From positions 1 to 64,000 of the forward strand of contig NZ_GG657906.1 of NCBI RefSeq assembly GCF_000156355.1: DNA of 64,000 nucleotides, given 5' to 3'. Position numbers and translations under genes: made by a program. This document shows, piece by piece, positions 1-64,000 of this stretch. Origin of the DNA: Methylophaga thiooxydans DMS010 (GTDB taxonomy: Bacteria; Pseudomonadota; Gammaproteobacteria; Nitrosococcales; Methylophagaceae). Below the pieces are notes generated by a model. That model was not told the origin of the DNA. It did no database searches and saw only the letters and a program-made list of their open reading frames with translations. Position 1 is the stretch's first letter; the number at the start of each line of letters is the position of its first letter.

Positions 1-1
1 A

Positions 2-628
2 TTCAACACTCTATCGAAACGCTTCGACCGTTTTGTTACTGAATCTGAAAACCGTGCCACATTAAGAGAGTTTGATATTGATTCTGTTCAACAACAGGTT
101 TCGGAACTAAAGGCTCAGGAAAAAGGTGCCAATTGGGCTAATTCTAAACTTAGCCCGTTTAAACAGAATAAATTTCCTACCATATCTAAAGCCTTGTCTA
201 GCATGATCAAGACACGGAGTAATCAACTTATAATTACCGTGAAAGCTACTGTGCAAGAGGTTGAAGCTATTGAGGCTGCTCAAAATGTAACCCTTGAAAG
301 GCCTCATTATGTTGAACGTCCTGTTGCTGAAATTGCTGGCTTAGAGGCTTTGTATGATGAGAACGACATCAGAGAGTTGGTGGTTATTCAGCTTGAAAGC
401 AATCTCAATCAATTGAGAGATGCCGATATAAATCAGCTCAGTTATCAAGATTTAGAGAAATGGGCGAAGTGGGTTAGAGAGGTTGACTCTTTAGTCAGTA
501 AAGCCACACAAATCATTCTCTTTGCCAGAGTGTTTCTCACTAGAGAGAACTTAAAACCACTTGATCGTTTAGGTGGCAGTTATGATGAATCTTCTGCATT
601 TACTTCTTATATAAAGCAGCTTAAATAG
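2..628 (+). CDS. Unrecognised protein, 5' end cut by window edge
   Basis: The frame is open from base 2 to a TAA at 626-628, giving at least 208 residues with the true start outside the window. An internal ATG at 194 is only the first Met visible. The product is hydrophilic, rich in Gln, Glu, Leu and Ala, probably largely helical, with no signal peptide or membrane segment. I recognise no family. It lies on the AT-rich flank that ends at the tandem repeats near 885-926, so it is more likely an accessory gene of an inserted element than part of the downstream cluster. A small gene follows 35 bp downstream on the same strand. Confidence 0.55.
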   Translation, partial: FNTLSKRFDRFVTESENRATLREFDIDSVQQQVSELKAQEKGANWANSKLSPFKQNKFPTISKALSSMIKTRSNQLIITVKATVQEVEAIEAAQNVTLERPHYVERPVAEIAGLEALYDENDIRELVVIQLESNLNQLRDADINQLSYQDLEKWAKWVREVDSLVSKATQIILFARVFLTRENLKPLDRLGGSYDESSAFTSYIKQLK

Positions 629-663
629 ATCATTAATTACCTATAGTTAGTTTGGAGTTTGTT

Positions 664-879
664 ATGTCTGGTTTTGTTTCTGTTGAGGTCGAAGGGAAGC
701 TCTATGAGTCTGAGTACCATGAAGTTGGTGGTGTGGTTCGGGTTTATGGTGATCTAGGTGACCCTCATAAGCCAGAGGTCGAGTTCACCACTCTTGGAGG
801 TATGAAGCCAGACCAAGTCGCTAGGATTTTGCTGAGACGTTTGGTTAAGCGAGGAGTAGTTTCGCCAACTGACGATTAA
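664..879 (+). CDS. Small unrecognised protein (71 aa)
   Basis: I chose the ATG at 664 because a TTTGGAG Shine-Dalgarno-like stretch lies just upstream (651-657). An in-frame ATG at 652 would place that signal inside the gene. The product is a short, charged, soluble protein: its N-terminal half looks beta-rich (alternating Val, Glu and Gly), and its C-terminus contains a basic Arg/Lys-rich helix. No family was recognised. It is the last gene before the tandem repeats at 885-926 and probably shares a transcript with the partial gene upstream. It is presumably cargo or an accessory gene of the inserted element. Confidence 0.5.
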   Translation: MSGFVSVEVEGKLYESEYHEVGGVVRVYGDLGDPHKPEVEFTTLGGMKPDQVARILLRRLVKRGVVSPTDD

Positions 880-884
880 ACTAC

Positions 885-926
885 AGATCGCAATTCATGT
901 GGCGAGAGATCGCAATTCATGTGGCG
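885..926 (+). repeat. Two tandem 20-bp direct repeats at element edge
   Basis: The 20-mer AGATCGCAATTCATGTGGCG occurs at 885-904 and again, identically, at 907-926, giving a 22-bp period. No further copy follows, and the receptor coding sequence starts immediately afterwards. Identical closely spaced repeats at an apparent insertion junction suggest transposase binding sites at a transposon end. This is inference, since the other end is not in the window. Confidence 0.7.
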
Positions 927-2724
927 GCCTACAATGGAGTTGTTCAGCAAGGTGCCTGGTGTCTATTTTGCCCGTTATAACCAAGGCATCATCAACACCG
1001 ATATTGGTATCCGAGGCTTTGCTGCTGAGGGCAGCACACCACATGCAAAGCTCTTGATTGATGGGATTCCAGCCAATTTGCATAACGGCTACAGCGAAAT
1101 GGATCAATTGTTTCCCGCGAATATTGATTCGGTGCAAGTGTTCAAAGGCAATAGTGACCCACGTTATGGCTTACATAATGTTGCCGGTAATTATACGATT
1201 AATACCCGAACTGATCTTGCCCGTGAGGTTGAGCTAACCTACGGCAGTTTCAATGCCAAAGAAGTACAGGCCTACGCAGGGGAGCAGACAGGTAATCTGC
1301 AACATAGTTACTTTATCGGCTATCGTGAAGCCGATGGCTACCGGGATAATGAGCAACTGGAAAAGATCAGTGCCTCCGGTCGCTGGTTCTATGATTTCAG
1401 TGATGACACCCGTATTGGTTTTATTGCTCGTGTCGCAGAATATGACGCCGATGCCGCCGGCTACCTGTCTCGCGAAGAAGCGCGCAAACACCCGACCCGT
1501 TCGGCGGACTATGCGCGCCTAGATGGTGGCGATAAACAGACTCAATCGTTCAGTCTGCACTTCGATCATGCCTTCAGTGACCAGTTGGACTGGTCAGTCA
1601 AAAGCTATTTCAATCATTACGAGCGTGAGCGCTGGGTACGCTACAGCGAAGCCTCAGATTTGCAAAACCGCTATGATGATCAGGACCACTATGGTGTTAT
1701 TTCGACCCTGAATTGGCAGGTTCATCCTGACTGGGAAATTCAGTGGGGTGTGGATGCTGAGCGCCAGGATGTCATAGAACAACGCTTTGGTACGGTGGGT
1801 TTCCAGCGTCAGCGCGATAGCAGTGCGGTCGGCAGGGACTACGATTATCGATTTGTCAGCTATGGCAGCTACCTGCAAGTGAGTCATATGCCGGTGGATT
1901 GGCTGGCCTGGAATGTTGCACTGAGAGGCGATCGAATCCGTGGTGAGTTCACCTCTACCGATAGTGCCGGTCAGCAGGAACAACGCAATATCTACGACTT
2001 TGGCACCATTGTTCAGCCGAAAGCTAACCTGTTTTTATACCCCACTGATGATGTGACCTTATTCGTGAACGTGGGCCGTAGCTTTCAGCACCCACTTGGT
2101 TCTGCTGCCTACACCACAGGCAATACTAGTGCTCGTGATGTTTCACTCAACGATGGCTGGGAAGCCGGGGTGAAATGGCGCCTCTTCGATGCGCTGCAAC
2201 TGCGTGCTTCCTACTGGGAGCAAAAAGCCAGCGATGAGTTTGTGATGGTCGACGGTGTGCCGAGAAATGTCGGTGAAACACTGCGGGAAGGTATCGATCT
2301 CGGATTTGACTGGGATCTGACTGAGAAACTGACGCTGTGGGGTAATATTGCCGGTGTCGATACCGAAATTCAGGCCGACGGGGCGAATAAAGGTAACGAA
2401 CTGCGCAGCATTCCAGACTACACGGCATCATTGGGGCTGAGTTACTTGATCCTGCCCGAATTAACCTGGCGTGTACATCTGGACTCACAAAGTGGTTCCT
2501 ATGTGAACGAAGAAAATATTGGTGGTCAGTACGGCCATTACAATCTCGTGAATACCAGCCTCGATTACCTGACGGATTGGGGCAATATCAACTTACAGGT
2601 TAATAACCTATTCAACGAGTATTACGAATATGTCTATGACCTAGGGGCGGCGAATACAGTGGACACAATTCACTCGCCGGGTAATGGCATCAATGCGAGT
2701 GTTTCTGTCGCCTACCACTTCTAG
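919..2724 (+). pseudogene. TonB-dependent receptor, N-terminally truncated by insertion
   Basis: The frame encodes about 600 residues of a TonB-dependent outer-membrane receptor, beginning inside the plug (KVPGVYFARYNQG, then the IDGIPANLHNGY and VQVFKGNSDPRYG plug motifs) and running through the beta-barrel to a C-terminal aromatic residue (VAYHF). The signal peptide, TonB box and first part of the plug are missing. The first codons lie in the tandem repeat at 907-926, so homologous sequence probably starts near 930. Without a signal peptide it cannot reach the outer membrane, so I call it a remnant. It sits 8 bp before two ABC-2 permease genes in a metal-uptake context, which suggests the intact receptor imported a metal or metal chelate. 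Confidence 0.75.
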
Positions 2725-2732
2725 GAATTGCC

Positions 2733-4148
2733 ATGATTTTTTCGATAGCCAGGCATGAACTGGTCACACTATGGCGGCAGCGTACCCTGAAAATACTGTT
2801 GCCGATGATGACGTTGCTGACCTTGCTGGTGGCAGTTAATCACTGGCAACAGCAACAGGATTTTATTGAAGTTCAGCAGCAATGGCAGCAGCTGAACAAT
2901 GAAAAATGGGAAGCTCAGCCGGATCGCCATCCACATCGGGTGGCACATTATGGTTCGATGGCCTTTCGTGTGATCTCGCCGCTGAGCTTTCTTGATGCAG
3001 GGGTCAATCCTTATGTCGGTAATGTTCTGTTTCTGGAGGCACATCGACAGAACAGCAGCCAGTTTAAACAATACCTCAGCAGTCAGAACTATATGCAACT
3101 TGGTTCCATGACGGCATCAACGCTGATTTTGCTTATCTGGCCGTTGGTAATGATTGCGCTTGCTTATCGTACGGTCAGTGGTGAACGCCAGCAGGGTACG
3201 CTGCGTCAGGTGCTGTCACTCGGCGTATCATTTCGGCAACTGTTACTGGGTAAAGCATTGGCCTATATGCTTGTCACTTTAGTGTTTCTAGGGCTTGTGT
3301 TTGGCATTGCCGCGGTATTTTTGAGTCAGGCAGTGCTAGACACCGATATTATCCAGCGTTTCTTCTGGTTGTTTGCTCTCTATGGTCTTTACTGTGCTAT
3401 CTGGGTAGAGATCATTCTACTCGTTTCATCCCTGACCACTGGAAACAATCAGAGTCTCTCTGCGTTACTTCTGGTGTGGTTACTGATAACGATTATTGTG
3501 CCTAAACTGATGTCAAGCTCTGCCGACTGGCTCTATCCATTGCCGGATAGAGCGGTATTTGATATCAGAACCGCTCAGGCGATTGCCCAAATTGGTGACT
3601 CACATAATCCGGATGACCCTCACTTTGATGCCTTCAGGCAGCAGACGCTCGATCAGTATGGTGTTGAGCATGTTGAAGACTTGCCAGTTAATTGGCGAGG
3701 CCTGGTTATGCAGGAAGGTGAACGTATTACCAGTGAGGCATTTGAAGCGGTCTATGCCGATGTGAGTCGAAGTATTGAAGATCAGCGTCGCTGGGTCATG
3801 TGGGGATCGTTATTGAGTCCATATATCTTGAGTCGATCGCTGTCCGGCAGTCTTGCATTAACCAGCTCTGATCATGTCCAGCGCTATGAAATGGCGGCAG
3901 AACGCTATCGTTATAGCTTGATTCAATCTCTGAATACACTGCATGCCGAAGATATTGACCTGGCTCACGACCGGGAACAAAAAGTGTCACAGGAATACTG
4001 GGCGCAGTTGGCTGATTTTGAATATCAGCCACCACCATTAAAAGCTGACTGGGCGACGATGAGGCAGTCAGTCATCGTATTTAGCTTGTGGCTTTTTGCT
4101 GTGTTTTCAGTGTTAATGTTTATTCGCCCCAGGATGACAGCATCATGA
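2733..4148 (+). CDS. ABC-2 type transporter permease, DUF3526-like (first of pair)
   Basis: A 471-residue inner-membrane protein. One membrane segment lies near residues 20-36, a large periplasmic loop follows, and a block of about five hydrophobic segments occupies residues 125-270. A second hydrophilic domain and a last membrane helix end at about residue 465. This is the topology of ABC-2 permeases of the DUF3526 group. It carries TVSGERQQGTLRQVLS, the conserved cytoplasmic motif of these permeases. AGGAA precedes the ATG. The next gene overlaps by ATGA and encodes a sister permease, so they probably form a heterodimer. No cognate ATPase is adjacent. It may have lain upstream of the truncated receptor, or the pair may use an unlinked ATPase. 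Confidence 0.8.
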   Translation: MIFSIARHELVTLWRQRTLKILLPMMTLLTLLVAVNHWQQQQDFIEVQQQWQQLNNEKWEAQPDRHPHRVAHYGSMAFRVISPLSFLDAGVNPYVGNVLFLEAHRQNSSQFKQYLSSQNYMQLGSMTASTLILLIWPLVMIALAYRTVSGERQQGTLRQVLSLGVSFRQLLLGKALAYMLVTLVFLGLVFGIAAVFLSQAVLDTDIIQRFFWLFALYGLYCAIWVEIILLVSSLTTGNNQSLSALLLVWLLITIIVPKLMSSSADWLYPLPDRAVFDIRTAQAIAQIGDSHNPDDPHFDAFRQQTLDQYGVEHVEDLPVNWRGLVMQEGERITSEAFEAVYADVSRSIEDQRRWVMWGSLLSPYILSRSLSGSLALTSSDHVQRYEMAAERYRYSLIQSLNTLHAEDIDLAHDREQKVSQEYWAQLADFEYQPPPLKADWATMRQSVIVFSLWLFAVFSVLMFIRPRMTAS

Positions 4149-5509
4149 GACGCTATCTACTTGAATTGAAACTTTTCTGGGCAAATCGATTTAACCGGTG
4201 GTTGCTGATTGCTTACTTTGTGGCCGCGCTGGCGGCCATTGTTATGGGAAACAATGCTTATAAGCATGAGCTCAGTCTTGTTGCAATGGCAGAGGATGAC
4301 TATCAACAATCATTGCTAGATTACCGTGATAAGCATGATGCCGGCGAACTTAAGCCGGGTTATATGGGCTATTACCTGTTTCATCCTGTGGCACAGACGC
4401 CATCTGTCTGGACGACTTTGTTTCGGGGCGAGCGAGATGAATCCCCCAGTCACCTCAGAGTGCGGTTGCTGGGTTTGCAGACACAGCTTAATGCCTCAGA
4501 TCCTGTCAACGCAGACACGCTATTGAGTGGGCAGTTTGATTTGGCTTTTGTCTGGCTGTTTTTGATGCCATTACTGATTGCCGCGATGGGAGTGAATGTA
4601 CTGGCCGATGAAAAAAGCAGTGGTCGATGGTCGATGCTGTTGTCGCAGGTGGCACAGGGGCGAACGATCATTAATCGTAAACTGGCAATGCCGGCACTGA
4701 TCTTGGCTGCGGTTAATATTATGATCCTTGCCTTAGCGGTTGTTCTGACTGACCTTCACTTAAGTTGGGCACTGGTCGGGGTAACGGTACTGGTCTTGCT
4801 CTATCAGTTGTGCTGGTGGCTAATTTGTCGCTGGATTGTCATGCTCGATCGCAGTGCTAGCTTTAATTATCTCGCTTTTCTCAGTATCTGGCTTTTTTTC
4901 AGCTTTGTGATTCCCGGTTTGTCGTATTTGTATCAGGTTAAGCAACAAAAGCCTGGCGCTGATGCGGCCATTGTTTTTGAGCAACGTCAGTATATGAATG
5001 ACAGTTGGGACAGAGATAAATACGCCGATTTTGCCGATTTCCTAGAACGGTTTCCTACTTGGAGTGATACAGCGCCACTCGGGGATGAGTTTGATTGGCG
5101 ATGGTATTACGCTATGCAGCACATGAGTGATGTTGTTGTGGCAGACCATGTTCAGCAACGTGTTGCCAGTAAAAAGGCAAGTTATGAACAAGGTGTACTG
5201 TTTTCTTGGTTCTCACCGGTAATGAGTCTTCAGTACGGTCTTAACCGCCTTGCTGATGCTGATACAACGGCATACCTCAATTTTATAGAGCAGGTCAGTG
5301 ATTATCATCGTCAGCTGGAAGATTTCTTATGGTCGTTTTTGTTCTTTAATAAACCGTTTGAGAAAATCGACTTTGAGCATATGCCCGACTTTAGTTATGA
5401 AAGCGACCCCAAGCCGTGGATGGACGCTACTTTGTTAAAACTACTGTTGATTATGGGCGTTTTCGTCGCGCTGAACTTGAATAGTGTGAGAAGAGCGGCA
5501 TGGTGGTAA
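4145..5509 (+). CDS. ABC-2 type transporter permease, DUF3526-like (second of pair)
   Basis: A 454-residue membrane protein related in layout to the preceding gene: an N-terminal helix, a long extracytoplasmic loop, clustered membrane helices around residues 130-270, a second soluble loop and a C-terminal helix. It contains the corresponding motif LADEKSSGRWSMLLSQ. I chose the ATG at 4145, which overlaps the upstream TGA as ATGA. An earlier in-frame ATG at 4088 lies inside the upstream gene. The partner ATPase is absent from the neighbourhood. The substrate cannot be read from sequence. The surrounding cluster suggests a metal or metal ligand. Confidence 0.8.
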   Translation: MRRYLLELKLFWANRFNRWLLIAYFVAALAAIVMGNNAYKHELSLVAMAEDDYQQSLLDYRDKHDAGELKPGYMGYYLFHPVAQTPSVWTTLFRGERDESPSHLRVRLLGLQTQLNASDPVNADTLLSGQFDLAFVWLFLMPLLIAAMGVNVLADEKSSGRWSMLLSQVAQGRTIINRKLAMPALILAAVNIMILALAVVLTDLHLSWALVGVTVLVLLYQLCWWLICRWIVMLDRSASFNYLAFLSIWLFFSFVIPGLSYLYQVKQQKPGADAAIVFEQRQYMNDSWDRDKYADFADFLERFPTWSDTAPLGDEFDWRWYYAMQHMSDVVVADHVQQRVASKKASYEQGVLFSWFSPVMSLQYGLNRLADADTTAYLNFIEQVSDYHRQLEDFLWSFLFFNKPFEKIDFEHMPDFSYESDPKPWMDATLLKLLLIMGVFVALNLNSVRRAAWW

Positions 5510-5531
5510 CCTCCTACAAAAGAAGATTTCT

Positions 5532-7193
5532 ATGACTGTTATTTGTTTGAAAAATGCCCGTGTTTATGACCCTCTACAAGAAGCAGATGGCGAGGTCATG
5601 ACGTTGTGGATTGAGGATGATCGTATCATCCGCGAGCCCACAGCTGAGATAAAAAAGAAAGCGACGGTGTATGAGCTTGATGGCGCTGTCACAATGGCTG
5701 GGGCGCTAGATATTCACAGCCACATTGCTGGTGGCAACGTCAACACTGCACGACTGATGTTGCCCGAGGCGCATCGCAGCCACCTTGAGCGTAATAACAA
5801 AACACCATTTGCCAATGCGAAATGGTCATCATTTGAAACCGGTTATCGCTATACAGAAATGGGCTACAGCATGGTAGTCGAGCCTGCGATGTTACCGGTC
5901 AATGCCCCTCAGGTGCATGCAGAACTGGCTGATATTCCCATTATTGACACTGCGGCGCTGGCTGTTCTGGGAAGTGATGATTTTCTGGTCAGATTACTGC
6001 GGGCCAATGCCAGTCAGGCACAAATTAATGACTATGTCAGTTGGACCATGAATGTGACCAAAGCATTGGGTCTTAAAGTCATCAACGCTGGTGGGGCGCA
6101 GGCCTTTAAAAAAGGGGCGGTTACGTTAGGTTTGGATGATATAGTGCCGGATTACGGCATTTCTTCACGCACGTTGTTACAGCGACTGCAAACTGCCGTG
6201 GTGCAGACCGGCCTGCCACACCCCGTTCATGTGCATTGCAATAATCTTGGTACACCGGGCAATATTCAGACGATTGTCGATACTATGGAAGCCGCACAGG
6301 GGCTACCGATGCACTTGGCGCATGTGCAGTTTTATGGCTATGGCGATGAGGGAAAGTATGGTTTTTCCTCATCGGCAGCAAAACTGATGGAGGCCTTCAA
6401 CCGTCATCCCAACATCACCATGGATGTGGGGCAGGTATTGTTTGGACAGACTGTGACACTATCGGGCGATGTAATGGCTCAGTTTGCTCGCCGGTATGAT
6501 GCCTCTCCGCAGAAGTGGCATGTTTGGCAGGCGGAAAATGAGGGGAGTGGCGGCATAGTCCCGTATCACTATAAAGCAGCCAGTTTCGTGAACGGACTTC
6601 AGTGGGCAATCGGTCTGGAGATATTCCTATTGTGTGATGATCCGTGGCGATTGTTTTTTACAACTGATCATCCTAATGGTGCGCCATTCACCCGCTATCC
6701 CGATCTGCTCAGACTGTTGATGGATTATGACTATAGGATGGACTGTCTCTCCAACCTGCACCCTGATATTGCCGAGATGACATTACTGGCTGGGATAAAA
6801 CGCGAATACAGTCTTTATGAGGTAGCTGTGATGACCCGTGCAGCGCCTGCGAAATTACTGGGCCAGAGTGATCGAGGCCACCTGAAACCCGGAGCCAGAG
6901 CCGATATCGCTGTTTATCGTGAGAATGCGGATAAAGCCGCTATGTTCCGTCGTGCTGAGAAAGTGTTTAAGAATGGGCAACTGGTAGTGGATAAGGGCAC
7001 GATTACAACGACAGCGAGTGGTAATACAGTGGCACTTAATGTGGGTTATGACAGCGGTATTGAGCGCCATATACAGACCTATTTTGATCGCTTTTACAGT
7101 CTTCGCCTTAGTAACTATGGTGTGACAAGCAACGCCGAGCAGTTTGAGAAACGGTTTCAAACACATAAAGTCAGCGGCGCTTTTTCAAGTTAA
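5532..7193 (+). CDS. fhcA: Formylmethanofuran dehydrogenase subunit A-like amidohydrolase
   Basis: This 553-residue protein matches the FmdA/FhcA type of amidohydrolase. In methylotrophs FhcA belongs to the formyltransferase/hydrolase complex that frees formate from the formylated methanofuran analogue during formaldehyde oxidation. The metal-site residues look intact: His62 and His64 (DIHSH), Lys182 as candidate carboxylated lysine, His233/His235, His261/His264 and Asp379 (TTDHPNGAPF). The family signature FETGYRYTEMGYSMVVEPAM lies at 101-120. Partner genes fhcB, C and D are not nearby. Instead the gene sits 22 bp behind two ABC permeases and before MerC/ZrgA/CobW genes. I infer it may be a paralogue used under metal limitation, but it could be the only copy. 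Confidence 0.8.
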   Translation: MTVICLKNARVYDPLQEADGEVMTLWIEDDRIIREPTAEIKKKATVYELDGAVTMAGALDIHSHIAGGNVNTARLMLPEAHRSHLERNNKTPFANAKWSSFETGYRYTEMGYSMVVEPAMLPVNAPQVHAELADIPIIDTAALAVLGSDDFLVRLLRANASQAQINDYVSWTMNVTKALGLKVINAGGAQAFKKGAVTLGLDDIVPDYGISSRTLLQRLQTAVVQTGLPHPVHVHCNNLGTPGNIQTIVDTMEAAQGLPMHLAHVQFYGYGDEGKYGFSSSAAKLMEAFNRHPNITMDVGQVLFGQTVTLSGDVMAQFARRYDASPQKWHVWQAENEGSGGIVPYHYKAASFVNGLQWAIGLEIFLLCDDPWRLFFTTDHPNGAPFTRYPDLLRLLMDYDYRMDCLSNLHPDIAEMTLLAGIKREYSLYEVAVMTRAAPAKLLGQSDRGHLKPGARADIAVYRENADKAAMFRRAEKVFKNGQLVVDKGTITTTASGNTVALNVGYDSGIERHIQTYFDRFYSLRLSNYGVTSNAEQFEKRFQTHKVSGAFSS

Positions 7194-7223
7194 CGTCACG
7201 GAGATTTTTTAATCCATTTTTAG

Positions 7224-7240
7224 TGATATGATACATCATA
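7224..7240. promoter_or_regulatory. Candidate Zur-type operator upstream of the MerC-zrgA-CobW genes
   Basis: TGATATGATACATCA at 7224-7238 is an imperfect palindrome 18 bp before the MerC-like start codon. The reverse strand over 7228-7240 reads TATGATGTATCAT, matching TATGTTGTATCAT at 9873-9885 in 12 of 13 bases. A shared site at two promoters of one metal-related island suggests a common repressor. It resembles gammaproteobacterial Zur boxes of the ATGTTATAWYATAACAT type. Assignment to Zur is inference. Confidence 0.45.
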
Positions 7241-7255
7241 AATTTTGAGGTGCTA

Positions 7256-7651
7256 ATGAAAGATAAAATGGCGGTGTTAATTTCCGGGCTCTGTCTGGTT
7301 CATTGTTTCCTGCCACCTGTGATAATCAGCGTGGGTATGATGAGCTTTGCTGGCAACATTCTGGAGTCAGAATGGGTACATATTGCCCTTTTATGTCCCG
7401 TTGTCGTGTTGGCAGTATTGAGCCTACCTTCTGCTTATCGTCGCCATCGGACACGCTGGCCAATGGTACTGGCTGTATTGGGTATCACCGGATTTTGTAG
7501 TGCGTTCTTACTACCGGAATCCATGGAGCTATGGATTACCGTTATGGCCGCCGGATTGATGATCCTTGCGCATGTCTGGAACAGAGTACTGTTACAGCGC
7601 AGTCCGATTATAATGGCCTCACCGCAGGTTTTGGCTCGTGTGGTTAAATAA
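7256..7651 (+). CDS. MerC-like small membrane protein
   Basis: A 131-residue inner-membrane protein with about four membrane helices. It starts with the MerC-family pattern LCLVHCFLPP (Cys and His in the first helix, Pro after), which in MerC proteins takes part in metal-ion transport. I chose the ATG at 7256 with TGAGG just upstream (7246-7250). A GTG at 7250 overlaps that signal. It is the first gene after the candidate operator at 7224-7240 and is followed by a ZrgA-like gene 16 bp downstream. In this setting a role in zinc or other divalent-metal handling seems likelier than mercury resistance, because merR, merT, merP and merA are absent. The specificity is inferred. Confidence 0.7.
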   Translation: MKDKMAVLISGLCLVHCFLPPVIISVGMMSFAGNILESEWVHIALLCPVVVLAVLSLPSAYRRHRTRWPMVLAVLGITGFCSAFLLPESMELWITVMAAGLMILAHVWNRVLLQRSPIIMASPQVLARVVK

Positions 7652-7667
7652 CAAGCAGGAGAAACGT

Positions 7668-8225
7668 ATGATTATGCAAGCGGCCAATAACACATTTGCA
7701 GTCTGTTTCTTAAGTGCTCTTTTTAGTCTCGGTTCTATTCCGGCTGTGCTGGCAGCAGAAGATCACCATGAACACCATCAGGTCTCAGCTGAGGCGCATG
7801 TTCACGGAAAGGCAGAGCTCAATATCGTAATGCAGGAGCAGACAATACTGATTGAGTTCATCTCACCACTGGAGAATTTGCTGGGCTTTGAACACGCACC
7901 GGCCAACACTGAGCAAGAGCATGCCTACGACGCGTTAGTGCATAATTTGTTTGATTATCAATCCTTGTTTAGCCTCATTGATGTTCGCTGTGAACAGACA
8001 GGGCAGCATATTGAAGCGCCCTTTAATGAAACGCAGAATGCCCATGCTGAATGGCATGGTGAATATCATCTAAGCTGCACTGAAATCGGGGACGCCGCGA
8101 GTCTTAAACCAAAGCTGTTTTCAGCTTATCCAGGGGTGGAGTCACTGTCGATTCAGTTAATTTCAGAGCATGGCCAGTCACAACTCATTGCAACCAAAGA
8201 TAGTGATGCTATACCGCTTCATTGA
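7668..8225 (+). CDS. zrgA: ZrgA-like periplasmic zinc-binding protein (DUF2796)
   Basis: A 185-residue exported protein. The N-terminal signal peptide ends near AVLAAEDHHEHH, followed by a His-rich stretch (DHHEHHQ) and the family core VHGKAELNIVMQ. This is the DUF2796 family, typified by Vibrio cholerae ZrgA from the zinc-regulated zrgABCDE locus. It is thought to bind metal in the periplasm for an ABC importer. A strong AGGAG lies before the ATG at 7668. An upstream in-frame ATG at 7638 falls inside the previous gene. The neighbouring CobW-family GTPase and the LolD/FtsX-type transporter at 9920-11786 fit a zinc-acquisition module. Confidence 0.8.
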   Translation: MIMQAANNTFAVCFLSALFSLGSIPAVLAAEDHHEHHQVSAEAHVHGKAELNIVMQEQTILIEFISPLENLLGFEHAPANTEQEHAYDALVHNLFDYQSLFSLIDVRCEQTGQHIEAPFNETQNAHAEWHGEYHLSCTEIGDAASLKPKLFSAYPGVESLSIQLISEHGQSQLIATKDSDAIPLH

Positions 8226-8261
8226 TAATCAATGCTTGGCTCCGGCTAGTCCTGTCGATTT

Positions 8262-9287
8262 ATGAGTAAAACCCAAACCTTCAGTATTCAGAATGCGTTA
8301 CCGACCACGGTGATTACAGGCTTTCTTGGCGTCGGCAAAACGTCGGCAATACAACACTTGCTGAGTTATAAACCAGCCTCTGAACGCTGGGCGGTATTGA
8401 TTAATGAATTTGGCAAAGTGGGTATTGACCGTCAGATTCTTAGTAGCACAGCAGGTCAGCAAGGCAATGTCGAAATTCGTGAGGTCGCTGGTGGCTGTAT
8501 GTGCTGCTCTGCGGGCTTGCCAATGCAGGTTGCCCTTAATCAGTTGCTGAGAAGCAAGAAACTGGACCGGTTATTGATAGAACCCAGCGGTCTGGGCCAT
8601 CCTGAAGAAGTAATAGCCTCGCTGGCCGGCCCTAACTATCGAGGTCTGCTGGATATCCGTTCTACGTTGACGATGGTTGATGCCAGACATTTTAAAGATC
8701 GGCGTTATACCGAGCATCCGGTGTTTTTACAGCAACTACATATTGCCGATATGCTGGTGGTGAACAAAACTGATTTGTCTCAACTCAGTGACATCAAGCA
8801 GATGGAAAAAACCTTGATGGCTTTGCACCTAGGTGAACTGCCAATCAAGTACTGTGAGCAAGGCAAGCTTGATCTTGACTGGTTGTCGGCACCGGCTAAA
8901 TTTGATCGGGCAACATGGGCGAATCCCCCCAAGGTCGTTCAGCTAGAATCTGCCGAAACACCGTTAACCGATAGCGGGTTTTTAAGAGAAACTCAGCAAT
9001 TGGACGGCTGGCACAGCTGTGGCTGGCGCTTCGATAACGACTGGCTATTCAATTCAGCCCGTCTGCTTGAATGGTGCCATACGCAAAATCCAGACAGACT
9101 CAAAGCCGTGATAAACACCTCTGACGGCAGGCTCATCATCAACTGGGTGGAAGGTCAGTTAAGCTATCAAAATACGCAGTCAAGTATCGATGAGAGTCGC
9201 TTGGAAATGCTGTTTCAAAACAAGCCCGATGCGGACGAAATGGAGCGACTATTATTTCAATGCCGCTGTCATTATTCTTCGGTATAG
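8262..9287 (+). CDS. CobW/COG0523-family GTP-dependent metallochaperone
   Basis: A 341-residue G3E GTPase. It has the P-loop GFLGVGKT at 20-27, the family metal site GGCMCC with Cys79, Cys81 and Cys82, a Walker B-like IEPSG near 106-110 and guanine specificity NKTD at 168-171. The C-terminal CobW domain follows, with an ending that contains CRCHY. COG0523 proteins (YeiR, ZigA, ZagA) deliver zinc to client enzymes, and many are induced by zinc starvation. Its position behind zrgA fits that group. A plausible local client is the amidohydrolase at 5532-7193, which is inference. The 3' end overlaps the convergent DUF3299 gene by 16 bp. Confidence 0.85.
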   Translation: MSKTQTFSIQNALPTTVITGFLGVGKTSAIQHLLSYKPASERWAVLINEFGKVGIDRQILSSTAGQQGNVEIREVAGGCMCCSAGLPMQVALNQLLRSKKLDRLLIEPSGLGHPEEVIASLAGPNYRGLLDIRSTLTMVDARHFKDRRYTEHPVFLQQLHIADMLVVNKTDLSQLSDIKQMEKTLMALHLGELPIKYCEQGKLDLDWLSAPAKFDRATWANPPKVVQLESAETPLTDSGFLRETQQLDGWHSCGWRFDNDWLFNSARLLEWCHTQNPDRLKAVINTSDGRLIINWVEGQLSYQNTQSSIDESRLEMLFQNKPDADEMERLLFQCRCHYSSV

Positions 9288-9850
9288 GGTTCGATAGTAT
9301 CTACCGTCATGCTGTAGGCAGATTGCGCTACATCATTCTCAGTAAAGGTCGTTTTTATCGTACCTTGTAGCCAGTATGCATTGTAAATATCTTCAACCAG
9401 AATACCTTGCTCCGAGGTGACATAAATAATCTGATTGGGTGGCGGAGGCGGTAAGTGAATACAGGCACCGAAGTAAGGCACCAGAAAAAACTGCGTCACT
9501 TGCTGCTGGTCATTCATTTCTATGGGTACAATAAAGCCGGGCAAACGAATCGCCTTGTCATCATATGCGGCAACCACATCGGTCGATGATAGGGCTCGTT
9601 GATAAGCATCATCAGGCAAGGTGGATTGCTCCAACGCGCTGAGCATTTTGTCACTCAGTGCATCCTCGAGACTGCCGTCTTCGATTTCATTGATATATGC
9701 CGGTGGATTTTCCAATGCTTTTAGATCTTTTTCCGGCAGCAGATCAACCCAGTTAATTCGCTGATACGATGCAGCCTGAGCCACCCCTGATGTGATCAGA
9801 ATGCATAGAAAAAAAACATGACGGATTAAAACAGCAATATTGATTAGCAT
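9272..9850 (-). CDS. DUF3299 exported protein of a zinc-uptake cluster
   Basis: A 192-residue protein. The start at 9850 opens with a hydrophobic segment ending in VAQAASY, a good signal peptide. A farther upstream start (9988) would overlap the divergent ABC ATPase gene and spoil the signal peptide. The core motif FLVPYFGACIHLPPPPPNQ, with one conserved Cys and His, is the hallmark of DUF3299. Relatives accompany ZrgA and a MacB-like transporter in zinc-regulated loci. Biochemical function is unknown, and the Cys-His-polyproline segment could bind metal. It is divergent from the ABC genes with a candidate operator between them. Its 3' end overlaps the CobW-family gene. Confidence 0.75.
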   Translation of the reverse strand: MLINIAVLIRHVFFLCILITSGVAQAASYQRINWVDLLPEKDLKALENPPAYINEIEDGSLEDALSDKMLSALEQSTLPDDAYQRALSSTDVVAAYDDKAIRLPGFIVPIEMNDQQQVTQFFLVPYFGACIHLPPPPPNQIIYVTSEQGILVEDIYNAYWLQGTIKTTFTENDVAQSAYSMTVDTIEPYTEE

Positions 9851-9869
9851 ACACGACTCATTATTTTCT

Positions 9870-9885
9870 TGATATGTTGTATCAT
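9870..9885. promoter_or_regulatory. Candidate Zur-type operator between divergent DUF3299 and ABC genes
   Basis: TGATATGTTGTATCA at 9870-9884 is palindromic at its outer five positions. It lies in the 69-bp gap between the DUF3299 start (9850) and the ABC ATPase start (9920), placed to control both. It matches the site at 7224-7240 (opposite orientation) in 12 of 13 bases. Regulation by Zur is inferred from the motif and the gene content. Confidence 0.5.
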
Positions 9886-9919
9886 TCAGCATGATTGTAC
9901 ATGAATCGACAAGGTATAT

Positions 9920-10585
9920 ATGTTCGTTATTAACGATCTGAAGTTCCACTATCCGGATGATGACAACGATCTGCTTAACATCCCTCACTGGCAGGTGGCT
10001 GCCGGTGAATCTGTCTTTCTTTCAGCTCCCTCCGGGACAGGTAAATCGACGCTGGTGAACTTATTGGCCGGCATCATTACACCGCAGCACGGAACCATTC
10101 GCGTGATGGATAGCGTGATTAATCACTTATCCTCGCGCCAGCGAGACGCATTTCGTGCGCGTCATATTGGTATGGTGTTTCAGCAGTTTAATTTAATTCC
10201 TTACCTGAGTGTGATGGATAATATCCGTCTTGCCAGTCGATTCTCCGATATGAGCAGGGCTGAAGCGGACGAGCGAAGTCACACGCTGTTGCAAATGCTC
10301 GGTCTCACCACATTAGATGCGACACGCCAGGCAGAGCAGCTCAGTGTGGGACAGCAGCAACGGGTGGCGATTGTCCGAGCACTGGTCAATGAGCCGGCAC
10401 TGTTGTTAGTGGATGAACCAACTTCTGCACTGGATGCGGCGCATCGGGATCAGTTTATTGGTTTATTGATGCAGCAACTAGACACTTCCCGCACTAGTTT
10501 GGTTTTTGTGAGTCATGACAGCAGTTTGAAACACCATTTCAGCCGTCATGTGCATATAGGACAGCTCCAACATGATGCTGATTAA
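9920..10585 (+). CDS. ABC transporter ATP-binding protein, LolD/MacB type
   Basis: A 221-residue ATPase with Walker A SAPSGTGKST (35-44), Q-loop FQQFN (about 87-91), signature LSVGQQQRV (141-149) and Walker B LLLVDEPTSALD (161-172). This is the LolD/MacB/FtsE subfamily that pairs with FtsX-type permeases, and such a permease follows with a 14-bp overlap. Together with the ZrgA-like and DUF3299 proteins the pair resembles the ZrgBC part of the Vibrio zinc-regulated transporter. It acts on the cytoplasmic face of the inner membrane. Control probably comes from the candidate operator at 9870-9885. Confidence 0.85.
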   Translation: MFVINDLKFHYPDDDNDLLNIPHWQVAAGESVFLSAPSGTGKSTLVNLLAGIITPQHGTIRVMDSVINHLSSRQRDAFRARHIGMVFQQFNLIPYLSVMDNIRLASRFSDMSRAEADERSHTLLQMLGLTTLDATRQAEQLSVGQQQRVAIVRALVNEPALLLVDEPTSALDAAHRDQFIGLLMQQLDTSRTSLVFVSHDSSLKHHFSRHVHIGQLQHDAD

Positions 10586-11786
10586 ACTTGCTTGGCACAG
10601 CTTAGGGTCTCGTCTGGGCACCGTGCTGCTGACCATTATGATGATGAGCGTAAGTATCTTAGTACTGCTCAGTGTGGAAAATATTCGTCATCAGGCCAAG
10701 GAGAGTTTTCAACAAAGCGTGTCTGATGTCGATTTAATCGTCGGGCCTAGAACGGGACAGATCAATCTTCTGTTGTATTCTATTTTTCATATTGGGGTGC
10801 CGACGCACAACCTGAGTTGGGATAGCTACCAAATGTTGCAGCAACAACCGGAAGTTGACTGGACCATCCCGTTGTCATTGGGGGATTCACATCAGGGTTA
10901 TCGTGTGGTGGGTAGCGAGCAACAGTTATTTGAACATTTTCGCTATCGTGCTGATCATTCTCTGGAGTTTGCTTCAGGTAACGCATTTAATGAGACCTAT
11001 GATGCTGTAGTGGGGGCTGAAGTTGCTGCCAGTTTAGGTTATCAAACCGGGAATGCGATTGTCTTGGCACATGGTATCGCCGATACCAGTTTCAGTCGGC
11101 ATGATAACCACCCGTTTCAAATAAGTGGCATTTTAAAGCCCACAGGTACGCCAATTGATCGTTCTGTGTTTATCAGTCTGACTGGTCTGGAAGCGATGCA
11201 TGCCGACTTTCCCGGTGCCAATACTGCTCCTGATTTAACCCCACAATCGGTTACTGCCGTGCTGGTGGGGCTGACATCCAAAATTAAAACGTTCTCACTG
11301 CAACGGGAAATCAATACCTATTCCGCAGAAGCCCTGCAAGCAATTCTTCCCGGTGTGGCGCTAAGTAGTCTATGGTCGATGCTAAGTGGTGTGGAGCAGA
11401 CGCTCTGGGTCATTTCCTTACTGGTTTTGCTGGGAGCATTGATCGGCATGGTTAATGTGCTTTTATTATCCATGCGTGAAAGACGTCATGAACTCGCTGT
11501 CTTGAGAGCGCTGGGCTACCACCCCAGCTTTTTATTTGCTTTGCTGCAGTTGGAAGCGATACTCATCACCGCATCTTCAATCATAGTGGCATTACTGGCA
11601 TTGTCGGCTGGTGATATGTGGCTACGCGAATGGTTGTTATCCCAGTTTGGTTTGTTTCTTGCCGATTCTCTGCTGCAAGCTGGAACTTGGCGTTTAGTCG
11701 GCGGCATTATGCTGGCAGCTATTCTTTCAGCGTTGTTGCCTGCCGTGAATGCTTACCGGCAAGGTTTGGGGACACAACTACGTTAG
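10572..11786 (+). CDS. FtsX-like ABC transporter permease (MacB/LolC type)
   Basis: A 404-residue permease with one N-terminal membrane helix (about residues 15-35), a large periplasmic domain (about 40-260) and three C-terminal helices with the FtsX motif MRERRHELAVLRALGY at about residues 300-315. The periplasmic part begins with DVDLIVGPRTGQINLLLYSI, typical of the subgroup found with ZrgA and DUF3299. The ATG at 10572 overlaps the ATPase gene, and an ATG three bases later is equally possible. FtsX-type transporters usually work as mechanotransducers or exporters, so how this subgroup aids zinc uptake is not evident from sequence. Confidence 0.85.
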   Translation: MMLIKLAWHSLGSRLGTVLLTIMMMSVSILVLLSVENIRHQAKESFQQSVSDVDLIVGPRTGQINLLLYSIFHIGVPTHNLSWDSYQMLQQQPEVDWTIPLSLGDSHQGYRVVGSEQQLFEHFRYRADHSLEFASGNAFNETYDAVVGAEVAASLGYQTGNAIVLAHGIADTSFSRHDNHPFQISGILKPTGTPIDRSVFISLTGLEAMHADFPGANTAPDLTPQSVTAVLVGLTSKIKTFSLQREINTYSAEALQAILPGVALSSLWSMLSGVEQTLWVISLLVLLGALIGMVNVLLLSMRERRHELAVLRALGYHPSFLFALLQLEAILITASSIIVALLALSAGDMWLREWLLSQFGLFLADSLLQAGTWRLVGGIMLAAILSALLPAVNAYRQGLGTQLR

Positions 11787-12898
11787 TTAATGGCTGGTGT
11801 AACACGATAAACATTACCTGAGTCAGTCCCAAGTATTAAAGCCCCGTGAGGCGCTTCGATAACATTTCTGATACGACTAGATAGACTGTTTAGCAGGCGT
11901 TGTTCATCGATAGCTTGGTTCTGATCATCAAGTGTAATGATATTTAAATGTTGAAGTTTTAACGCGCCGGCAAGTAACTTGCCATGCCACTCTTTAAATA
12001 GTGTGCCCTGATATTGAATCAGGCTGCTTGGCGCTATCGATGGGTCATACATTTGCACGGGTTGCTCCATGCCTTTTCGTTTTGTACCTTCACCGACTTG
12101 TAAAGGTGCCCAATATTCTTTGCCATAAGAAATGACCGGCCATCCGTAGTTTTTACCGGCCTGCACTAGATTAATTTCATCGCCACCACGCGGACCATGT
12201 TCAATCGCCCATAACTGGCCAGTTTGTTGGTTAAAAAACAAGCCTTGGGGGTTACGGTGGCCATAACTCCATATTTCCGGCAGCACATTAGCTTGGCCTC
12301 TGAACGGGTTGTCATCGGGGACTGTGCCATCAAGATTGAGCCTGAGTATGCTTCCGGCATGATTACTTCGGTTTTGAGCATTATCACGTTCGCCCCGATC
12401 GCCAATGGCCAAGAAGACATGACCGTTATTATCAAAGCTGATACGTCCACCAAAGTGAACTTTGTTGTCGGTGCGCGACTGCGTAACGAGCAGGTCCTGC
12501 CAGTTAACGAGTTGCTTATCCTGCAGTTTGGCACGAGATAAGGTGGTTGCGCCCTGACCATCTATCTCTTTGTTATAACTGAAATAAAGCCAACCATTGT
12601 TGGCGTAGTCAGGTGACAGTTGGACATCAAACAGACCACCTTGACCACTGACCAGAACATCTTCAGGTAAACCCATGATGTTAGTGATTTTTCCTGAGTC
12701 AGGATTAAGATGACTCAGCGTATTATTACGTTGTGTGATGAGGAGACTGTTATCTGGCAGGACAGCCATACCCCAAGGAATGGATAAGCCCTTGGCGAGT
12801 TGTTCAACATGCAGATCGTTATCACCATTGATTTCAGCCTGAACAAAAAATGGCATTATCAACGCCAGCAGCAGACCGTTAAAAGTCAAAAATCGCAT
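11783..12898 (-). CDS. PQQ-dependent soluble aldose sugar dehydrogenase (GSDH family)
   Basis: A 371-residue periplasmic protein: signal peptide (MRFLTFNGLLLALIMPFFVQA) then a six-bladed beta-propeller with the glucose/sorbosone dehydrogenase signatures LSIPWGMAVLPD, GGLFDVQLSPDY, HFGGRISFDNNGHVFLAIGD and WSYGHRNPQGL. These match E. coli YliI, which oxidises aldoses with PQQ. I chose the start at 12898 because AAGGAGTG lies just upstream. An upstream start at 13000 would overlap the SelO gene and bury the signal peptide. It follows selO by 25 bp and may be cotranscribed. The 3' end meets the FtsX-like gene convergently with a 4-bp overlap. Confidence 0.85.
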   Translation of the reverse strand: MRFLTFNGLLLALIMPFFVQAEINGDNDLHVEQLAKGLSIPWGMAVLPDNSLLITQRNNTLSHLNPDSGKITNIMGLPEDVLVSGQGGLFDVQLSPDYANNGWLYFSYNKEIDGQGATTLSRAKLQDKQLVNWQDLLVTQSRTDNKVHFGGRISFDNNGHVFLAIGDRGERDNAQNRSNHAGSILRLNLDGTVPDDNPFRGQANVLPEIWSYGHRNPQGLFFNQQTGQLWAIEHGPRGGDEINLVQAGKNYGWPVISYGKEYWAPLQVGEGTKRKGMEQPVQMYDPSIAPSSLIQYQGTLFKEWHGKLLAGALKLQHLNIITLDDQNQAIDEQRLLNSLSSRIRNVIEAPHGALILGTDSGNVYRVTPAIN

Positions 12899-12923
12899 CA
12901 CCACTCCTTGTCGAATTATTTCT

Positions 12924-14546
12924 TTATGAACTACATGACAGCATCGAGCAGCCTGGTTTGTTGCGTGCCCAATCCGGGCGTTTGGCCGCATATTGCTCAT
13001 ACTCGGGCTGCTCGTCGTAGGGATGCCGCATCACATCCAGTAACTCATTGACTAAAGAATGATCCCCTTGTTCCGACTTGTCGATGGCTAGTTGCGATAA
13101 GTAGTTACGTAAAATATATTTTGGATTGACGCGATTCATCTTGGTTTTACGGCTTCGATCGTCAACACCATCCTCTTTCACGCGAGTTAAATAACTTCTG
13201 ATCCACGCAGCAATATCCTGCTTATCTGATTGACTCAGGCTCTCGGGGGCATAAAAAGCGGGTAAAAGTGGTTGCAGCAGGGTGCCATCATCCTGATCGA
13301 TATCAGTGACCTTAATATTCGCCAACAGGCGATAAAAAATCGTCATATCGGTTTCACTGAGTTGCATGACTTTGTTGAGCTGCTGGTGTAACTCTTCATC
13401 ATCTGCCTTGAACTCGGCCAGCCCCAATTTATCGGCACGCATTTGTTGCCACTTATCGGTATAAACCGTGACGTAATCATTGAGAATGTTGCGTAATGCC
13501 TCAGCATCATCGATGAGCGGATAAATGGCATTCGCCATTTGCAACAAATTCCATTGGGCAATTTGTGGCTGTGCGCCAAAACGATAGCGTTTACCAACTG
13601 CATCGGTTGTATTGGGGGTCCAATTTGGGTCGTAGTCATCAATCCAGCCGTAGGGGCCATAATCAATGGTCAAGCCTAAAACAGACGTGTTGTCGGTGTT
13701 AAAGACGCCATGTACAAAGCCGACGCGCATCCAGTCGGTCACCATTGTCGCGGTACGTTCACAAATTTCGCGAAACCAAGCAAGGTAGGTTTCTTTACTG
13801 GGGGCACCCAAGTGGGGAAAGTCTGTTTCGATGGTGTAATTGACTAATTGTGTGAGTGTGTCGATATCGCCACGCGAGGTGAAAATCTCAAAACTGCCCA
13901 ATCGTAAGAAAGAAGGTGCAACACGACAGACAACGGCACCTGGTTCAGCTTCAGGCCGGCCATCGTAAAACATGTCTCGCATGACGTTTTCACCCGTGGT
14001 GACGATACTTAAGGCTCGCGTTGTGGGAATACCCAAGTGATACATCGCTTCACTGCATAAAAATTCACGAACGGATGAACGTAAGACAGCTAAGCCATCA
14101 GCGGTACGAGAATAAGGCGTCTCACCAGCCCCTTTGAGTTGCAGACAAAAGCGTTTGCCTTGTTGATTTATCACCTCACCAAGGTTGATTGCACGCCCGT
14201 CGCCCAGCTGACCAGCCCAATTACCGAATTGATGTCCACCGTAGCATTGTGCATGCGGTGCCATACCGTCCAATAGCAGATTACCTGCAAAAACTTGAGC
14301 GAACTGCTCACTTTGGCAAATTGATTCATCCAAATCTAATTCAGTTGCCATTTCAGCAGAAAATGCGACCAGTTGCGGCGCGCTGACTTGCCGTGGTTTA
14401 ACATAGGAAAAGCAGGCACCAAGGACCTGACGACGATGATTATCGGTTTCTGGATCAGCAGGTAGCTCCCGAACGAATTTATTGTCGAAGTGAAAGTCGA
14501 TAGGTGAGCTTGTGACAGTTGCGGTATTTGCTATATGTTTAGTCAT
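12924..14546 (-). CDS. selO: Protein adenylyltransferase SelO (YdiU)
   Basis: A 540-residue pseudokinase-fold protein that transfers AMP from ATP to protein hydroxyl groups. It shows the family motifs GHQFGNWAGQLGDGRA, LQLKGAGETPYSR, FVHGVFNTDNTS and LTIDYGPYGWIDDY, and the C-terminal tail GCSMLSCSS. In some eukaryotes selenocysteine sits near this end, while here it is cysteine, as in most bacteria. It is somewhat longer than the roughly 480-residue E. coli protein, the extra length lying in the C-terminal half. The start at 14546 is 37 bp from the divergent ald gene, so the two promoters must lie very close together. Confidence 0.9.
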   Translation of the reverse strand: MTKHIANTATVTSSPIDFHFDNKFVRELPADPETDNHRRQVLGACFSYVKPRQVSAPQLVAFSAEMATELDLDESICQSEQFAQVFAGNLLLDGMAPHAQCYGGHQFGNWAGQLGDGRAINLGEVINQQGKRFCLQLKGAGETPYSRTADGLAVLRSSVREFLCSEAMYHLGIPTTRALSIVTTGENVMRDMFYDGRPEAEPGAVVCRVAPSFLRLGSFEIFTSRGDIDTLTQLVNYTIETDFPHLGAPSKETYLAWFREICERTATMVTDWMRVGFVHGVFNTDNTSVLGLTIDYGPYGWIDDYDPNWTPNTTDAVGKRYRFGAQPQIAQWNLLQMANAIYPLIDDAEALRNILNDYVTVYTDKWQQMRADKLGLAEFKADDEELHQQLNKVMQLSETDMTIFYRLLANIKVTDIDQDDGTLLQPLLPAFYAPESLSQSDKQDIAAWIRSYLTRVKEDGVDDRSRKTKMNRVNPKYILRNYLSQLAIDKSEQGDHSLVNELLDVMRHPYDEQPEYEQYAAKRPDWARNKPGCSMLSCSS

Positions 14547-14583
14547 AACGTCATTCTACCAATATATAAAGCGGAGAAAAGTG

Positions 14584-15699
14584 ATGTTAATTGGTGTACC
14601 CAAAGAAATTAAAAATCACGAGTATCGAGTCGGTTTGACACCAGCAGGCGTGCGAGAGTTGAGTAAAGCCGGGCATTCTGTTCTGGTAGAACATGATGCC
14701 GGGGCAGCGATAGGGCTCTCTAATGACGCTTATCAGCAAGCAGGAGCAGAAATAGTAACGACGGCTGATGCTATTTTTCAACGTGCTGAGCTGATAGTAA
14801 AAGTAAAGGAGCCACTCGCAGCAGAACGACAACAACTCCGCCCCAATCAGATCTTATTCACATACCTACATTTAGCACCTGACGTTGAGCAAACGCGAGA
14901 TTTGCTTAACTCCGGTGCAAGTTGTATCGCTTATGAAACAGTAACGGACGCGCGAGGAGGCTTACCGCTCTTGGCGCCCATGAGTGAAGTGGCAGGGCGG
15001 ATGGCGATTCAAGCCGGTGCCCATGCCTTGGAAAAAACTCAGGGTGGGATGGGGGTTTTATTAGGCGGTGTGCCCGGTGTCGGACCAGCCAATGTGATTG
15101 TTTTGGGCGGCGGTGTCGTTGGTATTAATGCAGCAAGAATGGCGATGGGGCTTGGTGCTAATGTAACGGTATTGGATAAGTCTTTAGAACGCATAAAACA
15201 ATTGGATGCGCAGTTTGGCCCACAACTCAAAACCTTGTTTGCTACCACCGAATCGATTGAGCAAAGCATACAAACGGCAGATATGGTGGTGGGAGCGATT
15301 TTATTACCCGGTGCGACAGCACCTAAGTTAATCACCAGAACGATGTTAGCATCGATGAAAACAGGCGCTGTATTAGTGGATGTTTCGATTGATCAGGGCG
15401 GTTGTTTCGAGAGCTCAAAACCGACAACGCACGATGCACCCACCTATCAAGAGCGGGGGGTGATTCATTATTGTGTGGCGAATATGCCGGGCGCTGTTGC
15501 CCGAACGTCAACATTTGCCCTCACCAATGCCACATTGCCTTTTATTTTGGCTTTAGCCCAAAAAGGGTTAAAGGTCGCCTTGTTGGATGATAAACACTTA
15601 TTGGCCGGGTTAAATATTTATCAAGGTCAGGTGACGTACCAAGCGGTGGCTGAGGCACACGGTTATGACTATAGCAATCCCGAGTCGTTATTAAACTGA
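14584..15699 (+). CDS. ald: Alanine dehydrogenase
   Basis: A 371-residue NAD-dependent enzyme that interconverts L-alanine and pyruvate plus ammonia. The N-terminus MLIGVPKEIKNHEYRVGLTP is canonical. Catalytic Lys75 (VKVKEP) and His96 (TYLHLAP) are present, and the Rossmann glycine motif VLGGGVVG lies near residue 175. I chose the ATG at 14584 because GCGGAG precedes it and the length then equals that of characterised enzymes. A start at 14512 would overlap selO. In a methylotroph without abundant organic nitrogen it could assimilate ammonia as well as degrade alanine. The 3' end overlaps a convergent gene by 31 bp. Confidence 0.93.
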   Translation: MLIGVPKEIKNHEYRVGLTPAGVRELSKAGHSVLVEHDAGAAIGLSNDAYQQAGAEIVTTADAIFQRAELIVKVKEPLAAERQQLRPNQILFTYLHLAPDVEQTRDLLNSGASCIAYETVTDARGGLPLLAPMSEVAGRMAIQAGAHALEKTQGGMGVLLGGVPGVGPANVIVLGGGVVGINAARMAMGLGANVTVLDKSLERIKQLDAQFGPQLKTLFATTESIEQSIQTADMVVGAILLPGATAPKLITRTMLASMKTGAVLVDVSIDQGGCFESSKPTTHDAPTYQERGVIHYCVANMPGAVARTSTFALTNATLPFILALAQKGLKVALLDDKHLLAGLNIYQGQVTYQAVAEAHGYDYSNPESLLN

Positions 15700-16688
15700 A
15701 CGGCGGGATTCCAGATACGTTGCCATACCCATTGAACGCCCACACGGCGATTATTCTCGCTGCGAATACGGTTAGGCGTTGTCACTTGTACGCCGTTACC
15801 GTTGTCATAAGCCAACCTGAAACGAAAAAAGTAAGATGGCTCCATTCCCATTCGTAAATCAGAAGCAACAATGACATTCCCTTGTTTTTCCAGTTTAAAT
15901 AAACCGTTGGTAAACCAATTTATGCGTTGATAGGCGGCCAGGTTTTGTGTCTTATCAATTAACCCAGCACCACGGTTATAGCGTTTGAATTGAAATGTAT
16001 CGTCGTTTTCAAAGAGAGACTTAAAGCCTTCGTAGTAATGCTTGTCATCCACGACAACGATGCGCCATAACAAAGTATTGAAAGCGGTGGCCGACACTTG
16101 TAATTGAGAATACGTGATGTTTTGCAAAGCTAAGGCGTTTTTTGTTTGATTTTCCATCCACAGTTGAATGCCATACCCCCAAACAAGGTAGAGACAGCTA
16201 AACATAAAGCTATAACGCATTACTTTGTCACTGATCCTTTTTTCAGGTAGCACTAAAATCGCTAAAAAACCGGCTAGTAAAGGTATTGAATAGGTCGGAT
16301 CGATGATAAACACACTACCGCCGGATACCGGCGGCGGCATCAAAGGCCAAAATAGTTGGGTACCATAGACTGTCAGTGCGTCCAGTCCAGCATGTGTGAT
16401 TAAAACCAACCAGATGATGAGAAACCATTGCGAGAAACTAAATGTTTTATCAAAACGTTGTGCAAGCAATGCCAATATCGGTGCAATGGCGGTGTGAACA
16501 AACCAAGAGTGGGTCCAACTCCGGTGAAAGGTCATCGAGTCGAGGTCATTATCGTAGGGAATAAGCACATCAAGATCGGGTAAAACAGCAATTGTAGCTC
16601 CCCAAAGCATAGCTTTTCTGCGGGATGTTTTTCCAGCCACAACATATCCAACTGCACCACCTAGTAATGCTTGAGTAATAGTATCCAT
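15669..16688 (-). CDS. Membrane-bound metal-dependent hydrolase, YdjM/DUF457 type
   Basis: A 339-residue inner-membrane protein that begins with the family motif MDTITQALLGGAVGY, followed by ATIAVLPDLDVL and FHRSWTHSWFVH. The acidic and His residues of these motifs form the proposed metal site. About four membrane helices lie in residues 60-200, with a soluble C-terminal domain of about 150 residues. Relatives include E. coli YdjM and many YfhP-type proteins whose substrate is unknown, so only the family is assigned. The long C-terminal domain is predicted to lie outside the membrane. It converges on ald with overlapping 3' ends. Confidence 0.8.
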   Translation of the reverse strand: MDTITQALLGGAVGYVVAGKTSRRKAMLWGATIAVLPDLDVLIPYDNDLDSMTFHRSWTHSWFVHTAIAPILALLAQRFDKTFSFSQWFLIIWLVLITHAGLDALTVYGTQLFWPLMPPPVSGGSVFIIDPTYSIPLLAGFLAILVLPEKRISDKVMRYSFMFSCLYLVWGYGIQLWMENQTKNALALQNITYSQLQVSATAFNTLLWRIVVVDDKHYYEGFKSLFENDDTFQFKRYNRGAGLIDKTQNLAAYQRINWFTNGLFKLEKQGNVIVASDLRMGMEPSYFFRFRLAYDNGNGVQVTTPNRIRSENNRRVGVQWVWQRIWNPAVQFNNDSGLL

Positions 16689-16840
16689 CTGATTTTTATA
16701 ACCTTAATGGCCTCTTGTTAAGTCGTTTGAGGATGTAATCTGGTAGAGATGTTGCGGGAAAAAGTTCCCTGTTATACATTCAATGCTTAATCAAAACAGG
16801 CATTAGACCTGTCACGTAAATTCAACGATAACGCCATCAT

Positions 16841-18439
16841 ATGAAAAAGAATGCGCAACTGAGACAACCGACGCAAGCAGAAATTCAACCAGTGCTAAAT
16901 GCTTTGAATACTGGACAACTAGGGGTAGCAGAATCTACCGCTAAGAAAATGCTTAAACAATTCCCCAATGCCTTTGTTTTGCATAATCTGTATGGCAATG
17001 CCTTGGCAGGGCAAAATAAATTTAAAGATGCGGTGGATGCTTTTCGAAAAGCATTAAAAATTGATCCTAATGTTGCAGAGCTTCATTTCAACGTCGGTAT
17101 TTTATTAACTAACCTGAACCGCACCGAAGAGGCGATTAATAGTTATCGAAAAGCCGTCAGTTTAAAGTCGTCGCTAGTCGATGCGCACTATAATTTAGGT
17201 GCGGCGTATCAATCTCAGCAACAATTCGAAAAAGCAGGAAAAAGTTATCAAAAAGCAGTGGAACTGCAACCCGGCTTTTATGAAGCGATGGCAAATTTGG
17301 GCGTTGTACTTCAAGAGCAAGGCCGACTGGAAGAAGCAGTGGAAGCCTACAACAAAGCGTTGGCAGTTCAACAAGATGCGCAGACCTTTTTCAATCTGGG
17401 CACGGCATTAAAAAATCAGGGGAAGTTGGGGGATGCTATTGATGCTTACAATCAGGCGTTAGTGATCAATCCCGACTACGCTGAAGTGCATAGCAATATT
17501 GGCGAAGTCCTACGTGATCAAGGTCGTTATGATGAATCTGTAAAAGCGTATAAGCAGGCCTTAACGCTAGATCCTGATTTACCATTGGCAAACTACAGTT
17601 TGGCGGTGTATCTCTACGACAGTGGTGACTTACAGGGGGGATTGGAACATTTTCAGCGTTCTCAGTATGCCGATTGGCAGGAAAGGTCATTATATTGTTT
17701 GTATAAAACGCAACAATTTGATGCTTTTAAACAGGGCCTGGATGAGCTCAAGCGTAGTAAGGATAATTCCCCGTTCCTGGCGACCTTAGCTGGACATTAT
17801 GCCGAAAATTTTAATACGGAGAATGACTATAATTTCTGCAAAAATCCGCTCGACTTTGTTTTTCATACAGCTATTCCCGAGTTAAAGGGCGACAGTGAAC
17901 TGCTCAAACAATTATTGCAAGATATTGAAACCTGCGATGCCGAAGAGAAATCACAAGGTCGTTTGTTTAATGGTGTGCAATCAGCAGGTAACCTGTTCAA
18001 ACGCTCTGAGCCTTCTTTCAGGCAACTCGCTGGTTTGGTTGCTGACGCAATTGAGCGTTATCGACAAACATTTTCTGATGAGAACTGCCAGTTTGTTAAG
18101 GCCTTTCCCAAGAACACTGAATTTGCCAGTTCATGGTATGTGCGCATGCACACAGGTGGTCATCTGACTTCCCATATTCATGAAGAAGGTTGGGTGAGTG
18201 GCTCGTTATATTTGTCATTGCCTACGAATAAGCAACATGAACATGAAGGCAGTATCGAGCTCAGCACGCATGGTGATGATTACCCCCAAAAACATGACTG
18301 CTTCCCGACCAAAACGATTGCGCCAGAAGTGGGCGATCTGGTGATGTTTCCTTCATCGGTGTTCCACCGTACTATTCCATTTAGTTCTGATGATGAACGG
18401 ATTTGTATTGCGTTTGATCTCAAGCCGGTAGTTAACTAA
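16841..18439 (+). CDS. TPR protein with C-terminal 2OG-Fe(II) oxygenase domain
   Basis: A 532-residue fusion. Residues about 15-290 are seven or eight tetratricopeptide repeats (for example AELHFNVGILLTNLNRTEEA, NPDYAEVHSNIGEVLRDQGR). Residues about 340-530 match the putative 2OG-Fe(II) oxygenase family, with iron ligands in HIHEEGW and SVFHRTIPF and the 2OG-binding Arg in DERICIAFDL. No signal peptide, so it is probably cytoplasmic. It precedes a pilin glycosylation ligase and a pilin gene on the same strand, which suggests hydroxylation of a sugar precursor or protein in surface modification. That link is inference from position alone. Confidence 0.75.
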   Translation: MKKNAQLRQPTQAEIQPVLNALNTGQLGVAESTAKKMLKQFPNAFVLHNLYGNALAGQNKFKDAVDAFRKALKIDPNVAELHFNVGILLTNLNRTEEAINSYRKAVSLKSSLVDAHYNLGAAYQSQQQFEKAGKSYQKAVELQPGFYEAMANLGVVLQEQGRLEEAVEAYNKALAVQQDAQTFFNLGTALKNQGKLGDAIDAYNQALVINPDYAEVHSNIGEVLRDQGRYDESVKAYKQALTLDPDLPLANYSLAVYLYDSGDLQGGLEHFQRSQYADWQERSLYCLYKTQQFDAFKQGLDELKRSKDNSPFLATLAGHYAENFNTENDYNFCKNPLDFVFHTAIPELKGDSELLKQLLQDIETCDAEEKSQGRLFNGVQSAGNLFKRSEPSFRQLAGLVADAIERYRQTFSDENCQFVKAFPKNTEFASSWYVRMHTGGHLTSHIHEEGWVSGSLYLSLPTNKQHEHEGSIELSTHGDDYPQKHDCFPTKTIAPEVGDLVMFPSSVFHRTIPFSSDDERICIAFDLKPVVN

Positions 18440-18540
18440 CGCTTACTTCACTCAAGCGGGTAGTGGTTCAGAATACTACACAGTCTGACTGCTCCCTCTC
18501 TCATGCCCTTATGTGGCTCAGTATAAAGGACGTTTTTTCG

Positions 18541-20256
18541 ATGACTCAGACGCACAAGTCGTTTTTCTCAAGGTGGTCTGTGGCAGAAGTCATGCTTGTC
18601 ATATTATTCTTACTGGCGCCGCTTTATTATCATCCCAATCTAGGCGGTGAGGGGCTGAGAATTCCCAACAACATTACTGTTTGGCTGATAGCAATCATTT
18701 TTATCACCTTTTCGATAAATAAAGTTATTAAAGCAGAGTTTTTTCAGTTACCACGCTATTTCGGTTATCTGACGGCTTTTCCGATTTTGGTGATATTGAG
18801 CGGTTTTCTGGCGGGTGTTGAGCAGCCACTAAACTGGTTATTTAGAGTGTTGTTTATTCTGGGTGGTTTTGCCTTTCTATTTAGTTTATTTCAACACAAA
18901 TTAAAAGCGGGACGCTGGGATCGATTGTTGCTAATAATTGCCTTGTCCGGATTTATACACGCGGGTATTGGATTGCTGCAAATCTGGCTTAAGCTGGATA
19001 TGCCTTTTTTATTACCCAAGTCACCACAGGGCATTCCCAGTGGCTTATTTCAGCAAATCAATAACCAGGCAAGCTATCTGGCCACATGTATTATCCTATC
19101 GTTTTATCTCGCTTCTAGACCTCTGGTATTTAAACGTCGATTCAATGTACAGGCTCTTCTGTTAGTCACAGTGCTTGTAAGCAGTATCGTTGTCGGACTA
19201 TCTGGTTCAAGGACAGGTTGGTTAGCATTAGCCATAGCCTTGCCAGTAATCTTACTTGCCAGAAGAGAGCAACTTTGGAGCAATAAATCGCTTAGCGTCG
19301 TATTACTTGCCGCTCTGGTAAGCGGCTTTGTTTTTGGGACAATGAACAATGGTGGGAAAACCATAGATAAAACGGTCGCTATACAATCCGGATACTCTGG
19401 CTCTGCGCGCTTGGGTATTTATACTATTTCATTGGACTTACTAGCTCAAAAGCCTTGGTTTGGTCATGGCGTAGGAAGTTTTCCTCGCCAATTTCAATAT
19501 GCCAGACCTGATTTTTACATTGAGTATCCAGAAGGCAAGCTCCCCAAACAAATGATTAATCATCCGCATAATGAGCTATTACAGTGGATGGTAGAGGGAG
19601 GGGTATCAGCTTTACTTGGCATTGTTATCAGCGTGACAGCTCTAGCTTTCGCCCTTTATAAGGTCGGCCCAGCACGAGGATTTAGCTATCTGGCTCTGCT
19701 CATACCTATAAGTTTACATACTCAGCTCGAATTGCCATTTTATATGTCAGCGCTGCACTGGCTTGTTTTTATGCTGCTAGTGGCTCAGATTTTCCAAGCG
19801 ACCCTTAAGCAGCGCCAGAATCTAATGACTCCCTACGCTAAAAAGCTAGCATCAATCAGCATAGTGTTGACCAGTCTGCTAGTAGCAACGTCGTTGCTTC
19901 ATACCATTAGAGCAAATTGGGATTTCGTGTTTTTCTATGATGGTGATCAATCTGGAGTGCCGTTGAGTATTGCTACACAGAACCCTTACCTTTCTAGTGA
20001 GGCTAAATGGATCTCTATGGGAGCTTTGCTTAATTTCAGTATTAAAAATGGTATCGATGAAAATGTAGTTTTTTTTACTGAATGGGGAGAACAAACTTTG
20101 CTAGTCAGGCCCGATGTTGACCTTTACATGAAGCTCATATCTGCTTATGACTTTTTGGGAAATAAAAACGCCTTTTGCACTAAGTTAATGCAAGCTTTAA
20201 AACTGTATCCTGACAATAAACAACTGACAGAGCTTAAGCATGTATGCAATAACTGA
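18541..20256 (+). CDS. PglL/TfpO-like O-oligosaccharyltransferase (Wzy_C family)
   Basis: A 571-residue polytopic membrane protein with about 11 helices and a periplasmic loop carrying the Wzy/WaaL/PglL motif (NHPHNELLQWMVEGG, around residue 340). The N-terminal motif PLYYHPNLGGEGLRIPNN resembles the PglL signature. I chose the ATG at 18541 with AAGGA upstream. An earlier start at 18463 lacks a signal. Enzymes of this family move a lipid-linked glycan onto pilin or other proteins in the periplasm. The pilin gene immediately downstream supports pilin as acceptor. An O-antigen ligase role is possible, but no O-antigen genes are near. Confidence 0.8.
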   Translation: MTQTHKSFFSRWSVAEVMLVILFLLAPLYYHPNLGGEGLRIPNNITVWLIAIIFITFSINKVIKAEFFQLPRYFGYLTAFPILVILSGFLAGVEQPLNWLFRVLFILGGFAFLFSLFQHKLKAGRWDRLLLIIALSGFIHAGIGLLQIWLKLDMPFLLPKSPQGIPSGLFQQINNQASYLATCIILSFYLASRPLVFKRRFNVQALLLVTVLVSSIVVGLSGSRTGWLALAIALPVILLARREQLWSNKSLSVVLLAALVSGFVFGTMNNGGKTIDKTVAIQSGYSGSARLGIYTISLDLLAQKPWFGHGVGSFPRQFQYARPDFYIEYPEGKLPKQMINHPHNELLQWMVEGGVSALLGIVISVTALAFALYKVGPARGFSYLALLIPISLHTQLELPFYMSALHWLVFMLLVAQIFQATLKQRQNLMTPYAKKLASISIVLTSLLVATSLLHTIRANWDFVFFYDGDQSGVPLSIATQNPYLSSEAKWISMGALLNFSIKNGIDENVVFFTEWGEQTLLVRPDVDLYMKLISAYDFLGNKNAFCTKLMQALKLYPDNKQLTELKHVCNN

Positions 20257-20353
20257 CGCATTGTGTCACTTATTGACATTTATAGGCGAATCCTAATGAG
20301 TTTTGTGTGTAGGTTTATATTCTATATTGTTGATAAATATTAATATTTTTTTA

Positions 20354-20369
20354 TGGCATAATTATAGCT
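20354..20369 (+). promoter_or_regulatory. Sigma-54 (RpoN) -24/-12 promoter of the pilin gene
   Basis: TGGCATAATTATAGCT has GG at 20355-20356 and GC at 20367-20368, separated by exactly ten bases as required for RpoN promoters, with TGGCA intact. Pilin genes of Pseudomonas and relatives are controlled by RpoN with PilR, so the site is expected. Transcription should start near 20380. Confidence 0.75.
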
Positions 20370-20381
20370 ATTACACCAGTA

Positions 20382-20399
20382 AGCAAATTTAAGTTTGCT
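20382..20399 (+). other. Stem-loop at the predicted 5' end of pilin mRNA
   Basis: AGCAAATTTAAGTTTGCT is a near-perfect inverted repeat: six Watson-Crick pairs outside, then one G-U and two A-U pairs. If transcription starts near 20380 this hairpin would lie at the very 5' end of the message, where it could slow decay of an abundant mRNA. The role is inferred. Confidence 0.45.
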
Positions 20400-20426
20400 G
20401 TCTTAATTTATAACGGAGTTACTTAG

Positions 20427-20858
20427 ATGAAACAGATTCAAAAAGGTTTTACTTTGATCGAACTGATGATTGTTGTAGCAATTATCGGTATCTTAGCCGC
20501 GATTGCATTGCCTGCCTATCAGGACTATGTAGCTCGTTCACAGGTTTCTGAAGCAATGAATTTGGCCGGTGGTGCTAAAACGGCTGTTGCAGAAACATGG
20601 CAGACAAATGGTACATGGCCAACCACTAACGCTTCTGCGGGCTTAACCACTAACACCGATATTGAGGGTGAGTATGTTCTCTCTGTTACTGTAGGTGCTA
20701 ACGGTGTAATAACTGCTGCTATGAGGAATGCTGCTCCGGTGGTCACTGGTCTTCGTGGCGACAACTTTACCCTGACTCCAACTGACAATGGTGGTTCCAT
20801 ATCATGGAATTGTGGTGGCACCGTTAATGCTGAGTACATGCCTTCTTCATGCAGATAA
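20427..20858 (+). CDS. pilA: Type IV major pilin
   Basis: A 143-residue type IVa prepilin. A six-residue leader ends in Gly7, then mature FTLIELMIVVAIIGILAAIA with Glu5 of the mature protein. PilD would cleave after Gly7 and methylate Phe. Cys129 and Cys142 form the C-terminal disulfide loop (WNCGG to SSCR). The globular part is rich in Thr, Asn and Gly, offering sites for O-glycosylation by the ligase encoded just upstream. CGGAG precedes the ATG. Expression is expected from the sigma-54 promoter at 20354-20369, and a terminator follows at 20877-20903. Confidence 0.93.
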   Translation: MKQIQKGFTLIELMIVVAIIGILAAIALPAYQDYVARSQVSEAMNLAGGAKTAVAETWQTNGTWPTTNASAGLTTNTDIEGEYVLSVTVGANGVITAAMRNAAPVVTGLRGDNFTLTPTDNGGSISWNCGGTVNAEYMPSSCR

Positions 20859-20876
20859 TTAGCTTTGTATGATATC

Positions 20877-20903
20877 AAAGCCCTGCTAGCGCGGGGCTTT
20901 TTT
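20877..20903 (+). terminator. Rho-independent terminator of the pilin gene
   Basis: AAAGCCC at 20877-20883 pairs with GGGCTTT at 20894-20900, and a run of six T residues begins at 20898. It lies 18 bp past the pilin stop codon. metG converges from the other side, but on that strand the U-tract is weak. Confidence 0.8.
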
Positions 20904-20948
20904 ATGCCTGAATTTCATTACAAGAAGACCATTATCTGACGTCTATAC

Positions 20949-22985
20949 TCACTTCACTCGCATTCCAGGCTGAGCACCATCATCAGGATTTAAAACAAAC
21001 AAGTCCTTACCCCCAGGACCTGCAGCCAATACCATTCCTTCTGATAGGCCAAAGCGCATTTTACGAGGTGCTAGGTTAGCGACCATTACGGTTAATTTCC
21101 CTATTAGGTCTTCAGGTGAGTAGGCTGATTTGATACCAGCAAACACCTGCTTTTCGCCGATACCAATATCCAAGGTTAGTTTTAATAATTTATCCGCACC
21201 TTCAACGTGCTCTGCATTAACGATTTTGGCAATACGTAAATCAACCTTGGCAAAGTCATCAAACTGAATTTCATCGGCAATCGGTTCAATGTCAGTTTTC
21301 TCTGACTTTTTATCTAAGTTTTTTGTCAGTTGTTTTTCAGCTTCCATGCTTTGTTTCGAGCCTTCAATAATGGCATCAATTTTGTCTTGTTCTACACGCG
21401 TCATTAATGGTTTGAACTTATTAATGTTATGATCCAATAAAGGTGCTTCGATATTTTCCCATTGAAGTGCTTCGATATTCAGAAACGCTTCAGCTTGTTC
21501 TGCCGTTTTCGGTAATACCGGTTTGAGGTAGGCAATCAACACACGAAAGAGGTTAATGCCCATGGTACAGATAGCCTGTACTTCAGCCTCTTTGCCGTCC
21601 TCTTTGGCCAGTACCCAGGGTTTCATTTCATCGATGTATTGGTTGGCACGATCGGCCAATGCCATAATCTCACGCATAGCTTGACCAAACTCCCGATCTT
21701 CGTAACGTTTGGCGATATTTTCTGCCTGTTTAATAAAGTCATTGAATAAACTTGGTTCGCTTAATTCTGAGCCAAGTTTGCCATCAAAGCGTTTTGTCAA
21801 AAAGCCAGCACAGCGACTGGCGATGTTGACAACTTTGCCTACTAAGTCCGAGTTAATGCGGGTCTGAAAGTCTTCTAAACTTAAGTCGATATCATCAATC
21901 CCGCTACCCAATTTGGCAGCAAAATAATAACGCAGATATTCTGGGTTCAAGTGATCCAGATAAGTTCGCGCTTTGATAAATGTGCCGCGTGATTTCGACA
22001 TCTTTTTACCATCGACGGTTAAAAAGCCGTGAGCATAAACATTATCCGGTTGGCGGAAACCCGCCCCTTCGAGCATGGCTGGCCAGAACAGGGCGTGGAA
22101 GTAGATAATATCTTTACCGATAAAGTGCACCATTTCGGTATCACTGCCGGGCTTCATAAAGCTGTCGAAATCAATACCACTACGGTCACAGTAATTTTTG
22201 AAACTGGCGAGGTAGCCAATGGGCGCATCCATCCACACATAGAAAAATTTATTATCTGTGTCGGGAATCTGGAAGCCAAAGTAGGGTGCATCACGCGAAA
22301 TATCCCAGTCCTGAAGCCCACTTTCAAACCATTCACTCAGTTTACGAGTGACTTCCGGTTGCAGGTGATCGCTGTGCGTCCATTCTTGCAGTGTTTTCTC
22401 AAAGTCACCGAGTTTAAAAAAGTAATGTTCGGATTCTTTGGTGATAGGTGTGGCACCGGAGACAGCAGAAACTGGATTTTTCAGTTCAGTCGGATCATAG
22501 GTTGCACCACACGCTTCGCAGTTATCGCCATACTGATCAGCGGCGCCACACTTAGGACATTCACCACGAATAAAACGATCCGGTAGAAACATTTCTTTTT
22601 CCGGATCATAAGCCTGGCTGATGGTACGTGTTTCAATATGACCGGCATCACGGTTTGCTAAATATATTTGGCTGGCTAAAGCGCGGTTTTCGTCGCTGTG
22701 CGTGCTATGGTAGTTATCAAAGCTAATCGCGAACTCTGCAAAGTCTGCTTGGTGTTCTGTCGACACATCGCTGATCAACTGTTCAGGAGTAATGCCTTCT
22801 TTCTGAGCACGCAGCATGATTGGAGTGCCGTGTGCATCATCAGCACAAACATAGTGACATTCATGGCCGCGCATACGTTGAAAGCGCACCCAGATATCGG
22901 TCTGGATATACTCCACCATATGACCAAGGTGAATGGAGCCATTAGCATAAGGTAGGGCACTGGTAACCAGAATTTTTCTTTGCAT
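20949..22985 (-). CDS. metG: Methionyl-tRNA synthetase
   Basis: A 678-residue class I synthetase charging tRNA-Met. It shows the HIGH-type motif GSIHLGHM (16-23), the zinc knuckle [18 protein letters not shown] in the connective domain, the KMSKS loop ([10 protein letters not shown], about residue 330) and the C-terminal EMAP-like tRNA-binding domain ([20 protein letters not shown]). The last makes it the dimeric long form, as in E. coli. The start at 22985 ([16 protein letters not shown]) is the conserved N-terminus. The gene is solitary, converging on the pilin gene and divergent from the small TPR-like gene at 23165. Confidence 0.96.
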
Positions 22986-23164
22986 GAGTGAACCGATGAA
23001 TAACCGTGTGGAAAAACGACAAAAGATACCAGAAATAGGCTTTCGGCACCATGAAGCTGATTATATATCACTGATATCCGCTCATCCTATTGTAAAGTTA
23101 TACGTATTAGATTAGATTGAATTGAGCAACTCTTATATAAGACTTGGATTTTATGAGGTAATTA

Positions 23165-23668
23165 ATGGAGCTGACATTACACGATATACATGCTGATTCT
23201 ATCGAGCTTGCACTTGATAAAGCACGTCAGTATCGCTCCTTATTGGAACCGGAAATTGCGGAGAGTATCTGTTTGGATATTTTGCATATTGAACCGAGTA
23301 ATCAGGCGGCTTTGGTTGTCTACATTCTTGCCTTGAGTGATCAGTTACATCATGCCGGTAAGAAAACACAGGTAAAAGCCATTGAAGAAGCAGTGATGCA
23401 ATTACAAAGTCGCTATCAACAACATTATTACACGGGACTTTTACACGAACGCCGAGCGCGGTTCATGCTTACACAAAGCATGGCGCGGGTGTTTGCTTAT
23501 GATTACTTTATCGAAGCGCTACAATTTTATCAGATGGCAGAGAAAATTCGACCAGAACATAATGACGAAGCAACATTACGCTGGAATAGTTGCATCAGAA
23601 CGATAGAGCGCGAAAAGCTAAAACCAAGACCAGACAGTAAGGATGCCCGACTGGACATGGAAAGCTGA
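23165..23668 (+). CDS. Small TPR-like protein heading the sdh/frd operon
   Basis: A 167-residue, largely helical cytoplasmic protein. Segments such as IAESICLDILHIEPSNQAAL and ALQFYQMAEKIRPEHNDEA read as degenerate tetratricopeptide repeats. No catalytic motif is visible. Its stop overlaps the start of the cytochrome b subunit (TGATG), and the four genes to 26917 run without gaps. It is therefore probably cotranscribed with the succinate dehydrogenase/fumarate reductase genes, where it might help assembly. That role is inference. GAGGTAA precedes the ATG. Confidence 0.65.
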   Translation: MELTLHDIHADSIELALDKARQYRSLLEPEIAESICLDILHIEPSNQAALVVYILALSDQLHHAGKKTQVKAIEEAVMQLQSRYQQHYYTGLLHERRARFMLTQSMARVFAYDYFIEALQFYQMAEKIRPEHNDEATLRWNSCIRTIEREKLKPRPDSKDARLDMES

Positions 23669-24255
23669 TGAAATTACTACAGTTACAAAAACGTTCTATG
23701 GCATTGGCCGGTAGTGTGATGACGGTGTATCTGGTCTTTCATATGCTGAGCAATCTCAGTTTTTTTTCTGATAATGGCTTTAACCAGTTTTACGCCTTCT
23801 ACAACCAAGCCTGGGTCCGGTGGCCGGTTCTTGCTTTGGTGATCATCAGCCTTTTTATTCATGTCAAAGCCGCAATTGCGATAAGACTAAAAAACAGTCA
23901 GGCCAGAGGTCAGGGCTATCACAAACATAACAAAATTCATGTGCCAGCGCCGCTCGTCACAATTAGCATCGCCTTACTGTTTACCTTTATCGTGGTGCAT
24001 ATCACGCAAAGTGTGTTGAGTGAAGCCACCGATGTGTACGCAGTAGTAACGGACTGGTTTACGTCAACATTCTGGTTTTTATTCTATTTGGCGGGTTTGT
24101 TTATTATGGCCATGCATTTATTGCACTCGCTGGTGAATGTGATGCAGACCTTGGGAGTCAGTTCAAAAATGCATGCAGCGTTGATCTATAGCAGTGTCGT
24201 CATGCTGAGCCTCGGTTTTGCTGCGGTGCCGGTTTATATTTGGATGACACAATGA
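23668..24255 (+). CDS. sdhC: Succinate dehydrogenase/fumarate reductase cytochrome b subunit (type B)
   Basis: A 195-residue integral membrane protein with five helices and His residues positioned as haem ligands ([33 protein letters not shown]). A single five-helix anchor is typical of the Bacillus subtilis/epsilonproteobacterial class, not of the E. coli SdhC-SdhD pair. It anchors the flavoprotein and iron-sulfur subunits and passes electrons to or from quinone. It overlaps both neighbours. Whether the complex runs as succinate dehydrogenase or fumarate reductase cannot be decided from sequence. Confidence 0.82.
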
Positions 24256-26192
24256 GTGAGCTTGAATTAGATAGTCACGCGCCTAAAGGCCCATTACAAG
24301 ATCGCTGGAAACAGCATAAATACAACGCACGCGTTGTCAGCCCCTCTAATCGTAAAAAATACACGGTTATTATTGTCGGTACGGGACTAGCAGGTGCATC
24401 GGCTGCGGCTTCTCTGGGTGAGATGGGCTATAAGGTGAAAACGTTTTGTTTTCAGGACAGCCCACGCCGTGCCCACAGTATCGCTGCGCAAGGTGGCATT
24501 AATGCAGCCAAAAACTATCAGAATGATGGTGACAGTGTCTGGCGTCTATTTTATGACACGATTAAAGGGGGTGACTTTCGTGCCCGTGAATCGAATGTGT
24601 TTCGGCTCGCAGAGCTCAGTACCTCAATCATTGATCAGGCGGTAGCGCAGGGTGTCCCCTTTGCCAGAGAGTATTCAGGATATTTGGCAAACCGCTCATT
24701 TGGTGGAGCACAGGTATCCAGAACGTTTTATGCGAGAGGGCAGACAGGACAACAATTGCTACTAGGTGCATACCAAGCCATGAGCCGCCAAGTGGCGTGT
24801 GGCACAGTTGAGCATCGTTCTCGCTGCGAAATGCAGGATCTGATCATGGATGGAGACAGAGCAATAGGGATTGTTACCCGTGATTTAGTGACCGGGGAGC
24901 TGGAAAGCCATCTCGCTGATTGTGTGGTGCTCTGCACAGGTGGTTATAGCAATGCCTTCTATTTATCTACCAATGCCAAAGGCTGTAATACTTCTGCTAT
25001 CTGGCGTGCACATCGCAAAGGTGCTTTGTTTGCGAATCCTAGTTTTACCCAAATACATCCAACCTGCATTCCTCAGCAAGGCGAGTTACAGTCAAAACTC
25101 ACCCTGATGAGTGAGTCGTTGCGCAATGACGGCAGAGTGTGGGCACCTAAGAATGCAGCAGACTGTGACAAAAAGCCTGAAGAGATTGCTGAAAAGGATC
25201 GTGATTATTTCCTTGAGCGCATGTATCCCTCTTTCGGTAACCTTGTTCCCAGAGACATAGCTTCACGTGCTGTAAAGCTTATCTGTGATGAAGGGCGTGG
25301 TGTCGGCACAGAAATTGATGGAAAAAAACTAGGCGTGTATCTCGACTTTGCAGATGCGATCAAAGCACAAGGGCTGGACGCAGTTAGTGAAAAGTATGGC
25401 AACTTATTCCAAATGTATCAGCGTATTACTGCCGAAAATCCCTACCAAACCCCGATGCGGATTTATCCTGCCGTGCATTACACTATGGGCGGCTTATGGG
25501 TCGACTATAATTTGATGACCAGTATTGATGGCCTGTTTGCCGGCGGTGAAGCGAATTTTTCAGATCACGGTGCCAATCGGCTAGGCGCCAGTGCTTTGAT
25601 GCAAGGCTTGGCGGATGGTTATTTTGTGTTACCCACGACAGTGTCCGATTATCTGGCAAAACATAAACCAATCAAAGCAGACACCTATGCTGGTCATGCA
25701 GAGCAGGCAAAGGCCGAGGCAGAAGCGCGCATCAAGAGGCTAATGAACGCAGCAGAGCCTTCCATTACCCCTGATGATTTCCACCGTCGTTTGGGGCAAA
25801 TATTGTGGCATGCCTGTGGTATGGCGCGAGAGCAAAAAACCTTGAAACAAGCTATTGATGCGATTCGTGCGTTACGTGAGGACTTCTGGCAGAAAGTAAA
25901 AGTCACCGGTGAAGCTGAACAGCTCAACCAGACTTTGGAGCGGGCAGGTCGAGTAGCTGACTTTTTTGAACTGGCAGAGTTAATGTGTCTGGATGCACTG
26001 GAACGTGAAGAGTCGTGCGGTTGTCACGCTCGTGAAGAGCATCTAACAGAAGCGGGCGAAGCACAGCGTAATGATATGGATTACTCCTTCGTGTCGGCTT
26101 GGCAATATAGTGGTGATGTCAGTCAACCAACACTTTATCGTGAGTATCTGCATTTTGATTTTGTTCGACCTAGCATAAGAAACTACCAATGA
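24252..26192 (+). CDS. sdhA: Succinate dehydrogenase/fumarate reductase flavoprotein subunit
   Basis: A 646-residue FAD enzyme: dinucleotide-binding motif [11 protein letters not shown] near residue 41, FAD-attachment region [18 protein letters not shown] with the flavin-linking His, substrate-site motifs ([15 protein letters not shown]) and [12 protein letters not shown]. The [16 protein letters not shown] pattern is that of type-B enzymes. I chose the ATG at 24252, whose ATGA overlaps the cytochrome b stop. An in-frame ATG at 24240 gives four extra residues. Its partner, the iron-sulfur subunit gene directly downstream, is interrupted, so the complex may be non-functional in this strain if the sequence is correct. 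Confidence 0.88.
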
Positions 26193-26917
26193 TTTTTAAA
26201 CTGAATATTTGGCGCCAAGAGAGTCCAGAAACAGAAGGGTATTTCGAGAAGCATGAGGTCGATGCCAGTGAAGATTCCTCGTTTCTGGAAATGCTGGACG
26301 CGTTGAACGAGAGTCTAATCCTTAAAGGGGCTAAGCCTGTCGCTTTCGACTTCGACTGTCGAGAAGGTATATGTGGCTCATGTAATCTGGTAATTAATGG
26401 TACGCCGCATGGAAAGCAGCGCGCGACGACAAGCTGTCAGCAATACATGCGTGACTACAAAAATGAGAGCGAATTGTGGATCGAGCCTTGGCGTGCGACT
26501 GCATTTCCGGTGATAAAAAGATTTGATGGTCGACCGCACGGCTTTTGATCGTATTATTCAGCTGGTGGGTATATTCCAATTCGCACTGGTTCTGCTTGTG
26601 AAGCGAATACTTTACCGATAAAAAAACATATTGCTGATGCAGCCTTTGATGCCGCTACCTGCATAGGCTGCGGCGCTTGTGTAGCGATATGTCCCAATGC
26701 CTCGGCGAGCTTGTTCGTGGCAGCAAAAGTAGCACACCTATCTACCTTGCCACAGGGTGATATGGATAAAAAGAGGCCAGCAAAAATGTTGAAAGCGATG
26801 GAAGATGAAGGCTTTGGAAGCTGTAGTAATTATCGTGAGTGTGAAAGTGTGTGCCCTAAAGAAATTAACGTGTCTGCCATTACAACAATGAACCGGCTCC
26901 TATACCGAAGTCGTTGA
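26189..26917 (+). pseudogene. sdhB: Succinate dehydrogenase/fumarate reductase iron-sulfur subunit, interrupted
   Basis: The first 119 residues carry the [2Fe-2S] domain (CREGICGSC ... TTSC) and end at TGA 26546-26548. The same frame then reopens and encodes the C-terminal half with CIGCGACVAICPNA and CSNYRECESVCPKEI to TGA 26915-26917. Between them the peptide is scrambled. Dropping one A from the run 26515-26519 gives KDLMVDRTAFDRIIQ, and restoring one G near 26560/26561 returns to AGGYIPIRTGSACE. Thus a +1 and a -1 change about 45 bp apart cancel in frame but expose a stop. It is either a genuine pseudogene or two sequencing errors. Without it the length would be about 242 residues, normal for the family. 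Confidence 0.8.
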
Positions 26918-26999
26918 GATTAGCATTGTTTACCACCCTGTGAAATAACGCTATAGTCGTATGGTATATGATTGGTCTTCAAGTTCATTGGGGGTAGGA

Positions 27000-27383
27000 A
27001 TGGAATTCGCTGTGGGCATTGGAGTGATCGCCATCATCATGTTCTTAGTGTTGGTGACTGTAAAAAGAAAAGCGAGGAAAGATGTTGCATCCGCATCCGT
27101 TAACCGTCCTTCATATGCCGCCGTTAAAATCAAACCAATTAAGCATCACTCATGCCAGGCCGCCTATGATGCTTCTTACCGCACTTTTTTAGCCAGCGAA
27201 GCACCCACGTTACCTTTACGTGATTGCGGCAACCCTAACAACTGTCGATGCAGCTATATGCACTATGACGACAGACGTCACTCATACCGAAGGTCGCCCA
27301 GCCTCAATATCAGTGATTATGAATACGGTCAGGATAAAGAGCGTAGAGTGGGTAGCAGGTTAGGCAGACGTAAAACTGACTGA
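27000..27383 (+). CDS. Hypothetical single-pass membrane protein with basic tail
   Basis: A 127-residue protein from the ATG at 27000, which has a GGGG/TAGGA purine stretch upstream. An upstream ATG at 26961 has none. One membrane helix (about residues 3-22) is followed by a basic linker, a Cys-containing patch (CGNPNNCRCSYMHYDDRRH) and an Arg-rich end (ERRVGSRLGRRKTD). Endings of the RRxxDRR...GRRKTD kind are common in small gammaproteobacterial proteins of unknown role. The clustered Cys residues could bind metal. It stands alone between the sdh/frd operon and the rim genes. Confidence 0.6.
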   Translation: MEFAVGIGVIAIIMFLVLVTVKRKARKDVASASVNRPSYAAVKIKPIKHHSCQAAYDASYRTFLASEAPTLPLRDCGNPNNCRCSYMHYDDRRHSYRRSPSLNISDYEYGQDKERRVGSRLGRRKTD

Positions 27384-27526
27384 TAATTCTCCACTAATGC
27401 CCGCCATTACGATGACTAGAGACGATTAGTCGAGACTGTTATGCTTCAGTTACAAAAACGGATTCAGTCATAACCGGAGCTTTATGCTTGGCTGACATCA
27501 CTTAGTGTTGATGTATCTCATTAAGA

Positions 27527-28057
27527 GTGGATAAATTTATAGTGAAACAACCGCAGCAAACTACGTTATCATCTGCCACCGTTGTTGGATGGCGAGAGTG
27601 GCTTTCATTACCTGCTTTAGGTATTGAACGTATTAAAGCAAAAGTTGATACTGGGGCTAGAACCTCTGCTATTCATGCGTTTGAAGTCGAGCCATTCCAA
27701 AAACAAAATGCACAATGGGTTCGATTTGCACTCCACCCCAACCAAGATGATACAGAAACGGTGATTTGGTGTGAGGCCGAGGTGATTGACGAACGTAACG
27801 TGACAGATTCTGGTGGTCATACAGAAAAGCGTTTCGTTATTCTTACGGAAGTCAAAATGGGCCCATTAACGTGGCCAATTGAAGTTACCCTGACAAATCG
27901 AGATAACATGTTATTTCGGATGTTGCTGGGAAGAACAGCGATGACGGCGGGTCATATTATTGTTAATCCAAGCATGTCTTTTTTAACCGATGAGAGTCAA
28001 GGCCCTCATAACGATACGCAGCCCACAAACGAAATTCTCGATGGAGAAAGTGAATGA
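27527..28057 (+). CDS. RimB-like retropepsin-type protease (putative ATP-dependent zinc protease family)
   Basis: A 176-residue protein with the aspartic-protease-like motif [13 protein letters not shown] near residues 38-50 and the conserved MLLGRTAM segment near 132-139. Both typify the family historically called ATP-dependent zinc proteases and now seen as retropepsin-like. In Pseudomonas the homologue RimB is encoded with RimK and affects its activity. The start is uncertain: GTG 27527 or GTG 27542, the latter with GGA at 27529-27531. Its stop overlaps rimK by ATGA. A 27414-27431 inverted repeat (GACTA/TAGTC) lies upstream. Confidence 0.78.
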
Positions 28058-28959
28058 AATTAGCCATATTGTCACGCAATCCCAAGTTGTATTCAACACG
28101 AAGACTGGTGGAAGCTGCTGAAGCAAAAGGCCATGAAGTGCATGTGTTGGATGTGTTGCGCTGTTATATGAACATCACATCGCTTAAACCGGAAGTGCAT
28201 TACAAAGGCCAGATTTTAACTGGCTATGATGCAGTGATTCCGCGTATCGGTGCATCGGTGACATTTTACGGTACTGCTGTACTTCGACAGTTTGAGATGA
28301 TGAATGTCTATCCACTCAATGAATCAGTCGCAATCAGTCGCTCACGGGATAAGCTACGTGCCTTGCAGTTATTATCGCGTAAAGGTATTGGTCTGCCAGT
28401 GACAGGCTTTGCTCACCGCCCTGATGATGTGGATGACTTGATTAAAATGGTGGGAGGCGCGCCATTAGTGATTAAGCTACTTGAAGGTACACAAGGTATC
28501 GGTGTGGTGTTAGCCGAGACTGAGCAGGCGGCAGAGAGTGTCATCGAAGCTTTCATGGGAATGAAAGCAAATATTCTAGTGCAAGAATTTATCAAAGAAG
28601 CAGGTGGGTCTGATATTCGCTGTTTGGTGGTGGGTGATAAAGTCATTGCAGCGATGAAACGTCAGGGACAAGAAGGTGAGTTCCGTTCCAACCTTCATCG
28701 TGGTGGCAGTGCCAACCTGATCCGTATTACCCCTGAAGAACGTTCTACAGCGGTTCGAGCTGCAAAAACCATGGGGTTAAATGTGTGTGGTGTTGATTTG
28801 CTGAGATCCAATCATGGCCCTGTAGTCATGGAGGTGAACTCATCTCCCGGGCTTGAAGGCATTGAAGCTGCCACAGGTAAAGATATTGCCAACCAAATAA
28901 TCGAGTTTATCGAAAAAAATGCCAAGGCCGGTAAAACGAAAACCCGGGGGAGAGGCTAG
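28054..28959 (+). CDS. rimK: Ribosomal protein S6 modification enzyme RimK (ATP-grasp glutamate ligase)
   Basis: A 301-residue ATP-grasp ligase that adds glutamate residues to the C-terminus of ribosomal protein S6. The motifs are complete: the N-terminal [18 protein letters not shown], the ATP-site lysine and glycine loop [41 protein letters not shown] and the metal-binding [13 protein letters not shown]. The length matches the E. coli enzyme. It overlaps the RimB-like gene upstream and lies 4 bp before an AstE-like gene, so all three are probably one operon. A basic tail (KTKTRGRG) ends the protein. Confidence 0.92.
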
Positions 28960-28963
28960 TTAT

Positions 28964-30013
28964 ATGGCCGAGCCGTTGGTGATTGCCGGTGAAGAAATTT
29001 ATCCTGGTCAAAACAGAATCGTCGAGGTTCCACTACCGGATCTGTACATGCATACATCCCTCAGTATGCCTATTCATGTGATTCGAGGTCGTCAAAAAGG
29101 CCCGGTGCTATTCGTCTCAGCGGCGGTGCATGGTGACGAAATTAATGGCGTTGAGATAATTCGCCGCGTGGTGAAAAGTAAGTCGCTTAAAGCATTAAAA
29201 GGTACGTTGATAGCCATCCCTGTGGTTAATGTCTATGGCTTTCTAAATCAGTCACGATATCTACCCGATAGACGAGATTTGAATCGCTGTTTTCCTGGTT
29301 CAGTGGAAGGTTCTCTAGCCGCTCGTTTAGGTCATCAGTTTATGCGGGAAGTGGTTAGCCATTGTACGCATGGTATTGATTTACACACAGCAGCAATACA
29401 TCGTGACAACTTACCGCAGATTCGTGCTGATCTAACAAACCCTGATGTGGAAATGATGGCGCGTGCCTTTAACGCTCCCGTCGTTGTTAACTCCAGTCTA
29501 ATTGAGGGGTCGCTTCGCTATGCGGCGCAGCAGTCAGAAGTGCCCATCATTGTTTATGAAGCAGGGGAGGCGCTACGTTTCAATGAAATGTCTATTCGTG
29601 CTGGAGTAAAGGGTGTGCTGGCGGTCATGCGTGAAATCGGCATGCTTGCAGCCAGTCGGCGACGTAAGAAAAAAGATCCTTTTGTTGCAAGCTCCAGTGT
29701 TTGGGTTCGAGCACCTCAAAGTGGTATTTTTCGAATGATTGTTCCCATGGGGGCGAGTGTTAATAAAGGTGATTTGCTGGGAATGGTGGCGGCACCTTAT
29801 GGCAAAGAACAATCAGAAACCGAAGTGTTTGCTTCAAGTTCAGGCATAGTGATCGGCAGAACCAATATTCCTTTAGTGAATGAAGGTGAAGCGCTATTTC
29901 ATATTGCACGTTTCAACAAACCTGACGAGGTGGCAGATAGTGTGTTGGCGTTTCACTCAGATTTGGATCCGGCAACTGATACTGCAGTACCCGAAGAAAT
30001 GCCGATCATTTAA
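28964..30013 (+). CDS. Succinylglutamate desuccinylase/aspartoacylase-family metallocarboxypeptidase
   Basis: A 349-residue zinc enzyme of the AstE/AspA group with Zn ligands in AAVHGDEINGVE (about residues 51-62) and in HGIDLHTA (about 137-144), a conserved RDLNRCFPG and a catalytic Glu in YEAGEALRF. The C-terminal third resembles a biotinyl/lipoyl-like fold (MGASVNKGDLLGMV), as in many uncharacterised relatives. I chose the ATG at 28964, which follows a GGGGGAGAG stretch. An upstream ATG at 28919 lies inside rimK. The linkage to rimK suggests a glutamyl or acyl-amino-acid substrate, possibly reversing glutamylation, but this is speculative. Confidence 0.8.
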   Translation: MAEPLVIAGEEIYPGQNRIVEVPLPDLYMHTSLSMPIHVIRGRQKGPVLFVSAAVHGDEINGVEIIRRVVKSKSLKALKGTLIAIPVVNVYGFLNQSRYLPDRRDLNRCFPGSVEGSLAARLGHQFMREVVSHCTHGIDLHTAAIHRDNLPQIRADLTNPDVEMMARAFNAPVVVNSSLIEGSLRYAAQQSEVPIIVYEAGEALRFNEMSIRAGVKGVLAVMREIGMLAASRRRKKKDPFVASSSVWVRAPQSGIFRMIVPMGASVNKGDLLGMVAAPYGKEQSETEVFASSSGIVIGRTNIPLVNEGEALFHIARFNKPDEVADSVLAFHSDLDPATDTAVPEEMPII

Positions 30014-30026
30014 GTTTCTGAGTCCC

Positions 30027-30066
30027 TTAAAAGAAAAAACCCCTCATGGGAATGAACCATGAGGGG
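30027..30066 (-). terminator. Strong terminator for the minus-strand kinase operon
   Basis: CCCCTCATGG (30040-30049) pairs perfectly over 10 bp with CCATGAGGGG (30057-30066) around a 7-base loop. On the minus strand the stem is followed by TTTTTTCTTTT, a good U-tract, while the plus side has none. It therefore ends transcripts coming from the kinase gene at 30185-31579. Confidence 0.8.
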
Positions 30067-30126
30067 GTAAAGGGAAACATAAAACTTGAATCCATGTCGT
30101 GTGACAACGTCCCACCAAATCTTATG

Positions 30127-30180
30127 TAACAGCTAGCTTAAGCTAAGCTTTAGCTGCTAGTTACCCCTCGTTTTAGGGGG
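30127..30180. repeat. Imperfect inverted repeat and CCCCT/AGGGG hairpin in a convergent gap
   Basis: TAAC at 30127-30130 and GTTA at 30160-30163 bound an AGCT-rich imperfect inverted repeat (13 of 18 positions pair). CCCCT at 30164-30168 pairs with AGGGG at 30175-30179. Both lie between the AstE-like stop and the kinase stop. They may slow or process transcripts from either side. No gene is seen in this gap. Confidence 0.4.
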
Positions 30181-30184
30181 GGGC

Positions 30185-31579
30185 TCAATCCGGGATACTG
30201 AGAATAATCCGGCATCCGCCAGACGCAGGTTGTTCGATATTCAAGCTTCCGCCGAGTTGTTTAGCTCGCGTTTTCATATTGCTGATGCCATGGCCTGGTG
30301 ATTTGAGACTATCCGGGGTGAACTGACCGTTATCCTGAATCAAAATTTGAAAGCCATGCGGTGATTGCTTGGCGCTGAATTCGATGGAGCTTGCCTTGGC
30401 ATGCTTTAAAATATTGGTAAATGCTTCTTGCAGGATACGTAGCAAATGTAGGCCAGTTTGAGGCTTGATATTGAGCTGCTCAGCTTTGTCATCCACATGC
30501 CAGTCCAATTCAATATCAAGTTGTTCCAGTTTTCTGCTGGTTCGATATTTAAAGTCAGCCAGTAACGACGATAAAACACTGTTTTGCATACTTAAAGAAT
30601 GAATGATCAAGCGTAAATCGTTAAGGCATTCGGTTAAAACAGTATATATATTCTGCTTGATTTGTGAGTCTTGCTCTCGCTCTAATAAGGCGAGAGAGGC
30701 CACCAACTGGCCCCCAATACCATCATGCATATCACGCATGATGCGCTCTCTTTCTTCGAGTATAGCCTTACTACGTTCAAGGTCGATGGTTTCCTGGCGT
30801 TGTTGTGCCAAGGCGGTATTTTTTTCAGATAACTGGCTAACGGTATAGTTTAAAGATGCAGTTGCAGCACTGACTTTTTCTTGTAGATCCGCATCGTTTT
30901 GCTGTAATGAGTCGATCATTTTATTAAACGTGCGTTGAAATTTGAGTAGCTCGCCTGAGCCATTTTCATGCGAACGAACAGAAAAATCTCTTTGCTCTAA
31001 ACGGTGAGCAGAAGAAATGAGGGAACTGATTGCATTAGTTAATTTACGGCTAAACAGGTAAACGAATAAACAACCCAGTAGTAGGGCAATAAAAGCAATC
31101 CCCAGCACTTTTGTGTAGGCCTGAAAGCGTTGTGCTTCTGCTGAATTGTTGTTGAGGCCGATTTCAATAATACCTAAATCGTCAGCGGTGTTAATTGGCG
31201 GCGTCGCTCTAAAGTCATCCAGGTTTGGTGCTTGCGTACGCACCGGGAAATTAAACTCACGTAAATCTCCTTTTTGTCTAAATGCTTTTTCATGAATCAG
31301 TAATTGACCGGTTGAGTCAATGAAGCGTATGTAGGCTAAGTCATGGGTTTTAATCATTAAATCGGCGACGTTTTTTAATGCATCCACATCGCCTGTGTAG
31401 AGGGGAAACTCAGACATGATAGATGCTTGATTGGCAATACTTTCACCTCGCTTAACCACCTCTGATTCAATGTTATCGAGCACTTCAAACAAAATAAATA
31501 AGGTAATGACTGCAATCGTTAGCAGTAACGGCATAACAGTGATGAGTAGTAACTGAGTTTTGAGTTTCGTCGCGAACAT
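30185..31579 (-). CDS. NarX/UhpB-type sensor histidine kinase
   Basis: A 464-residue membrane kinase. The N-terminal helix (10-32) and a second at about 159-176 enclose a roughly 125-residue periplasmic sensor. HAMP (about 176-230), a coiled coil (230-275) and a HisKA_3 dimerisation domain follow, with His285 in MRDMHDGIGGQL, then an ATPase domain (EAFTNILKHAKA, DNGQF, GHGISNM). Such kinases phosphorylate LuxR-type regulators, and one is encoded first in this operon (34550-35197). The start overlaps the ABC_sub_bind stop by one base (TGATG). The signal is probably delivered by that periplasmic protein. Confidence 0.88.
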   Translation of the reverse strand: MFATKLKTQLLLITVMPLLLTIAVITLFILFEVLDNIESEVVKRGESIANQASIMSEFPLYTGDVDALKNVADLMIKTHDLAYIRFIDSTGQLLIHEKAFRQKGDLREFNFPVRTQAPNLDDFRATPPINTADDLGIIEIGLNNNSAEAQRFQAYTKVLGIAFIALLLGCLFVYLFSRKLTNAISSLISSAHRLEQRDFSVRSHENGSGELLKFQRTFNKMIDSLQQNDADLQEKVSAATASLNYTVSQLSEKNTALAQQRQETIDLERSKAILEERERIMRDMHDGIGGQLVASLALLEREQDSQIKQNIYTVLTECLNDLRLIIHSLSMQNSVLSSLLADFKYRTSRKLEQLDIELDWHVDDKAEQLNIKPQTGLHLLRILQEAFTNILKHAKASSIEFSAKQSPHGFQILIQDNGQFTPDSLKSPGHGISNMKTRAKQLGGSLNIEQPASGGCRIILSIPD

Positions 31580-32463
31580 CAGTTTTTATTACCTTCAGGT
31601 AAAATTTCTGGAATTGTAATTTTTAATGCGCGTGCGATATTTTTATTAAACTCGATTTCAAAGTTGGGGTAAACAATACCGTGTTCAGGAAGCTTTCCTT
31701 GCTGCTCCCACTGCATGATTAATTGCACTGTTTTGTCTGTCGTCTGAGGCAAGGTAGCGTAAACCGATGCTAATGCACCTGCTTTGAGAAAACGTTTGGA
31801 ATAACCAATAACAGGGACATTGAATTTATAACTTTGATACAGCATCCATTTTGCGTTTTCGCCCGACCAGATGTGCTCGTCTCTTACAGCCAACAATGCA
31901 CCCGCATTAAATAAGGCTTTATCAATGACTTTGGCTGGTTGACTGTTTTCATCCACTAACAGCACCTCAAATGGTATGCCGGACTGGTTATTGAGCTTAC
32001 TGATTTCATCCCGCAAAAGTTGGTTTTCTTCTGATATGGCCACGATCACTTTGTCACGATAACGTCCTGCGACAATGGTGCTGGCTAGATCAAATAGTCG
32101 CTGTACCGGTTGATCAATTACCACTGCAGCCCACTCAGAATCAGTGTGGGGAGGAATTTGTGTCCTATCAATGAAGCTATATAAATGCGAGTTTCGCTCG
32201 AATGAAGAATGTATGTTGAGGGCGGCTTGTTCACCTAACGGCACAATTAAATCTTTAGGGTGAAGCACTTTTTTATGCAAAGACTGAGTTGAGCTGATGT
32301 GAATTGGTTTACTAAAACCCTGCGTTTTGAGCTCAGCCTGAACAGCTTTAGCAGCTTGCTGATAGAGTTCATTGTTGTCAGACAAGACGATATACACTGA
32401 GCCAGTGTCTGCCTGGCTCAGTGTGGCAACTAGCAGCAAAAAGAGTGCTAGAAAATGTCTCAC
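31579..32463 (-). CDS. Periplasmic ABC_sub_bind-family protein
   Basis: A 294-residue exported protein with a signal peptide (MRHFLALFLLLVATLSQA) and a two-lobed periplasmic-binding fold resembling the ABC_sub_bind family (YLxDN-like start SVYIVLSDNNELYQQAAKAV, and LIVPLGEQAALN). No permease or ATPase gene is nearby, so it is unlikely to feed an ABC importer here. Tight linkage to the kinase (1-bp overlap) suggests it binds a ligand and presents it to the sensor. The final residues (EILPEGNKN) follow a typical helix. The ligand is unknown. Confidence 0.75.
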   Translation of the reverse strand: MRHFLALFLLLVATLSQADTGSVYIVLSDNNELYQQAAKAVQAELKTQGFSKPIHISSTQSLHKKVLHPKDLIVPLGEQAALNIHSSFERNSHLYSFIDRTQIPPHTDSEWAAVVIDQPVQRLFDLASTIVAGRYRDKVIVAISEENQLLRDEISKLNNQSGIPFEVLLVDENSQPAKVIDKALFNAGALLAVRDEHIWSGENAKWMLYQSYKFNVPVIGYSKRFLKAGALASVYATLPQTTDKTVQLIMQWEQQGKLPEHGIVYPNFEIEFNKNIARALKITIPEILPEGNKN

Positions 32464-32467
32464 TTAA

Positions 32468-34540
32468 TTAGAAGTTAAGGTAAGTGACACTGAGGTAATA
32501 GCGGGGCTCAAAGGCGAGAAGATAGTTATCCTCATCATCCTGAATGAACTCGCTGTATTTTTCGTTCCCAATATTTTGCCCTCCTAGCTTAAATATCAGT
32601 TCATTTTTACCTGTTAACGGCACGCGTTTAATCACCGAGGCATCTAGCCTGGTGTATGAGTCTACTTTGTCACCCCGATCAAACCACTCCATGGTGCCCA
32701 CGTGATAGAGGCCGAGATTAAATTGCCAAGTATCAACTGCCTTAGCGACAAGAAAGCCGTAACTTTTTCTGGGTGCCGCACTATGTAATGATTCCACATC
32801 CGTTGCCGGTTTGGGTGGCGCTTCATTGATTTCCTTGATGTAGGTTCCTGTTTCATGGCCGCGGTTGAAGTGAAAGCGAATAAAGCTATTTTCTTCTGGA
32901 CGGAACATAATAGAGCCTTCAAACCCATACATTTGTGATTGGGTGACATTGCCCAAGCGTGTTAGGTCGCCACTTAAATCGGTCACACCAGGATCTTCAT
33001 CATTATAGAAATCGATTACATTGTCGTACTCTTCTTTGTAGGCTCGTAATTCCCAGCTCAGTGGAAAATTCTGCATTTTTCCTACATAACCAATATCAAA
33101 AGCTTTCACCCGTTCAGCTTCAATCCCTGCGTCACCTTTAAATACAGCATCTAGGGGAAAGCCTGTTTCTGAGTAGATAGTTAAATCAAGGTTTTCTTCC
33201 AACAGGGAGGGAATACGATAGGCTTTTGAGTATCCGACTCGAAGTGATTGTGTCTCTTTGATATGCCAGGTCAGACTGAATCGTGGTGAAAAATGGGGCT
33301 CATCAGTTCGGTTCACTTCATAAAAGCCACCCGCATTGGCAGTGAATTTATTACCCAAAGGGATTTGAACATTACTAAATGCACGGAAACTGGTATTGGA
33401 AACGGTGCCTTTGTCAGGAAAAAAAGCTTCACTTTCCATCGAGTCATAGCGTCCACCAAAACCGACCACATACTGAAGTCCGCTATCTAAAATTTCGTTG
33501 TATTGTAATTCCAGATCACTACGGTGACTTTTGTAAGTTCGCTCACCAGCTTCAACCGTTTGGTTTGGATCACCAAGAAATCCGGGCACAGAAGCTGGAT
33601 TAGGTAACTCAAGCAGTTGCCAAAGAGGATAAGATTCAACCATATCATCTTCATCACGAAAGTTATGGTAGAAGTTGAGTTTTACTTCTTGGCTATCGCT
33701 GATGATGTGATCCCAGCGTACATGTGCTGAGATCGCATTCGTGTCACGTTTCCGATCATAAAAGCTTGTTGGATTACCGGGATCTATGGGGGGCATGCCT
33801 GCGTCACCGCTGGTGGCGCTGAAATGACTGAAAAAACTGTTACGCGCATCATGACTGTAGCGCCCTGTGAGCGAGACATCGTGTAGGTCACGACTGTCGA
33901 GGTAATTATCGAAACCATCGTTATCACGGGTCGCAGCACTAAAGCGATAGTTCAGATCTTTGTATTCACCACTGTGTCTCAATAACAACCGACGCTCTCC
34001 TTCATTGCCATATCGCGCACCGACATGCCATTTATCATCTAATTCGGGTGCTTTCGTGATGACATTGATAGCGCCAGCAAAAGAATTGGCACCATATGCT
34101 GAGGCGGCAGGGCCACGAACAACCTCGATCCGATCAATATCTTCAATTTGAATACCTAGCGTATTCCAGTCGATCGCAGATAACGCTGAGGTGTAGGTAG
34201 AGCGGCCATCGATTAATAGTTGCATTCGATTCGGGTATTCCCAGCCATCACCATGATTAATCACGGCGAAGGTGTTGCCGTCGGCATGGGCAACCTGAAA
34301 ACCGGGGACTAAACGAAAAATATCAGCAATTTCGATAAAACCGCTGGCTTGAATCATCGCGCTATCAATAACCGTTACTGCTGAAGGGGAAGATAACACT
34401 GACTGATTAAGACGACTGGCACTGGTAATAACGGGTAAATCACTGAAAAAGTCATCGGCCAAATCTTCTTCAGCAATCAGGTTAGTAGATAAGAGACTTG
34501 ATGACACAAGAAGGGTAAGGGGGACGGTGTTTATTTTCAT
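32468..34540 (-). CDS. TonB-dependent outer-membrane receptor
   Basis: A complete 690-residue receptor: signal peptide (MKINTVPLTLLVSSSLLSTNLIAEE), a TonB-box-like DLPVITSASRL near residue 34, plug (about 45-165, with RIEVVRGPAASAYGANSFAG), 22-strand barrel with ETQSLRVGYSKAYRIPSLLE, and the C-terminal aromatic YYLSVTYLNF. The colicin-I/vitamin-B12-like plug does not define the ligand. It lies 9 bp after the response-regulator gene and 4 bp before the periplasmic binding protein, so uptake and signalling appear coupled. No B12, thiamine or other riboswitch is recognisable upstream. Confidence 0.88.
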   Translation of the reverse strand: MKINTVPLTLLVSSSLLSTNLIAEEDLADDFFSDLPVITSASRLNQSVLSSPSAVTVIDSAMIQASGFIEIADIFRLVPGFQVAHADGNTFAVINHGDGWEYPNRMQLLIDGRSTYTSALSAIDWNTLGIQIEDIDRIEVVRGPAASAYGANSFAGAINVITKAPELDDKWHVGARYGNEGERRLLLRHSGEYKDLNYRFSAATRDNDGFDNYLDSRDLHDVSLTGRYSHDARNSFFSHFSATSGDAGMPPIDPGNPTSFYDRKRDTNAISAHVRWDHIISDSQEVKLNFYHNFRDEDDMVESYPLWQLLELPNPASVPGFLGDPNQTVEAGERTYKSHRSDLELQYNEILDSGLQYVVGFGGRYDSMESEAFFPDKGTVSNTSFRAFSNVQIPLGNKFTANAGGFYEVNRTDEPHFSPRFSLTWHIKETQSLRVGYSKAYRIPSLLEENLDLTIYSETGFPLDAVFKGDAGIEAERVKAFDIGYVGKMQNFPLSWELRAYKEEYDNVIDFYNDEDPGVTDLSGDLTRLGNVTQSQMYGFEGSIMFRPEENSFIRFHFNRGHETGTYIKEINEAPPKPATDVESLHSAAPRKSYGFLVAKAVDTWQFNLGLYHVGTMEWFDRGDKVDSYTRLDASVIKRVPLTGKNELIFKLGGQNIGNEKYSEFIQDDEDNYLLAFEPRYYLSVTYLNF

Positions 34541-34549
34541 GCTCGACCT

Positions 34550-35197
34550 TTAGATAATGCCGAGTAGCGTCGCTTCGCTGACTGCTTGCATTTTATTCTT
34601 CACTGAGAGTTTCTTGTAAACGTTGGAGACGTATTCCCTTACAGTGTAATAAGAAAGATCAAGCATCTTAGCTATCTCTTTAGAGGTATATCCTTTGCTG
34701 ACCAGCAGCAATACCTCTTTCTCGCGCGGACTTAACACATCTGGCGAGTTTTTCTGTTCCGGTTTAGCTGGCTCTGCGATGGAGAGTTCATTCAATAGAT
34801 ATCGGGCGATGCTGGGGCTGATCGGTGCGCCCCCATCAACCATCTGGCTGATTGCTTCGTTGATATCCATGAAATCATCATCTTTGAGTAAGTAACCGGA
34901 TGCACCTGCTTTGAGCGCTTCAATCACATGATAACCATCACCAAAAACGGTAATCACAATGGCTAGCTGAGTTTTTATGGCAGGTAAGTTGATAAGCTTA
35001 ATGAGATCAACACCACTGCCGTCAGGAAGATCCAGATCGGTCAGTAAAATATCAGGGGGCGTATTGCGTATAAAGGCTAAGCCTTCAGTATAAGTACCTA
35101 CGGAGCCAACCAGTTCGAACAGACCACCATTTATAACGGCATCCTCCAAGCGTTTGCGCGTGGCTTCGGAGTCTTCAACAATTAAAATGGTCTTCAT
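34550..35197 (-). CDS. LuxR/NarL-family response regulator
   Basis: A 215-residue two-component regulator: receiver domain with Asp54 as phosphoacceptor (LLTDLDLPDG), acidic pocket EDS at 8-10, conserved Lys in YLLKDDD, then a linker and a LuxR-type helix-turn-helix (LSPREKEVLLLVSKGYTSKEI, split here as two adjoining helices; YTVREYVSNVYKKL recognition). It is first in a four-gene operon with a receptor, a periplasmic binding protein and a NarX-type kinase. The palindrome at 35351-35370 upstream is a candidate binding site for autoregulation. Confidence 0.88.
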   Translation of the reverse strand: MKTILIVEDSEATRKRLEDAVINGGLFELVGSVGTYTEGLAFIRNTPPDILLTDLDLPDGSGVDLIKLINLPAIKTQLAIVITVFGDGYHVIEALKAGASGYLLKDDDFMDINEAISQMVDGGAPISPSIARYLLNELSIAEPAKPEQKNSPDVLSPREKEVLLLVSKGYTSKEIAKMLDLSYYTVREYVSNVYKKLSVKNKMQAVSEATLLGII

Positions 35198-35559
35198 ATC
35201 GGCTTGCTACACAGTCCCTGTCAGATATTGAAAATGTTTGTAACCGCTGTCCTGATAGACGGCTTACCACAGCATCTCAACGCTCTTTGTAGTAGAGATA
35301 GCCTGATTTTGTCAGACAATCCTAGCTTATCAGCACAGAAGAATAGCATTATCCCCTATGTGAGGGGGTAGATGACCACGAAAAAAGGTAATCTGATGAA
35401 CACATTTTGGGTGAAGATTTGGTGACAAAAGCGTGAGCAATGCATCACTTGTCACGGTAATGTAGAGTTACTTTTGTAATAGTTGTAATTATTCTTTGCA
35501 TTTTCAGACTAAAGTAGTGAAAATCGCGGTTTTTTAATCATCTTAACGGACATCAGCCC
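35198..35559. other. Divergent intergenic region between response regulator and speA
   Basis: These 362 bases carry no credible gene. They must hold promoters for the minus-strand regulator operon and for the plus-strand polyamine operon. The notable sequence is the CCCC...GGGG palindrome at 35351-35370. The stretch from about 35450 to 35540 is AT-rich and a likely speA promoter zone, but I cannot pick -35/-10 boxes with confidence. Confidence 0.6.
35351..35370. promoter_or_regulatory. Candidate regulator-binding palindrome
   Basis: ATCCCCTATGTGAGGGGGTA has CCCCT and AGGGGG arms five bases apart. It sits about 155 bp upstream of the response-regulator start and about 190 bp before speA. NarL/LuxR-type regulators bind short dyads of this general sort. 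A similar CCCCT-N6-AGGGGG lies at 30164-30180, beyond the operon's far end. Function is inferred. Confidence 0.4.
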
Positions 35560-37506
35560 ATGCAAAATCACCTTTCCTCTTCGTTGGAAAATGAGCTGGA
35601 TTTGAGCACAGAATGGAGCGCCGAACATAGTGCTCGACTGTATGGCGTGCGTGACTGGGGCAGTGATTACTTTGATGTGTCGGCAGAGGGTAATGCGGTC
35701 GTCTCATTGCAGTTTGGCGAAAAAACCATTCAAGTTCCCATTATTGATATCGTCAATGGAATGAAAGAGCGGGGCTTGGATATGCCCGCTGTACTTCGCA
35801 TTGAAAACTTGTTGGACCAGCGTATTACCCAGCTTAATGAGGCTTTCGCGAAAGCAATTAATGAAGCGGGTTATAACAATCACTACCGCGGTGTGTTTCC
35901 GATTAAGGTGAACCAGCAGTGCCATGTTATCGAAGAAATTGCTGATTATGGCAGTCGCTATCATCATGGGCTGGAAGCGGGAAGTAAAGCAGAGCTCATC
36001 ATTGCTTTGACCCAATTAAAAGACCCAGAAAGTCTGATTATTTGTAATGGTTATAAAGATGAGGAGTTCATCGAGTTAGGTTTATATGCACGTCAAATGG
36101 GCATTAATTGCTTTTTTGTGCTCGAAACCGCGATGGAACTCGATATTATTCTAGAACGCAGCCGCGCGCTGGGTATCGATCCGCTAATTGGCGTACGCAT
36201 CCGCTTGGCTTCAATGGTTGAAGGTCACTGGAATGAAGACAGCGGTGACCGGTCTATCTTTGGCTTGTCCACTAATGCCTTGTTAGGGGTTATTGAAAAA
36301 CTGAAACAGGCTGATATGTTGCACTGTCTGCAATTGCTGCACAGTCACCTGGGTTCGCAGATCCCGAACATCCGTAATATACGTAGCGGAGTAATGGAAG
36401 CCTGTCGCTTTTATGCTGGCCTGATTGAAGAAGGAGCCCCGATGGGCTACATCGACATAGGTGGCGGTCTAGCGGTAGATTATGAAGGCGCACGCAGTAA
36501 CAGTACTCACAGTATGAATTATGGCCTGGATGAATACTGCTACAGCATTGTGGAAACATTACAAGAAAGCTTAGAACCGTTGGGAATTGCTCATCCTGTG
36601 ATCATTTCCGAATCAGGACGTGCTTTAGTGGCGTACTCCTCAATGCTGTTGTTCAATATTTTGGAAACGCGCGAGCATAAGCCCGGACCATTGCCGGACT
36701 CTGCACCGGATGGCAGTCATGATCTGATTGTGAATCTGTTCAGCGTATTAGATTACGTCAATGTCGATAACCTGCAAGAGTGTTACAACGACGCATTGTA
36801 TTACCGCGATGAAATACGTGAGCTTTTCCACCATGGTCAGGCGAGCCTCAGAGAACGCGCTTTGGCGGAGAATGTCACACTGGCAGTATTGGAAAAAATT
36901 TCTAATCTGTTGCCGCAGGTAAGACGCGTATCTCAGGAACTGGAAGCATTGCCGGAACTGATGTCAGATATTTACTATGGCAACTTCAGTTTGTTTCAGT
37001 CTCTGCCTGATATTTGGGCGATTGATCAGTTATTCCCCATCATGCCCATCCATCGCTTAAATGAAGCGCCTGTGCGTGATGGTGTGCTGGCGGATATGAC
37101 CTGTGATTGTGATGGCAAGATTGATAATTTTATTTCGCCAAGCGGTGTTACAAAGACACTGCCATTACATCCTCTGAAAGAGGGTGAAGAGTATTACATT
37201 AGTGTGTTTCTGGTGGGTGCCTATCAGGAAACCTTAGGTGATTTGCATAATCTGTTTGGCGATACCAATGTCGTCAGTGTGCATGTAAACGAAGATGGCA
37301 GTTTTGATTTCCGCCGCGAGTTTCATGGTGACAGCATTGCCGATGTACTCAGTTACGTGGAATATGATCCGAAACTTATCCAAGAACAGTTCCGTCGTAT
37401 TGCCGAGCAAGCAGTTCGTGATGGCAAAATTTCAGTACCAATGCGTCAACAAATGCTGCGTGCATTCCGCGAGAGCATGAATGGTTACACCTTCTTCGAA
37501 CGTTAA
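35560..37506 (+). CDS. speA: Biosynthetic arginine decarboxylase
   Basis: A 648-residue PLP enzyme of fold type III converting arginine to agmatine. The PLP lysine is in YRGVFPIKVNQQ (about residue 115). The glycine-rich phosphate site YIDIGGGLAVDYEG (about 300), the ISESGRALVA segment and the C-terminal MTCDCDGKIDNF catalytic cysteine region are all present. The length and the N-terminus (EWSAEHSARLYGVRDWG) match the E. coli-type enzyme. It heads a run with carboxyspermidine genes and agmatinase, giving a full arginine-to-spermidine route. The start is the ATG at 35560, preceded by ACGGA. Confidence 0.95.
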   Translation: MQNHLSSSLENELDLSTEWSAEHSARLYGVRDWGSDYFDVSAEGNAVVSLQFGEKTIQVPIIDIVNGMKERGLDMPAVLRIENLLDQRITQLNEAFAKAINEAGYNNHYRGVFPIKVNQQCHVIEEIADYGSRYHHGLEAGSKAELIIALTQLKDPESLIICNGYKDEEFIELGLYARQMGINCFFVLETAMELDIILERSRALGIDPLIGVRIRLASMVEGHWNEDSGDRSIFGLSTNALLGVIEKLKQADMLHCLQLLHSHLGSQIPNIRNIRSGVMEACRFYAGLIEEGAPMGYIDIGGGLAVDYEGARSNSTHSMNYGLDEYCYSIVETLQESLEPLGIAHPVIISESGRALVAYSSMLLFNILETREHKPGPLPDSAPDGSHDLIVNLFSVLDYVNVDNLQECYNDALYYRDEIRELFHHGQASLRERALAENVTLAVLEKISNLLPQVRRVSQELEALPELMSDIYYGNFSLFQSLPDIWAIDQLFPIMPIHRLNEAPVRDGVLADMTCDCDGKIDNFISPSGVTKTLPLHPLKEGEEYYISVFLVGAYQETLGDLHNLFGDTNVVSVHVNEDGSFDFRREFHGDSIADVLSYVEYDPKLIQEQFRRIAEQAVRDGKISVPMRQQMLRAFRESMNGYTFFER

Positions 37507-37534
37507 ATAAAAGCCGAGTTATAGGAATTTAGCT

Positions 37535-38734
37535 ATGTCAAAAGTCGTGATTATTGGGGCCGGCGGTGTCGGCGGTGTGGTCACTCACAAGTGTGCACAA
37601 CTGCCAGAAGTCTTTTCTGAAATCGTGCTGGCCAGTCGAACCGAGAAAAAATGCAAAGCCATTGCTGCGCAATTGGAACGACCCATAAAAACCGCGCAAG
37701 TCGATGCTGATAACGTGGCTGAGCTAACCACATTGCTGGAGCAGGAAAAGCCGGATTTGGTGATTAATGTCGCCCTGCCATATCAAGATCTGACGATTAT
37801 GGATGCCTGTCTGGCAGCCGGTGTTGACTACCTTGATACAGCAAACTATGAACCATTGGATACCGCTAAATTCGAATACAAATGGCAATGGGCGTATCAG
37901 GATAAATTCAAACAAGCGGGTCTGACGGCGTTATTAGGTAGCGGTTTTGACCCTGGCGCAACCAATGTGTTTACCGCTTATATTGCCAAGCACTATTTCG
38001 ATGAAATCCATGAATTGGATATTATCGACGTCAATGGAGGTGATCATGGTTATCCGTTTGCGACCAATTTCAATCCGGAAATTAATATTCGTGAAGTCAC
38101 AGCGGAATGCCGTCATTGGGAAAATGACAACTTTGTCACGACACCAGCGATGTCGAAAAAAGCCAGCTTTACTTGTCCTGAACAGGTGGGTACCTACAGT
38201 ATTTATCGTATGTACCATGAAGAGTTGGAGTCATTGACTAAGCATTTTCCAACGTTAAAACGTGCCCAGTTCTGGATGAGTTTTGGTGAAAGCTACTTGA
38301 AGCATTTGGAAGTACTAGGCAATGTCGGTATGACCGGAATTGAACCCATTGAATTTCAGGGTCAGCAAATTGTGCCGATTCAATTTTTGAAAGCCTTATT
38401 GCCCGATCCTTCGACGCTGGGGCCACGTACCAAAGGCAAGACCTGTATCGGGGTTGTGGTGAAAGGAATTAAAGAAGGTAAGGAAAAAATCGTTTACCTC
38501 TACAACATTAAAGATCACCAGGACTGCTACCAAGAAGTACAGTCGCAAGCGATTTCTTACACCACCGGTGTGCCGGCGATGATTGGTGCCAAAATGATGC
38601 TGGAAGGCAAGTGGAAACAACCCGGGGTTTGGAATATTGAACAGTTTGATCCGGATCCGTTTATGGAAGATATGAATAAATACGGTCTGCCATGGAAAGT
38701 GGTGGAACTGGATAGCTTTGATCTGGACGGTTAA
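37535..38734 (+). CDS. Carboxynorspermidine/carboxyspermidine dehydrogenase (saccharopine dehydrogenase family)
   Basis: A 399-residue NAD(P)H-dependent enzyme with the Rossmann start VVIIGAGGVGGVVTHKCAQ and family motifs ALLGSGFDPGATNVF and KGKTCIGVVVKGIKEG. In Vibrio and many other bacteria it condenses aspartate semialdehyde with putrescine or diaminopropane to carboxyspermidine or carboxynorspermidine. Here agmatinase supplies putrescine, so carboxyspermidine is the likely product. The next gene, 5 bp downstream, is the matching decarboxylase. TAGGAA lies before the ATG. Saccharopine dehydrogenase proper is less likely given this context. Confidence 0.9.
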   Translation: MSKVVIIGAGGVGGVVTHKCAQLPEVFSEIVLASRTEKKCKAIAAQLERPIKTAQVDADNVAELTTLLEQEKPDLVINVALPYQDLTIMDACLAAGVDYLDTANYEPLDTAKFEYKWQWAYQDKFKQAGLTALLGSGFDPGATNVFTAYIAKHYFDEIHELDIIDVNGGDHGYPFATNFNPEINIREVTAECRHWENDNFVTTPAMSKKASFTCPEQVGTYSIYRMYHEELESLTKHFPTLKRAQFWMSFGESYLKHLEVLGNVGMTGIEPIEFQGQQIVPIQFLKALLPDPSTLGPRTKGKTCIGVVVKGIKEGKEKIVYLYNIKDHQDCYQEVQSQAISYTTGVPAMIGAKMMLEGKWKQPGVWNIEQFDPDPFMEDMNKYGLPWKVVELDSFDLDG

Positions 38735-38739
38735 GTTCG

Positions 38740-39906
38740 ATGCAATTTACTGATTTTGGCAAGTTGGATTTATCCCGATTGCCATCACCTTGTTTTGTGG
38801 TCGATGAAGTCGCTGTAGAGCGTAACTTACGTATTCTCAGCGACGTGGCAGAGGCGAGTGGTGCCAAAATTCTGGGTGCGTTGAAAGCGTTTTCAATGTG
38901 GTCATTTGGCAACATGACGCATCAATACCTCAGTGGAACTTGTGCCAGTGGTTTGCATGAAGCCAAACTCGGGCATGAAGAGTATGGCGGTGAAGTGCAT
39001 GTATTTGCCGCCGCATTCAGTCAGGCTGATATTGATGAGTTACTGACCTTTGCACATCACATCGTTTTTAACTCCTGTGGTCAATGGTTACGTTTTCGTG
39101 AGCAATGTCTGGCTGCTAAAAAACAGCGTCCAGAATTACAGTTTGGGCTCCGAATCAATCCGGAACACTCCGAAGGCACTGTACCGATTTATGATCCCTG
39201 TGCGCCGGGATCACGATTAGGCATTACTTTATCGCAGTTAGATGAAAGCGTACTTGATGGCATTACTGGACTGCATTTCCATACTTTGTGTGAGCAGGGC
39301 TTTGAACCACTTTCCAGAACTGTAGCGGCTGTTGAGAAAAACTTCGGTCATTTGCTTAGTCAGATGGATTGGGTCAATTTTGGTGGTGGTCACCATATTA
39401 CGGCTGATGGTTACAACATCAACGGGCTGGTGGAAATGGTGCAGGTTTTCAGACAGCGCCATAACGTTGAGGTATATATGGAACCCGGCGAAGCAATGGC
39501 CATTGGTACCGGTGTTTTAAGTTGTGAAGTGTTGGATATCACATGGAATCAGATCAATCAGGCCATTCTGGACACCTCGGCAACCTGTCATATGCCTGAC
39601 ACCTTAGAAATGCCGTATCGGCCAGATATCACTGGTGCAGCAGAAGCTGAAAAGCTATCTCATACCTATCGTCTGGGCGGTTTAACCTGTCTGGCTGGTG
39701 ATGTGATTGGTGATTACAGCTTTGCTAAACCACTCGAAATCGGCCAGCGGCTGGTTTTCGAAGATATGGGCCATTACACCATGGTCAAAACAACCACGTT
39801 TAATGGCACGAAATTACCTGCGATTGCAATTTGGAATTCGGAAACTGACGCGCTGTGCGTGGTCAAAGAGTTCGGCTATGCTGACTTTAAACACAGACTG
39901 TCATGA
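38740..39906 (+). CDS. nspC: Carboxynorspermidine/carboxyspermidine decarboxylase
   Basis: A 388-residue fold-III PLP decarboxylase. The PLP lysine is in GALKAFSMWS (near residue 49), and the family motifs FGLRINPEHSEG, GLHFHTLCEQ, VNFGGGHHIT and MEPGEAM follow. It removes the carboxyl group from carboxyspermidine to give spermidine, completing the pathway begun by the upstream dehydrogenase. It is separated from that gene by 5 bp and overlaps speB by ATGA, so translation is likely coupled across the operon. Confidence 0.93.
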   Translation: MQFTDFGKLDLSRLPSPCFVVDEVAVERNLRILSDVAEASGAKILGALKAFSMWSFGNMTHQYLSGTCASGLHEAKLGHEEYGGEVHVFAAAFSQADIDELLTFAHHIVFNSCGQWLRFREQCLAAKKQRPELQFGLRINPEHSEGTVPIYDPCAPGSRLGITLSQLDESVLDGITGLHFHTLCEQGFEPLSRTVAAVEKNFGHLLSQMDWVNFGGGHHITADGYNINGLVEMVQVFRQRHNVEVYMEPGEAMAIGTGVLSCEVLDITWNQINQAILDTSATCHMPDTLEMPYRPDITGAAEAEKLSHTYRLGGLTCLAGDVIGDYSFAKPLEIGQRLVFEDMGHYTMVKTTTFNGTKLPAIAIWNSETDALCVVKEFGYADFKHRLS

Positions 39907-40784
39907 GTAATGCAATGAATACTGACTATCCTATCTTTCTTGGTTCTGAAATTGATCAGCCCGATCCCGATAACGCGATGTTTCACGTCTTGCCGGTGCC
40001 GTTTGAAAAAACGGTGTCTTATGGCGGTGGAACGGGGAAAGGGCCGTCAGCTATTTTGGATGCCTCATGGCAACTGGAAGAGTGGGATGGTAAGAGCAAG
40101 CCCTGTGATGCCGGCATCTATACGTGTGAGCCAGTTGATTGCAGTGTTGATGCTGCCACCGTGATTGATAACATCGCCACAGCAACCGCAAAAATTGTTC
40201 GTCATGGTGCCATGCCAGTTGTTTTAGGTGGTGAGCATACGGTGACGTATGGCGTACTTAAAGGACTGATCGAAGCGGGGCTGGATGACTTTGGTATTGT
40301 GCAAATTGATGCTCACGCCGATTTAAGACAAGCCTATGAAGGCGATTTACTCAGCCACGCCTCTGTGATGAAGCGTGCAGTTGATATGGGGATTCCCCTC
40401 TATCAGCTGGGGATTCGTGCGTTTTGTGAAGAAGAAATGGCCTTTCGAAAAGAGTTTGGTGTGCTCTATGAAGATGCCGATGATTTAGTACCGAACAATA
40501 AGCAAACAATTCAACTGCCGGATGATTTTCCGCAAAAGGTGTTTTTCACGTTGGATATTGATGGCATGGATCCATCTGTTTTCCCTTCAACCGGTACCCC
40601 TGTGCCAGGTGGCTTAGGGTGGTACCAAACACTCAATTTATTCGAATCTGTCGCAAATCAACGTGAGATCATTGGTTTCGATATTATGGAATTTGCCCCC
40701 ATTGAAGGCTTCCATGCCTATGATTTCGCGGCTTCCATGCTGACCTATAAACTAATGGGTATTGTGCAACGCCAACGAAGCTGA
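39903..40784 (+). CDS. speB: Agmatinase
   Basis: A 293-residue ureohydrolase that splits agmatine to putrescine and urea. All manganese-site motifs are visible: VLGGEHTVTYG, IDAHADLRQAYEG and FFTLDIDGMDPSVFPSTGTP. The ATG at 39903 overlaps the nspC stop. An in-frame ATG at 39915 is a less coupled alternative. It takes the product of SpeA and supplies putrescine to the carboxyspermidine enzymes. Two hairpins follow, at 40805-40820 (GCAACA/TGTTGC) and the terminator at 40868-40893, so the four-gene polyamine unit may end here. Confidence 0.94.
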   Translation: MSNAMNTDYPIFLGSEIDQPDPDNAMFHVLPVPFEKTVSYGGGTGKGPSAILDASWQLEEWDGKSKPCDAGIYTCEPVDCSVDAATVIDNIATATAKIVRHGAMPVVLGGEHTVTYGVLKGLIEAGLDDFGIVQIDAHADLRQAYEGDLLSHASVMKRAVDMGIPLYQLGIRAFCEEEMAFRKEFGVLYEDADDLVPNNKQTIQLPDDFPQKVFFTLDIDGMDPSVFPSTGTPVPGGLGWYQTLNLFESVANQREIIGFDIMEFAPIEGFHAYDFAASMLTYKLMGIVQRQRS

Positions 40785-40867
40785 TTCAGAATCAGACTTG
40801 ACCTGCAACAGTCGTGTTGCAATTGATTGATTAAAAGAACAAATTTTTACTTTCCTTAGTGAGATTT

Positions 40868-40893
40868 AACGGCTAAAATCCGCCGTTTTTTCT
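40868..40893 (+). terminator. Rho-independent terminator after speB
   Basis: AACGGC (40868-40873) pairs with GCCGTT (40882-40887), followed by TTTTCTTT. It ends only 17 bp before the next start codon, so it may separate the polyamine genes from the following trio or act as a partial terminator. Confidence 0.65.
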
Positions 40894-40910
40894 TTCTGGA
40901 ATTTTTCACC

Positions 40911-41318
40911 ATGAACCAAGCTACTGAAAAGCTGTTGCAAGATTACTATGATGCCTTCAATCGTCAGGATATGACCGCATTTTTGAACATGCTAACTGAC
41001 GATGTCATTCATGATGTGAACCAAACAGGTCGCGAAGTGGGGAAAGAAGCTTTCTCCCAGTTCATGGATCGCATGAATGCTCACTACAAAGAGCAAATTG
41101 TCGATATTTCAATTACCACCAATGATGCGGGTGACCGTGCAGCTGTCGAATTCACTGTGTTAGGTGAATATCTGTCTACCGATGAAGGTTTGCCAGAAGC
41201 AGCGGGCCAGACTTACCGTTTGCCAGCCGGTGCTTTCTTTGTGATTCGTGATGGTAAAGTGGCTCGCATTACCAACTACTACAATCTGGAAGATTGGATC
41301 GCCCAAGTAACGGGCTAA
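40911..41318 (+). CDS. SnoaL/NTF2-like protein (ketosteroid-isomerase-related)
   Basis: A 135-residue protein of the NTF2-like alpha+beta cone fold: LLQDYYDAFNRQDMTAFLNM, then MLTDDVIHDVNQ, the central EFTVLGEYLSTDEG strand and a final FFVIRDGKVARITNYYN. Such folds can be enzymes or small-molecule binders, and residues alone do not show which. It precedes a GNAT acetyltransferase by 12 bp and a nitrilase-family amidohydrolase. The trio lies behind the spermidine genes, so a role in polyamine or amine metabolism is plausible but unproven. Confidence 0.8.
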   Translation: MNQATEKLLQDYYDAFNRQDMTAFLNMLTDDVIHDVNQTGREVGKEAFSQFMDRMNAHYKEQIVDISITTNDAGDRAAVEFTVLGEYLSTDEGLPEAAGQTYRLPAGAFFVIRDGKVARITNYYNLEDWIAQVTG

Positions 41319-41330
41319 CCGGGAGTTGTC

Positions 41331-41921
41331 ATGCTGAGACTGGAAAGACTTTCCGGCGACAAATTGAACCATTTTATTCCGGAGCTGGCTCAGCTCCGGA
41401 TTCAAGTATTTCGTGATTGGCCTTATCTTTACGATGGCGATCTCGCATACGAAGAGAAATATCTGCAAACCTATATCGAAGCGCCGGACAGTGTCATTGT
41501 GTTGGCCTTTGACGGTGATAAAGTGGTTGGCGCTTCAACCGGTATTCCGCTTAAACATGAAACGGACGAAGTTAAAGCACCGTTTATTGCAGCTGGTTAC
41601 GACGTGAGTAAGATTTTCTATTGCGGCGAGTCAGTATTGTTATCTGAGTATCGTGGGCAAGGGGCCGGGGTTGCTTTTTTTGACCACCGTGAAGCCCATG
41701 CCGAAGCGATTGGTGAGTTTAACTACAGCTGCTTTTGTGGTGTACAACGCCCGGCCGAACATCCTCGTCGTCCATCTGACTATGTACCGCTAGATGATTT
41801 CTGGCGTAAGCGTGGTTATGAAAAATACCCAGAACTCAACACCACATTCAGCTGGAAAGAGTTGGATGAACACGATGAGTCGCCTAAGCCGATGACATTT
41901 TGGATGAAAAGAATTAAATGA
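41331..41921 (+). CDS. GNAT-family N-acetyltransferase
   Basis: A 196-residue acetyltransferase. The acetyl-CoA site is in SVLLSEYRGQGAGVAFFDHR (about residues 101-120), with the Q/RxxGxG/A pattern RGQGAG. The N-terminal IPELAQLRIQVFRDWPYLYDG is common to a subgroup of small GNATs. The C-terminal part (CGVQRPAEHPRRPSDYVPLDDFW) is characteristic but of unknown specificity. GGGAG precedes the ATG. It overlaps the nitrilase-family gene (ATGA), implying coupled expression. An amine substrate is a reasonable guess from the neighbouring polyamine genes. Confidence 0.85.
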   Translation: MLRLERLSGDKLNHFIPELAQLRIQVFRDWPYLYDGDLAYEEKYLQTYIEAPDSVIVLAFDGDKVVGASTGIPLKHETDEVKAPFIAAGYDVSKIFYCGESVLLSEYRGQGAGVAFFDHREAHAEAIGEFNYSCFCGVQRPAEHPRRPSDYVPLDDFWRKRGYEKYPELNTTFSWKELDEHDESPKPMTFWMKRIK

Positions 41922-42799
41922 GTAAAGTAACGGCCGCCGTGGCGCAATATGATGTGGGTTTTTTTAGCCACTGGTCTGAATTTGAAACCAAGTTGACACA
42001 ATGGGTGCAACAGGCTGCATCACACGGTGCCAAACTGTTGGTATTCCCCGAGTATGGCAGTATGGAACTGGCTTCGCTGTTCGGTAAAGACGTGTATAGC
42101 TGTCTCAGCAAACAACTGCATGAGATGCAGACTATTTATGCAGATTACGAGGCTTTATATACGCAACTGGCTAAACAGTTTGATGTGATGATTCTGGCTA
42201 GTACCTTCCCGGTGATTCAGGTTGACGGCAGCTTTCGTAACCGCGCCAATCTCTTCGGTGTTGATGGCCTGATTGGCTATCAAGATAAACTGATCATGAC
42301 GCGTTTTGAAAACGAGCAGTGGCTGATTCAGCCTGGCACAGAAATTAAAGTCATTGATACCGATATTGGTCGTATTGCAATAAACATCTGTTACGACGTT
42401 GAATTCCCTTTGATTGCCTATCAGCAGGTTAAAGCGGGGGCTGATGTGATTTTGGCGCCCAGTTGTACCGATACTAATGCAGGGTTCCACCGTGTGCGTA
42501 TTGGCTGTCAGGCCAGAGCATTGGAAAACCAGTGTTTTGTGTTGCAATCACCCACATTCGGTAACGCCGAGTGGTCAGAAGCGGTAGATGTGAATACAGG
42601 CCGAGCCAGTATCTATACCCCTGTCGATTACGGTTTTCCTGATAACGGCATTCTGACTCAAGGGTGTCATGATACTGCGCAGTGGGTTTATGCCGAGTTA
42701 GATCTAACCGAGATAGCTAAGGTCAGACAAGAAGGGCAGGTGTTTAATTATCGTGATTGGCCCTTGCAAAACACGCTACAGGCCCCAACTACTAATTAA
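41918..42799 (+). CDS. Carbon-nitrogen hydrolase (nitrilase superfamily amidohydrolase)
   Basis: A 293-residue amidohydrolase with the Glu-Lys-Cys triad: Glu in LLVFPEYGSME (about residue 45), Lys in GYQDKLIMTRFE (about 124) and Cys in AINICYDVEFP (about 157). Relatives hydrolyse linear amides, including N-carbamoylputrescine, but agmatinase already makes putrescine here, so another amide is likelier. It overlaps the GNAT gene. Acetylation by one and deacylation by the other would form a cycle on an amine, which is inference. A strong terminator follows at 42807-42834. Confidence 0.87.
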   Translation: MSKVTAAVAQYDVGFFSHWSEFETKLTQWVQQAASHGAKLLVFPEYGSMELASLFGKDVYSCLSKQLHEMQTIYADYEALYTQLAKQFDVMILASTFPVIQVDGSFRNRANLFGVDGLIGYQDKLIMTRFENEQWLIQPGTEIKVIDTDIGRIAINICYDVEFPLIAYQQVKAGADVILAPSCTDTNAGFHRVRIGCQARALENQCFVLQSPTFGNAEWSEAVDVNTGRASIYTPVDYGFPDNGILTQGCHDTAQWVYAELDLTEIAKVRQEGQVFNYRDWPLQNTLQAPTTN

Positions 42800-42806
42800 G
42801 AGTCGA

Positions 42807-42834
42807 AAACGCCTTTTCAAAAGGCGTTTTTTTT
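42807..42834 (+). terminator. Rho-independent terminator after the nitrilase gene
   Basis: AAAACGCCTTTT (42807-42818) and AAAAGGCGTTTT form an almost continuous stem followed by a further T-run to 42834. It closes the polyamine/GNAT/nitrilase region. Confidence 0.85.
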
Positions 42835-42947
42835 GCCTGCTGAAAAAGCCATGCAAGATGTATGGATGAAGCAGTCGCCTGCAACCGTTAAAATACACCT
42901 ATTTCCCAGAATTCCAGTGAGCTCACTGAACCAGACAGGAGTGATGA

Positions 42948-44030
42948 ATGTTAGATAAAACGCAAGTCGAGCAAGTGGTCAATGATTTTCTAGATCCCTC
43001 AACCGACATGAAATTAGGCGAGACCAAACCGGCCATTAAATCAGAACAGGATGGCGATAAACACATCGTTAAGATCGTTTTGGGCTATCCAGTTAAAGGT
43101 TATGTAGAGCAACTACAAACTGAATTGGCAGCCGCTTTGACCAAAGCCGGTGCTGAGAATGTTGCCGTAACGATAGAAACGAAAGTAACGAAACATAAAG
43201 TCCAGCAAGGTGTGCCGGCGTTAGAGAATGTTAAAAACATCATCGCTGTAGCGTCAGGCAAGGGCGGTGTGGGTAAATCGACAACGTCTGTTAATCTTGC
43301 TTTGGCTTTAGCTGCAGAAGGTGCTCGAGTTGGTATTCTGGATGCCGATATCTATGGCCCCAGCCAGCCTAGAATGTTGGGCACGACTAAACGGCCAGAA
43401 TCGGAAGACGGTAAAAGCATCGAGCCTATCGAAAGCTATGGTGTACAAAGCATGTCTATCGGTTTCCTGATTGATGAAGAAGAACCGATGATCTGGCGTG
43501 GCCCGATGGTGACGCAGGCGTTGCAGCAAATGCTGGGCGACACAAACTGGAAAGAGCTGGATTATCTGGTGATCGACTTACCGCCTGGTACAGGTGATAT
43601 TCAATTGACCTTGTCACAAAAAGTCCCTGTTAGTGGCGCGGTGATTGTCACTACACCACAAGATATCTCGCTACTGGATGCCCGCAAAGCGTTCAAGATG
43701 TTTGAAAAAGTGAATGTGCCGGTTCTGGGTGTTATCGAAAATATGAGTACCCATATCTGCAGTCAATGTGGCCATGAAGAGCACATTTTTGGCTCTGGTG
43801 GTGGCGCGCGTATGGCAGAGCAATATGACCTCAATATGCTGGGCAGTTTGCCGTTGGATATTAAAATTCGTGAAGATGCCGACAGCGGTCAGCCAAGCGT
43901 TGTAACGAACCCGGATGGTGATATTGCAATGGCTTATCGTCAGATCGCACGTCGCGTTTCTGCTCGACTGGCAATGCAAGGTAAAGATTACTCCGGCGCC
44001 TTCCCAAATATTGTGATTAAAAACGACTAA
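42948..44030 (+). CDS. apbC: Mrp/ApbC iron-sulfur cluster carrier ATPase
   Basis: A 360-residue P-loop ATPase of the Mrp/NBP35 family. An N-terminal MIP18-like domain (residues 1-95) precedes the deviant Walker A GKGGVGKSTTSVN (about 105-117), the switch DADIYGPSQPRML and the C-terminal CxxC motif HICSQCGHEE (about 267-276). That motif binds the bridging cluster transferred to apoproteins. AGGAG lies before the ATG at 42948. The gene appears to be transcribed alone: a terminator lies upstream and a long hairpin at 44041-44078 downstream. Confidence 0.93.
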   Translation: MLDKTQVEQVVNDFLDPSTDMKLGETKPAIKSEQDGDKHIVKIVLGYPVKGYVEQLQTELAAALTKAGAENVAVTIETKVTKHKVQQGVPALENVKNIIAVASGKGGVGKSTTSVNLALALAAEGARVGILDADIYGPSQPRMLGTTKRPESEDGKSIEPIESYGVQSMSIGFLIDEEEPMIWRGPMVTQALQQMLGDTNWKELDYLVIDLPPGTGDIQLTLSQKVPVSGAVIVTTPQDISLLDARKAFKMFEKVNVPVLGVIENMSTHICSQCGHEEHIFGSGGGARMAEQYDLNMLGSLPLDIKIREDADSGQPSVVTNPDGDIAMAYRQIARRVSARLAMQGKDYSGAFPNIVIKND

Positions 44031-44040
44031 GAAACGGACT

Positions 44041-44078
44041 ACCTGATTCACCGATTTTGAGATGGCGGTGAATCAGGT
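44041..44078 (+). terminator. Long perfect hairpin between apbC and dcd
   Basis: ACCTGATTCACCG (44041-44053) pairs over 13 bp with CGGTGAATCAGGT (44066-44078) around a 12-base loop. It lies 10 bp past the apbC stop. The tract that follows (ATGATTAATCTTTTG) is only partly T-rich, so it may be a weak terminator, a 3' stabiliser or an element limiting read-through into dcd. Confidence 0.55.
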
Positions 44079-44116
44079 ATGATTAATCTTTTGTATCAGG
44101 GCAAAGCGGCACATTT

Positions 44117-44677
44117 ATGATCAAATCGGACAAGTGGATTCGCCGGATGGCGGAGCAGGGCATGATTTCCCCGTTTGAGTCGGGGCAAGTACGTTATCAG
44201 GACGACAACCGTATCATTTCCTATGGCACATCAAGCTATGGCTATGACGTTCGCTGTTCTAACGAGTTTAAGATATTTACCAATATCAATTCAGCCATCG
44301 TTGACCCGAAAAACTTTGATGAAAATAGCTTTGTTGATGTGCAGTCCGACGTCTGCATCATTCCCCCTAATTCCTTTGCTCTGGCACGTACAGTGGAAAC
44401 CTTTCGGATTCCCCGCAATGTATTGACTGTCTGTCTTGGTAAGTCGACCTATGCCCGTTGTGGCATCATCGTCAATGTCACGCCATTAGAACCCGAGTGG
44501 GAAGGCCAAGTGACGCTTGAGTTTTCGAATACGACACCCTTACCAGCCAAAATTTATGCCAATGAAGGCGTGGCGCAGATGTTGTTTTTTGAGTCTGATG
44601 AAGTCTGTGAAACGTCCTATGCCGACCGGGGTGGTAAATACCAGGGACAGGCTGGCGTTACCTTGCCAAGATCCTGA
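44117..44677 (+). CDS. dcd: dCTP deaminase
   Basis: A 186-residue enzyme converting dCTP to dUTP, which Dut then turns into the dTTP precursor dUMP. Family motifs are present: [15 protein letters not shown], the catalytic [16 protein letters not shown] segment with its Glu, and [12 protein letters not shown] at the C-terminus that closes over the nucleotide. KSTYARCG carries the phosphate-binding Ser and Arg. The length fits the family. A WD40 lipoprotein gene starts 8 bp after its stop. Confidence 0.95.
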
Positions 44678-44685
44678 CTTTTATT

Positions 44686-45738
44686 ATGTCTGTGTCTATC
44701 AGCTTACAACGCTTTGCCAAGCTGATTATTATCAGCAGTTTGTTGGTGGCTTGCAGCAGTGAACGACCTGCCTTGCAGGAATGGAAGCACAGCCAACTTG
44801 GTAGCTATGCAGCGGCTTTTTCACCGGATCGTCGTTATGTGCTGGTTGGCGACACGGATCAACCTGCAAAGCTCTGGGATATCGAGGCCAACAAAATTAA
44901 ATTTGCTTGGCAAAATAAACCCGATGAAGCAGGAACGACCACAGACGTTGCTTTCTCGCATGATGGCAAAGTGGCTGCTACTTCAGAGTCGAACACCATC
45001 GTGCTGTGGAATATGGCCGACGGTGAGCCAATGGTGCGACTTGGCTTCCCGGTGACAATCAAGGATATCGCTCTCTCCCCTCAAGGTGATTATGTCTTAC
45101 TGGCCTTACAAGATCGCACCGCTGTTTATTTCGATGTGATTGCAAATCGTGTAATCCACGTATTTGAACATGATGGCAACGCCGTTAACTCGCCGATTAA
45201 TCAACTTATCAATGCCGTAGCGATTTCCCCTGATGGTCAAACAGCATTGACGGGGGGGGACGACAATACGGCGCGTTTGTGGAACCTTGAAACAGGCGTA
45301 CAATTACAACAGTGGCAGCATGGTAATGATGTTTCCCTGGTATCGTTTGATCCTGCAGGCGGCTTTGTAGTCACCGCTGCCGGAAATGATCAAACCTATA
45401 TCTGGAATCTGACAAGTGCTGAACAAGTCGCTGTGCTCAATACATCGCCGATACCAAACGGCAATGCATGGTCTGACTTTCCCGTCTTCCAAACCACCAC
45501 GACAGCGATTGGCTATTCAGCCGATAATCAATTTATTGTGACCGGTCACCCCAACCGCCAAATCTGTACCTGGCAAGCAAAAGATGGTGCGTCCGTAGCG
45601 TGCTGGCAAGCTCCACGTCGTGAGGCATTGAAACCGGGAGTGGTTTTACAAGCAGTGACCTTTAGCCCTGATGGTAAAGCGATATACAGCGAATCAGGTA
45701 ATGGTTTAGCTCAAAAATGGCAGTTTCAGCATGACTGA
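44686..45738 (+). CDS. WD40-repeat lipoprotein
   Basis: A 350-residue protein with a lipoprotein signal ending SSLLVACSS, giving a lipidated Cys at about residue 23. A beta-propeller of WD40-type repeats follows (LGSYAAAFSPDRRYVLVGDT, AISPDGQTALTGGDDNTARL, VVLQAVTFSPDGKAIYSES). Six or seven blades are apparent. It is probably attached to the inner leaflet of the outer membrane or the periplasmic face of the inner membrane and acts as a binding scaffold. The gene overlaps the YqfO-like gene by 8 bp. Its partner is not identifiable. Confidence 0.85.
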   Translation: MSVSISLQRFAKLIIISSLLVACSSERPALQEWKHSQLGSYAAAFSPDRRYVLVGDTDQPAKLWDIEANKIKFAWQNKPDEAGTTTDVAFSHDGKVAATSESNTIVLWNMADGEPMVRLGFPVTIKDIALSPQGDYVLLALQDRTAVYFDVIANRVIHVFEHDGNAVNSPINQLINAVAISPDGQTALTGGDDNTARLWNLETGVQLQQWQHGNDVSLVSFDPAGGFVVTAAGNDQTYIWNLTSAEQVAVLNTSPIPNGNAWSDFPVFQTTTTAIGYSADNQFIVTGHPNRQICTWQAKDGASVACWQAPRREALKPGVVLQAVTFSPDGKAIYSESGNGLAQKWQFQHD

Positions 45739-46063
45739 TCCATTACTCAAGCTAGTATTTTTCGTACCTGAGTCACATAAAGAAACCGTAAAAAACGCTA
45801 TCTTCGCTGCTGGTGCAGGCAAGTATGACGGCTATGATTGTTGTAGTTGGGAAACACAGGGCACAGGCCAGTTCCGACCCTTACAAGGTAGCCAGCCTTT
45901 TCTCGGTCAGCAAGGTAGTATCGAACGTGTAGATGAGTTTCGCGTTGAAACCGTGTGCCCAGAGTCAAAAATCAAAGTCATACTTGAATCATTACTTCTG
46001 GCCCACCCTTACGAAACCCCAGCCTATGAAGTCTGGTCTGTTAAGACATTAGACGATTTCTGA
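45731..46063 (+). CDS. YqfO/NIF3-like small protein (CutA-like fold)
   Basis: A 110-residue protein with the conserved FFVPESHKETVKNAIFAAGA, YDCCSWETQGTGQFRPLQGS, VDEFRVETVCP and HPYETPAYEV. This is the stand-alone form of the domain inserted in NIF3/YqfO proteins, with a trimeric CutA/PII-like fold. The paired Cys and the HPYE motif suggest a metal or ligand site, but no activity is established. It overlaps the upstream lipoprotein gene and lies 16 bp before pepN. Confidence 0.85.
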   Translation: MTDPLLKLVFFVPESHKETVKNAIFAAGAGKYDGYDCCSWETQGTGQFRPLQGSQPFLGQQGSIERVDEFRVETVCPESKIKVILESLLLAHPYETPAYEVWSVKTLDDF

Positions 46064-46079
46064 AAAAGAGCCTTTCCCC

Positions 46080-48740
46080 ATGGATACATCAGCAACAGAA
46101 CAATCACCTAAAGTGACCTTACTCGCCGATTATGAACAACCTGCCTACCTGGTTGATGAGGCGTTACTGCAATTTGATCTGGATAGTGCGAAAACCCGCG
46201 TTGTCAGCACATTGACCATGCGTAAAAATCCTCAGGGTCCTGAGGCAGATTGCATCCTCGATGGCGAAGCGTTGACTTTAGTGTCACTCAAACTCGATGG
46301 CAAAAAGCTAGAAGGTAATCAATTCCAACGAACGACATCACAGCTATTGATTCCAAACCTGCCCGATAAGTTTGAGCTAGAAATCATTACCGAAATTGAA
46401 CCCGATCAGAATACGGCATTAGAAGGGCTGTATTATTCCGGCAGTATTTTGTGTACGCAGTGTGAAGCGGAAGGGTTTCGCCGTATCACCTATTACCCGG
46501 ATCGGCCTGATGTGATGTCGGTGTTTACCGTCACCATCGTGGCAGACCGTGAAAAGTGGCCGGTGATGCTCTCTAACGGCAATATGGAAGACCAAGGCGT
46601 ATTCGATGATGGACGACATTGGGTACGCTGGCATGATCCCCATCCAAAGCCTAGCTATCTGTTTGCCTTGGTGGCGGGTGACCTTCATGTACAACAAGAT
46701 AGCTTTACGACACAAAGTGGTCGTGAGGTTGCGTTACGTATTTATGTTGACCCAGAAAACAAGCACAAATGTGACCACGCCTTGACCTCGCTAAAGCAGG
46801 CAATGAAGTGGGACGAAGACACCTATGGTCGTGAATACGATTTGGATGTATTCATGATTGTCGCAGTGAATGATTTCAACATGGGCGCAATGGAAAACAA
46901 AGGCCTGAATATATTCAATGCGGCCTGTGTGCTTGCAACGCCCGAAACAGCAACCGATGATGATTTTTATACGATACAAAGCATCGTGGCTCACGAGTAC
47001 TTTCATAACTGGTCAGGTAACCGTGTTACCTGCCGTGACTGGTTCCAACTTAGCCTGAAAGAAGGCTTTACTGTGATGCGTGACCAAAGCTTCAGTGCCG
47101 ATTTAAACTCGGCTGCAGTGCAACGCATTGATGATGTGAATGGGCTACGTAGCATGCAGTTTGCTGAAGATGCCGGCCCCATGGCGCATCCTGTCAGACC
47201 TGACTCATACATTGAAATTAGTAACTTTTACACCGTTACCATTTACGAAAAAGGGGCTGAAGTTGTTCGCATGATCAACACTTTGGTCGGCGACGAGGAG
47301 TTTCGAAAGGGGACAGACTTATACTTTGACCGGCACGATGGGCAGGCAGTCACTACGGATGATTTTGTCAAAGCGATTGAAGATGCCAATGCCGTTGATT
47401 TAAGCCAATTTAAACGCTGGTATGAGCAGGCAGGCACGCCTGAGCTTACCATTGACACGAATTATGATCCGATAGAACATCGTTTTACGCTAACAGTGAC
47501 TCAGGCCTGCCCAGCAACGCCAGGACAAGCAACAAAACAACCTTTCCATATTCCATTGGCTGTGGGCTTACTGGATAAATCGGGTACTAGTTTAGATATG
47601 CAGCTTGAGGATGAGGCTGAGCCGCATCATGGTGACACCCGAATTTTGTCCGTAACAGAAGCTTCGCAAACGTTTGAATTTATTAATGTGAGTTCAGAGC
47701 CATTGGCATCAGTGCTTCGCGGTTTTTCAGCCCCTGTAAAACTGAAGTACGATCTGAGTAATCATCAATTAGCCTTTTTGATGGTAAACGATAAAGACAG
47801 TTTCAATCGCTGGGATGCCGGACAAAAGCTGATTATTAATATCTTGCTAGAGTTAGTAGCGGATATTCAGCAAAACAACCCACTGGTGCTGTCTTCGCTG
47901 TTAGTAAACCAGTTCGAACGTATTCTGACAGATAAAAAGTTGGATCCGGCACTGATCGCAAAAATGTTGACGTTACCGACGGAAAATTATCTCGCTGCTC
48001 AAATGACTACGCCAGATGTTGATGCCATACATCAAGCGCGTGAGTTTCTGAAACGCAATATAGCAGTGTCGCTCAAAGGGCTGTTCAATCAGACCTATGA
48101 GAAGCTGAGCGTAAAGAAAGCCTACGACTTCAATGCTGACGATATGGCGATGCGCAGTTTGAAAAATGTGTGTTTGTCTTATTTGGTGGCAAGTGGTGAT
48201 CCCTTGCAGCTACAGCGATGCCTGCGCCAGATGAAACAGGCTGACAATATGACTGAACTACTGGCAGGCTTGCGCCTGATGGTAGATCAGAGCGGTCTGG
48301 AACGTGAAAATGCGCTGAGATCATTCTATGAACAGTGGAAACAAGACCGTCAAGTAGTGGATAAATGGCTGGCGGTGCAAGCAGCATCAACGTTACCGGA
48401 TACCCTGATTAGGGTTAAAGGTTTGATGAAACATGAAGCCTTCAGTATTAAAAACCCAAACAATGTCCGCGCTTTGATAGGGATGTTTTGTCGTAATAAC
48501 CCTGTTCATTTTCATGCGAAAGATGGTTCTGGTTACCGTTTTCTCGCCGAGCAGATCTTGGTTCTTGATAAACTCAACCCACAGGTGGCAGCACGTATGT
48601 TAGGTGCCTTGAATTCATGGCGACGTTATGACGAGCAACGTCAGCAATTAATGAAACAAGCCTTAGAAAGCATTGCTGAGCAGCAAGATCTTTCAGCGGA
48701 TGTCTATGAAATCGTCACCAAATATTTAGCGGCAGAATAA
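46080..48740 (+). CDS. pepN: Aminopeptidase N (M1 family)
   Basis: An 886-residue zinc aminopeptidase. The exopeptidase motif GAMEN lies near residue 269, and the zinc site HEYFHNW has His305, His309 and catalytic Glu306, with the third ligand Glu in LKEGFTV. Proton-donor Tyr is in the VTIYEKGAEVVRM segment. Length and C-terminal helical domain match E. coli PepN. It is cytoplasmic and trims peptides after proteolysis. The TAA stop shares its last base with the ATG of the HIT gene. Confidence 0.95.
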   Translation: MDTSATEQSPKVTLLADYEQPAYLVDEALLQFDLDSAKTRVVSTLTMRKNPQGPEADCILDGEALTLVSLKLDGKKLEGNQFQRTTSQLLIPNLPDKFELEIITEIEPDQNTALEGLYYSGSILCTQCEAEGFRRITYYPDRPDVMSVFTVTIVADREKWPVMLSNGNMEDQGVFDDGRHWVRWHDPHPKPSYLFALVAGDLHVQQDSFTTQSGREVALRIYVDPENKHKCDHALTSLKQAMKWDEDTYGREYDLDVFMIVAVNDFNMGAMENKGLNIFNAACVLATPETATDDDFYTIQSIVAHEYFHNWSGNRVTCRDWFQLSLKEGFTVMRDQSFSADLNSAAVQRIDDVNGLRSMQFAEDAGPMAHPVRPDSYIEISNFYTVTIYEKGAEVVRMINTLVGDEEFRKGTDLYFDRHDGQAVTTDDFVKAIEDANAVDLSQFKRWYEQAGTPELTIDTNYDPIEHRFTLTVTQACPATPGQATKQPFHIPLAVGLLDKSGTSLDMQLEDEAEPHHGDTRILSVTEASQTFEFINVSSEPLASVLRGFSAPVKLKYDLSNHQLAFLMVNDKDSFNRWDAGQKLIINILLELVADIQQNNPLVLSSLLVNQFERILTDKKLDPALIAKMLTLPTENYLAAQMTTPDVDAIHQAREFLKRNIAVSLKGLFNQTYEKLSVKKAYDFNADDMAMRSLKNVCLSYLVASGDPLQLQRCLRQMKQADNMTELLAGLRLMVDQSGLERENALRSFYEQWKQDRQVVDKWLAVQAASTLPDTLIRVKGLMKHEAFSIKNPNNVRALIGMFCRNNPVHFHAKDGSGYRFLAEQILVLDKLNPQVAARMLGALNSWRRYDEQRQQLMKQALESIAEQQDLSADVYEIVTKYLAAE

Positions 48741-49153
48741 TGTACGAACTGCATTCGCAACTTGCCAAAGACACTATCCAGATTGGTCAATTTGAACTCT
48801 GCGATGTGTTACTGATGAATGATGATCGCTACCCTTGGGTGATTCTTGTCCCCAGAAGAGTCAACGTGCGTGAAATTCACCAATTATCTGAAGCAGAGCA
48901 ACAGCAGCTGTTGCAAGAGTCGAGCTTTGTATCGCAAGCGATGACGCAACTATTTTCGGCTCATAAGATGAACGTGGCGGCGTTGGGAAATATCGTAGAG
49001 CAATTACACTTGCATCATGTTGCTCGCTTTACGTCTGATATTGCATGGCCGAAACCTGTTTGGGGCATCGGTGATGCAATGCCTTATTCAGATGTTGCAG
49101 CCAACGCGATGCTATCTCAGCTCAAGCGTGTGTTGGGTGATTATTTGATTTAG
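48740..49153 (+). CDS. HIT-domain protein
   Basis: A 137-residue protein of the histidine-triad superfamily. The segment NIVEQLHLHHVARF carries the His cluster, and the preceding LMNDDRYPWVILVPRR is typical of a gammaproteobacterial HIT subgroup, as is WPKPVWG. The pattern reads H-x-H-H and not the strict H-x-H-x-H triad, so catalytic activity is uncertain, and it may bind nucleotides. It shares a base with pepN's stop codon and precedes the DUF2835 gene by 2 bp. Confidence 0.85.
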   Translation: MYELHSQLAKDTIQIGQFELCDVLLMNDDRYPWVILVPRRVNVREIHQLSEAEQQQLLQESSFVSQAMTQLFSAHKMNVAALGNIVEQLHLHHVARFTSDIAWPKPVWGIGDAMPYSDVAANAMLSQLKRVLGDYLI

Positions 49154-49155
49154 CT

Positions 49156-49380
49156 ATGACTGAGTTACGATTTCGTCTTCACTTAAGTCGAAACGAGGCG
49201 CTTCGTTACTATCGAGGTGAAGCTACGACCGTTATTGTACGTGCTGAAACAGGGCAGACCGTGAGTTTCCCTGCCCACCATATTCGCCCCTTTGTCGATG
49301 CGATTGGGGTAAATGGTTTATTCAAAATCAGTTTTGATAACAACAATAAATTGATTGGGATAAAACGACTTCGGCACTAG
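49156..49380 (+). CDS. DUF2835 family protein
   Basis: A 74-residue protein whose core YRGEATTVIVRAETGQTVSF and ending GLFKISFDNNNKLIGIKRL match the DUF2835 family. It is small, beta-rich and cytoplasmic, of unknown function. It lies 2 bp behind the HIT gene, probably last in the pepN operon. Its 3' end overlaps the convergent GGDEF/EAL gene by 4 bp. Confidence 0.8.
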   Translation: MTELRFRLHLSRNEALRYYRGEATTVIVRAETGQTVSFPAHHIRPFVDAIGVNGLFKISFDNNNKLIGIKRLRH

Positions 49381-52214
49381 TCTAGTTCTGGGGGGCCGGA
49401 TAGCAATTCAGGTTGTGGCTTACCGATGTAATAACCCTGAGCATAATCAACCCCCAGTGTCTCTAACAACGCCAGGGTTTCAGCGTTTTCAACAAACTCG
49501 GCAATTGTCTGTTTACCCATACCTTTGGCAATAGTCACCAGTGCCTGAACAAACAGCCGATCATCTTCGTTCTCAGTGATATGAGTGATAAAACTGCCGT
49601 CTATTTTGACTAGACTGACGGGGAGTTCACGCAGATACCGAAATGAGGCAAAACCGGTACCGAAGTCATCAATCGAAAAGCGACAGCCCAATCTGATCAA
49701 TTCTTGCATCAGTTCCCTAGCTTGTGGAATGTCGGCAACAGCCGCGGTTTCGGTTAGTTCGAATATTAACTTGTCCGCTTGTGCACCGTATTGTGTTATG
49801 AGGTGTTCTAATAAAGGTTGGAGTTCGGGATCGACTACCGCATGTCCCGACAGATTAAGCGACAGGCTGATATCTTGGTGTTGTAGATTTTGCTCAGCTA
49901 TTTTGGCAACACCTTGTTCCAGCACATAATGATCGATCCGGTGTATCAGCCCAGTTTGTTCGGCCACCTGAATAAAAAGGCCAGGCAGATGAAGTTGGTC
50001 ATTATCATCCCACATACGAAGTAAAGCCTCGTAGTGACTGACTGTACGGCTTTGGATATGCATGATGGGCTGGTAAAACAACTGAAAACGATTATGGTTT
50101 AAGGCATCTACTATTTTTTGTTTCCACTTCACACGCGCCTTCAACTCGGTTCGGGCCATGTCGTCAAACGTAAACAGATGCCAGGTGTTTTTGCCTTTGG
50201 ATTTGGCCTGGTACATAGCCATATCTGCGTTGCTTACCAGCTCATCGACCGTTAGATTATTAAGCGGGAATTTAGTAATGCCGATGCTGCACGAAATCGT
50301 ATATCGAGCTTGCTCATGTGAGAAGTCGATATTTTTCAAACTGTCGGTGATTTTTTCACATAGCGTAATTGCACCATGCAGATCGGTTTCTGGCAGAATG
50401 ATGGCAAATTCGTCGCCACCAAGACGGGCAACGATATCTGTTGAGCGGCTAATTGCTAGTAGAGACTGAGCGACGCGTTGTAACAATTGGTCGCCGACGT
50501 TATGGCCACAGCTGTCGTTGATATCTTTGAATTGATCTAGATCCAGAAATAACAGCATACCTTCACGTTTATAGCGTTGAGCTTGGTTGAGAAGTTTTTT
50601 GAAGTCGCTATTGAATTTTCGGCGATTATAGAGCTCGGTTAAGGCATCGTGATTAGCCATCCATAACATCTGTTCTTCACTGCGTTTTTTATCAGTCACA
50701 TCCAAGCCAACCGATAAAATAACAGCATCATCGTTAGCGACAGTCAGGCTGGAATGTAGCCAGGAGATAACTCTGACATCACCATTTTTGTGAATAAAAT
50801 CGGTTTCAAGTTGACTGACAGCCAAATGCGAATGTGTTAACTCGTTTAAAGTGGCGTGAACATTGTCCCATTGCTGTGCGTTAAAAAACGGTTGAATCGC
50901 GGTGCCAACCACATCTTGCTCGCTACAACCGGTCATTTGTTCTGAAAATTGATTGAAGCTGATGATCTTGCACTGTTTATCGAGAGTGATGATCATCAAC
51001 TGTGCTGTATCAATCAGGTTTTTAACGAAGTCGCGTTCATCCCGCAGTTCAACTGTCCTCAGGTTGAGCGAATCAGTCCTTTCTTTAATGGCCTGTTCCA
51101 TTCCCTCAAGTTGGCTGGATAATGCGTAGGATGAGTCTTCCAAGAGATCCAGTTCATCAAGGCGTCTATGCTTTTGGTCGGGGTTGGGATTGATTAGTTT
51201 ACGAGCAGAAGCGTATTGCTTTTGACCGAGCAGTGGCAGTGCGCGTGAGACTGATGATAAGCGCCTTAGTGGTGCTGACAGGAAGAAAAAAATACTACCG
51301 CCGATCAATATCACGCCGAGTAGGGATATAACGATACTGCGATAAGTAACATCGAGGATGGCTTCTTGCTGATGGTGAATGTCATCAATGATGAGCAGTA
51401 ATACGTCATCCACATTGTCGATTTTGATAATTTGAAATTCGACTGGTAAACGTTTATCACGCACTAACAAACCATGTTCGTCAATACTGTCAAAATTATA
51501 ATATTTTGCCAGTTGCTGTAAAAAATCGATGTTGTCACTGAAGGAGGTAAGCGCATTAATGTGCTTGCCCCAGAGCTGAGTATCTTTACGTCGCAATGCA
51601 TGCTCGTCAGAGTCGTTGGAGATCACAGCCACATCAGCGCCGGTTTGGCTCTGAAAGGCTAGTAAGGTATTGCTTATGTTATAGCCAAGAATTAAAACAT
51701 GACGTGTTGCAGCTTCTGACAGAATAGGTAGCAGGAGATATTGCTGGCAACCTTGGTAGCAATTGATATAACTATGAGCCTTTTCTGTTTTGATCGTTAA
51801 GGGGATAAGCGCTTTGATAGTATTTGGCAACGGCTGTCCCCAGCCACCTGATTTTTGAGTAGGAAAATCAATTATCCAGGCCTGAGTGACGTTCCAGTGA
51901 AGTTCAAGTTCACTTCGATGATTGGTTAAAGCCTGCTCTATGTTACTGAGCTTATTAGAATCTATATCGCCAGGTGAGAATGCCAGAATAAATTCAGCCA
52001 GGCGTTGCAGTTCTTCACTGCCCGTTTTGAGCTGGCCGAATAGTTGCTGTTGATATTGCTGTTGAATCTCCAGCCGGAACAGTTCGAACCGTTGCTGCAT
52101 GTTCCAATGCACCATCAATGGGAAACTAGACAGAAAAATAAATACCAAACCACCAAAAAACAGACCTGCTTTCCACTTCAGGCTGAAAACGGGGTTGTTG
52201 ATAGGTTTGTCCAT
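49377..52214 (-). CDS. Membrane PAS-GGDEF-EAL c-di-GMP enzyme
   Basis: A 945-residue inner-membrane protein. Two helices (about 14-34 and 292-312) flank a periplasmic sensor. A coiled linker, PAS (about 395-515), GGDEF (about 525-680) and EAL (about 690-940) follow. The cyclase site RLGGDEFAI is intact with an RSTD inhibitory site five residues before. The phosphodiesterase side keeps EALLRMW, the DDFGTG loop and KIDGSFI. Both activities are therefore possible. It is last in an operon with a porin and a PstS-like protein, suggesting its sensor responds to a periplasmic solute. Confidence 0.9.
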   Translation of the reverse strand: MDKPINNPVFSLKWKAGLFFGGLVFIFLSSFPLMVHWNMQQRFELFRLEIQQQYQQQLFGQLKTGSEELQRLAEFILAFSPGDIDSNKLSNIEQALTNHRSELELHWNVTQAWIIDFPTQKSGGWGQPLPNTIKALIPLTIKTEKAHSYINCYQGCQQYLLLPILSEAATRHVLILGYNISNTLLAFQSQTGADVAVISNDSDEHALRRKDTQLWGKHINALTSFSDNIDFLQQLAKYYNFDSIDEHGLLVRDKRLPVEFQIIKIDNVDDVLLLIIDDIHHQQEAILDVTYRSIVISLLGVILIGGSIFFFLSAPLRRLSSVSRALPLLGQKQYASARKLINPNPDQKHRRLDELDLLEDSSYALSSQLEGMEQAIKERTDSLNLRTVELRDERDFVKNLIDTAQLMIITLDKQCKIISFNQFSEQMTGCSEQDVVGTAIQPFFNAQQWDNVHATLNELTHSHLAVSQLETDFIHKNGDVRVISWLHSSLTVANDDAVILSVGLDVTDKKRSEEQMLWMANHDALTELYNRRKFNSDFKKLLNQAQRYKREGMLLFLDLDQFKDINDSCGHNVGDQLLQRVAQSLLAISRSTDIVARLGGDEFAIILPETDLHGAITLCEKITDSLKNIDFSHEQARYTISCSIGITKFPLNNLTVDELVSNADMAMYQAKSKGKNTWHLFTFDDMARTELKARVKWKQKIVDALNHNRFQLFYQPIMHIQSRTVSHYEALLRMWDDNDQLHLPGLFIQVAEQTGLIHRIDHYVLEQGVAKIAEQNLQHQDISLSLNLSGHAVVDPELQPLLEHLITQYGAQADKLIFELTETAAVADIPQARELMQELIRLGCRFSIDDFGTGFASFRYLRELPVSLVKIDGSFITHITENEDDRLFVQALVTIAKGMGKQTIAEFVENAETLALLETLGVDYAQGYYIGKPQPELLSGPPELD

Positions 52215-52234
52215 AAAAACAGGCGCCAGGTTTT

Positions 52235-53479
52235 TTAAAAACGATAAGAAAGCGATATAGCCAACATGTTCCAGTGTTTCTCGCTTAACGCTATATTATT
52301 TTCTCTTGCTGGTAATGAAGAAGTGCCGTCGGTTATGTGATACTCGGCGCGCAGCATCAGGTTCGGTTTGATATCCCATCTGCCTCCGATAACCCAGGCC
52401 TTACTATAGTTGGTATGAGCAGGGAAAGGGGGTTGATCAATACCAAAAGACGACAAAAGCTGGCTGCTTTCCAGGCTCCGTTGGGCGGCTTCGTCAGCAT
52501 CCCAGTCATCACGATCACGCTGCCACTCCTCGTAGCGGATAAAACCTTGCCAACGTGGTGTGAAGAGGTAATTTGCTTGGATGAAATAGCCAAATGGCCG
52601 ACCGCTTTGTTCGCTAAAGTTATCGCTGATTTCTACAAACTCGACTTTTTCCAGTGCGGCTTCCGCGGTGAGTTGCCACTTTTTCCCATTGTATTGAATG
52701 GATAGAACGGTGTAATCGACCTCAATCTCACCCGAGTTGAGACCGGGCCCAGCTGGGAAGGGAATAGTATCTTGAGGACCAGCCTTAAAGTCGATAGTGA
52801 CGTTGGCATGTGAGAGGGAATAAATCCAGCGACCACCATTGTATTCGTAACGTAGTTGACCGAAAAAACCTAGACGGTCATTCCCGACTTTGCCGTTCCA
52901 ATCCTGTCCCATAAAGGCGTATTCGACATTTTTATTCGTTATCGGGTATCCCAGTCCTGCCTGCATCAACAGTGTGCCGCTATCCAGATACATATGGTGA
53001 TAGGCGTGCAATCCATCTGATGAGATGAGTAATTCGCGAATTGTGTCGAAGTAGATTACCTGGGGCAGGAGAATACCTTCACGGGTGTGGGCGACATCAC
53101 GCGTTTGGTTATATAGTCCGATAGGATTCTTGACGCGTCCAAGGTAGAGGCCGGTAGTGGAACGTGCCGTAGAAAGCAGGTCGATATCCACCAATGCATA
53201 ATCGATATAAGGTGAGCCATTATCAAGCTCACCTGCACGTCTGGATAAAACCTGGCTTGCGAGCCGTATTTTGGGGGATAGTTGAAAACTGCCATTTAGA
53301 CCCAGTTCGGTGAATTCGAAGCTGCCGTCTTCGCTGTCACCAAAGAAATTGTTATGCGAAGTATTGATATAAGCCTGGGAGGCAAAACCATGAATCTGTA
53401 GACGCTCTGACCAAGTGCTCTCATCAGCCTGTAGATGATTGCTACAGCAGAGAATAAAGATAAATAGAGCGTATCTCAT
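52235..53479 (-). CDS. Outer-membrane porin-like beta-barrel protein
   Basis: A 414-residue exported protein: signal peptide ending CCSNHLQADE, then IHGFASQAYINTSHNNFFG, a pattern seen in gammaproteobacterial porin-like proteins. Alternating beta-strands run to a C-terminal ISLSYRF with terminal Phe, as needed for outer-membrane insertion. Substrate specificity is not evident. It overlaps the PstS-like gene by 4 bp and lies 20 bp before the GGDEF/EAL gene, so the three are cotranscribed. Such triads recur in marine gammaproteobacteria. Confidence 0.8.
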   Translation of the reverse strand: MRYALFIFILCCSNHLQADESTWSERLQIHGFASQAYINTSHNNFFGDSEDGSFEFTELGLNGSFQLSPKIRLASQVLSRRAGELDNGSPYIDYALVDIDLLSTARSTTGLYLGRVKNPIGLYNQTRDVAHTREGILLPQVIYFDTIRELLISSDGLHAYHHMYLDSGTLLMQAGLGYPITNKNVEYAFMGQDWNGKVGNDRLGFFGQLRYEYNGGRWIYSLSHANVTIDFKAGPQDTIPFPAGPGLNSGEIEVDYTVLSIQYNGKKWQLTAEAALEKVEFVEISDNFSEQSGRPFGYFIQANYLFTPRWQGFIRYEEWQRDRDDWDADEAAQRSLESSQLLSSFGIDQPPFPAHTNYSKAWVIGGRWDIKPNLMLRAEYHITDGTSSLPARENNIALSEKHWNMLAISLSYRF

Positions 53480-53898
53480 AGTGTCGTCCTGAGTTGTTTG
53501 ACAGAGTCGTCTATCGAATTATTTTCAAGATAGCCTATTGCTCCCTTGGTCTTAGCGACGCGGGATAGCATTTCTTGCTCTGAATCTAATACAGTCGGTT
53601 CGATTCCCGTACCTGAAAACACTTGTCTGTCCCAGATCTTTCGCAATTGATATGGGAACATGCCTAGTACGGATTTACAGAACTGAATATGTATAGGATC
53701 GTTATCTTTAAGAACAAAGACGCGTACAGGGGTACCATCGGGCCATTGAGTTAAGCGCATAGCAAACATAGCGCGAAGACTGGTGCGGGACAGTTGGCTT
53801 TGCTCTTGCTCTGGATGAGCAATGAGAGTTTGTGCTTGAACCGGAGAAGACACCAGCAGCAACAGAGTGATAACAACTCTGATGTATTTCCATGGCAT
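53476..53898 (-). CDS. Short PstS-like periplasmic binding protein
   Basis: A 140-residue exported protein. The signal peptide (RVVITLLLLVSSPVQA) is followed by LSRTSLRAMFAMRLTQWPDG, then FCKSVLGMFPYQLRKIWDRQVFSG and KGAIGYLENNS. These are the features of single-lobe PBP-like proteins related to phosphate-binding PstS. It is half the size of a normal substrate-binding protein, so it is unlikely to serve an ABC importer. As the first gene of a porin and GGDEF/EAL operon it may present a ligand, perhaps phosphate, to the membrane enzyme. AGGACG lies upstream of the start. Confidence 0.75.
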   Translation of the reverse strand: MPWKYIRVVITLLLLVSSPVQAQTLIAHPEQEQSQLSRTSLRAMFAMRLTQWPDGTPVRVFVLKDNDPIHIQFCKSVLGMFPYQLRKIWDRQVFSGTGIEPTVLDSEQEMLSRVAKTKGAIGYLENNSIDDSVKQLRTTL

Positions 53899-53982
53899 TG
53901 GTTTGACGTCCTTTCATCACAACCCAGGTCGATTTTACGCAGAAAGCTGAAAAAAGAACAAGTTCTTGCAATCTGCTCCCGA

Positions 53983-54414
53983 TCAATTACCGGTTTGGTT
54001 CGCGACAATTAATTTTGTATCAGACAGGATGTCATGCCAGCTTTGTTTTTCTTTTCCGAGCCATTGCCACAAAAAACCCAACCCCAAAAACAGCCATGAA
54101 AAAATAGCTACGGTGAAGCGCAAACCGGCTTGTTTCCATGTCACGCTCATGTTGTCTTGCCCCACCAGATAAATCTTCCATGCACGCATACCTAAAGTCT
54201 GACCGCCATGAGTCCAGAACCAGCCATAAAAAAACAGACTGACCAGGAGTAGATAAAAGAAAAATATGGGGTTACCGGAATGAATCGCTTCACCACCATT
54301 GAGTACAACAGGAATGACTGCCGCTATAAATAGCGTCGAGATCAGCAACAGTAAATCATAAAGCATCGCCATTAATTGTCGGAATGGGCCGGGGCGTGAA
54401 TTCGTTTGTGTCAT
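53983..54414 (-). CDS. RDD-family membrane protein
   Basis: A 143-residue inner-membrane protein with the Arg-Asp-Asp-type start FRQLMAMLYDLLLLIS, three helices and GWFWTHGGQTLGMRAWKIYL, the second family motif. I chose the start at 54414 (MTQTNSRPGPFRQL). The longer start at 54471 adds residues without family similarity and runs close to the divergent purL. RDD proteins have no general known function, and some act in Na+/H+ exchange. It appears to be monocistronic. Confidence 0.82.
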   Translation of the reverse strand: MTQTNSRPGPFRQLMAMLYDLLLLISTLFIAAVIPVVLNGGEAIHSGNPIFFFYLLLVSLFFYGWFWTHGGQTLGMRAWKIYLVGQDNMSVTWKQAGLRFTVAIFSWLFLGLGFLWQWLGKEKQSWHDILSDTKLIVANQTGN

Positions 54415-54504
54415 ATTAAACCTGATATTGATGCATTTTATTTGGGCGTTAAACGCCACATAAAGTATCATTATCGCTTTAATTTATGTTGAATTGGGAT
54501 CCGC

Positions 54505-57500
54505 ATGCTGCAATTGACAGGCCGTCCGGCTTTTTCTGCTTTCCGTCTGGAGAAATTACTCAGCGCTATTCAGACTGAAGTTGCTTCTGTCTCTGCGATT
54601 AGAACTGAATATCGGTATTTTGTTGAAATCGAAGGCGAGTGCACTCTGCCAGCCGCCGAACACAACGTCATCACCACCTTACTGGAAGCGCAAGACCAAA
54701 TCAGCGAAGCGGATTCGGATGAAGCATTTTTCTTGGTGACGCCTCGTCCGGGAACCATCTCTCCCTGGTCAAGTAAGGCAACGGATATTGCCATCAATAG
54801 TGGTGTGAAAGACGTTGAGCGTATTGAGCGTGGTGTGGCGTTTTTTGTGAAAAGCAGTGAAGCGCTTAACAACACACAGCGTCAAGCGGTGGCGAAATAC
54901 TTACACGATCGTATGATCGAATCTGTGTTTGAAACGGTAGATGATGCAGACCGTCTTTTTATGCACGGAAAATCGCGTCCATTAGTCAGTGTTGATATTT
55001 TGAATGGTGGCCGAGACGCACTGGTCGCCGCAAACCAATCGATGGGGCTGGCATTAGCTGAGGATGAAATCGATTATCTGTACGACAATTTCATTACCTT
55101 AGATCGTAATCCTAACGATATTGAATTAATGATGTTTGCCCAAGCAAACTCAGAGCATTGCCGTCATAAAATTTTCCGTGCTGACTGGATTGTGGATGGT
55201 GAAAACCAACCGCACACCTTGTTCAACATGATCCGCAACACGCACGAAAAAAATCCTGATGGCGTTGTCACGGCATACAGTGATAATTCATCAGTCATTG
55301 AAGGTGCGGATCGAAGCCACCGTTTCCAAGTAGATATGGCGACAGGCCTGTATCACTACGAAGGTGAAGTGCAGCATATCTTGATGAAGGTGGAAACCCA
55401 TAACCACCCAACGGCGATTTCCCCATTCCCCGGTGCCGCAACGGGCTCGGGGGGTGAGATTCGTGATGAAGGGGCGACAGGTCGTGGTTCTAAACCCAAA
55501 GCTGGCCTGACCGGTTTTTCTGTCTCCAACCTTGAAATTCCGGGCTTTGAGCAACCGTGGGAAACGCCCTACGGTAAACCTGCCCGTATGGCCTCTGCAC
55601 GCGATATTATGACTGATGGCCCATTGGGCGGCGCGGCCTTCAATAACGAGTTTGGGCGACCGAATCTATGTGGGTATTTCCGTACCTATGAAGTGCAAAT
55701 CCCCAGCGAAGATGGTTTTGAAGTGCGTGGTTATCATAAGCCGATTATGGTGGCTGGTGGTATGGGGTCGATTCGTCCACAGCATGTCAAAAAAGGCATT
55801 ATGGATCCGGGCATTCAACTGATTGTCCTAGGTGGCCCGGCCATGTTGATTGGTCTGGGCGGTAGTGCTGCGTCATCGGTGGCCTCGGGTACCAGTGACG
55901 AAGGACTCGACTTCGCCTCTGTGCAACGTGGTAATCCAGAAATGGAGCGACGTTGTCAGGAAGTGATTGATCGCTGTGTCGCGCTTGATGATAACAACCC
56001 GATTATTGCCATTCATGATGTTGGTGCCGGTGGTTTATCTAATGCCTTCCCTGAACTGGTCGATGACAGCGGTCGTGGCGGACGTTTTGAACTGCGTCTT
56101 GTGCCGAATGATGAATCTAGCATGTCACCGATGGAAATCTGGTGTAACGAGTCTCAAGAACGTTATGTCCTGGGTATTCATCCGGATCGTGTCGATGAGT
56201 TTCAAGCCATTTGTGAACGTGAACGTTGTCCGTGGGCAATTGTCGGTGAAACTACCGAAGAAGAGCATTTATTACTCGGTGATGCTGATAACGAAACTTT
56301 GCCGATTGATATGCCATTGTCATTATTGCTCGGTAAACCGCCTAAGATGTTGCGTGATGTCGAGCATGTCAGTAAGCACTATCCAGAACTTGATTTTAGC
56401 GGTATCAATGCCGAGCATGCATTGGAGCGCGTACTGAAGCTGCCTACGGTTGCTAGTAAAAACTTCTTGATCACGATTGGTGATCGTTCTGTCACCGGTT
56501 TAGTCGCTCGCGATCAAATGGTTGGTCCTTGGCAAGTGCCAGTCGCTGATTGTGCTGTGACCTTGGCGGACCATCATGATCTGCTGGGTGAGGCAATGGC
56601 GATGGGGGAACGGACACCACTGGCCGTTATCAATGCACCTGCTTCAGGCCGTATTGCTGTGGGTGAAGCGATTACCAATATTGCTGCCGCGAAAATCGAC
56701 AAGTTAAGCGATATTAAACTCTCTGCAAACTGGATGGCTGCTTGTGGGCACCCCGGTGAAGATGCCTTGTTATATGACACGGTAAAAGCCGTTGGTATGG
56801 AATTGTGTCCGGAATTAGGTATCGCCATTCCGGTTGGTAAAGACTCCTTGTCAATGAAAACGGTTTGGGATGAAGCGGGTGATACCAAAACCGTCACATC
56901 CCCTGTCTCACTGCTGGTCAGTGCTTTTGCGCCTGTCTCTGACACCATGAAGACCAGCACGCCACAATTGCGTACTGATTTAGGTGAAACAGCACTGATT
57001 TATATCGACTTGGGTCATGGTGAAAATCGACTTGGTGCGTCTGCTTTGGCACAAGTGTTTAACCAAGTCGGCAAAACCGGTGCTGATCTGGATAATGCGG
57101 CGAGCTTGAAAGGGTTCTTTGGCGCAATTCAGCAATTAAAACAAGATGATCTGATTCTGGCTTACCATGACCGTGGTGATGGTGGTCTGGTGGTGACCTT
57201 AGCTGAGATGGCATTTGCAGGACACTGTGGTGTTGATGTGTCACTTGATAGGCTGGGTGAAACATTACCCGTATTGTTCAGCGAAGAGCTGGGTGCTGTC
57301 ATTCAAGTTCGCCAAGCCGCTTTAGAAACCGTTGAATCGGTATTGAAACAACATGGTATTAATAAGATAAGCCATGTGATTGGCAGCGTTAATGACGAAC
57401 AACGAATTCGCATTAGCGTTAATGGCGACAAAGTTATTGACCAGTCGCGCATTACCTTGCAACGCTTCTGGGCTGAAACCAGTTACCAGATGCAGACTTT

Positions 57501-58392
57501 ACGTGATAACCCAGACTGTGCAAAACAAGAGTTTGATACCTTGCTGGATGAAAACGATCCGGGCTTATTTGCTAAATTAACCTTTGATGCCGCTGAGAAT
57601 GTAGCCGCGCCGTTTATCGTGTCAGGCAATCGTCCGAAAGTCGCTATTTTGCGTGAGCAAGGTGTAAATGGTCAGATGGAAATGGCTGCTTCCTTTGACC
57701 ATGCAGGCTTCGCTGCTATTGATGTACATATGAGCGATATTCTCGAAGGTCGAGTTAACTTGAAAGACTTTGTCGGTTTGGTTGCTTGTGGTGGTTTCTC
57801 TTATGGTGACGTGCTGGGTGCAGGCCGTGGTTGGGCGAGCACTATCTTGCATAATGATCGAGCTCGTCAGCAGTTTGTCGATTTCTTCCAGCGTACCGAT
57901 ACCTTCTCCTTAGGTGTGTGTAATGGTTGTCAGATGTTGTCACAGCTTAAAGAACTGATTCCGGGAAGTGATCACTGGCCACGTTTCTCACGAAATATGT
58001 CAGAGCAGTTTGAAGCCCGTTTTTCTCTGGTTGAAATCGTTGATTCACCATCAGTGTTATTACAGGGAATGGCTGGTTCAACGATGCCAATTGCGGTTGC
58101 TCATGGTGAAGGGCGTGTTGACTTTAGCGAGACCGGTTCTGCAGCTGAAGCGATTGTTGCTATGCGTTATGTGGATCATTATGGCAAGCCAACAGAAAGC
58201 TACCCGGCCAATCCGAATGGTTCGGAGCAGGGGGTTACCTCGCTCACCACAGAAGACGGTCGTGTCACGATTATGATGCCGCATCCGGAACGTGTTACGC
58301 GTACCGTGCAACACTCATGGCATCCTGATAATTGGGGCAAAGATGGACCTTGGGTTCGTCTGTTCCAGAACGCCAGACGCTGGGTCGGTTAA
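54505..58392 (+). CDS. purL: Phosphoribosylformylglycinamidine synthase
   Basis: A 1295-residue large-type PurL making FGAM from FGAR, ATP and glutamine in purine synthesis. The N-terminal domain is followed by the synthase with [40 protein letters not shown] and GKDSLSMK. The C-terminal glutaminase has Cys in GVCNGCQML (about residue 1138) and the His-Glu pair in [10 protein letters not shown]. The length is that of E. coli PurL. Two GGDEF genes follow almost without gap, a possible purine/c-di-GMP linkage or simply shared transcription. Confidence 0.97.
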
Positions 58393-58396
58393 TTCA

Positions 58397-60544
58397 GTGA
58401 CAGTGCTTCGCAGCCAAGCTCTGCGGAGCCGTATTAGCGGCTTATTGGTCGCTGTACTGCTAGGGCTCATCTGTTTTAGTCAGATAGCCCTGGCTGCACC
58501 CAAAAGCATAGATTTGGCTGAACTCGACTGGCAATACCGCTGGGACGACGGTCAGAACATGGATATTCCATCCGATACACTCAAGGATGAGGGCTGGCAG
58601 TCCATTGAATTTCCAGCCAATCCGCCTGAACGTAATGGACGAACTCAAGTGTGGTTCCGCACTGTCCTGCCAGCAGTCACCATGTCAGAGCCGGTTATTT
58701 ATGTCACCAGCATTGATATAAATGTTGAAGCTTTTGTTGGTGAAAAGCAGATCTACCTTTTTGGCGAGTTTGATGATGAGGGCAATGGCTCGTTTATGGG
58801 CTGGCCATGGCATGTCATGCCATTACCCGATGATTTTGCCGGCAAACCGCTTTACCTGAAGGTTTATTCTGATTACACCCAAATCGGTCTTTGGGGTGAA
58901 ACTAAAATCCAAGACCGAGCAGATATGTTGCTGGATGTGGTAACCAGCGGATTGCATGAGCTGGTTGTCGCAGCGTTTTCCTTACTTATTGCGTTTATTG
59001 CCTTTGTCTTTGCGGTTTTCCGTGGCACCCGAAGAGAGTTTTTCTATCTTGGTCTGTTTTCATTGGCAACAGCAGGAACGCTGATAGGTGAAAATCTGGC
59101 GATGCAGCTTTTGATCAGCTGGCCTTTGTTGAAAACCTACCTTGCAGCAATAAGTTACTTCGCGATGCCAGTTTTTATTGCGATGTTGCTGTATTACTGG
59201 GTTGATGATGCCAAGGGTGGTCGCTTACTGAAAGCGATTGCAATATTGCATCAGGTGTATCTGATTGCTGTGGTGCTGCTATCGGTCACCGGCGTGATCA
59301 ATCTGGCTACTGCCTACCCGCTGTTTGATTTCCTGTTCGTCATATCTTTACTACTGATGCTGACAGTGACTTTACGCGTATCAAGGCAGATGAACATTGT
59401 CAGGCAACTGGTAGTAGGGGCTTTTGGATTGTATGCAATCATACTGCTAGCTGACATGCTGATCGCGCATGGTTTGATACCTTGGGTAAACTTCCCGCTG
59501 GCCTATGGTGGTCTGATATTTTCACTCGTGCTTGTGGTAGTGTCAATTCGTAATTATATTCAGACGTATACTGAGTTAGAGGCACTCAATCAAACGTTAG
59601 AACAACGGGTTGTTCAGCGTACCACGCAATTGAATGATTACGTCAAAGCCGAAAAAGACAGACGAATCAGTCTGGAACGCCAAAATCTCTTTGCGTCAAA
59701 GCTAGAACGGTTTAATACTAAACTTCAGTCTTGTAATTGTTTGGCTGAAGCCAGTGATTTGTTTCGCGATAAACTTGCTCATGTTTTCTCTCCGGCCATG
59801 GTCGAAGTGAGTATGGATGGGCAGGAGATGGATGACCTACCGGACGGCCAACTGCGGTTGCAAGGGCTCAAAGGTAGTAGTCACGTATTTGCCTCATTAC
59901 GTCTAGAAAGAGCCGCCCCCATGCTGCCCAAACAGGATGCTGAAGAAATGATCCGGCGAGCGTCTCAACGGCTAGCCGTGACACTGGGTAATATCAAATT
60001 ACGCGAAGATCTTCAGCGCTATTCATTTGAAGACTCCTTAACCGGTCTGCGTAACCGGCGGTTTTTTGATGATGCACTTAGCCGTGATATCCAGCTTGCA
60101 GAACGTGAGCAAACAGCTTTATCGTTATTAATTTGCGATATTGATCACTTTAAGCGGTTTAACGATGAGTATGGTCATGAAGCCGGTGATGTCGCATTAC
60201 AATCGGTGGCGGCTAAACTCAAACAACAATTTCGACAAAGTGATATTCCCTGTCGTTTGGGCGGTGAAGAATTTGTGGTATTGATGCGGGAAGCCAGCCT
60301 GGATGATGCCCGCGTCAAAGCTGAGAAATTACTTGAGGCTATCGCAGAGAACCATATTGATTACGATAATGAAAAGTTAGGGCCACTGACTGTGTCAGCC
60401 GGTGTTGCTTCATGGCGTGGTGATGAGCCTGATGCTGAAGCCTTACTACGCAAAGCCGATAAAGCGCTTTACAAAGCAAAACAGACAGGGCGTAATTGTG
60501 TTGTGGTATTTGAAGCAGATAAACCGTTTGATGCAGCTTTATGA
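58397..60544 (+). CDS. 7TM-DISM-type diguanylate cyclase (GGDEF)
   Basis: A 715-residue membrane protein. The GTG start at 58397, 4 bp after purL's stop, leads into a signal peptide (LLVAVLLGLICFSQIALA). An ATG at 58292 would overlap purL by 100 bp and bury that peptide. A periplasmic sensory domain (about 40-190), seven membrane helices (about 190-400), a coiled coil and a GGDEF domain (about 555-710) follow. The active site RLGGEEFVV and an I-site RQSD five residues before it are intact, so it should make c-di-GMP. It overlaps the next GGDEF gene by ATGA. Confidence 0.85.
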   Translation: MTVLRSQALRSRISGLLVAVLLGLICFSQIALAAPKSIDLAELDWQYRWDDGQNMDIPSDTLKDEGWQSIEFPANPPERNGRTQVWFRTVLPAVTMSEPVIYVTSIDINVEAFVGEKQIYLFGEFDDEGNGSFMGWPWHVMPLPDDFAGKPLYLKVYSDYTQIGLWGETKIQDRADMLLDVVTSGLHELVVAAFSLLIAFIAFVFAVFRGTRREFFYLGLFSLATAGTLIGENLAMQLLISWPLLKTYLAAISYFAMPVFIAMLLYYWVDDAKGGRLLKAIAILHQVYLIAVVLLSVTGVINLATAYPLFDFLFVISLLLMLTVTLRVSRQMNIVRQLVVGAFGLYAIILLADMLIAHGLIPWVNFPLAYGGLIFSLVLVVVSIRNYIQTYTELEALNQTLEQRVVQRTTQLNDYVKAEKDRRISLERQNLFASKLERFNTKLQSCNCLAEASDLFRDKLAHVFSPAMVEVSMDGQEMDDLPDGQLRLQGLKGSSHVFASLRLERAAPMLPKQDAEEMIRRASQRLAVTLGNIKLREDLQRYSFEDSLTGLRNRRFFDDALSRDIQLAEREQTALSLLICDIDHFKRFNDEYGHEAGDVALQSVAAKLKQQFRQSDIPCRLGGEEFVVLMREASLDDARVKAEKLLEAIAENHIDYDNEKLGPLTVSAGVASWRGDEPDAEALLRKADKALYKAKQTGRNCVVVFEADKPFDAAL

Positions 60545-61893
60545 CAATAGATAAAGAAGATTTTGATGCGCTGAGTTACTACATAGACATGCTTCTTGAC
60601 GCAATTTGTGTCGTTGATAAACATGGCTACTTTCTTCATGTCAGTGCAGGTAGCGAGAGAATATTCGGCTACATGCCTGAAGAAATGATCGGTCTTCAGA
60701 TGCTAGAGATGGTGCATCCAGATGACCGGTCGAAAACCCTCAGCGTTGTCGATGAAATCATGTCTGGTGTTGCTAAGGTTGATTTTGAAAATCGCTACCT
60801 TCGTAAAGACGGCTCAGTTGTTCATTTACTATGGTCAGCCCGATGGTCTGAAAACGATAAAATTCGGGTGGCTGTGGCGAGAGATATCACTGTTCAAAAG
60901 CAAGTTGAAGCTCAGCAAAAGGCCTTATTCAACATTTCTGAGGCAGCCCATACCGAAGAAAGCTTAACGTCCCTTTATCAGCGTATTCATCAGATAGTTG
61001 CTGAGTTTATACCTGCTAAGCAGTTTGCTATTTCACTTTACGATGAGGCTACCGGATTACTGAGTTTTCCTTATAAACAATTAACGTCGAAAGGGCTTCA
61101 ACAACCGCTCGATATCAACGCATTCTGTTGTGATGTCAGTAAACAAGGACTGACACAAAAGCAATTAACTCAAAATGCTGAGGGTGACAGCTGTGAATGG
61201 CTGGGTGTGCCGCTAAAATCTCAAAAAGGGGTGATAGGTACACTGGTGGTCAAAACTGACTTGCCAGATCAAAACTATACGCATAATGATCAGGAAGTCT
61301 TAGAGTTTGTTTCAACCCAAATTGCTGCCGCCATAGAGCGTAAACAGATGATTGAACATCTGCGGCAACTCGCTATGTATGACAAACTCACAGGCCTGCC
61401 AAACCGACAATTATTCAGTGACAGAATACAACAGGCGATAGCCATGGCTCGTCGTGGTGGCCATCTTGCCTTACTTTACCTGGATCTGGATACCTTCAAA
61501 GAAGCAAATGACAATCTGGGGCATGAAGCTGGCGATCAACTCTTAAAACAAGTGGCCGAGCGACTTAGAGGGTGCTTACGTGAGTCTGATACCGTGGCTC
61601 GCCTGGGTGGCGATGAGTTTGTGATCTTGCTGGATAATCTAGACAGGCTCAATATTATTGTGCAGGAGGTCGCTGATAAAGTGTTGCTGACGCTGGCTGA
61701 GCCTTACCAAGTAGATACTATGAAAGCAGAAATGTCAGCGAGCATTGGTATCTCATTTTATCCTGACAATGGCGAAACAGAGCGTGATCTTTTAAAACGG
61801 GCCGACGATGCCATGTATGAAGCGAAGCGACAGGGCGGTAACTGTTATAGTCTCGCGAAAGTGACGCAAAATGAGGCCGCGAACACTTTATGA
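60541..61893 (+). CDS. Cytoplasmic PAS-GAF-GGDEF diguanylate cyclase
   Basis: A 450-residue soluble protein: PAS (about 10-125, with VSAGSERIFGYMPEEMIG), GAF (about 135-275) and GGDEF (about 285-445). The active site RLGGDEFVIL and the I-site RESD five residues before it are intact. No membrane segment is present. It is translationally coupled to the 7TM cyclase upstream (ATGA overlap), giving two cyclases with different sensors from one transcript. The PAS domain could bind haem or flavin, but no diagnostic residue is clear. Confidence 0.88.
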   Translation: MTIDKEDFDALSYYIDMLLDAICVVDKHGYFLHVSAGSERIFGYMPEEMIGLQMLEMVHPDDRSKTLSVVDEIMSGVAKVDFENRYLRKDGSVVHLLWSARWSENDKIRVAVARDITVQKQVEAQQKALFNISEAAHTEESLTSLYQRIHQIVAEFIPAKQFAISLYDEATGLLSFPYKQLTSKGLQQPLDINAFCCDVSKQGLTQKQLTQNAEGDSCEWLGVPLKSQKGVIGTLVVKTDLPDQNYTHNDQEVLEFVSTQIAAAIERKQMIEHLRQLAMYDKLTGLPNRQLFSDRIQQAIAMARRGGHLALLYLDLDTFKEANDNLGHEAGDQLLKQVAERLRGCLRESDTVARLGGDEFVILLDNLDRLNIIVQEVADKVLLTLAEPYQVDTMKAEMSASIGISFYPDNGETERDLLKRADDAMYEAKRQGGNCYSLAKVTQNEAANTL

Positions 61894-61989
61894 TTAGTGA
61901 TTGATTATTCCTAAAGTCTCGATTGAAAGGTTCAATCGCACTTTAGTTTATCTTTGTTGTCCATAGCACTGAAACCAACAGGAGGTAAT

Positions 61990-62415
61990 ATGCAACATAT
62001 CAAATCATTGTTTATAACCACTATTATGACTTGTCTTCTTGCCGTTGGTAGCGCCCAAGCGGCTGAGCATACGGTAACCGCCAGAGGCCTGGCATTTGCA
62101 CCATTGGTCATTAAAATAGCGCCCGGTGATACGGTCTATTGGGAAAACATGTCAACGCACAACGTAAATATGATGGAAGGTCTGATTCCCGAAGGTACTG
62201 AGGCCTTTGTTACGCCAATGAGTGAGTCAGTCACCAAGACATTTGATACGGAAGGTATATACATTTACCAATGTGACCCGCATATCGGTGCCGGCATGGG
62301 CGGTGCGTTAATTGTTGGTAACCCGACAAATCTAGACGCGATTAAATCACAAGATGTATCAGGTGGTTTGGGTCGTGTTGTTGATAAAGCAATAAAAGAA
62401 GCCGAAGCAATGTAA
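61990..62415 (+). CDS. Pseudoazurin-like cupredoxin
   Basis: A 141-residue exported blue copper protein. GGAGGT precedes the ATG at 61990. An upstream ATG at 61954 would disrupt the signal peptide, which ends SAQAAEHTV. Copper ligands are His in MSTHNVNMM, Cys and His in YQCDPHIGAG, and Met in GMGG. The C-terminal tail (GRVVDKAIKEAEAM) is typical of pseudoazurins. It carries electrons in the periplasm, for instance to nitrite or nitrous oxide reductase or from a methylotrophic dehydrogenase. The partner is not in the window. Confidence 0.87.
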   Translation: MQHIKSLFITTIMTCLLAVGSAQAAEHTVTARGLAFAPLVIKIAPGDTVYWENMSTHNVNMMEGLIPEGTEAFVTPMSESVTKTFDTEGIYIYQCDPHIGAGMGGALIVGNPTNLDAIKSQDVSGGLGRVVDKAIKEAEAM

Positions 62416-62440
62416 TCTTAATTTTACCGAAGCTAATAAA

Positions 62441-62470
62441 AAACCGGCTGTTTTTACAGCCGGTTTTTTT
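62441..62470. terminator. Bidirectional terminator between pseudoazurin and sodC
   Basis: AAACCGGCTG (62441-62450) pairs over 10 bp with CAGCCGGTTT (62456-62465) around the loop TTTTT. A-runs before and T-runs after give U-tracts on both strands, so it can stop the pseudoazurin transcript on plus and the sodC transcript on minus. Confidence 0.88.
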
Positions 62471-62488
62471 ATGCTTGGTCGATATGCA

Positions 62489-63004
62489 TTATTCAATCAC
62501 ACCACACGCTAAGCGAGCCCCACCACCGCCAAGCGGAGCAGGTTCATCGGAATAGTTATCACCATTGGCATGAATCATCAGTGCACGCCCTTTGAGATCT
62601 GCAAAAGTCAGCCGTGGTGCTAGCACCGGTTGGCTCGCATTGCCTTTTTCGTCAACATAGAGCGGTGGTAAATCACCTTTATGGTTGTCATTACCCCAAG
62701 GCGTACCATGTTGGGCAGTTTCTTCGGGATCAAAATGACTGCCAGCAGCCCCACCAAGCACTGTTTCACCATTTTTTTGACTGGACTCACACGATGGCTT
62801 TTCATGCACATGAAAGCCATGCATACCAGCAGGCAAGTTGTTTAATTCAGGTGTGAAAACCACCCCATGTTGATTACTGGAGATGGTGACAATACCGGCA
62901 GAAACACCGGAATGCAGATTGGTCATGCTGACTTTGATATCATCACTGGCGGCAAGAGTTGATGACAAGAAAATAGCGGTGCATAAAGCGAATTGAATTT
63001 TCAT
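62489..63004 (-). CDS. sodC: Periplasmic Cu/Zn superoxide dismutase
   Basis: A 171-residue exported enzyme that dismutates superoxide. The start at 63004 (MKIQFALCTAIFLSS) follows a GGAGGG ribosome-binding site. An upstream ATG at 63028 does not. The signal peptide ends around STLAASDD. Metal ligands are visible: copper His residues in MHGFHVHEKP, zinc His and Asp around SHFDPEE and HKGDLPPLYVD, and a last copper His in MIHANGDN. Cys in PSCESS and ARLACGVIE form the disulfide. It converges on pseudoazurin with the shared terminator at 62441-62470. Confidence 0.94.
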   Translation of the reverse strand: MKIQFALCTAIFLSSTLAASDDIKVSMTNLHSGVSAGIVTISSNQHGVVFTPELNNLPAGMHGFHVHEKPSCESSQKNGETVLGGAAGSHFDPEETAQHGTPWGNDNHKGDLPPLYVDEKGNASQPVLAPRLTFADLKGRALMIHANGDNYSDEPAPLGGGGARLACGVIE

Positions 63005-63117
63005 ATACCCTCCACGAAATTCACACAAACCTAAATAAAATGACTGCTGTCATCAGACGAGGTTCCTGCTTATTAAATTAAGTTGGAAGGCGAACAAAAT
63101 ACTCAAAAAGAGAACCG

Positions 63118-63588
63118 ATGCTTGTAATACAAATAGTGATAAAACAATGGGATAAAGCGCAAACAAGCGAAGAAGATATTCAGGCAAGGCAGCAGATTCC
63201 TAACCATTATCAACTCACCCCCTCAGCGATCGATGTTATTTTCGATAAAAAGGTTGCCCTTGAGCAGATAGGGGATGATGTTATGGGCGATCGCATACGC
63301 TATGACCTACTCGATGACGATAAATTTATCATTGATCGGTTCGGTTTTGATTTAACGAATAAAGCGGTGGTGTATTTCCCTAAAGCTGACTCGATGCAGT
63401 CACCTAGCCATATCACGACCTTAGATTCTGGCTGGGCGCAATGTGAGTATGAATGGCGTTACAAGGTGTTTCAGGGCGGTTATTATTACTGGCTTTACGA
63501 ACACGTGACGTTGAATGCTTGCTTTGTTGAGACATTGTCTGAAGATGTGTTTACGAGTTCAGCGCCTGCGTTTAAATTCAAAACATAG
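63118..63588 (+). CDS. Hypothetical protein (156 aa)
   Basis: A 156-residue soluble protein with no signal peptide or membrane helix. It is rich in Asp, Tyr and Trp, with an aromatic cluster (YEWRYKVFQGGYYYWLYEH) near residues 107-125. It reads as mixed alpha/beta, and I recognise no family. The ATG at 63118 has a weak GAGAA upstream. It lies between the divergent sodC and the convergent YnfA-like gene, apparently transcribed alone. Confidence 0.6.
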   Translation: MLVIQIVIKQWDKAQTSEEDIQARQQIPNHYQLTPSAIDVIFDKKVALEQIGDDVMGDRIRYDLLDDDKFIIDRFGFDLTNKAVVYFPKADSMQSPSHITTLDSGWAQCEYEWRYKVFQGGYYYWLYEHVTLNACFVETLSEDVFTSSAPAFKFKT

Positions 63589-63664
63589 CTGGGTTTAAAA
63601 CGTAAAAAACGAACGCCTGCATATTAAGACAGCTGCCTGTGGTGTCTCGTAAAGGCATATCTGG

Positions 63665-63997
63665 TTATGTAGTGCGCGGCGCAAACATGATAATTGCCAT
63701 ACCCACCAGGGCAATGGCTGAACCAAGCAAGTCCCAAGCGCTTGGACGGATGCCGTCAACCGCCCACAGCCACAGTATTGCCACAAAAATATAAACGCCG
63801 CCATACGCTGCATAGACTCTGCCAGCGGCTGTCGGATGTAATGACAGCAGCCAAGCAAATGCTGCAAGACTCAGCGCGCCCGGCACTAAAAGCCAGATAG
63901 TTTTGCCCTCGCGAAGCCAGAGATAAGGCAAGTAACAGCCGATAATTTCTGCTAATGCGGTAATGAGGAACAGACCAACAGTTTTTAACTCAGGCAA
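63665..63997 (-). CDS. YnfA/UPF0060-family small membrane protein, near window edge
   Basis: A roughly 110-residue inner-membrane protein with four helices, closely resembling E. coli Ynf[41 protein letters not shown] and [15 protein letters not shown]. The family resembles small multidrug-resistance transporters. The first visible codon that could start it is TTG at 63995-63997. No stop separates it from the window edge, so the true start may be a few codons outside. No drug-resistance partner is adjacent. Confidence 0.85.
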
Positions 63998-64000
63998 TAG

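Follow-up and report, generated by a model that had tools for sequence, protein, structure and literature searches.

Zur regulons hold backups for enzymes of translation and of folate, histidine, pyrimidine and queuosine metabolism. FhcA is a metal enzyme required for the conversion of formaldehyde to formate; cells gain energy from formaldehyde oxidation and at the same time dispose of a toxic intermediate. The Zur-regulated paralogues of zinc enzymes described by Haas et al. (2009, PMC2770081) comprise HisI, PyrC, gamma-CA, HemB, CysRS, ThrRS, AmiA, QueD and DksA, together with FolE2. Zinc ligands are lost in the PyrC, HemB and DksA paralogues and retained in those of HisI, ThrRS, QueD, AmiA and CysRS, i.e., the loss is optional (PMC2770081). 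Among uptake systems, the zrgABCDE locus of Vibrio cholerae is listed as Zur regulated (PMC6103462). FhcA is absent from the family list of PMC2770081 and from a 2018 review of Zur regulons, and a literature search of open-access papers found no report that links FhcA or formylmethanofuran dehydrogenase to zinc, Zur or COG0523.

A second fhcA among zinc genes

The window (the whole stretch of 64,000 nucleotides analyzed here) is the start of contig C2 in the 3.05-Mb genome of Methylophaga thiooxydans DMS010, with Methylophaga as close relatives. Its first part contains the following features.

1..933, no strand: end of a Mu-like prophage (...CA), with a 5-bp target duplication, ATGGA, at 934-938
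919..2724, + strand: TonB-dependent receptor gene, 5' truncated by the prophage; the true receptor sequence restarts at 934
2733..4148, + strand: ABC-2 permease with DUF3526 (Pfam)
4145..5509, + strand: second ABC-2 permease with DUF3526; the partner ATPase is past the prophage, on C8
5532..7193, + strand: fhcA2, zinc-island paralogue of formyltransferase/hydrolase complex subunit A; 553 aa, metal ligands all intact
7222..7240, + strand: Zur-type operator AGTGATATGATACATCATA, between fhcA2 and merC-zrgA-COG0523
7250..7651, + strand: MerC-like membrane protein (Pfam)
7638..8225, + strand: zinc-uptake protein, ZrgA family (Pfam)
8262..9287, + strand: COG0523 (CobW-like) GTPase (profile match)
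9272..9850, - strand: DUF3299 protein (Pfam)
9868..9886, + strand: weaker Zur-type operator CTTGATATGTTGTATCATT (14/19), in the divergent DUF3299/lolD promoter region
9920..10585, + strand: zinc-island LolD/FtsE-like ABC ATPase (profile match)
10572..11786, + strand: zinc-island FtsX/MacB-like permease (Pfam)

The fhcA2 open reading frame is complete (ATG at 5532, stop at 7193), and its product matches TIGR03121 over the full length with 653 bits (cutoff, 393). The best solved relative is the FhcA of Methylorubrum extorquens (structure 6s6y; 504 bits), identity to which already fixes the fold. In an alignment of 51 FhcA2, 34 canonical FhcA and one archaeal FwdA, H62, H64, K182, H235, H261/H264 and D379 are invariant. 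From knowledge of the fold, we take these residues to be the ligands of a two-metal amidohydrolase (HxH, Lys, two His, Asp). The sequence-only reading of this locus, which described a full-length subunit A with intact metal ligands, was thus correct, and the metal-site residues are the same in FhcA2 and in the canonical FhcA. As every ligand is present, a low-zinc mechanism by ligand loss was ruled out, and zinc independence has no direct sign in the sequence. Of the 98 columns invariant in the 34 canonical FhcA, 92 are retained in at least 95% of the 51 FhcA2, as expected if chemistry and partners were unchanged; this favors FhcA2 hydrolyzing formyl-methylofuran within the Fhc complex. Five substitutions are specific to the clade (Q164, Q256, F289, R320 and D323). 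Compared with the two closest homologues, dN is ~0.08 and dS is saturated, which indicates that fhcA2 is under purifying selection.

A search of the 3.05-Mb genome recovered one other FhcA, 51% identical to that of the window, encoded on a different contig (G000:C11) in the order fhcB-A-D-C (fhcC was assigned by protein inspection, without a profile). The window gene is therefore a paralogue, with the genes of the normal complex at another site. A single fhcA is listed in a proteome study of M. thiooxydans. That the window gene is not the sole fhcA removes a point that would have told against the sequence-only reading; as that reading stated, the gene lies apart from fhcB, C and D and sits among zinc genes near a COG0523 GTPase. 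The neighbor families were assigned by Pfam, including ZrgA (PF10986) and CobW/COG0523 (PF02492). A recent duplication of the host fhcA was ruled out by the low identity and by the trees described below.

The Mu-like prophage that opens the window interrupts tonB near codon 70, as seen at the junction sequences. Its other end is on contig C8 (L062, G000:C8, about 3770-9770), and ATGGA is found at both junctions; the duplication and the TG...CA prophage ends were read directly from them. The C8 side of the prophage carries a transposase, a transposition protein and a repressor and borders on the 5' portion of tonB and a gene for an ABC ATPase. Past the prophage, in transcription order, C8 has an operator, a MerC-like protein, a DksA paralogue in which two of the four zinc-finger cysteines are present (by inspection), a ZigA-like COG0523 protein, DUF1826, Zur (Fur family) and the ABC ATPase. 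The possibility that fhcB, C and D lay just across the inserted element was thereby ruled out, since that side carries zur and other zinc genes and fhcBCD sit at C11. In relatives, the zinc-gene run is unbroken and ends in fhcA2; at L044, for example, zur, ABC ATPase, tonB, two permeases, COG0523 and fhcA2 are consecutive, with overlaps or gaps of less than about 120 bases. In the window strain, the prophage probably separates fhcA2 from its normal promoter, and with the operon cut from its upstream operator, it is doubtful that the native promoter drives expression in the DMS010 isolate.

Zur-type operators and zinc islands in relatives

Promoter comparison among relatives gave the operator variant used by Methylophaga, TATGATATGATATATCATA. 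It is very rare genome-wide and marks zinc operons; in relatives, it stands ahead of fhcA2 or of the operon containing it. With up to 3 mismatches allowed, the 3.05-Mb genome has four matches, and the reversed control has none. The noncoding matches are located before merC-dksA2-zigA-DUF1826-zur, in the hisI2/gamma-CA-like-ThrRS intergenic region and at position 7222 of the window; the fourth (C11:52762) is within pgk and was dismissed as chance. Nine other Methylophaga genomes contained 35 matches (versus 1 in the control), mostly just 5' of zinc genes among the sites examined. The standard gammaproteobacterial Zur consensus, GTTATANTATAAC, was not enriched in the window (27 matches versus 24 expected).

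Upstream Zur-type operators for fhcA2 or its operon were found in relatives at L032, L033, L035-L044, L063 and L103. Their placement varies. Where fhcA2 is the first gene (L032, L033 and L063), it has an operator of its own; at L035-L044, the operator separates zur from the ABC ATPase gene at the head of the fhcA2 operon, and similar palindromes are found 5' of the fhcA2 operons of L103, L104 and L105. A Zur-type site also lies directly upstream of fhcA2 in L163 and of the zur-ABC-tonB run in L150, L159 and L166. We infer from these positions that Zur would bind the predicted operators. At two loci (L070, 7918-10528, and L032, 5595-8185), one Zur-type promoter is common to zinc backup enzymes and to proteins named by inspection, namely, a SufE-like protein, an FAD-dependent oxidoreductase and a membrane transporter.

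FhcA2 was present in 19 of 24 Methylophaga genomes (≥70% identity), and genes of the same clade were found in two genomes of a sister genus. In the order of G287, there were 51 FhcA2 places (≥60% identity) in 48 of 201 genomes; pMMO subunit A was present in six of the seven members checked, which identifies these hosts as methanotrophs. A canonical-type copy accompanies FhcA2 everywhere except in G010 (Methylophaga, 68% completeness) and G570 (G287 order). We scored COG0523, DUF1826, ZIP, FolE2, HisI2, ThrRS2, DksA2, QueD and TonB as zinc-starvation genes. At least one lay within 1.5 kb at 26 of the 29 methanotroph-order FhcA2 loci and at none of the 34 canonical loci. Conversely, fhcB and/or fhcD accompany all 34 canonical loci and none of the 29; neither gene is beside FhcA2 at any of its loci, and membership of the FhcA family does not need them.

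The neighbors (COG0523, DUF1826, ZrgA, ZnuABC, ZIP, FolE2, HisI2, ThrRS2, DksA2 and TonB) make up the classic Zur-regulated zinc-starvation set. Families were checked by Pfam (FUR, DksA, cobW, DUF1826, PRA-CH for HisI, ThrRS domains, amidohydrolase for the PyrC-like protein, GCHY-1 for FolE2, Zip, ZnuA, ABC-3 and PTPS); the gamma-CA-like protein has a hexapeptide family match only, and the SufE-like protein was named by inspection. Arrangements differ. In L032, fhcA2 comes after zur and faces an operon whose genes include ThrRS and HisI paralogues and others resembling gamma-carbonic anhydrase and dihydroorotase; in L103, it belongs to a single run with zigA, DUF1826 and znuCBA; and in L104 and L105, it stands alongside FolE2, HisI2 and COG0523 plus ZIP or QueD. 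One Methylophaga genome, G009, has two zur-like genes in separate zinc loci, fhcA2-zur-sufE-thrS2-pyrC2-hisI2 (L063) and merC-DUF1826-zrgA-zur-DUF3299-lolD-ftsX (L064).

Zinc neighbors are absent at four loci of the clade, L110, L112 and L116 (with bioA and cysD-like genes beside) and L102 (with groESL). In L102 (9474-11218, G028), fhcA2 is out of the zinc island and follows groESL, and a Zur-like palindrome, TGATATGTTATAACGTATCA, is kept just upstream. L110, L112 and L116 belong to methanotroph-order genomes with three FhcA copies, in which a lone FhcA is found by bioA, bioD and cysD, without zinc genes. Methylocystis plasmids (L167 and L168) also carry a lone FhcA, near pyrC, bioA, bioD, cysD and fdh (M. 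rosea) or katG and fdh (M. heyeri). These lone copies, by biotin and sulfate-assimilation genes and on plasmids, look like backup sets for another stress. Two methanotroph-order FhcA2 genes have one in-frame stop each (G549:C12:16031-17662, TAA; G590:C1:3683961-3685640, TGA), reflecting decay or assembly error.

In a 63-row tree, the FhcA2 of Methylophaga, the sister genus and methanotrophs formed one clade (100/100), apart from the housekeeping FhcA of their hosts. It groups with alphaproteobacterial FhcA and with the single-copy FhcA of Chromatiales/Thiotrichales-type genomes, several of which sit in fhc clusters. The 51 FhcA2 stayed together in an 85-row tree (SH-aLRT, 99), in which L126 and L132 are near identical across two families, a sign of FhcA2 transfer.

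Possible roles of FhcA2

We consider it probable (about 0.75), judging from genome sequences, that FhcA2 is an isoform under Zur control that stands in for FhcA within the Fhc complex when zinc is low. A low-zinc isoform had been suggested for the window gene alone; the zinc-starvation islands of Methylophaga, the related genus and methanotrophs and their Zur-type operators now give this idea good support at the genome level. When zinc falls, Zur would leave its operators and the zinc-starvation operons, FhcA2 included, would be expressed. FhcA2 would then substitute for the housekeeping FhcA together with FhcB, C and D, hydrolysis of formyl-methylofuran to formate would continue, and formaldehyde oxidation would go on. 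The observations cover the paralogue, its clade and zinc-island setting, the operators and the conserved active site; that Zur represses the gene, that FhcA2 assembles with FhcBCD and which metal it uses are what we infer. Because all ligands are kept and yet the lineage is foreign to the host copy, FhcA2 most likely differs in metal affinity or choice, not in chemistry; the two-metal site might hold Fe, Co or Mn, or the COG0523 GTPase encoded alongside might load it with zinc. That FhcA2 is a metallochaperone client of COG0523, as had also been suggested, is possible. Points against the isoform reading are the retention of every ligand, the need for a lineage-foreign FhcA2 to join the host FhcBCD, the four loci of the clade that have no zinc neighbors and, in the window strain, the prophage between fhcA2 and its upstream operator. 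A more specific version, in which zinc starvation leads to a hybrid Fhc complex that contains the horizontally acquired FhcA and works with a non-zinc metal, installed with the help of the co-encoded COG0523 protein, is tentative and on balance doubtful.

The strongest competitor, which we regard as unlikely, is that FhcA2 is an ordinary zinc FhcA, with undistinguished metal properties, and that its extra synthesis keeps some enzyme metallated, COG0523 perhaps supplying the zinc. The retention of all ligands agrees with such a dosage or priority copy, and so does the frequent adjacency of COG0523 to fhcA2 (Haas et al. can be cited in support). However, the simplest source of such a copy is duplication of the host gene, and what we find instead is one foreign FhcA clade across Methylophaga and methanotrophs, suggestive of selected properties and a mild argument against mere dosage.

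There is much less room for a new substrate, e.g., a zinc-binding small molecule imported by the neighboring TonB/ABC proteins, with the C1 role gone. The amidohydrolase fold is broad enough for it, and most Methylophaga encode fhcA2 directly after TonB-ABC-COG0523 genes, but these partners are inconstant, as the neighbors differ by lineage; moreover, the 92 retained canonical-invariant residues and the co-occurrence of a canonical FhcA in nearly all FhcA2 genomes argue against it. Least probable of all, by a little, is a passenger gene in a mobile zinc island, without a zinc-related role: zinc islands are indeed rearranged and exchanged among lineages (L126 and L132 again), but FhcA2 is retained across many genera under purifying selection, is repeatedly tied to differently arranged islands and has its own operator where it comes first (L032, L033 and L063).

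Implications and comparison with known systems

If the low-zinc isoform reading is true, zinc supply would limit formaldehyde oxidation in marine methylotrophs and methanotrophs growing on DMS, methanol or methane, and core one-carbon metabolism would be added to the processes protected against zinc starvation in Methylophaga and many methanotrophs. Zinc stress in these bacteria could be followed with the gene as a testable marker, and FhcA and FhcA2 would be a natural isoform pair for asking about the metal range of the Fhc active site. FhcA would be a new enzyme family among Zur-controlled backups of zinc enzymes; we found no earlier report.

Like the zrgABCDE locus of V. cholerae, the window has a ZrgA-family protein with an ABC ATPase, a permease and a DUF3299 gene nearby. 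We assume a gene-by-gene equivalence of zrgB-E with the zinc-island genes of the window, and the DUF3299 protein (9272..9850) is presumably the ZrgE of Vibrio. Unlike in V. cholerae, these zinc genes are joined to TonB/ABC-2, MerC, COG0523 and FhcA2.

Compared with the M. extorquens FhcA (6s6y), FhcA2 is a full-length homologue, with all metal-site residues, and a member of TIGR03121; it differs in that its gene lies apart from fhcB, C and D, inside zinc-starvation islands, and that its host genomes have a canonical FhcA besides. Like the paralogues of PMC2770081, FhcA2 is a second copy in a cluster of COG0523, DUF1826, zur and zinc uptake genes that is preceded by Zur-type sites, and, like those of HisI, ThrRS and QueD, it keeps its metal ligands. 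It differs from them in belonging, as a subunit, to a central energy pathway of methylotrophs and in being xenologous to the housekeeping copy.

Follow-up and report, generated by a model that had tools for sequence, protein, structure and literature searches.

An operon of Methylophaga thiooxydans in which a TonB receptor and a transporter-free binding protein likely feed a BarA-type Cache sensor

In TorT-TorS, LuxP-LuxQ and XylFII-LytS, a flytrap protein without a transporter is found beside a sensor kinase. A small periplasmic protein also controls the sCache-HAMP sensor of YfiR-YfiN (YfiBNR), and in FecA-FecR-FecI a TonB receptor is tied to gene control. The BarA/GacS hybrid kinases (NCBIfam NF008318) have a sensor half of the sCache_4 - HAMP type. 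Direct binding of acetate or formate by E. coli BarA is reported (PMC8639471). For GacS, one article describes the ligand as unknown (PMC7695008), and another describes it in 2026 as without consensus (PMC13390462).

The window analyzed here, a stretch of 64,000 nucleotides from M. thiooxydans DMS010 (contig NZ_GG657906.1, positions 1 to 64,000), contains an operon of four minus-strand ORFs encoding, in this order, a response regulator, a TonB receptor, a binding protein and a kinase, with gaps of 9, 4 and -1 bp (Table 1). Coordinates and Pfam matches agree with a preliminary description of the locus, which had listed a TonB receptor, an ABC_sub_bind protein, a kinase and a LuxR-type regulator at these spacings. 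The regulator reached 103.9 bits on the NCBIfam NarL model, for which 250 are needed. The best NCBIfam match of the receptor was the TOL_0244 family (NF053590; 184.8 bits, below the cut-off of 645). Its plug match begins at residue 49, and a Pfam scan detected no STN signalling domain in it, for which reason trans-envelope signalling of the FecA type was rejected. Furthermore, the operon contains neither a sigma nor an anti-sigma gene, as had been stated before, and in both respects differs from FecA-FecR-FecI. Permease or ATPase genes were likewise not detected within the operon by Pfam. A plasmid or viral origin was ruled out, as there was no plasmid match and no relative among viral contigs.

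Table 1. Features of the operon and its flanks (positions in the window)
Feature	Position	Strand	Basis or remark
NarL/LuxR-type response regulator, first operon gene	34550..35197	-	Pfam Response_reg 58.8 bits, GerE 65.6 bits
TonB-dependent receptor, Plug and barrel	32468..34540	-	Pfam
Binding protein, TrpX-like ABC_sub_bind fold	31579..32463	-	GTG start; Pfam, AF2, Foldseek
Sensor kinase, TM - sCache_4 - TM - HAMP - HisKA_3/HATPase_c	30185..31579	-	Pfam
Cache sensor region of kinase, ~residues 30-155, part common to BarA-type sensors	31115..31492	-	sCache_4; profile test; Foldseek
Signature stretch SEFPLYTGD, residues 56-64, counterpart of ASEYGxFSGN in binding-protein-linked sensors	31388..31414	-	Column conservation
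Upstream dyad, CCCC-N8-GGGG then ATAATG, probable operator	35347..35370	-	Kept in congeners; only exact genome copy
Second CCCCT/AGGGGG dyad, just beyond kinase stop	30164..30180	.	Not conserved
Probable intrinsic terminator of operon, 10-pair stem and T run	30040..30066	-	Third, longer hairpin

The binding protein scored 22.4 bits on Pfam ABC_sub_bind (PF04392), just below the gathering cut-off of 25.9, and is the only match to this family in the genome. A sequence search of solved structures returned no relative. The AlphaFold (AF2) model (pLDDT 92.1) has the TrpX-like two-lobe fold. In Foldseek, 3lft was the top PDB match (E 1.4e-13), and 3lft, 3lkv and 6hnj fill ranks 1-4. After the TrpX-like entries, the best 50 fold matches included TorT (with TorS), LuxP (with LuxQ) and XylFII (with LytS), and by analogy the working principle is probably the same. 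In contrast to these pairs, the operon has a binding protein of another family (ABC_sub_bind), a single-Cache sensor and an extra TonB receptor; binding protein and sensor are linked here by adjacency, co-occurrence and distance correlation.

The kinase matched sCache_4 with 26.5 bits (cut-off 22.1) and HAMP with 24.3 bits, just below the cut-off of 25; HATPase_c is present and HisKA_3 is weak. Its resemblance to the NCBIfam models NarQ (102.1/553 bits) and NarX (85.9/578 bits) misses both cut-offs and is limited to the catalytic half. On the BarA/GacS model it reached 57.1/890 bits, over the stretch 94-266 only, and it does not qualify as a full-length hybrid. Both Pfam and the sensor profile test described below identified the sCache_4 - HAMP half, and the sensor half of the operon kinase is of the BarA/GacS type, a point beyond the preliminary description. 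Unlike BarA/GacS, the protein has a NarX-type HisKA_3 core and no receiver or Hpt domain, and its regulator gene lies in the same operon. Residues 1-250 were modelled by AF2 with a pLDDT of 84.9, and Foldseek matches of the Cache sensor region were CdgS9/LapD, WalK, CitA and DcuS.

The kinase also had a weak match (30.3 bits, cut-off 194) to the NCBIfam model for kinases near YfiR-like proteins, and its N-terminal half was matched by the YfiN model. In one locus (L152) a YfiR-like protein replaces the binding protein between receptor and BarA-like hybrid, in the same arrangement, and Undibacterium (L208) has a YfiN-like sCache_4-HAMP-GGDEF protein as partner. Accordingly, the binding protein might regulate the sensor in a YfiR-like manner, responding to envelope or redox state or to receptor occupancy and not to an imported ligand, with the receptor as outer-membrane anchor or occupancy reporter instead of importer. 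We consider this unlikely. The fold is that of a ligand-binding Venus flytrap, with amino-acid-binding TrpX-like proteins as best matches, and a regulator working without ligand would hardly be expected to have a two-lobe binding fold. In contrast to YfiBNR, none of the four operon proteins matched YfiR-like DUF4154 in Pfam, the partner has a ligand-binding fold, and the output is a kinase.

The pairing of binding protein and sensor was analyzed across relatives. A signalling gene lies immediately 3' of the binding protein gene in 60/65 loci of a first set (62 within three genes) and in 58/61 loci of a GTDB set, with a gap of at most 20 bp in 58/60 and 58/58 of these, respectively. Loci with an upstream flank of <2.5 kb or a downstream flank of <1 kb, or with a binding protein lost by the simple ORF caller, are omitted from these counts. 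Of 129 relatives, 80 were retained in the GTDB scan; 9/80 loci had no binding-protein ORF, presumably because of the ORF caller, and further loci were truncated where their contigs end. The two sets overlap (L065 and L178, for example, score identically) and are therefore not independent. The kinase label was assigned with a profile built from binding-protein-linked kinases (threshold 35 bits) and therefore catches HAMP-sensor proteins of several outputs. A nearby sensor gene was missing in 3/65 (L083, L128, L168) and 3/61 loci (L189, L246, L257). L168 lies in genome G208, whose BarA match starts 15 bp past the binding protein by coordinates; its sensor gene was therefore missed by the ORF caller. 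Within the genus, the full sensor is present in exactly those 5/24 genomes that carry the binding protein. Binding-protein distances track sensor distances over and above those of the kinase core (partial r 0.46, 0/199 permutations; receiver domain control 0.22), with species kinship retained in these values.

A TonB receptor was found within three genes of the binding protein in 52/65 and 53/61 loci. The pairing is kept without the receptor in 12/65 and 8/61 loci and, in the genus, also in L047. Receptor and binding protein could also form a scavenging pair for periplasmic storage or hand-over, while the kinase responds to a different signal and is just co-transcribed. Co-transcription alone would explain the gene order, and the receptor is of the ligand-importing type. 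This is nevertheless highly improbable: binding protein and sensor stay joined without the receptor (20 loci in both sets together) and with a swapped output domain, and the sensors linked to the binding protein form their own type. The proposal in the preliminary description that the kinase receives its signal input from the binding protein is well supported by this comparison, in which the adjacency survived receptor loss and output change. A permease partner, named there as evidence against the proposal, was not found: neither permease nor ATPase lies within four genes of the core-family binding protein in any locus (0/65 and 0/61), and a transporter role was rejected for this reason. Judged by these four-gene neighbourhoods, there is next to no probability that the protein works with a permease from another part of the genome and has sensing as a side role. 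The permease and ATPase genes adjoining L144 and L146 might suggest this; these relatives are a distant branch (66-72 bits on the profile vs at least 125 for the core). Thus, while sharing fold and sequence family with the TrpX-like ABC_sub_bind transporters, the protein is best read as a soluble Venus flytrap of the ABC_sub_bind family that has probably lost its transporter.

Of the signalling proteins beside the binding protein in the relatives, most are hybrid kinases resembling BarA/GacS, and many of these sit at the barA locus. In 369 genomes of the class, the BarA model gave 76 full-length matches (E<=1e-140, model start <=12). For 45 of them the binding protein lies on the same strand no more than 4 kb away, as it does for two of the four matches above NCBIfam's own cut-off (G381, G282). 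The other 31/76 are without it, and BarA therefore has no general need of the binding protein; in the loci of this kind that were examined, no such protein is adjacent. The genes cysM, rlmD, relA, pdxJ or acpS are nearby in 32/75 loci of the module, and rlmD and relA stand beside the top-scoring BarA match (L094), as they do beside barA in E. coli. Sensor and binding protein of this type further occur with GGDEF, GGDEF-EAL or HisKA-REC outputs or, as here, with a NarX-type core and a NarL-type regulator. Six output kinds share the sensor and its partner.

In a held-out test, which reflects species relatedness as well, 78/78 binding-protein-linked BarA sensors (group A; BarA-profile score >450, length >820 residues) scored higher on the profile of linked than on that of unlinked BarA sensors. 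The same preference was found for 4/4 PAS-GGDEF-EAL sensors, 40/40 sensors of other outputs and 8/9 window-type sensors, among which it was weak (mean 5.6 bits) and slightly opposite in L045. It was also seen in 11/29 unlinked BarA sensors. By count, no sensor fell outside the length filter of 120-240. Judged by these profiles, sensors linked to the binding protein are alike irrespective of output. The strict motif E[YF]xx[FY]xG[ND] occurred in 37/78 linked vs 1/29 unlinked BarA sensors and, with only 37/78, was rejected as a clean stand-alone marker. The aspartate of a second motif separates better (64/78 vs 4/29). One unlinked sensor (L104), in which the first motif is complete, may be a case of a lost binding-protein partner; another (L116) scores like the linked ones, yet without the strict motif.

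We think it likely that the operon encodes a periplasmic sensing relay in which a BarA-type Cache sensor receives its periplasmic input from a binding protein supplied by the TonB receptor. The TonB receptor would bring a ligand across the outer membrane, and the binding protein would take it up in the periplasm. In its liganded (or empty) state it would dock on the periplasmic Cache domain, probably at the membrane-distal helix tip; from there control would pass through HAMP, which would switch the NarX-type core to phosphorylate the NarL-type regulator. The input half (TonB receptor, binding protein and sCache_4-HAMP sensor) appears to be a transferable module, joined to BarA/GacS hybrids in most Gammaproteobacteria having it and to c-di-GMP enzymes in others, such that one input is plugged into at least six output types. 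This suggests a widespread, so far undescribed way to sense something imported, and a second route from outer-membrane uptake to gene control without sigma factors. Full-text searches, judged on title and start of abstract and mostly covering journals other than subscription titles, returned no paper describing the pairing of this binding protein with a BarA-type sensor. More tentatively, and with somewhat less than even confidence, we propose that feeding through TonB receptor and ABC_sub_bind protein is one of the principal inputs to BarA/GacS-type sensors in those Gammaproteobacteria that have retained it. ASEYGxFSGN and D-[DE]-[FY] would then mark a binding-protein-dependent type beside an acetate-type and a GacS-type, the long-sought GacS signal there would be a molecule taken in from outside and recognized by a periplasmic protein that is removable, and the operon in the window would be a re-wired copy with a simple NarX/NarL output. 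With the binding protein in BarA/GacS-type operons of dozens of genomes, the question of the GacS signal becomes, for these lineages, a ligand screen on a soluble protein.

Both dyads given in the preliminary description are present, and only the upstream one is conserved. Its sequence, TATCCCCTATGTGAGGGGGTA at 35350-35370, has 0 mismatches (chance mean 0.26 for at most two mismatches) and is retained in 4/4 congeneric loci, while it is missing from 4/4 sister-genus loci. The genome scan for further dyads that had been proposed gave one exact copy of CCCC-N8-GGGGATAATG, the upstream dyad itself, and one copy with one mismatch. The looser CCCC-N7-GGGG occurred 16 times vs 31 for the reversed control and so is no commoner. 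Because of the single exact copy and a loose pattern at or below control, a dyad-defined regulon was dropped. The earlier idea that the regulator binds the dyad is only half supported: the footprint is conserved in congeners, but it is absent in the sister genus and has a single genomic copy. The upstream dyad is the probable operator of the operon, through which the regulator probably controls its own genes. An operator role of the 3' dyad was rejected, since L044 and L045 have only its AGGGGTAAC half in common, and it is probably non-functional as such. A hairpin with a T run, as in the probable terminator, also lies 3' of the kinase in L044-L047, the four congeneric loci. This terminator hairpin and the place of the regulator as first gene are additions to the preliminary description.

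The operon encodes a NarL/LuxR-type regulator, a TonB-dependent receptor, an ABC_sub_bind-like periplasmic binding protein (SBP) and a sensor kinase. The close packing claimed in the preliminary description was re-derived, with gaps of 9, 4 and -1 bp. The receptor is composed of plug and barrel, and a Pfam scan found no STN domain in it. In the kinase, two transmembrane helices, the first of them at the N-terminus, enclose an sCache_4 domain; HAMP and a C-terminal NarX/NarQ-like core follow.

Coordinates of the features discussed (L numbers are loci in relatives)
Feature	Sequence	Position	Strand
Operon	window	35197-30185	minus
Regulator	window	35197-34550	minus
TonB receptor	window	34540-32468	minus
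Binding protein	window	32463-31579	minus
Sensor kinase	window	31579-30185	minus
Upstream dyad, before the regulator gene	window	35347-35370	
3' dyad, just past the kinase stop	window	30164-30180	
Strong hairpin and T run at the operon end	window	30040-30066	
Genes divergent from the operon	window	35560-39906	plus
Receptor, YfiR-like protein and hybrid kinase	L152	4696-12287	
Interval between regulator and binding protein, receptor missing	L047	10284-10500	

The binding protein was found in 14 of 95 relatives and 76 of the 369 genomes of the class by single-sequence search, and in 101 of the 369 by profile search. The core family comprises 79 loci at 125 bits or more; one locus at 105 bits was excluded and the remainder lie below 90 bits. 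Named GTDB carriers include Sedimenticola, Candidatus Thiodiazotropha, Undibacterium, Curvibacter, Azoarcus and one Methylophilaceae genome. Neighbourhoods were read at 75 loci (at least 100 bits on a purpose-built profile) and at 80 named loci, and neighbours were counted where there was enough room, at 65 and 61 loci, respectively. The next gene 3' of the binding protein is of sensor type in 60/65 and 58/61 loci (median gap -4 bp), and the earlier proposal that the binding protein is the kinase's signal input is thus well supported. No TrpXYZ-like permease or ATPase lies within four genes of it (0/65 and 0/61). A TonB receptor is located within three genes in 52/65 and 53/61 loci and is missing in 12/65 and 8/61. 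Because binding protein and sensor form a constant pair while the receptor is sometimes absent, we argue that the binding protein would be the direct input of the sensor and the receptor its supplier. In the host's own family 9 of 57 genomes carry the binding protein, six of them with the order regulator, receptor, binding protein, kinase. The other three loci are L051 (rearranged), L046 (truncated at a contig end) and L047, which retains regulator, binding protein and kinase despite the missing receptor. In L047 (genome G013) 217 bp separate regulator and binding protein.

The ABC_sub_bind match (22.4 bits, below the Pfam cut-off) is the only one in the host genome. An AlphaFold model of the protein, made with 39 relatives, reached a pLDDT of 92.1. 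TrpX-like proteins occupied the top Foldseek ranks (3lft with L-Trp, 3lkv and CD0873), and the 50 best matches also included TorT, XylFII and LuxP from the complexes TorT-TorS, XylFII-LytS and LuxP-LuxQ. By these structural matches the binding protein is a true flytrap protein, and its fold is known from both transport and kinase sensing. The operon is a variant of this known kind, binding protein plus kinase.

BarA was the best NCBIfam match (432-796 bits) for nine of ten neighbour kinases scanned, the tenth being a GGDEF-EAL protein. Of the 76 full-length hits to the BarA model across the 369 genomes, 45 have the binding protein on the same strand no more than 4 kb away; these 45 include two of the four hits above NCBIfam's own cut-off. 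The genes cysM, rlmD, relA, pdxJ or acpS lie near 32 of 75 binding-protein loci and also flank many BarA genes without it. In the host genome, the BarA-model search detected no full-length BarA; what the sensor part of the model matched was the window kinase, plus a few short HAMP-region stretches. No host response regulator exceeded the NCBIfam UvrY/GacA cut-off (best 221 of 280 bits). The larger finding, beyond the initial observation, is that the window operon represents a single re-wired version of an input module that is widespread among BarA-type sensors.

In the portions of the literature available, GacS ligands are described as unknown (PMC7695008) or without consensus (PMC13390462). 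For E. coli BarA, binding of acetate or formate in a Cache pocket is reported, and BarA orthologues divide into types (PMC8639471). The available text of these three papers names neither a binding protein nor a TonB receptor as the input of BarA/GacS, and titles and abstract openings from a literature search contained no such report. In the available text of PMC7695008 the terms TonB and substrate-binding are absent; the single mention of periplasmic binding protein is in the title of a cited work. The attachment screen hits listed in PMC13390462 (available part) include one TonB receptor and one ABC substrate-binding gene, both encoded away from gacS.

The SBP-adjoining sCache_4-HAMP sensor is joined to several outputs: HisKA-HATPase-REC-Hpt (L065), HisKA-HATPase-REC (L227), GGDEF (L208), GGDEF-EAL (L184) and PAS-GGDEF-EAL (L073, L074 and L122). 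The sensors of the window and its family carry a HisKA_3-type core and are accompanied by a separate regulator gene. In Undibacterium (L208, L221, L233, L252) the partner has 442-444 residues. The one scanned, from L208, is sCache_4-HAMP-GGDEF, a YfiN-like layout in which the binding protein stands where YfiR would. L142 and L145 carry binding proteins of a further, more remote branch (72-94 bits), next to GGDEF-EAL proteins in which sCache_4 was not found.

Sensor regions were scored on profiles of SBP-linked and SBP-less BarA sensors, omitting training members and sequences more than 60% identical to them. In this held-out test, which like the comparisons below does not fully remove shared ancestry, the SBP-linked profile scored higher for 78/78 SBP-linked BarA sensors, 4/4 PAS-GGDEF-EAL proteins, 40/40 other outputs and 8/9 window-type sensors, but for just 11/29 SBP-less BarA sensors. 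The difference sits largely in an ASEYGxFSGN stretch (SEFPLYTGD in the window) and in the aspartate of a D-[DE]-[FY] stretch, which is present in 64/78, 4/4, 33/40 and 9/9 of these groups, respectively, compared to 4/29 SBP-less sensors. In the predicted structure the ASEYGxFSGN-type stretch ends the long first helix, which would place it at the membrane-distal tip of the Cache domain. In the genus, the genomes with the full sensor are exactly those with the binding protein, 5 of 24. In a set of 58 non-redundant loci of BarA type, distances between binding proteins track those between sensors when the kinase core is accounted for (partial r 0.46, 0/199 permutations; receiver domain 0.22), and receptor distances track the binding protein (partial r 0.69, the 48 loci with receptor).

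Most likely, the receptor would import, the binding protein would read and the sensor would switch, with an output varying by lineage. At L152 a TonB receptor, a YfiR-like protein (DUF4154, 123.8 bits) and a BarA-like hybrid of 1664 residues show the same arrangement, the YfiR-like protein occupying the binding protein's place; this is a parallel system using another periplasmic protein. Together with an NCBIfam model for kinases near YfiR-like proteins, this arrangement suggests that sensors of this class are commonly controlled by periplasmic proteins separate from them.

Housekeeping genes flank the operon, with RimK and an AstE-like gene on one side and arginine decarboxylase plus two more polyamine-type genes on the other. 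All three diverge from the operon; by Pfam, the two additional genes are saccharopine-dehydrogenase-like and Orn/DAP/Arg decarboxylase-like, and the group probably serves polyamine synthesis. A polyamine as ligand of the binding protein is only a weak lead, since sister-genus loci have different neighbours.

Two dyads had been noted around the operon. The 3' dyad is not conserved. The upstream one belongs to a block, CCCC-N8-GGGG-x-TAATG-x-TAT-x-CTT...CTGATAA-x-CTA, which stays unchanged across the four congeneric loci whose upstream DNA is readable, within sequence that otherwise varies. The upstream dyad is absent before the regulator at four sister-genus loci, and a genome pattern scan found it to be unique in the host. 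It probably serves as operator or promoter region for the operon, with the regulator as a putative binder.
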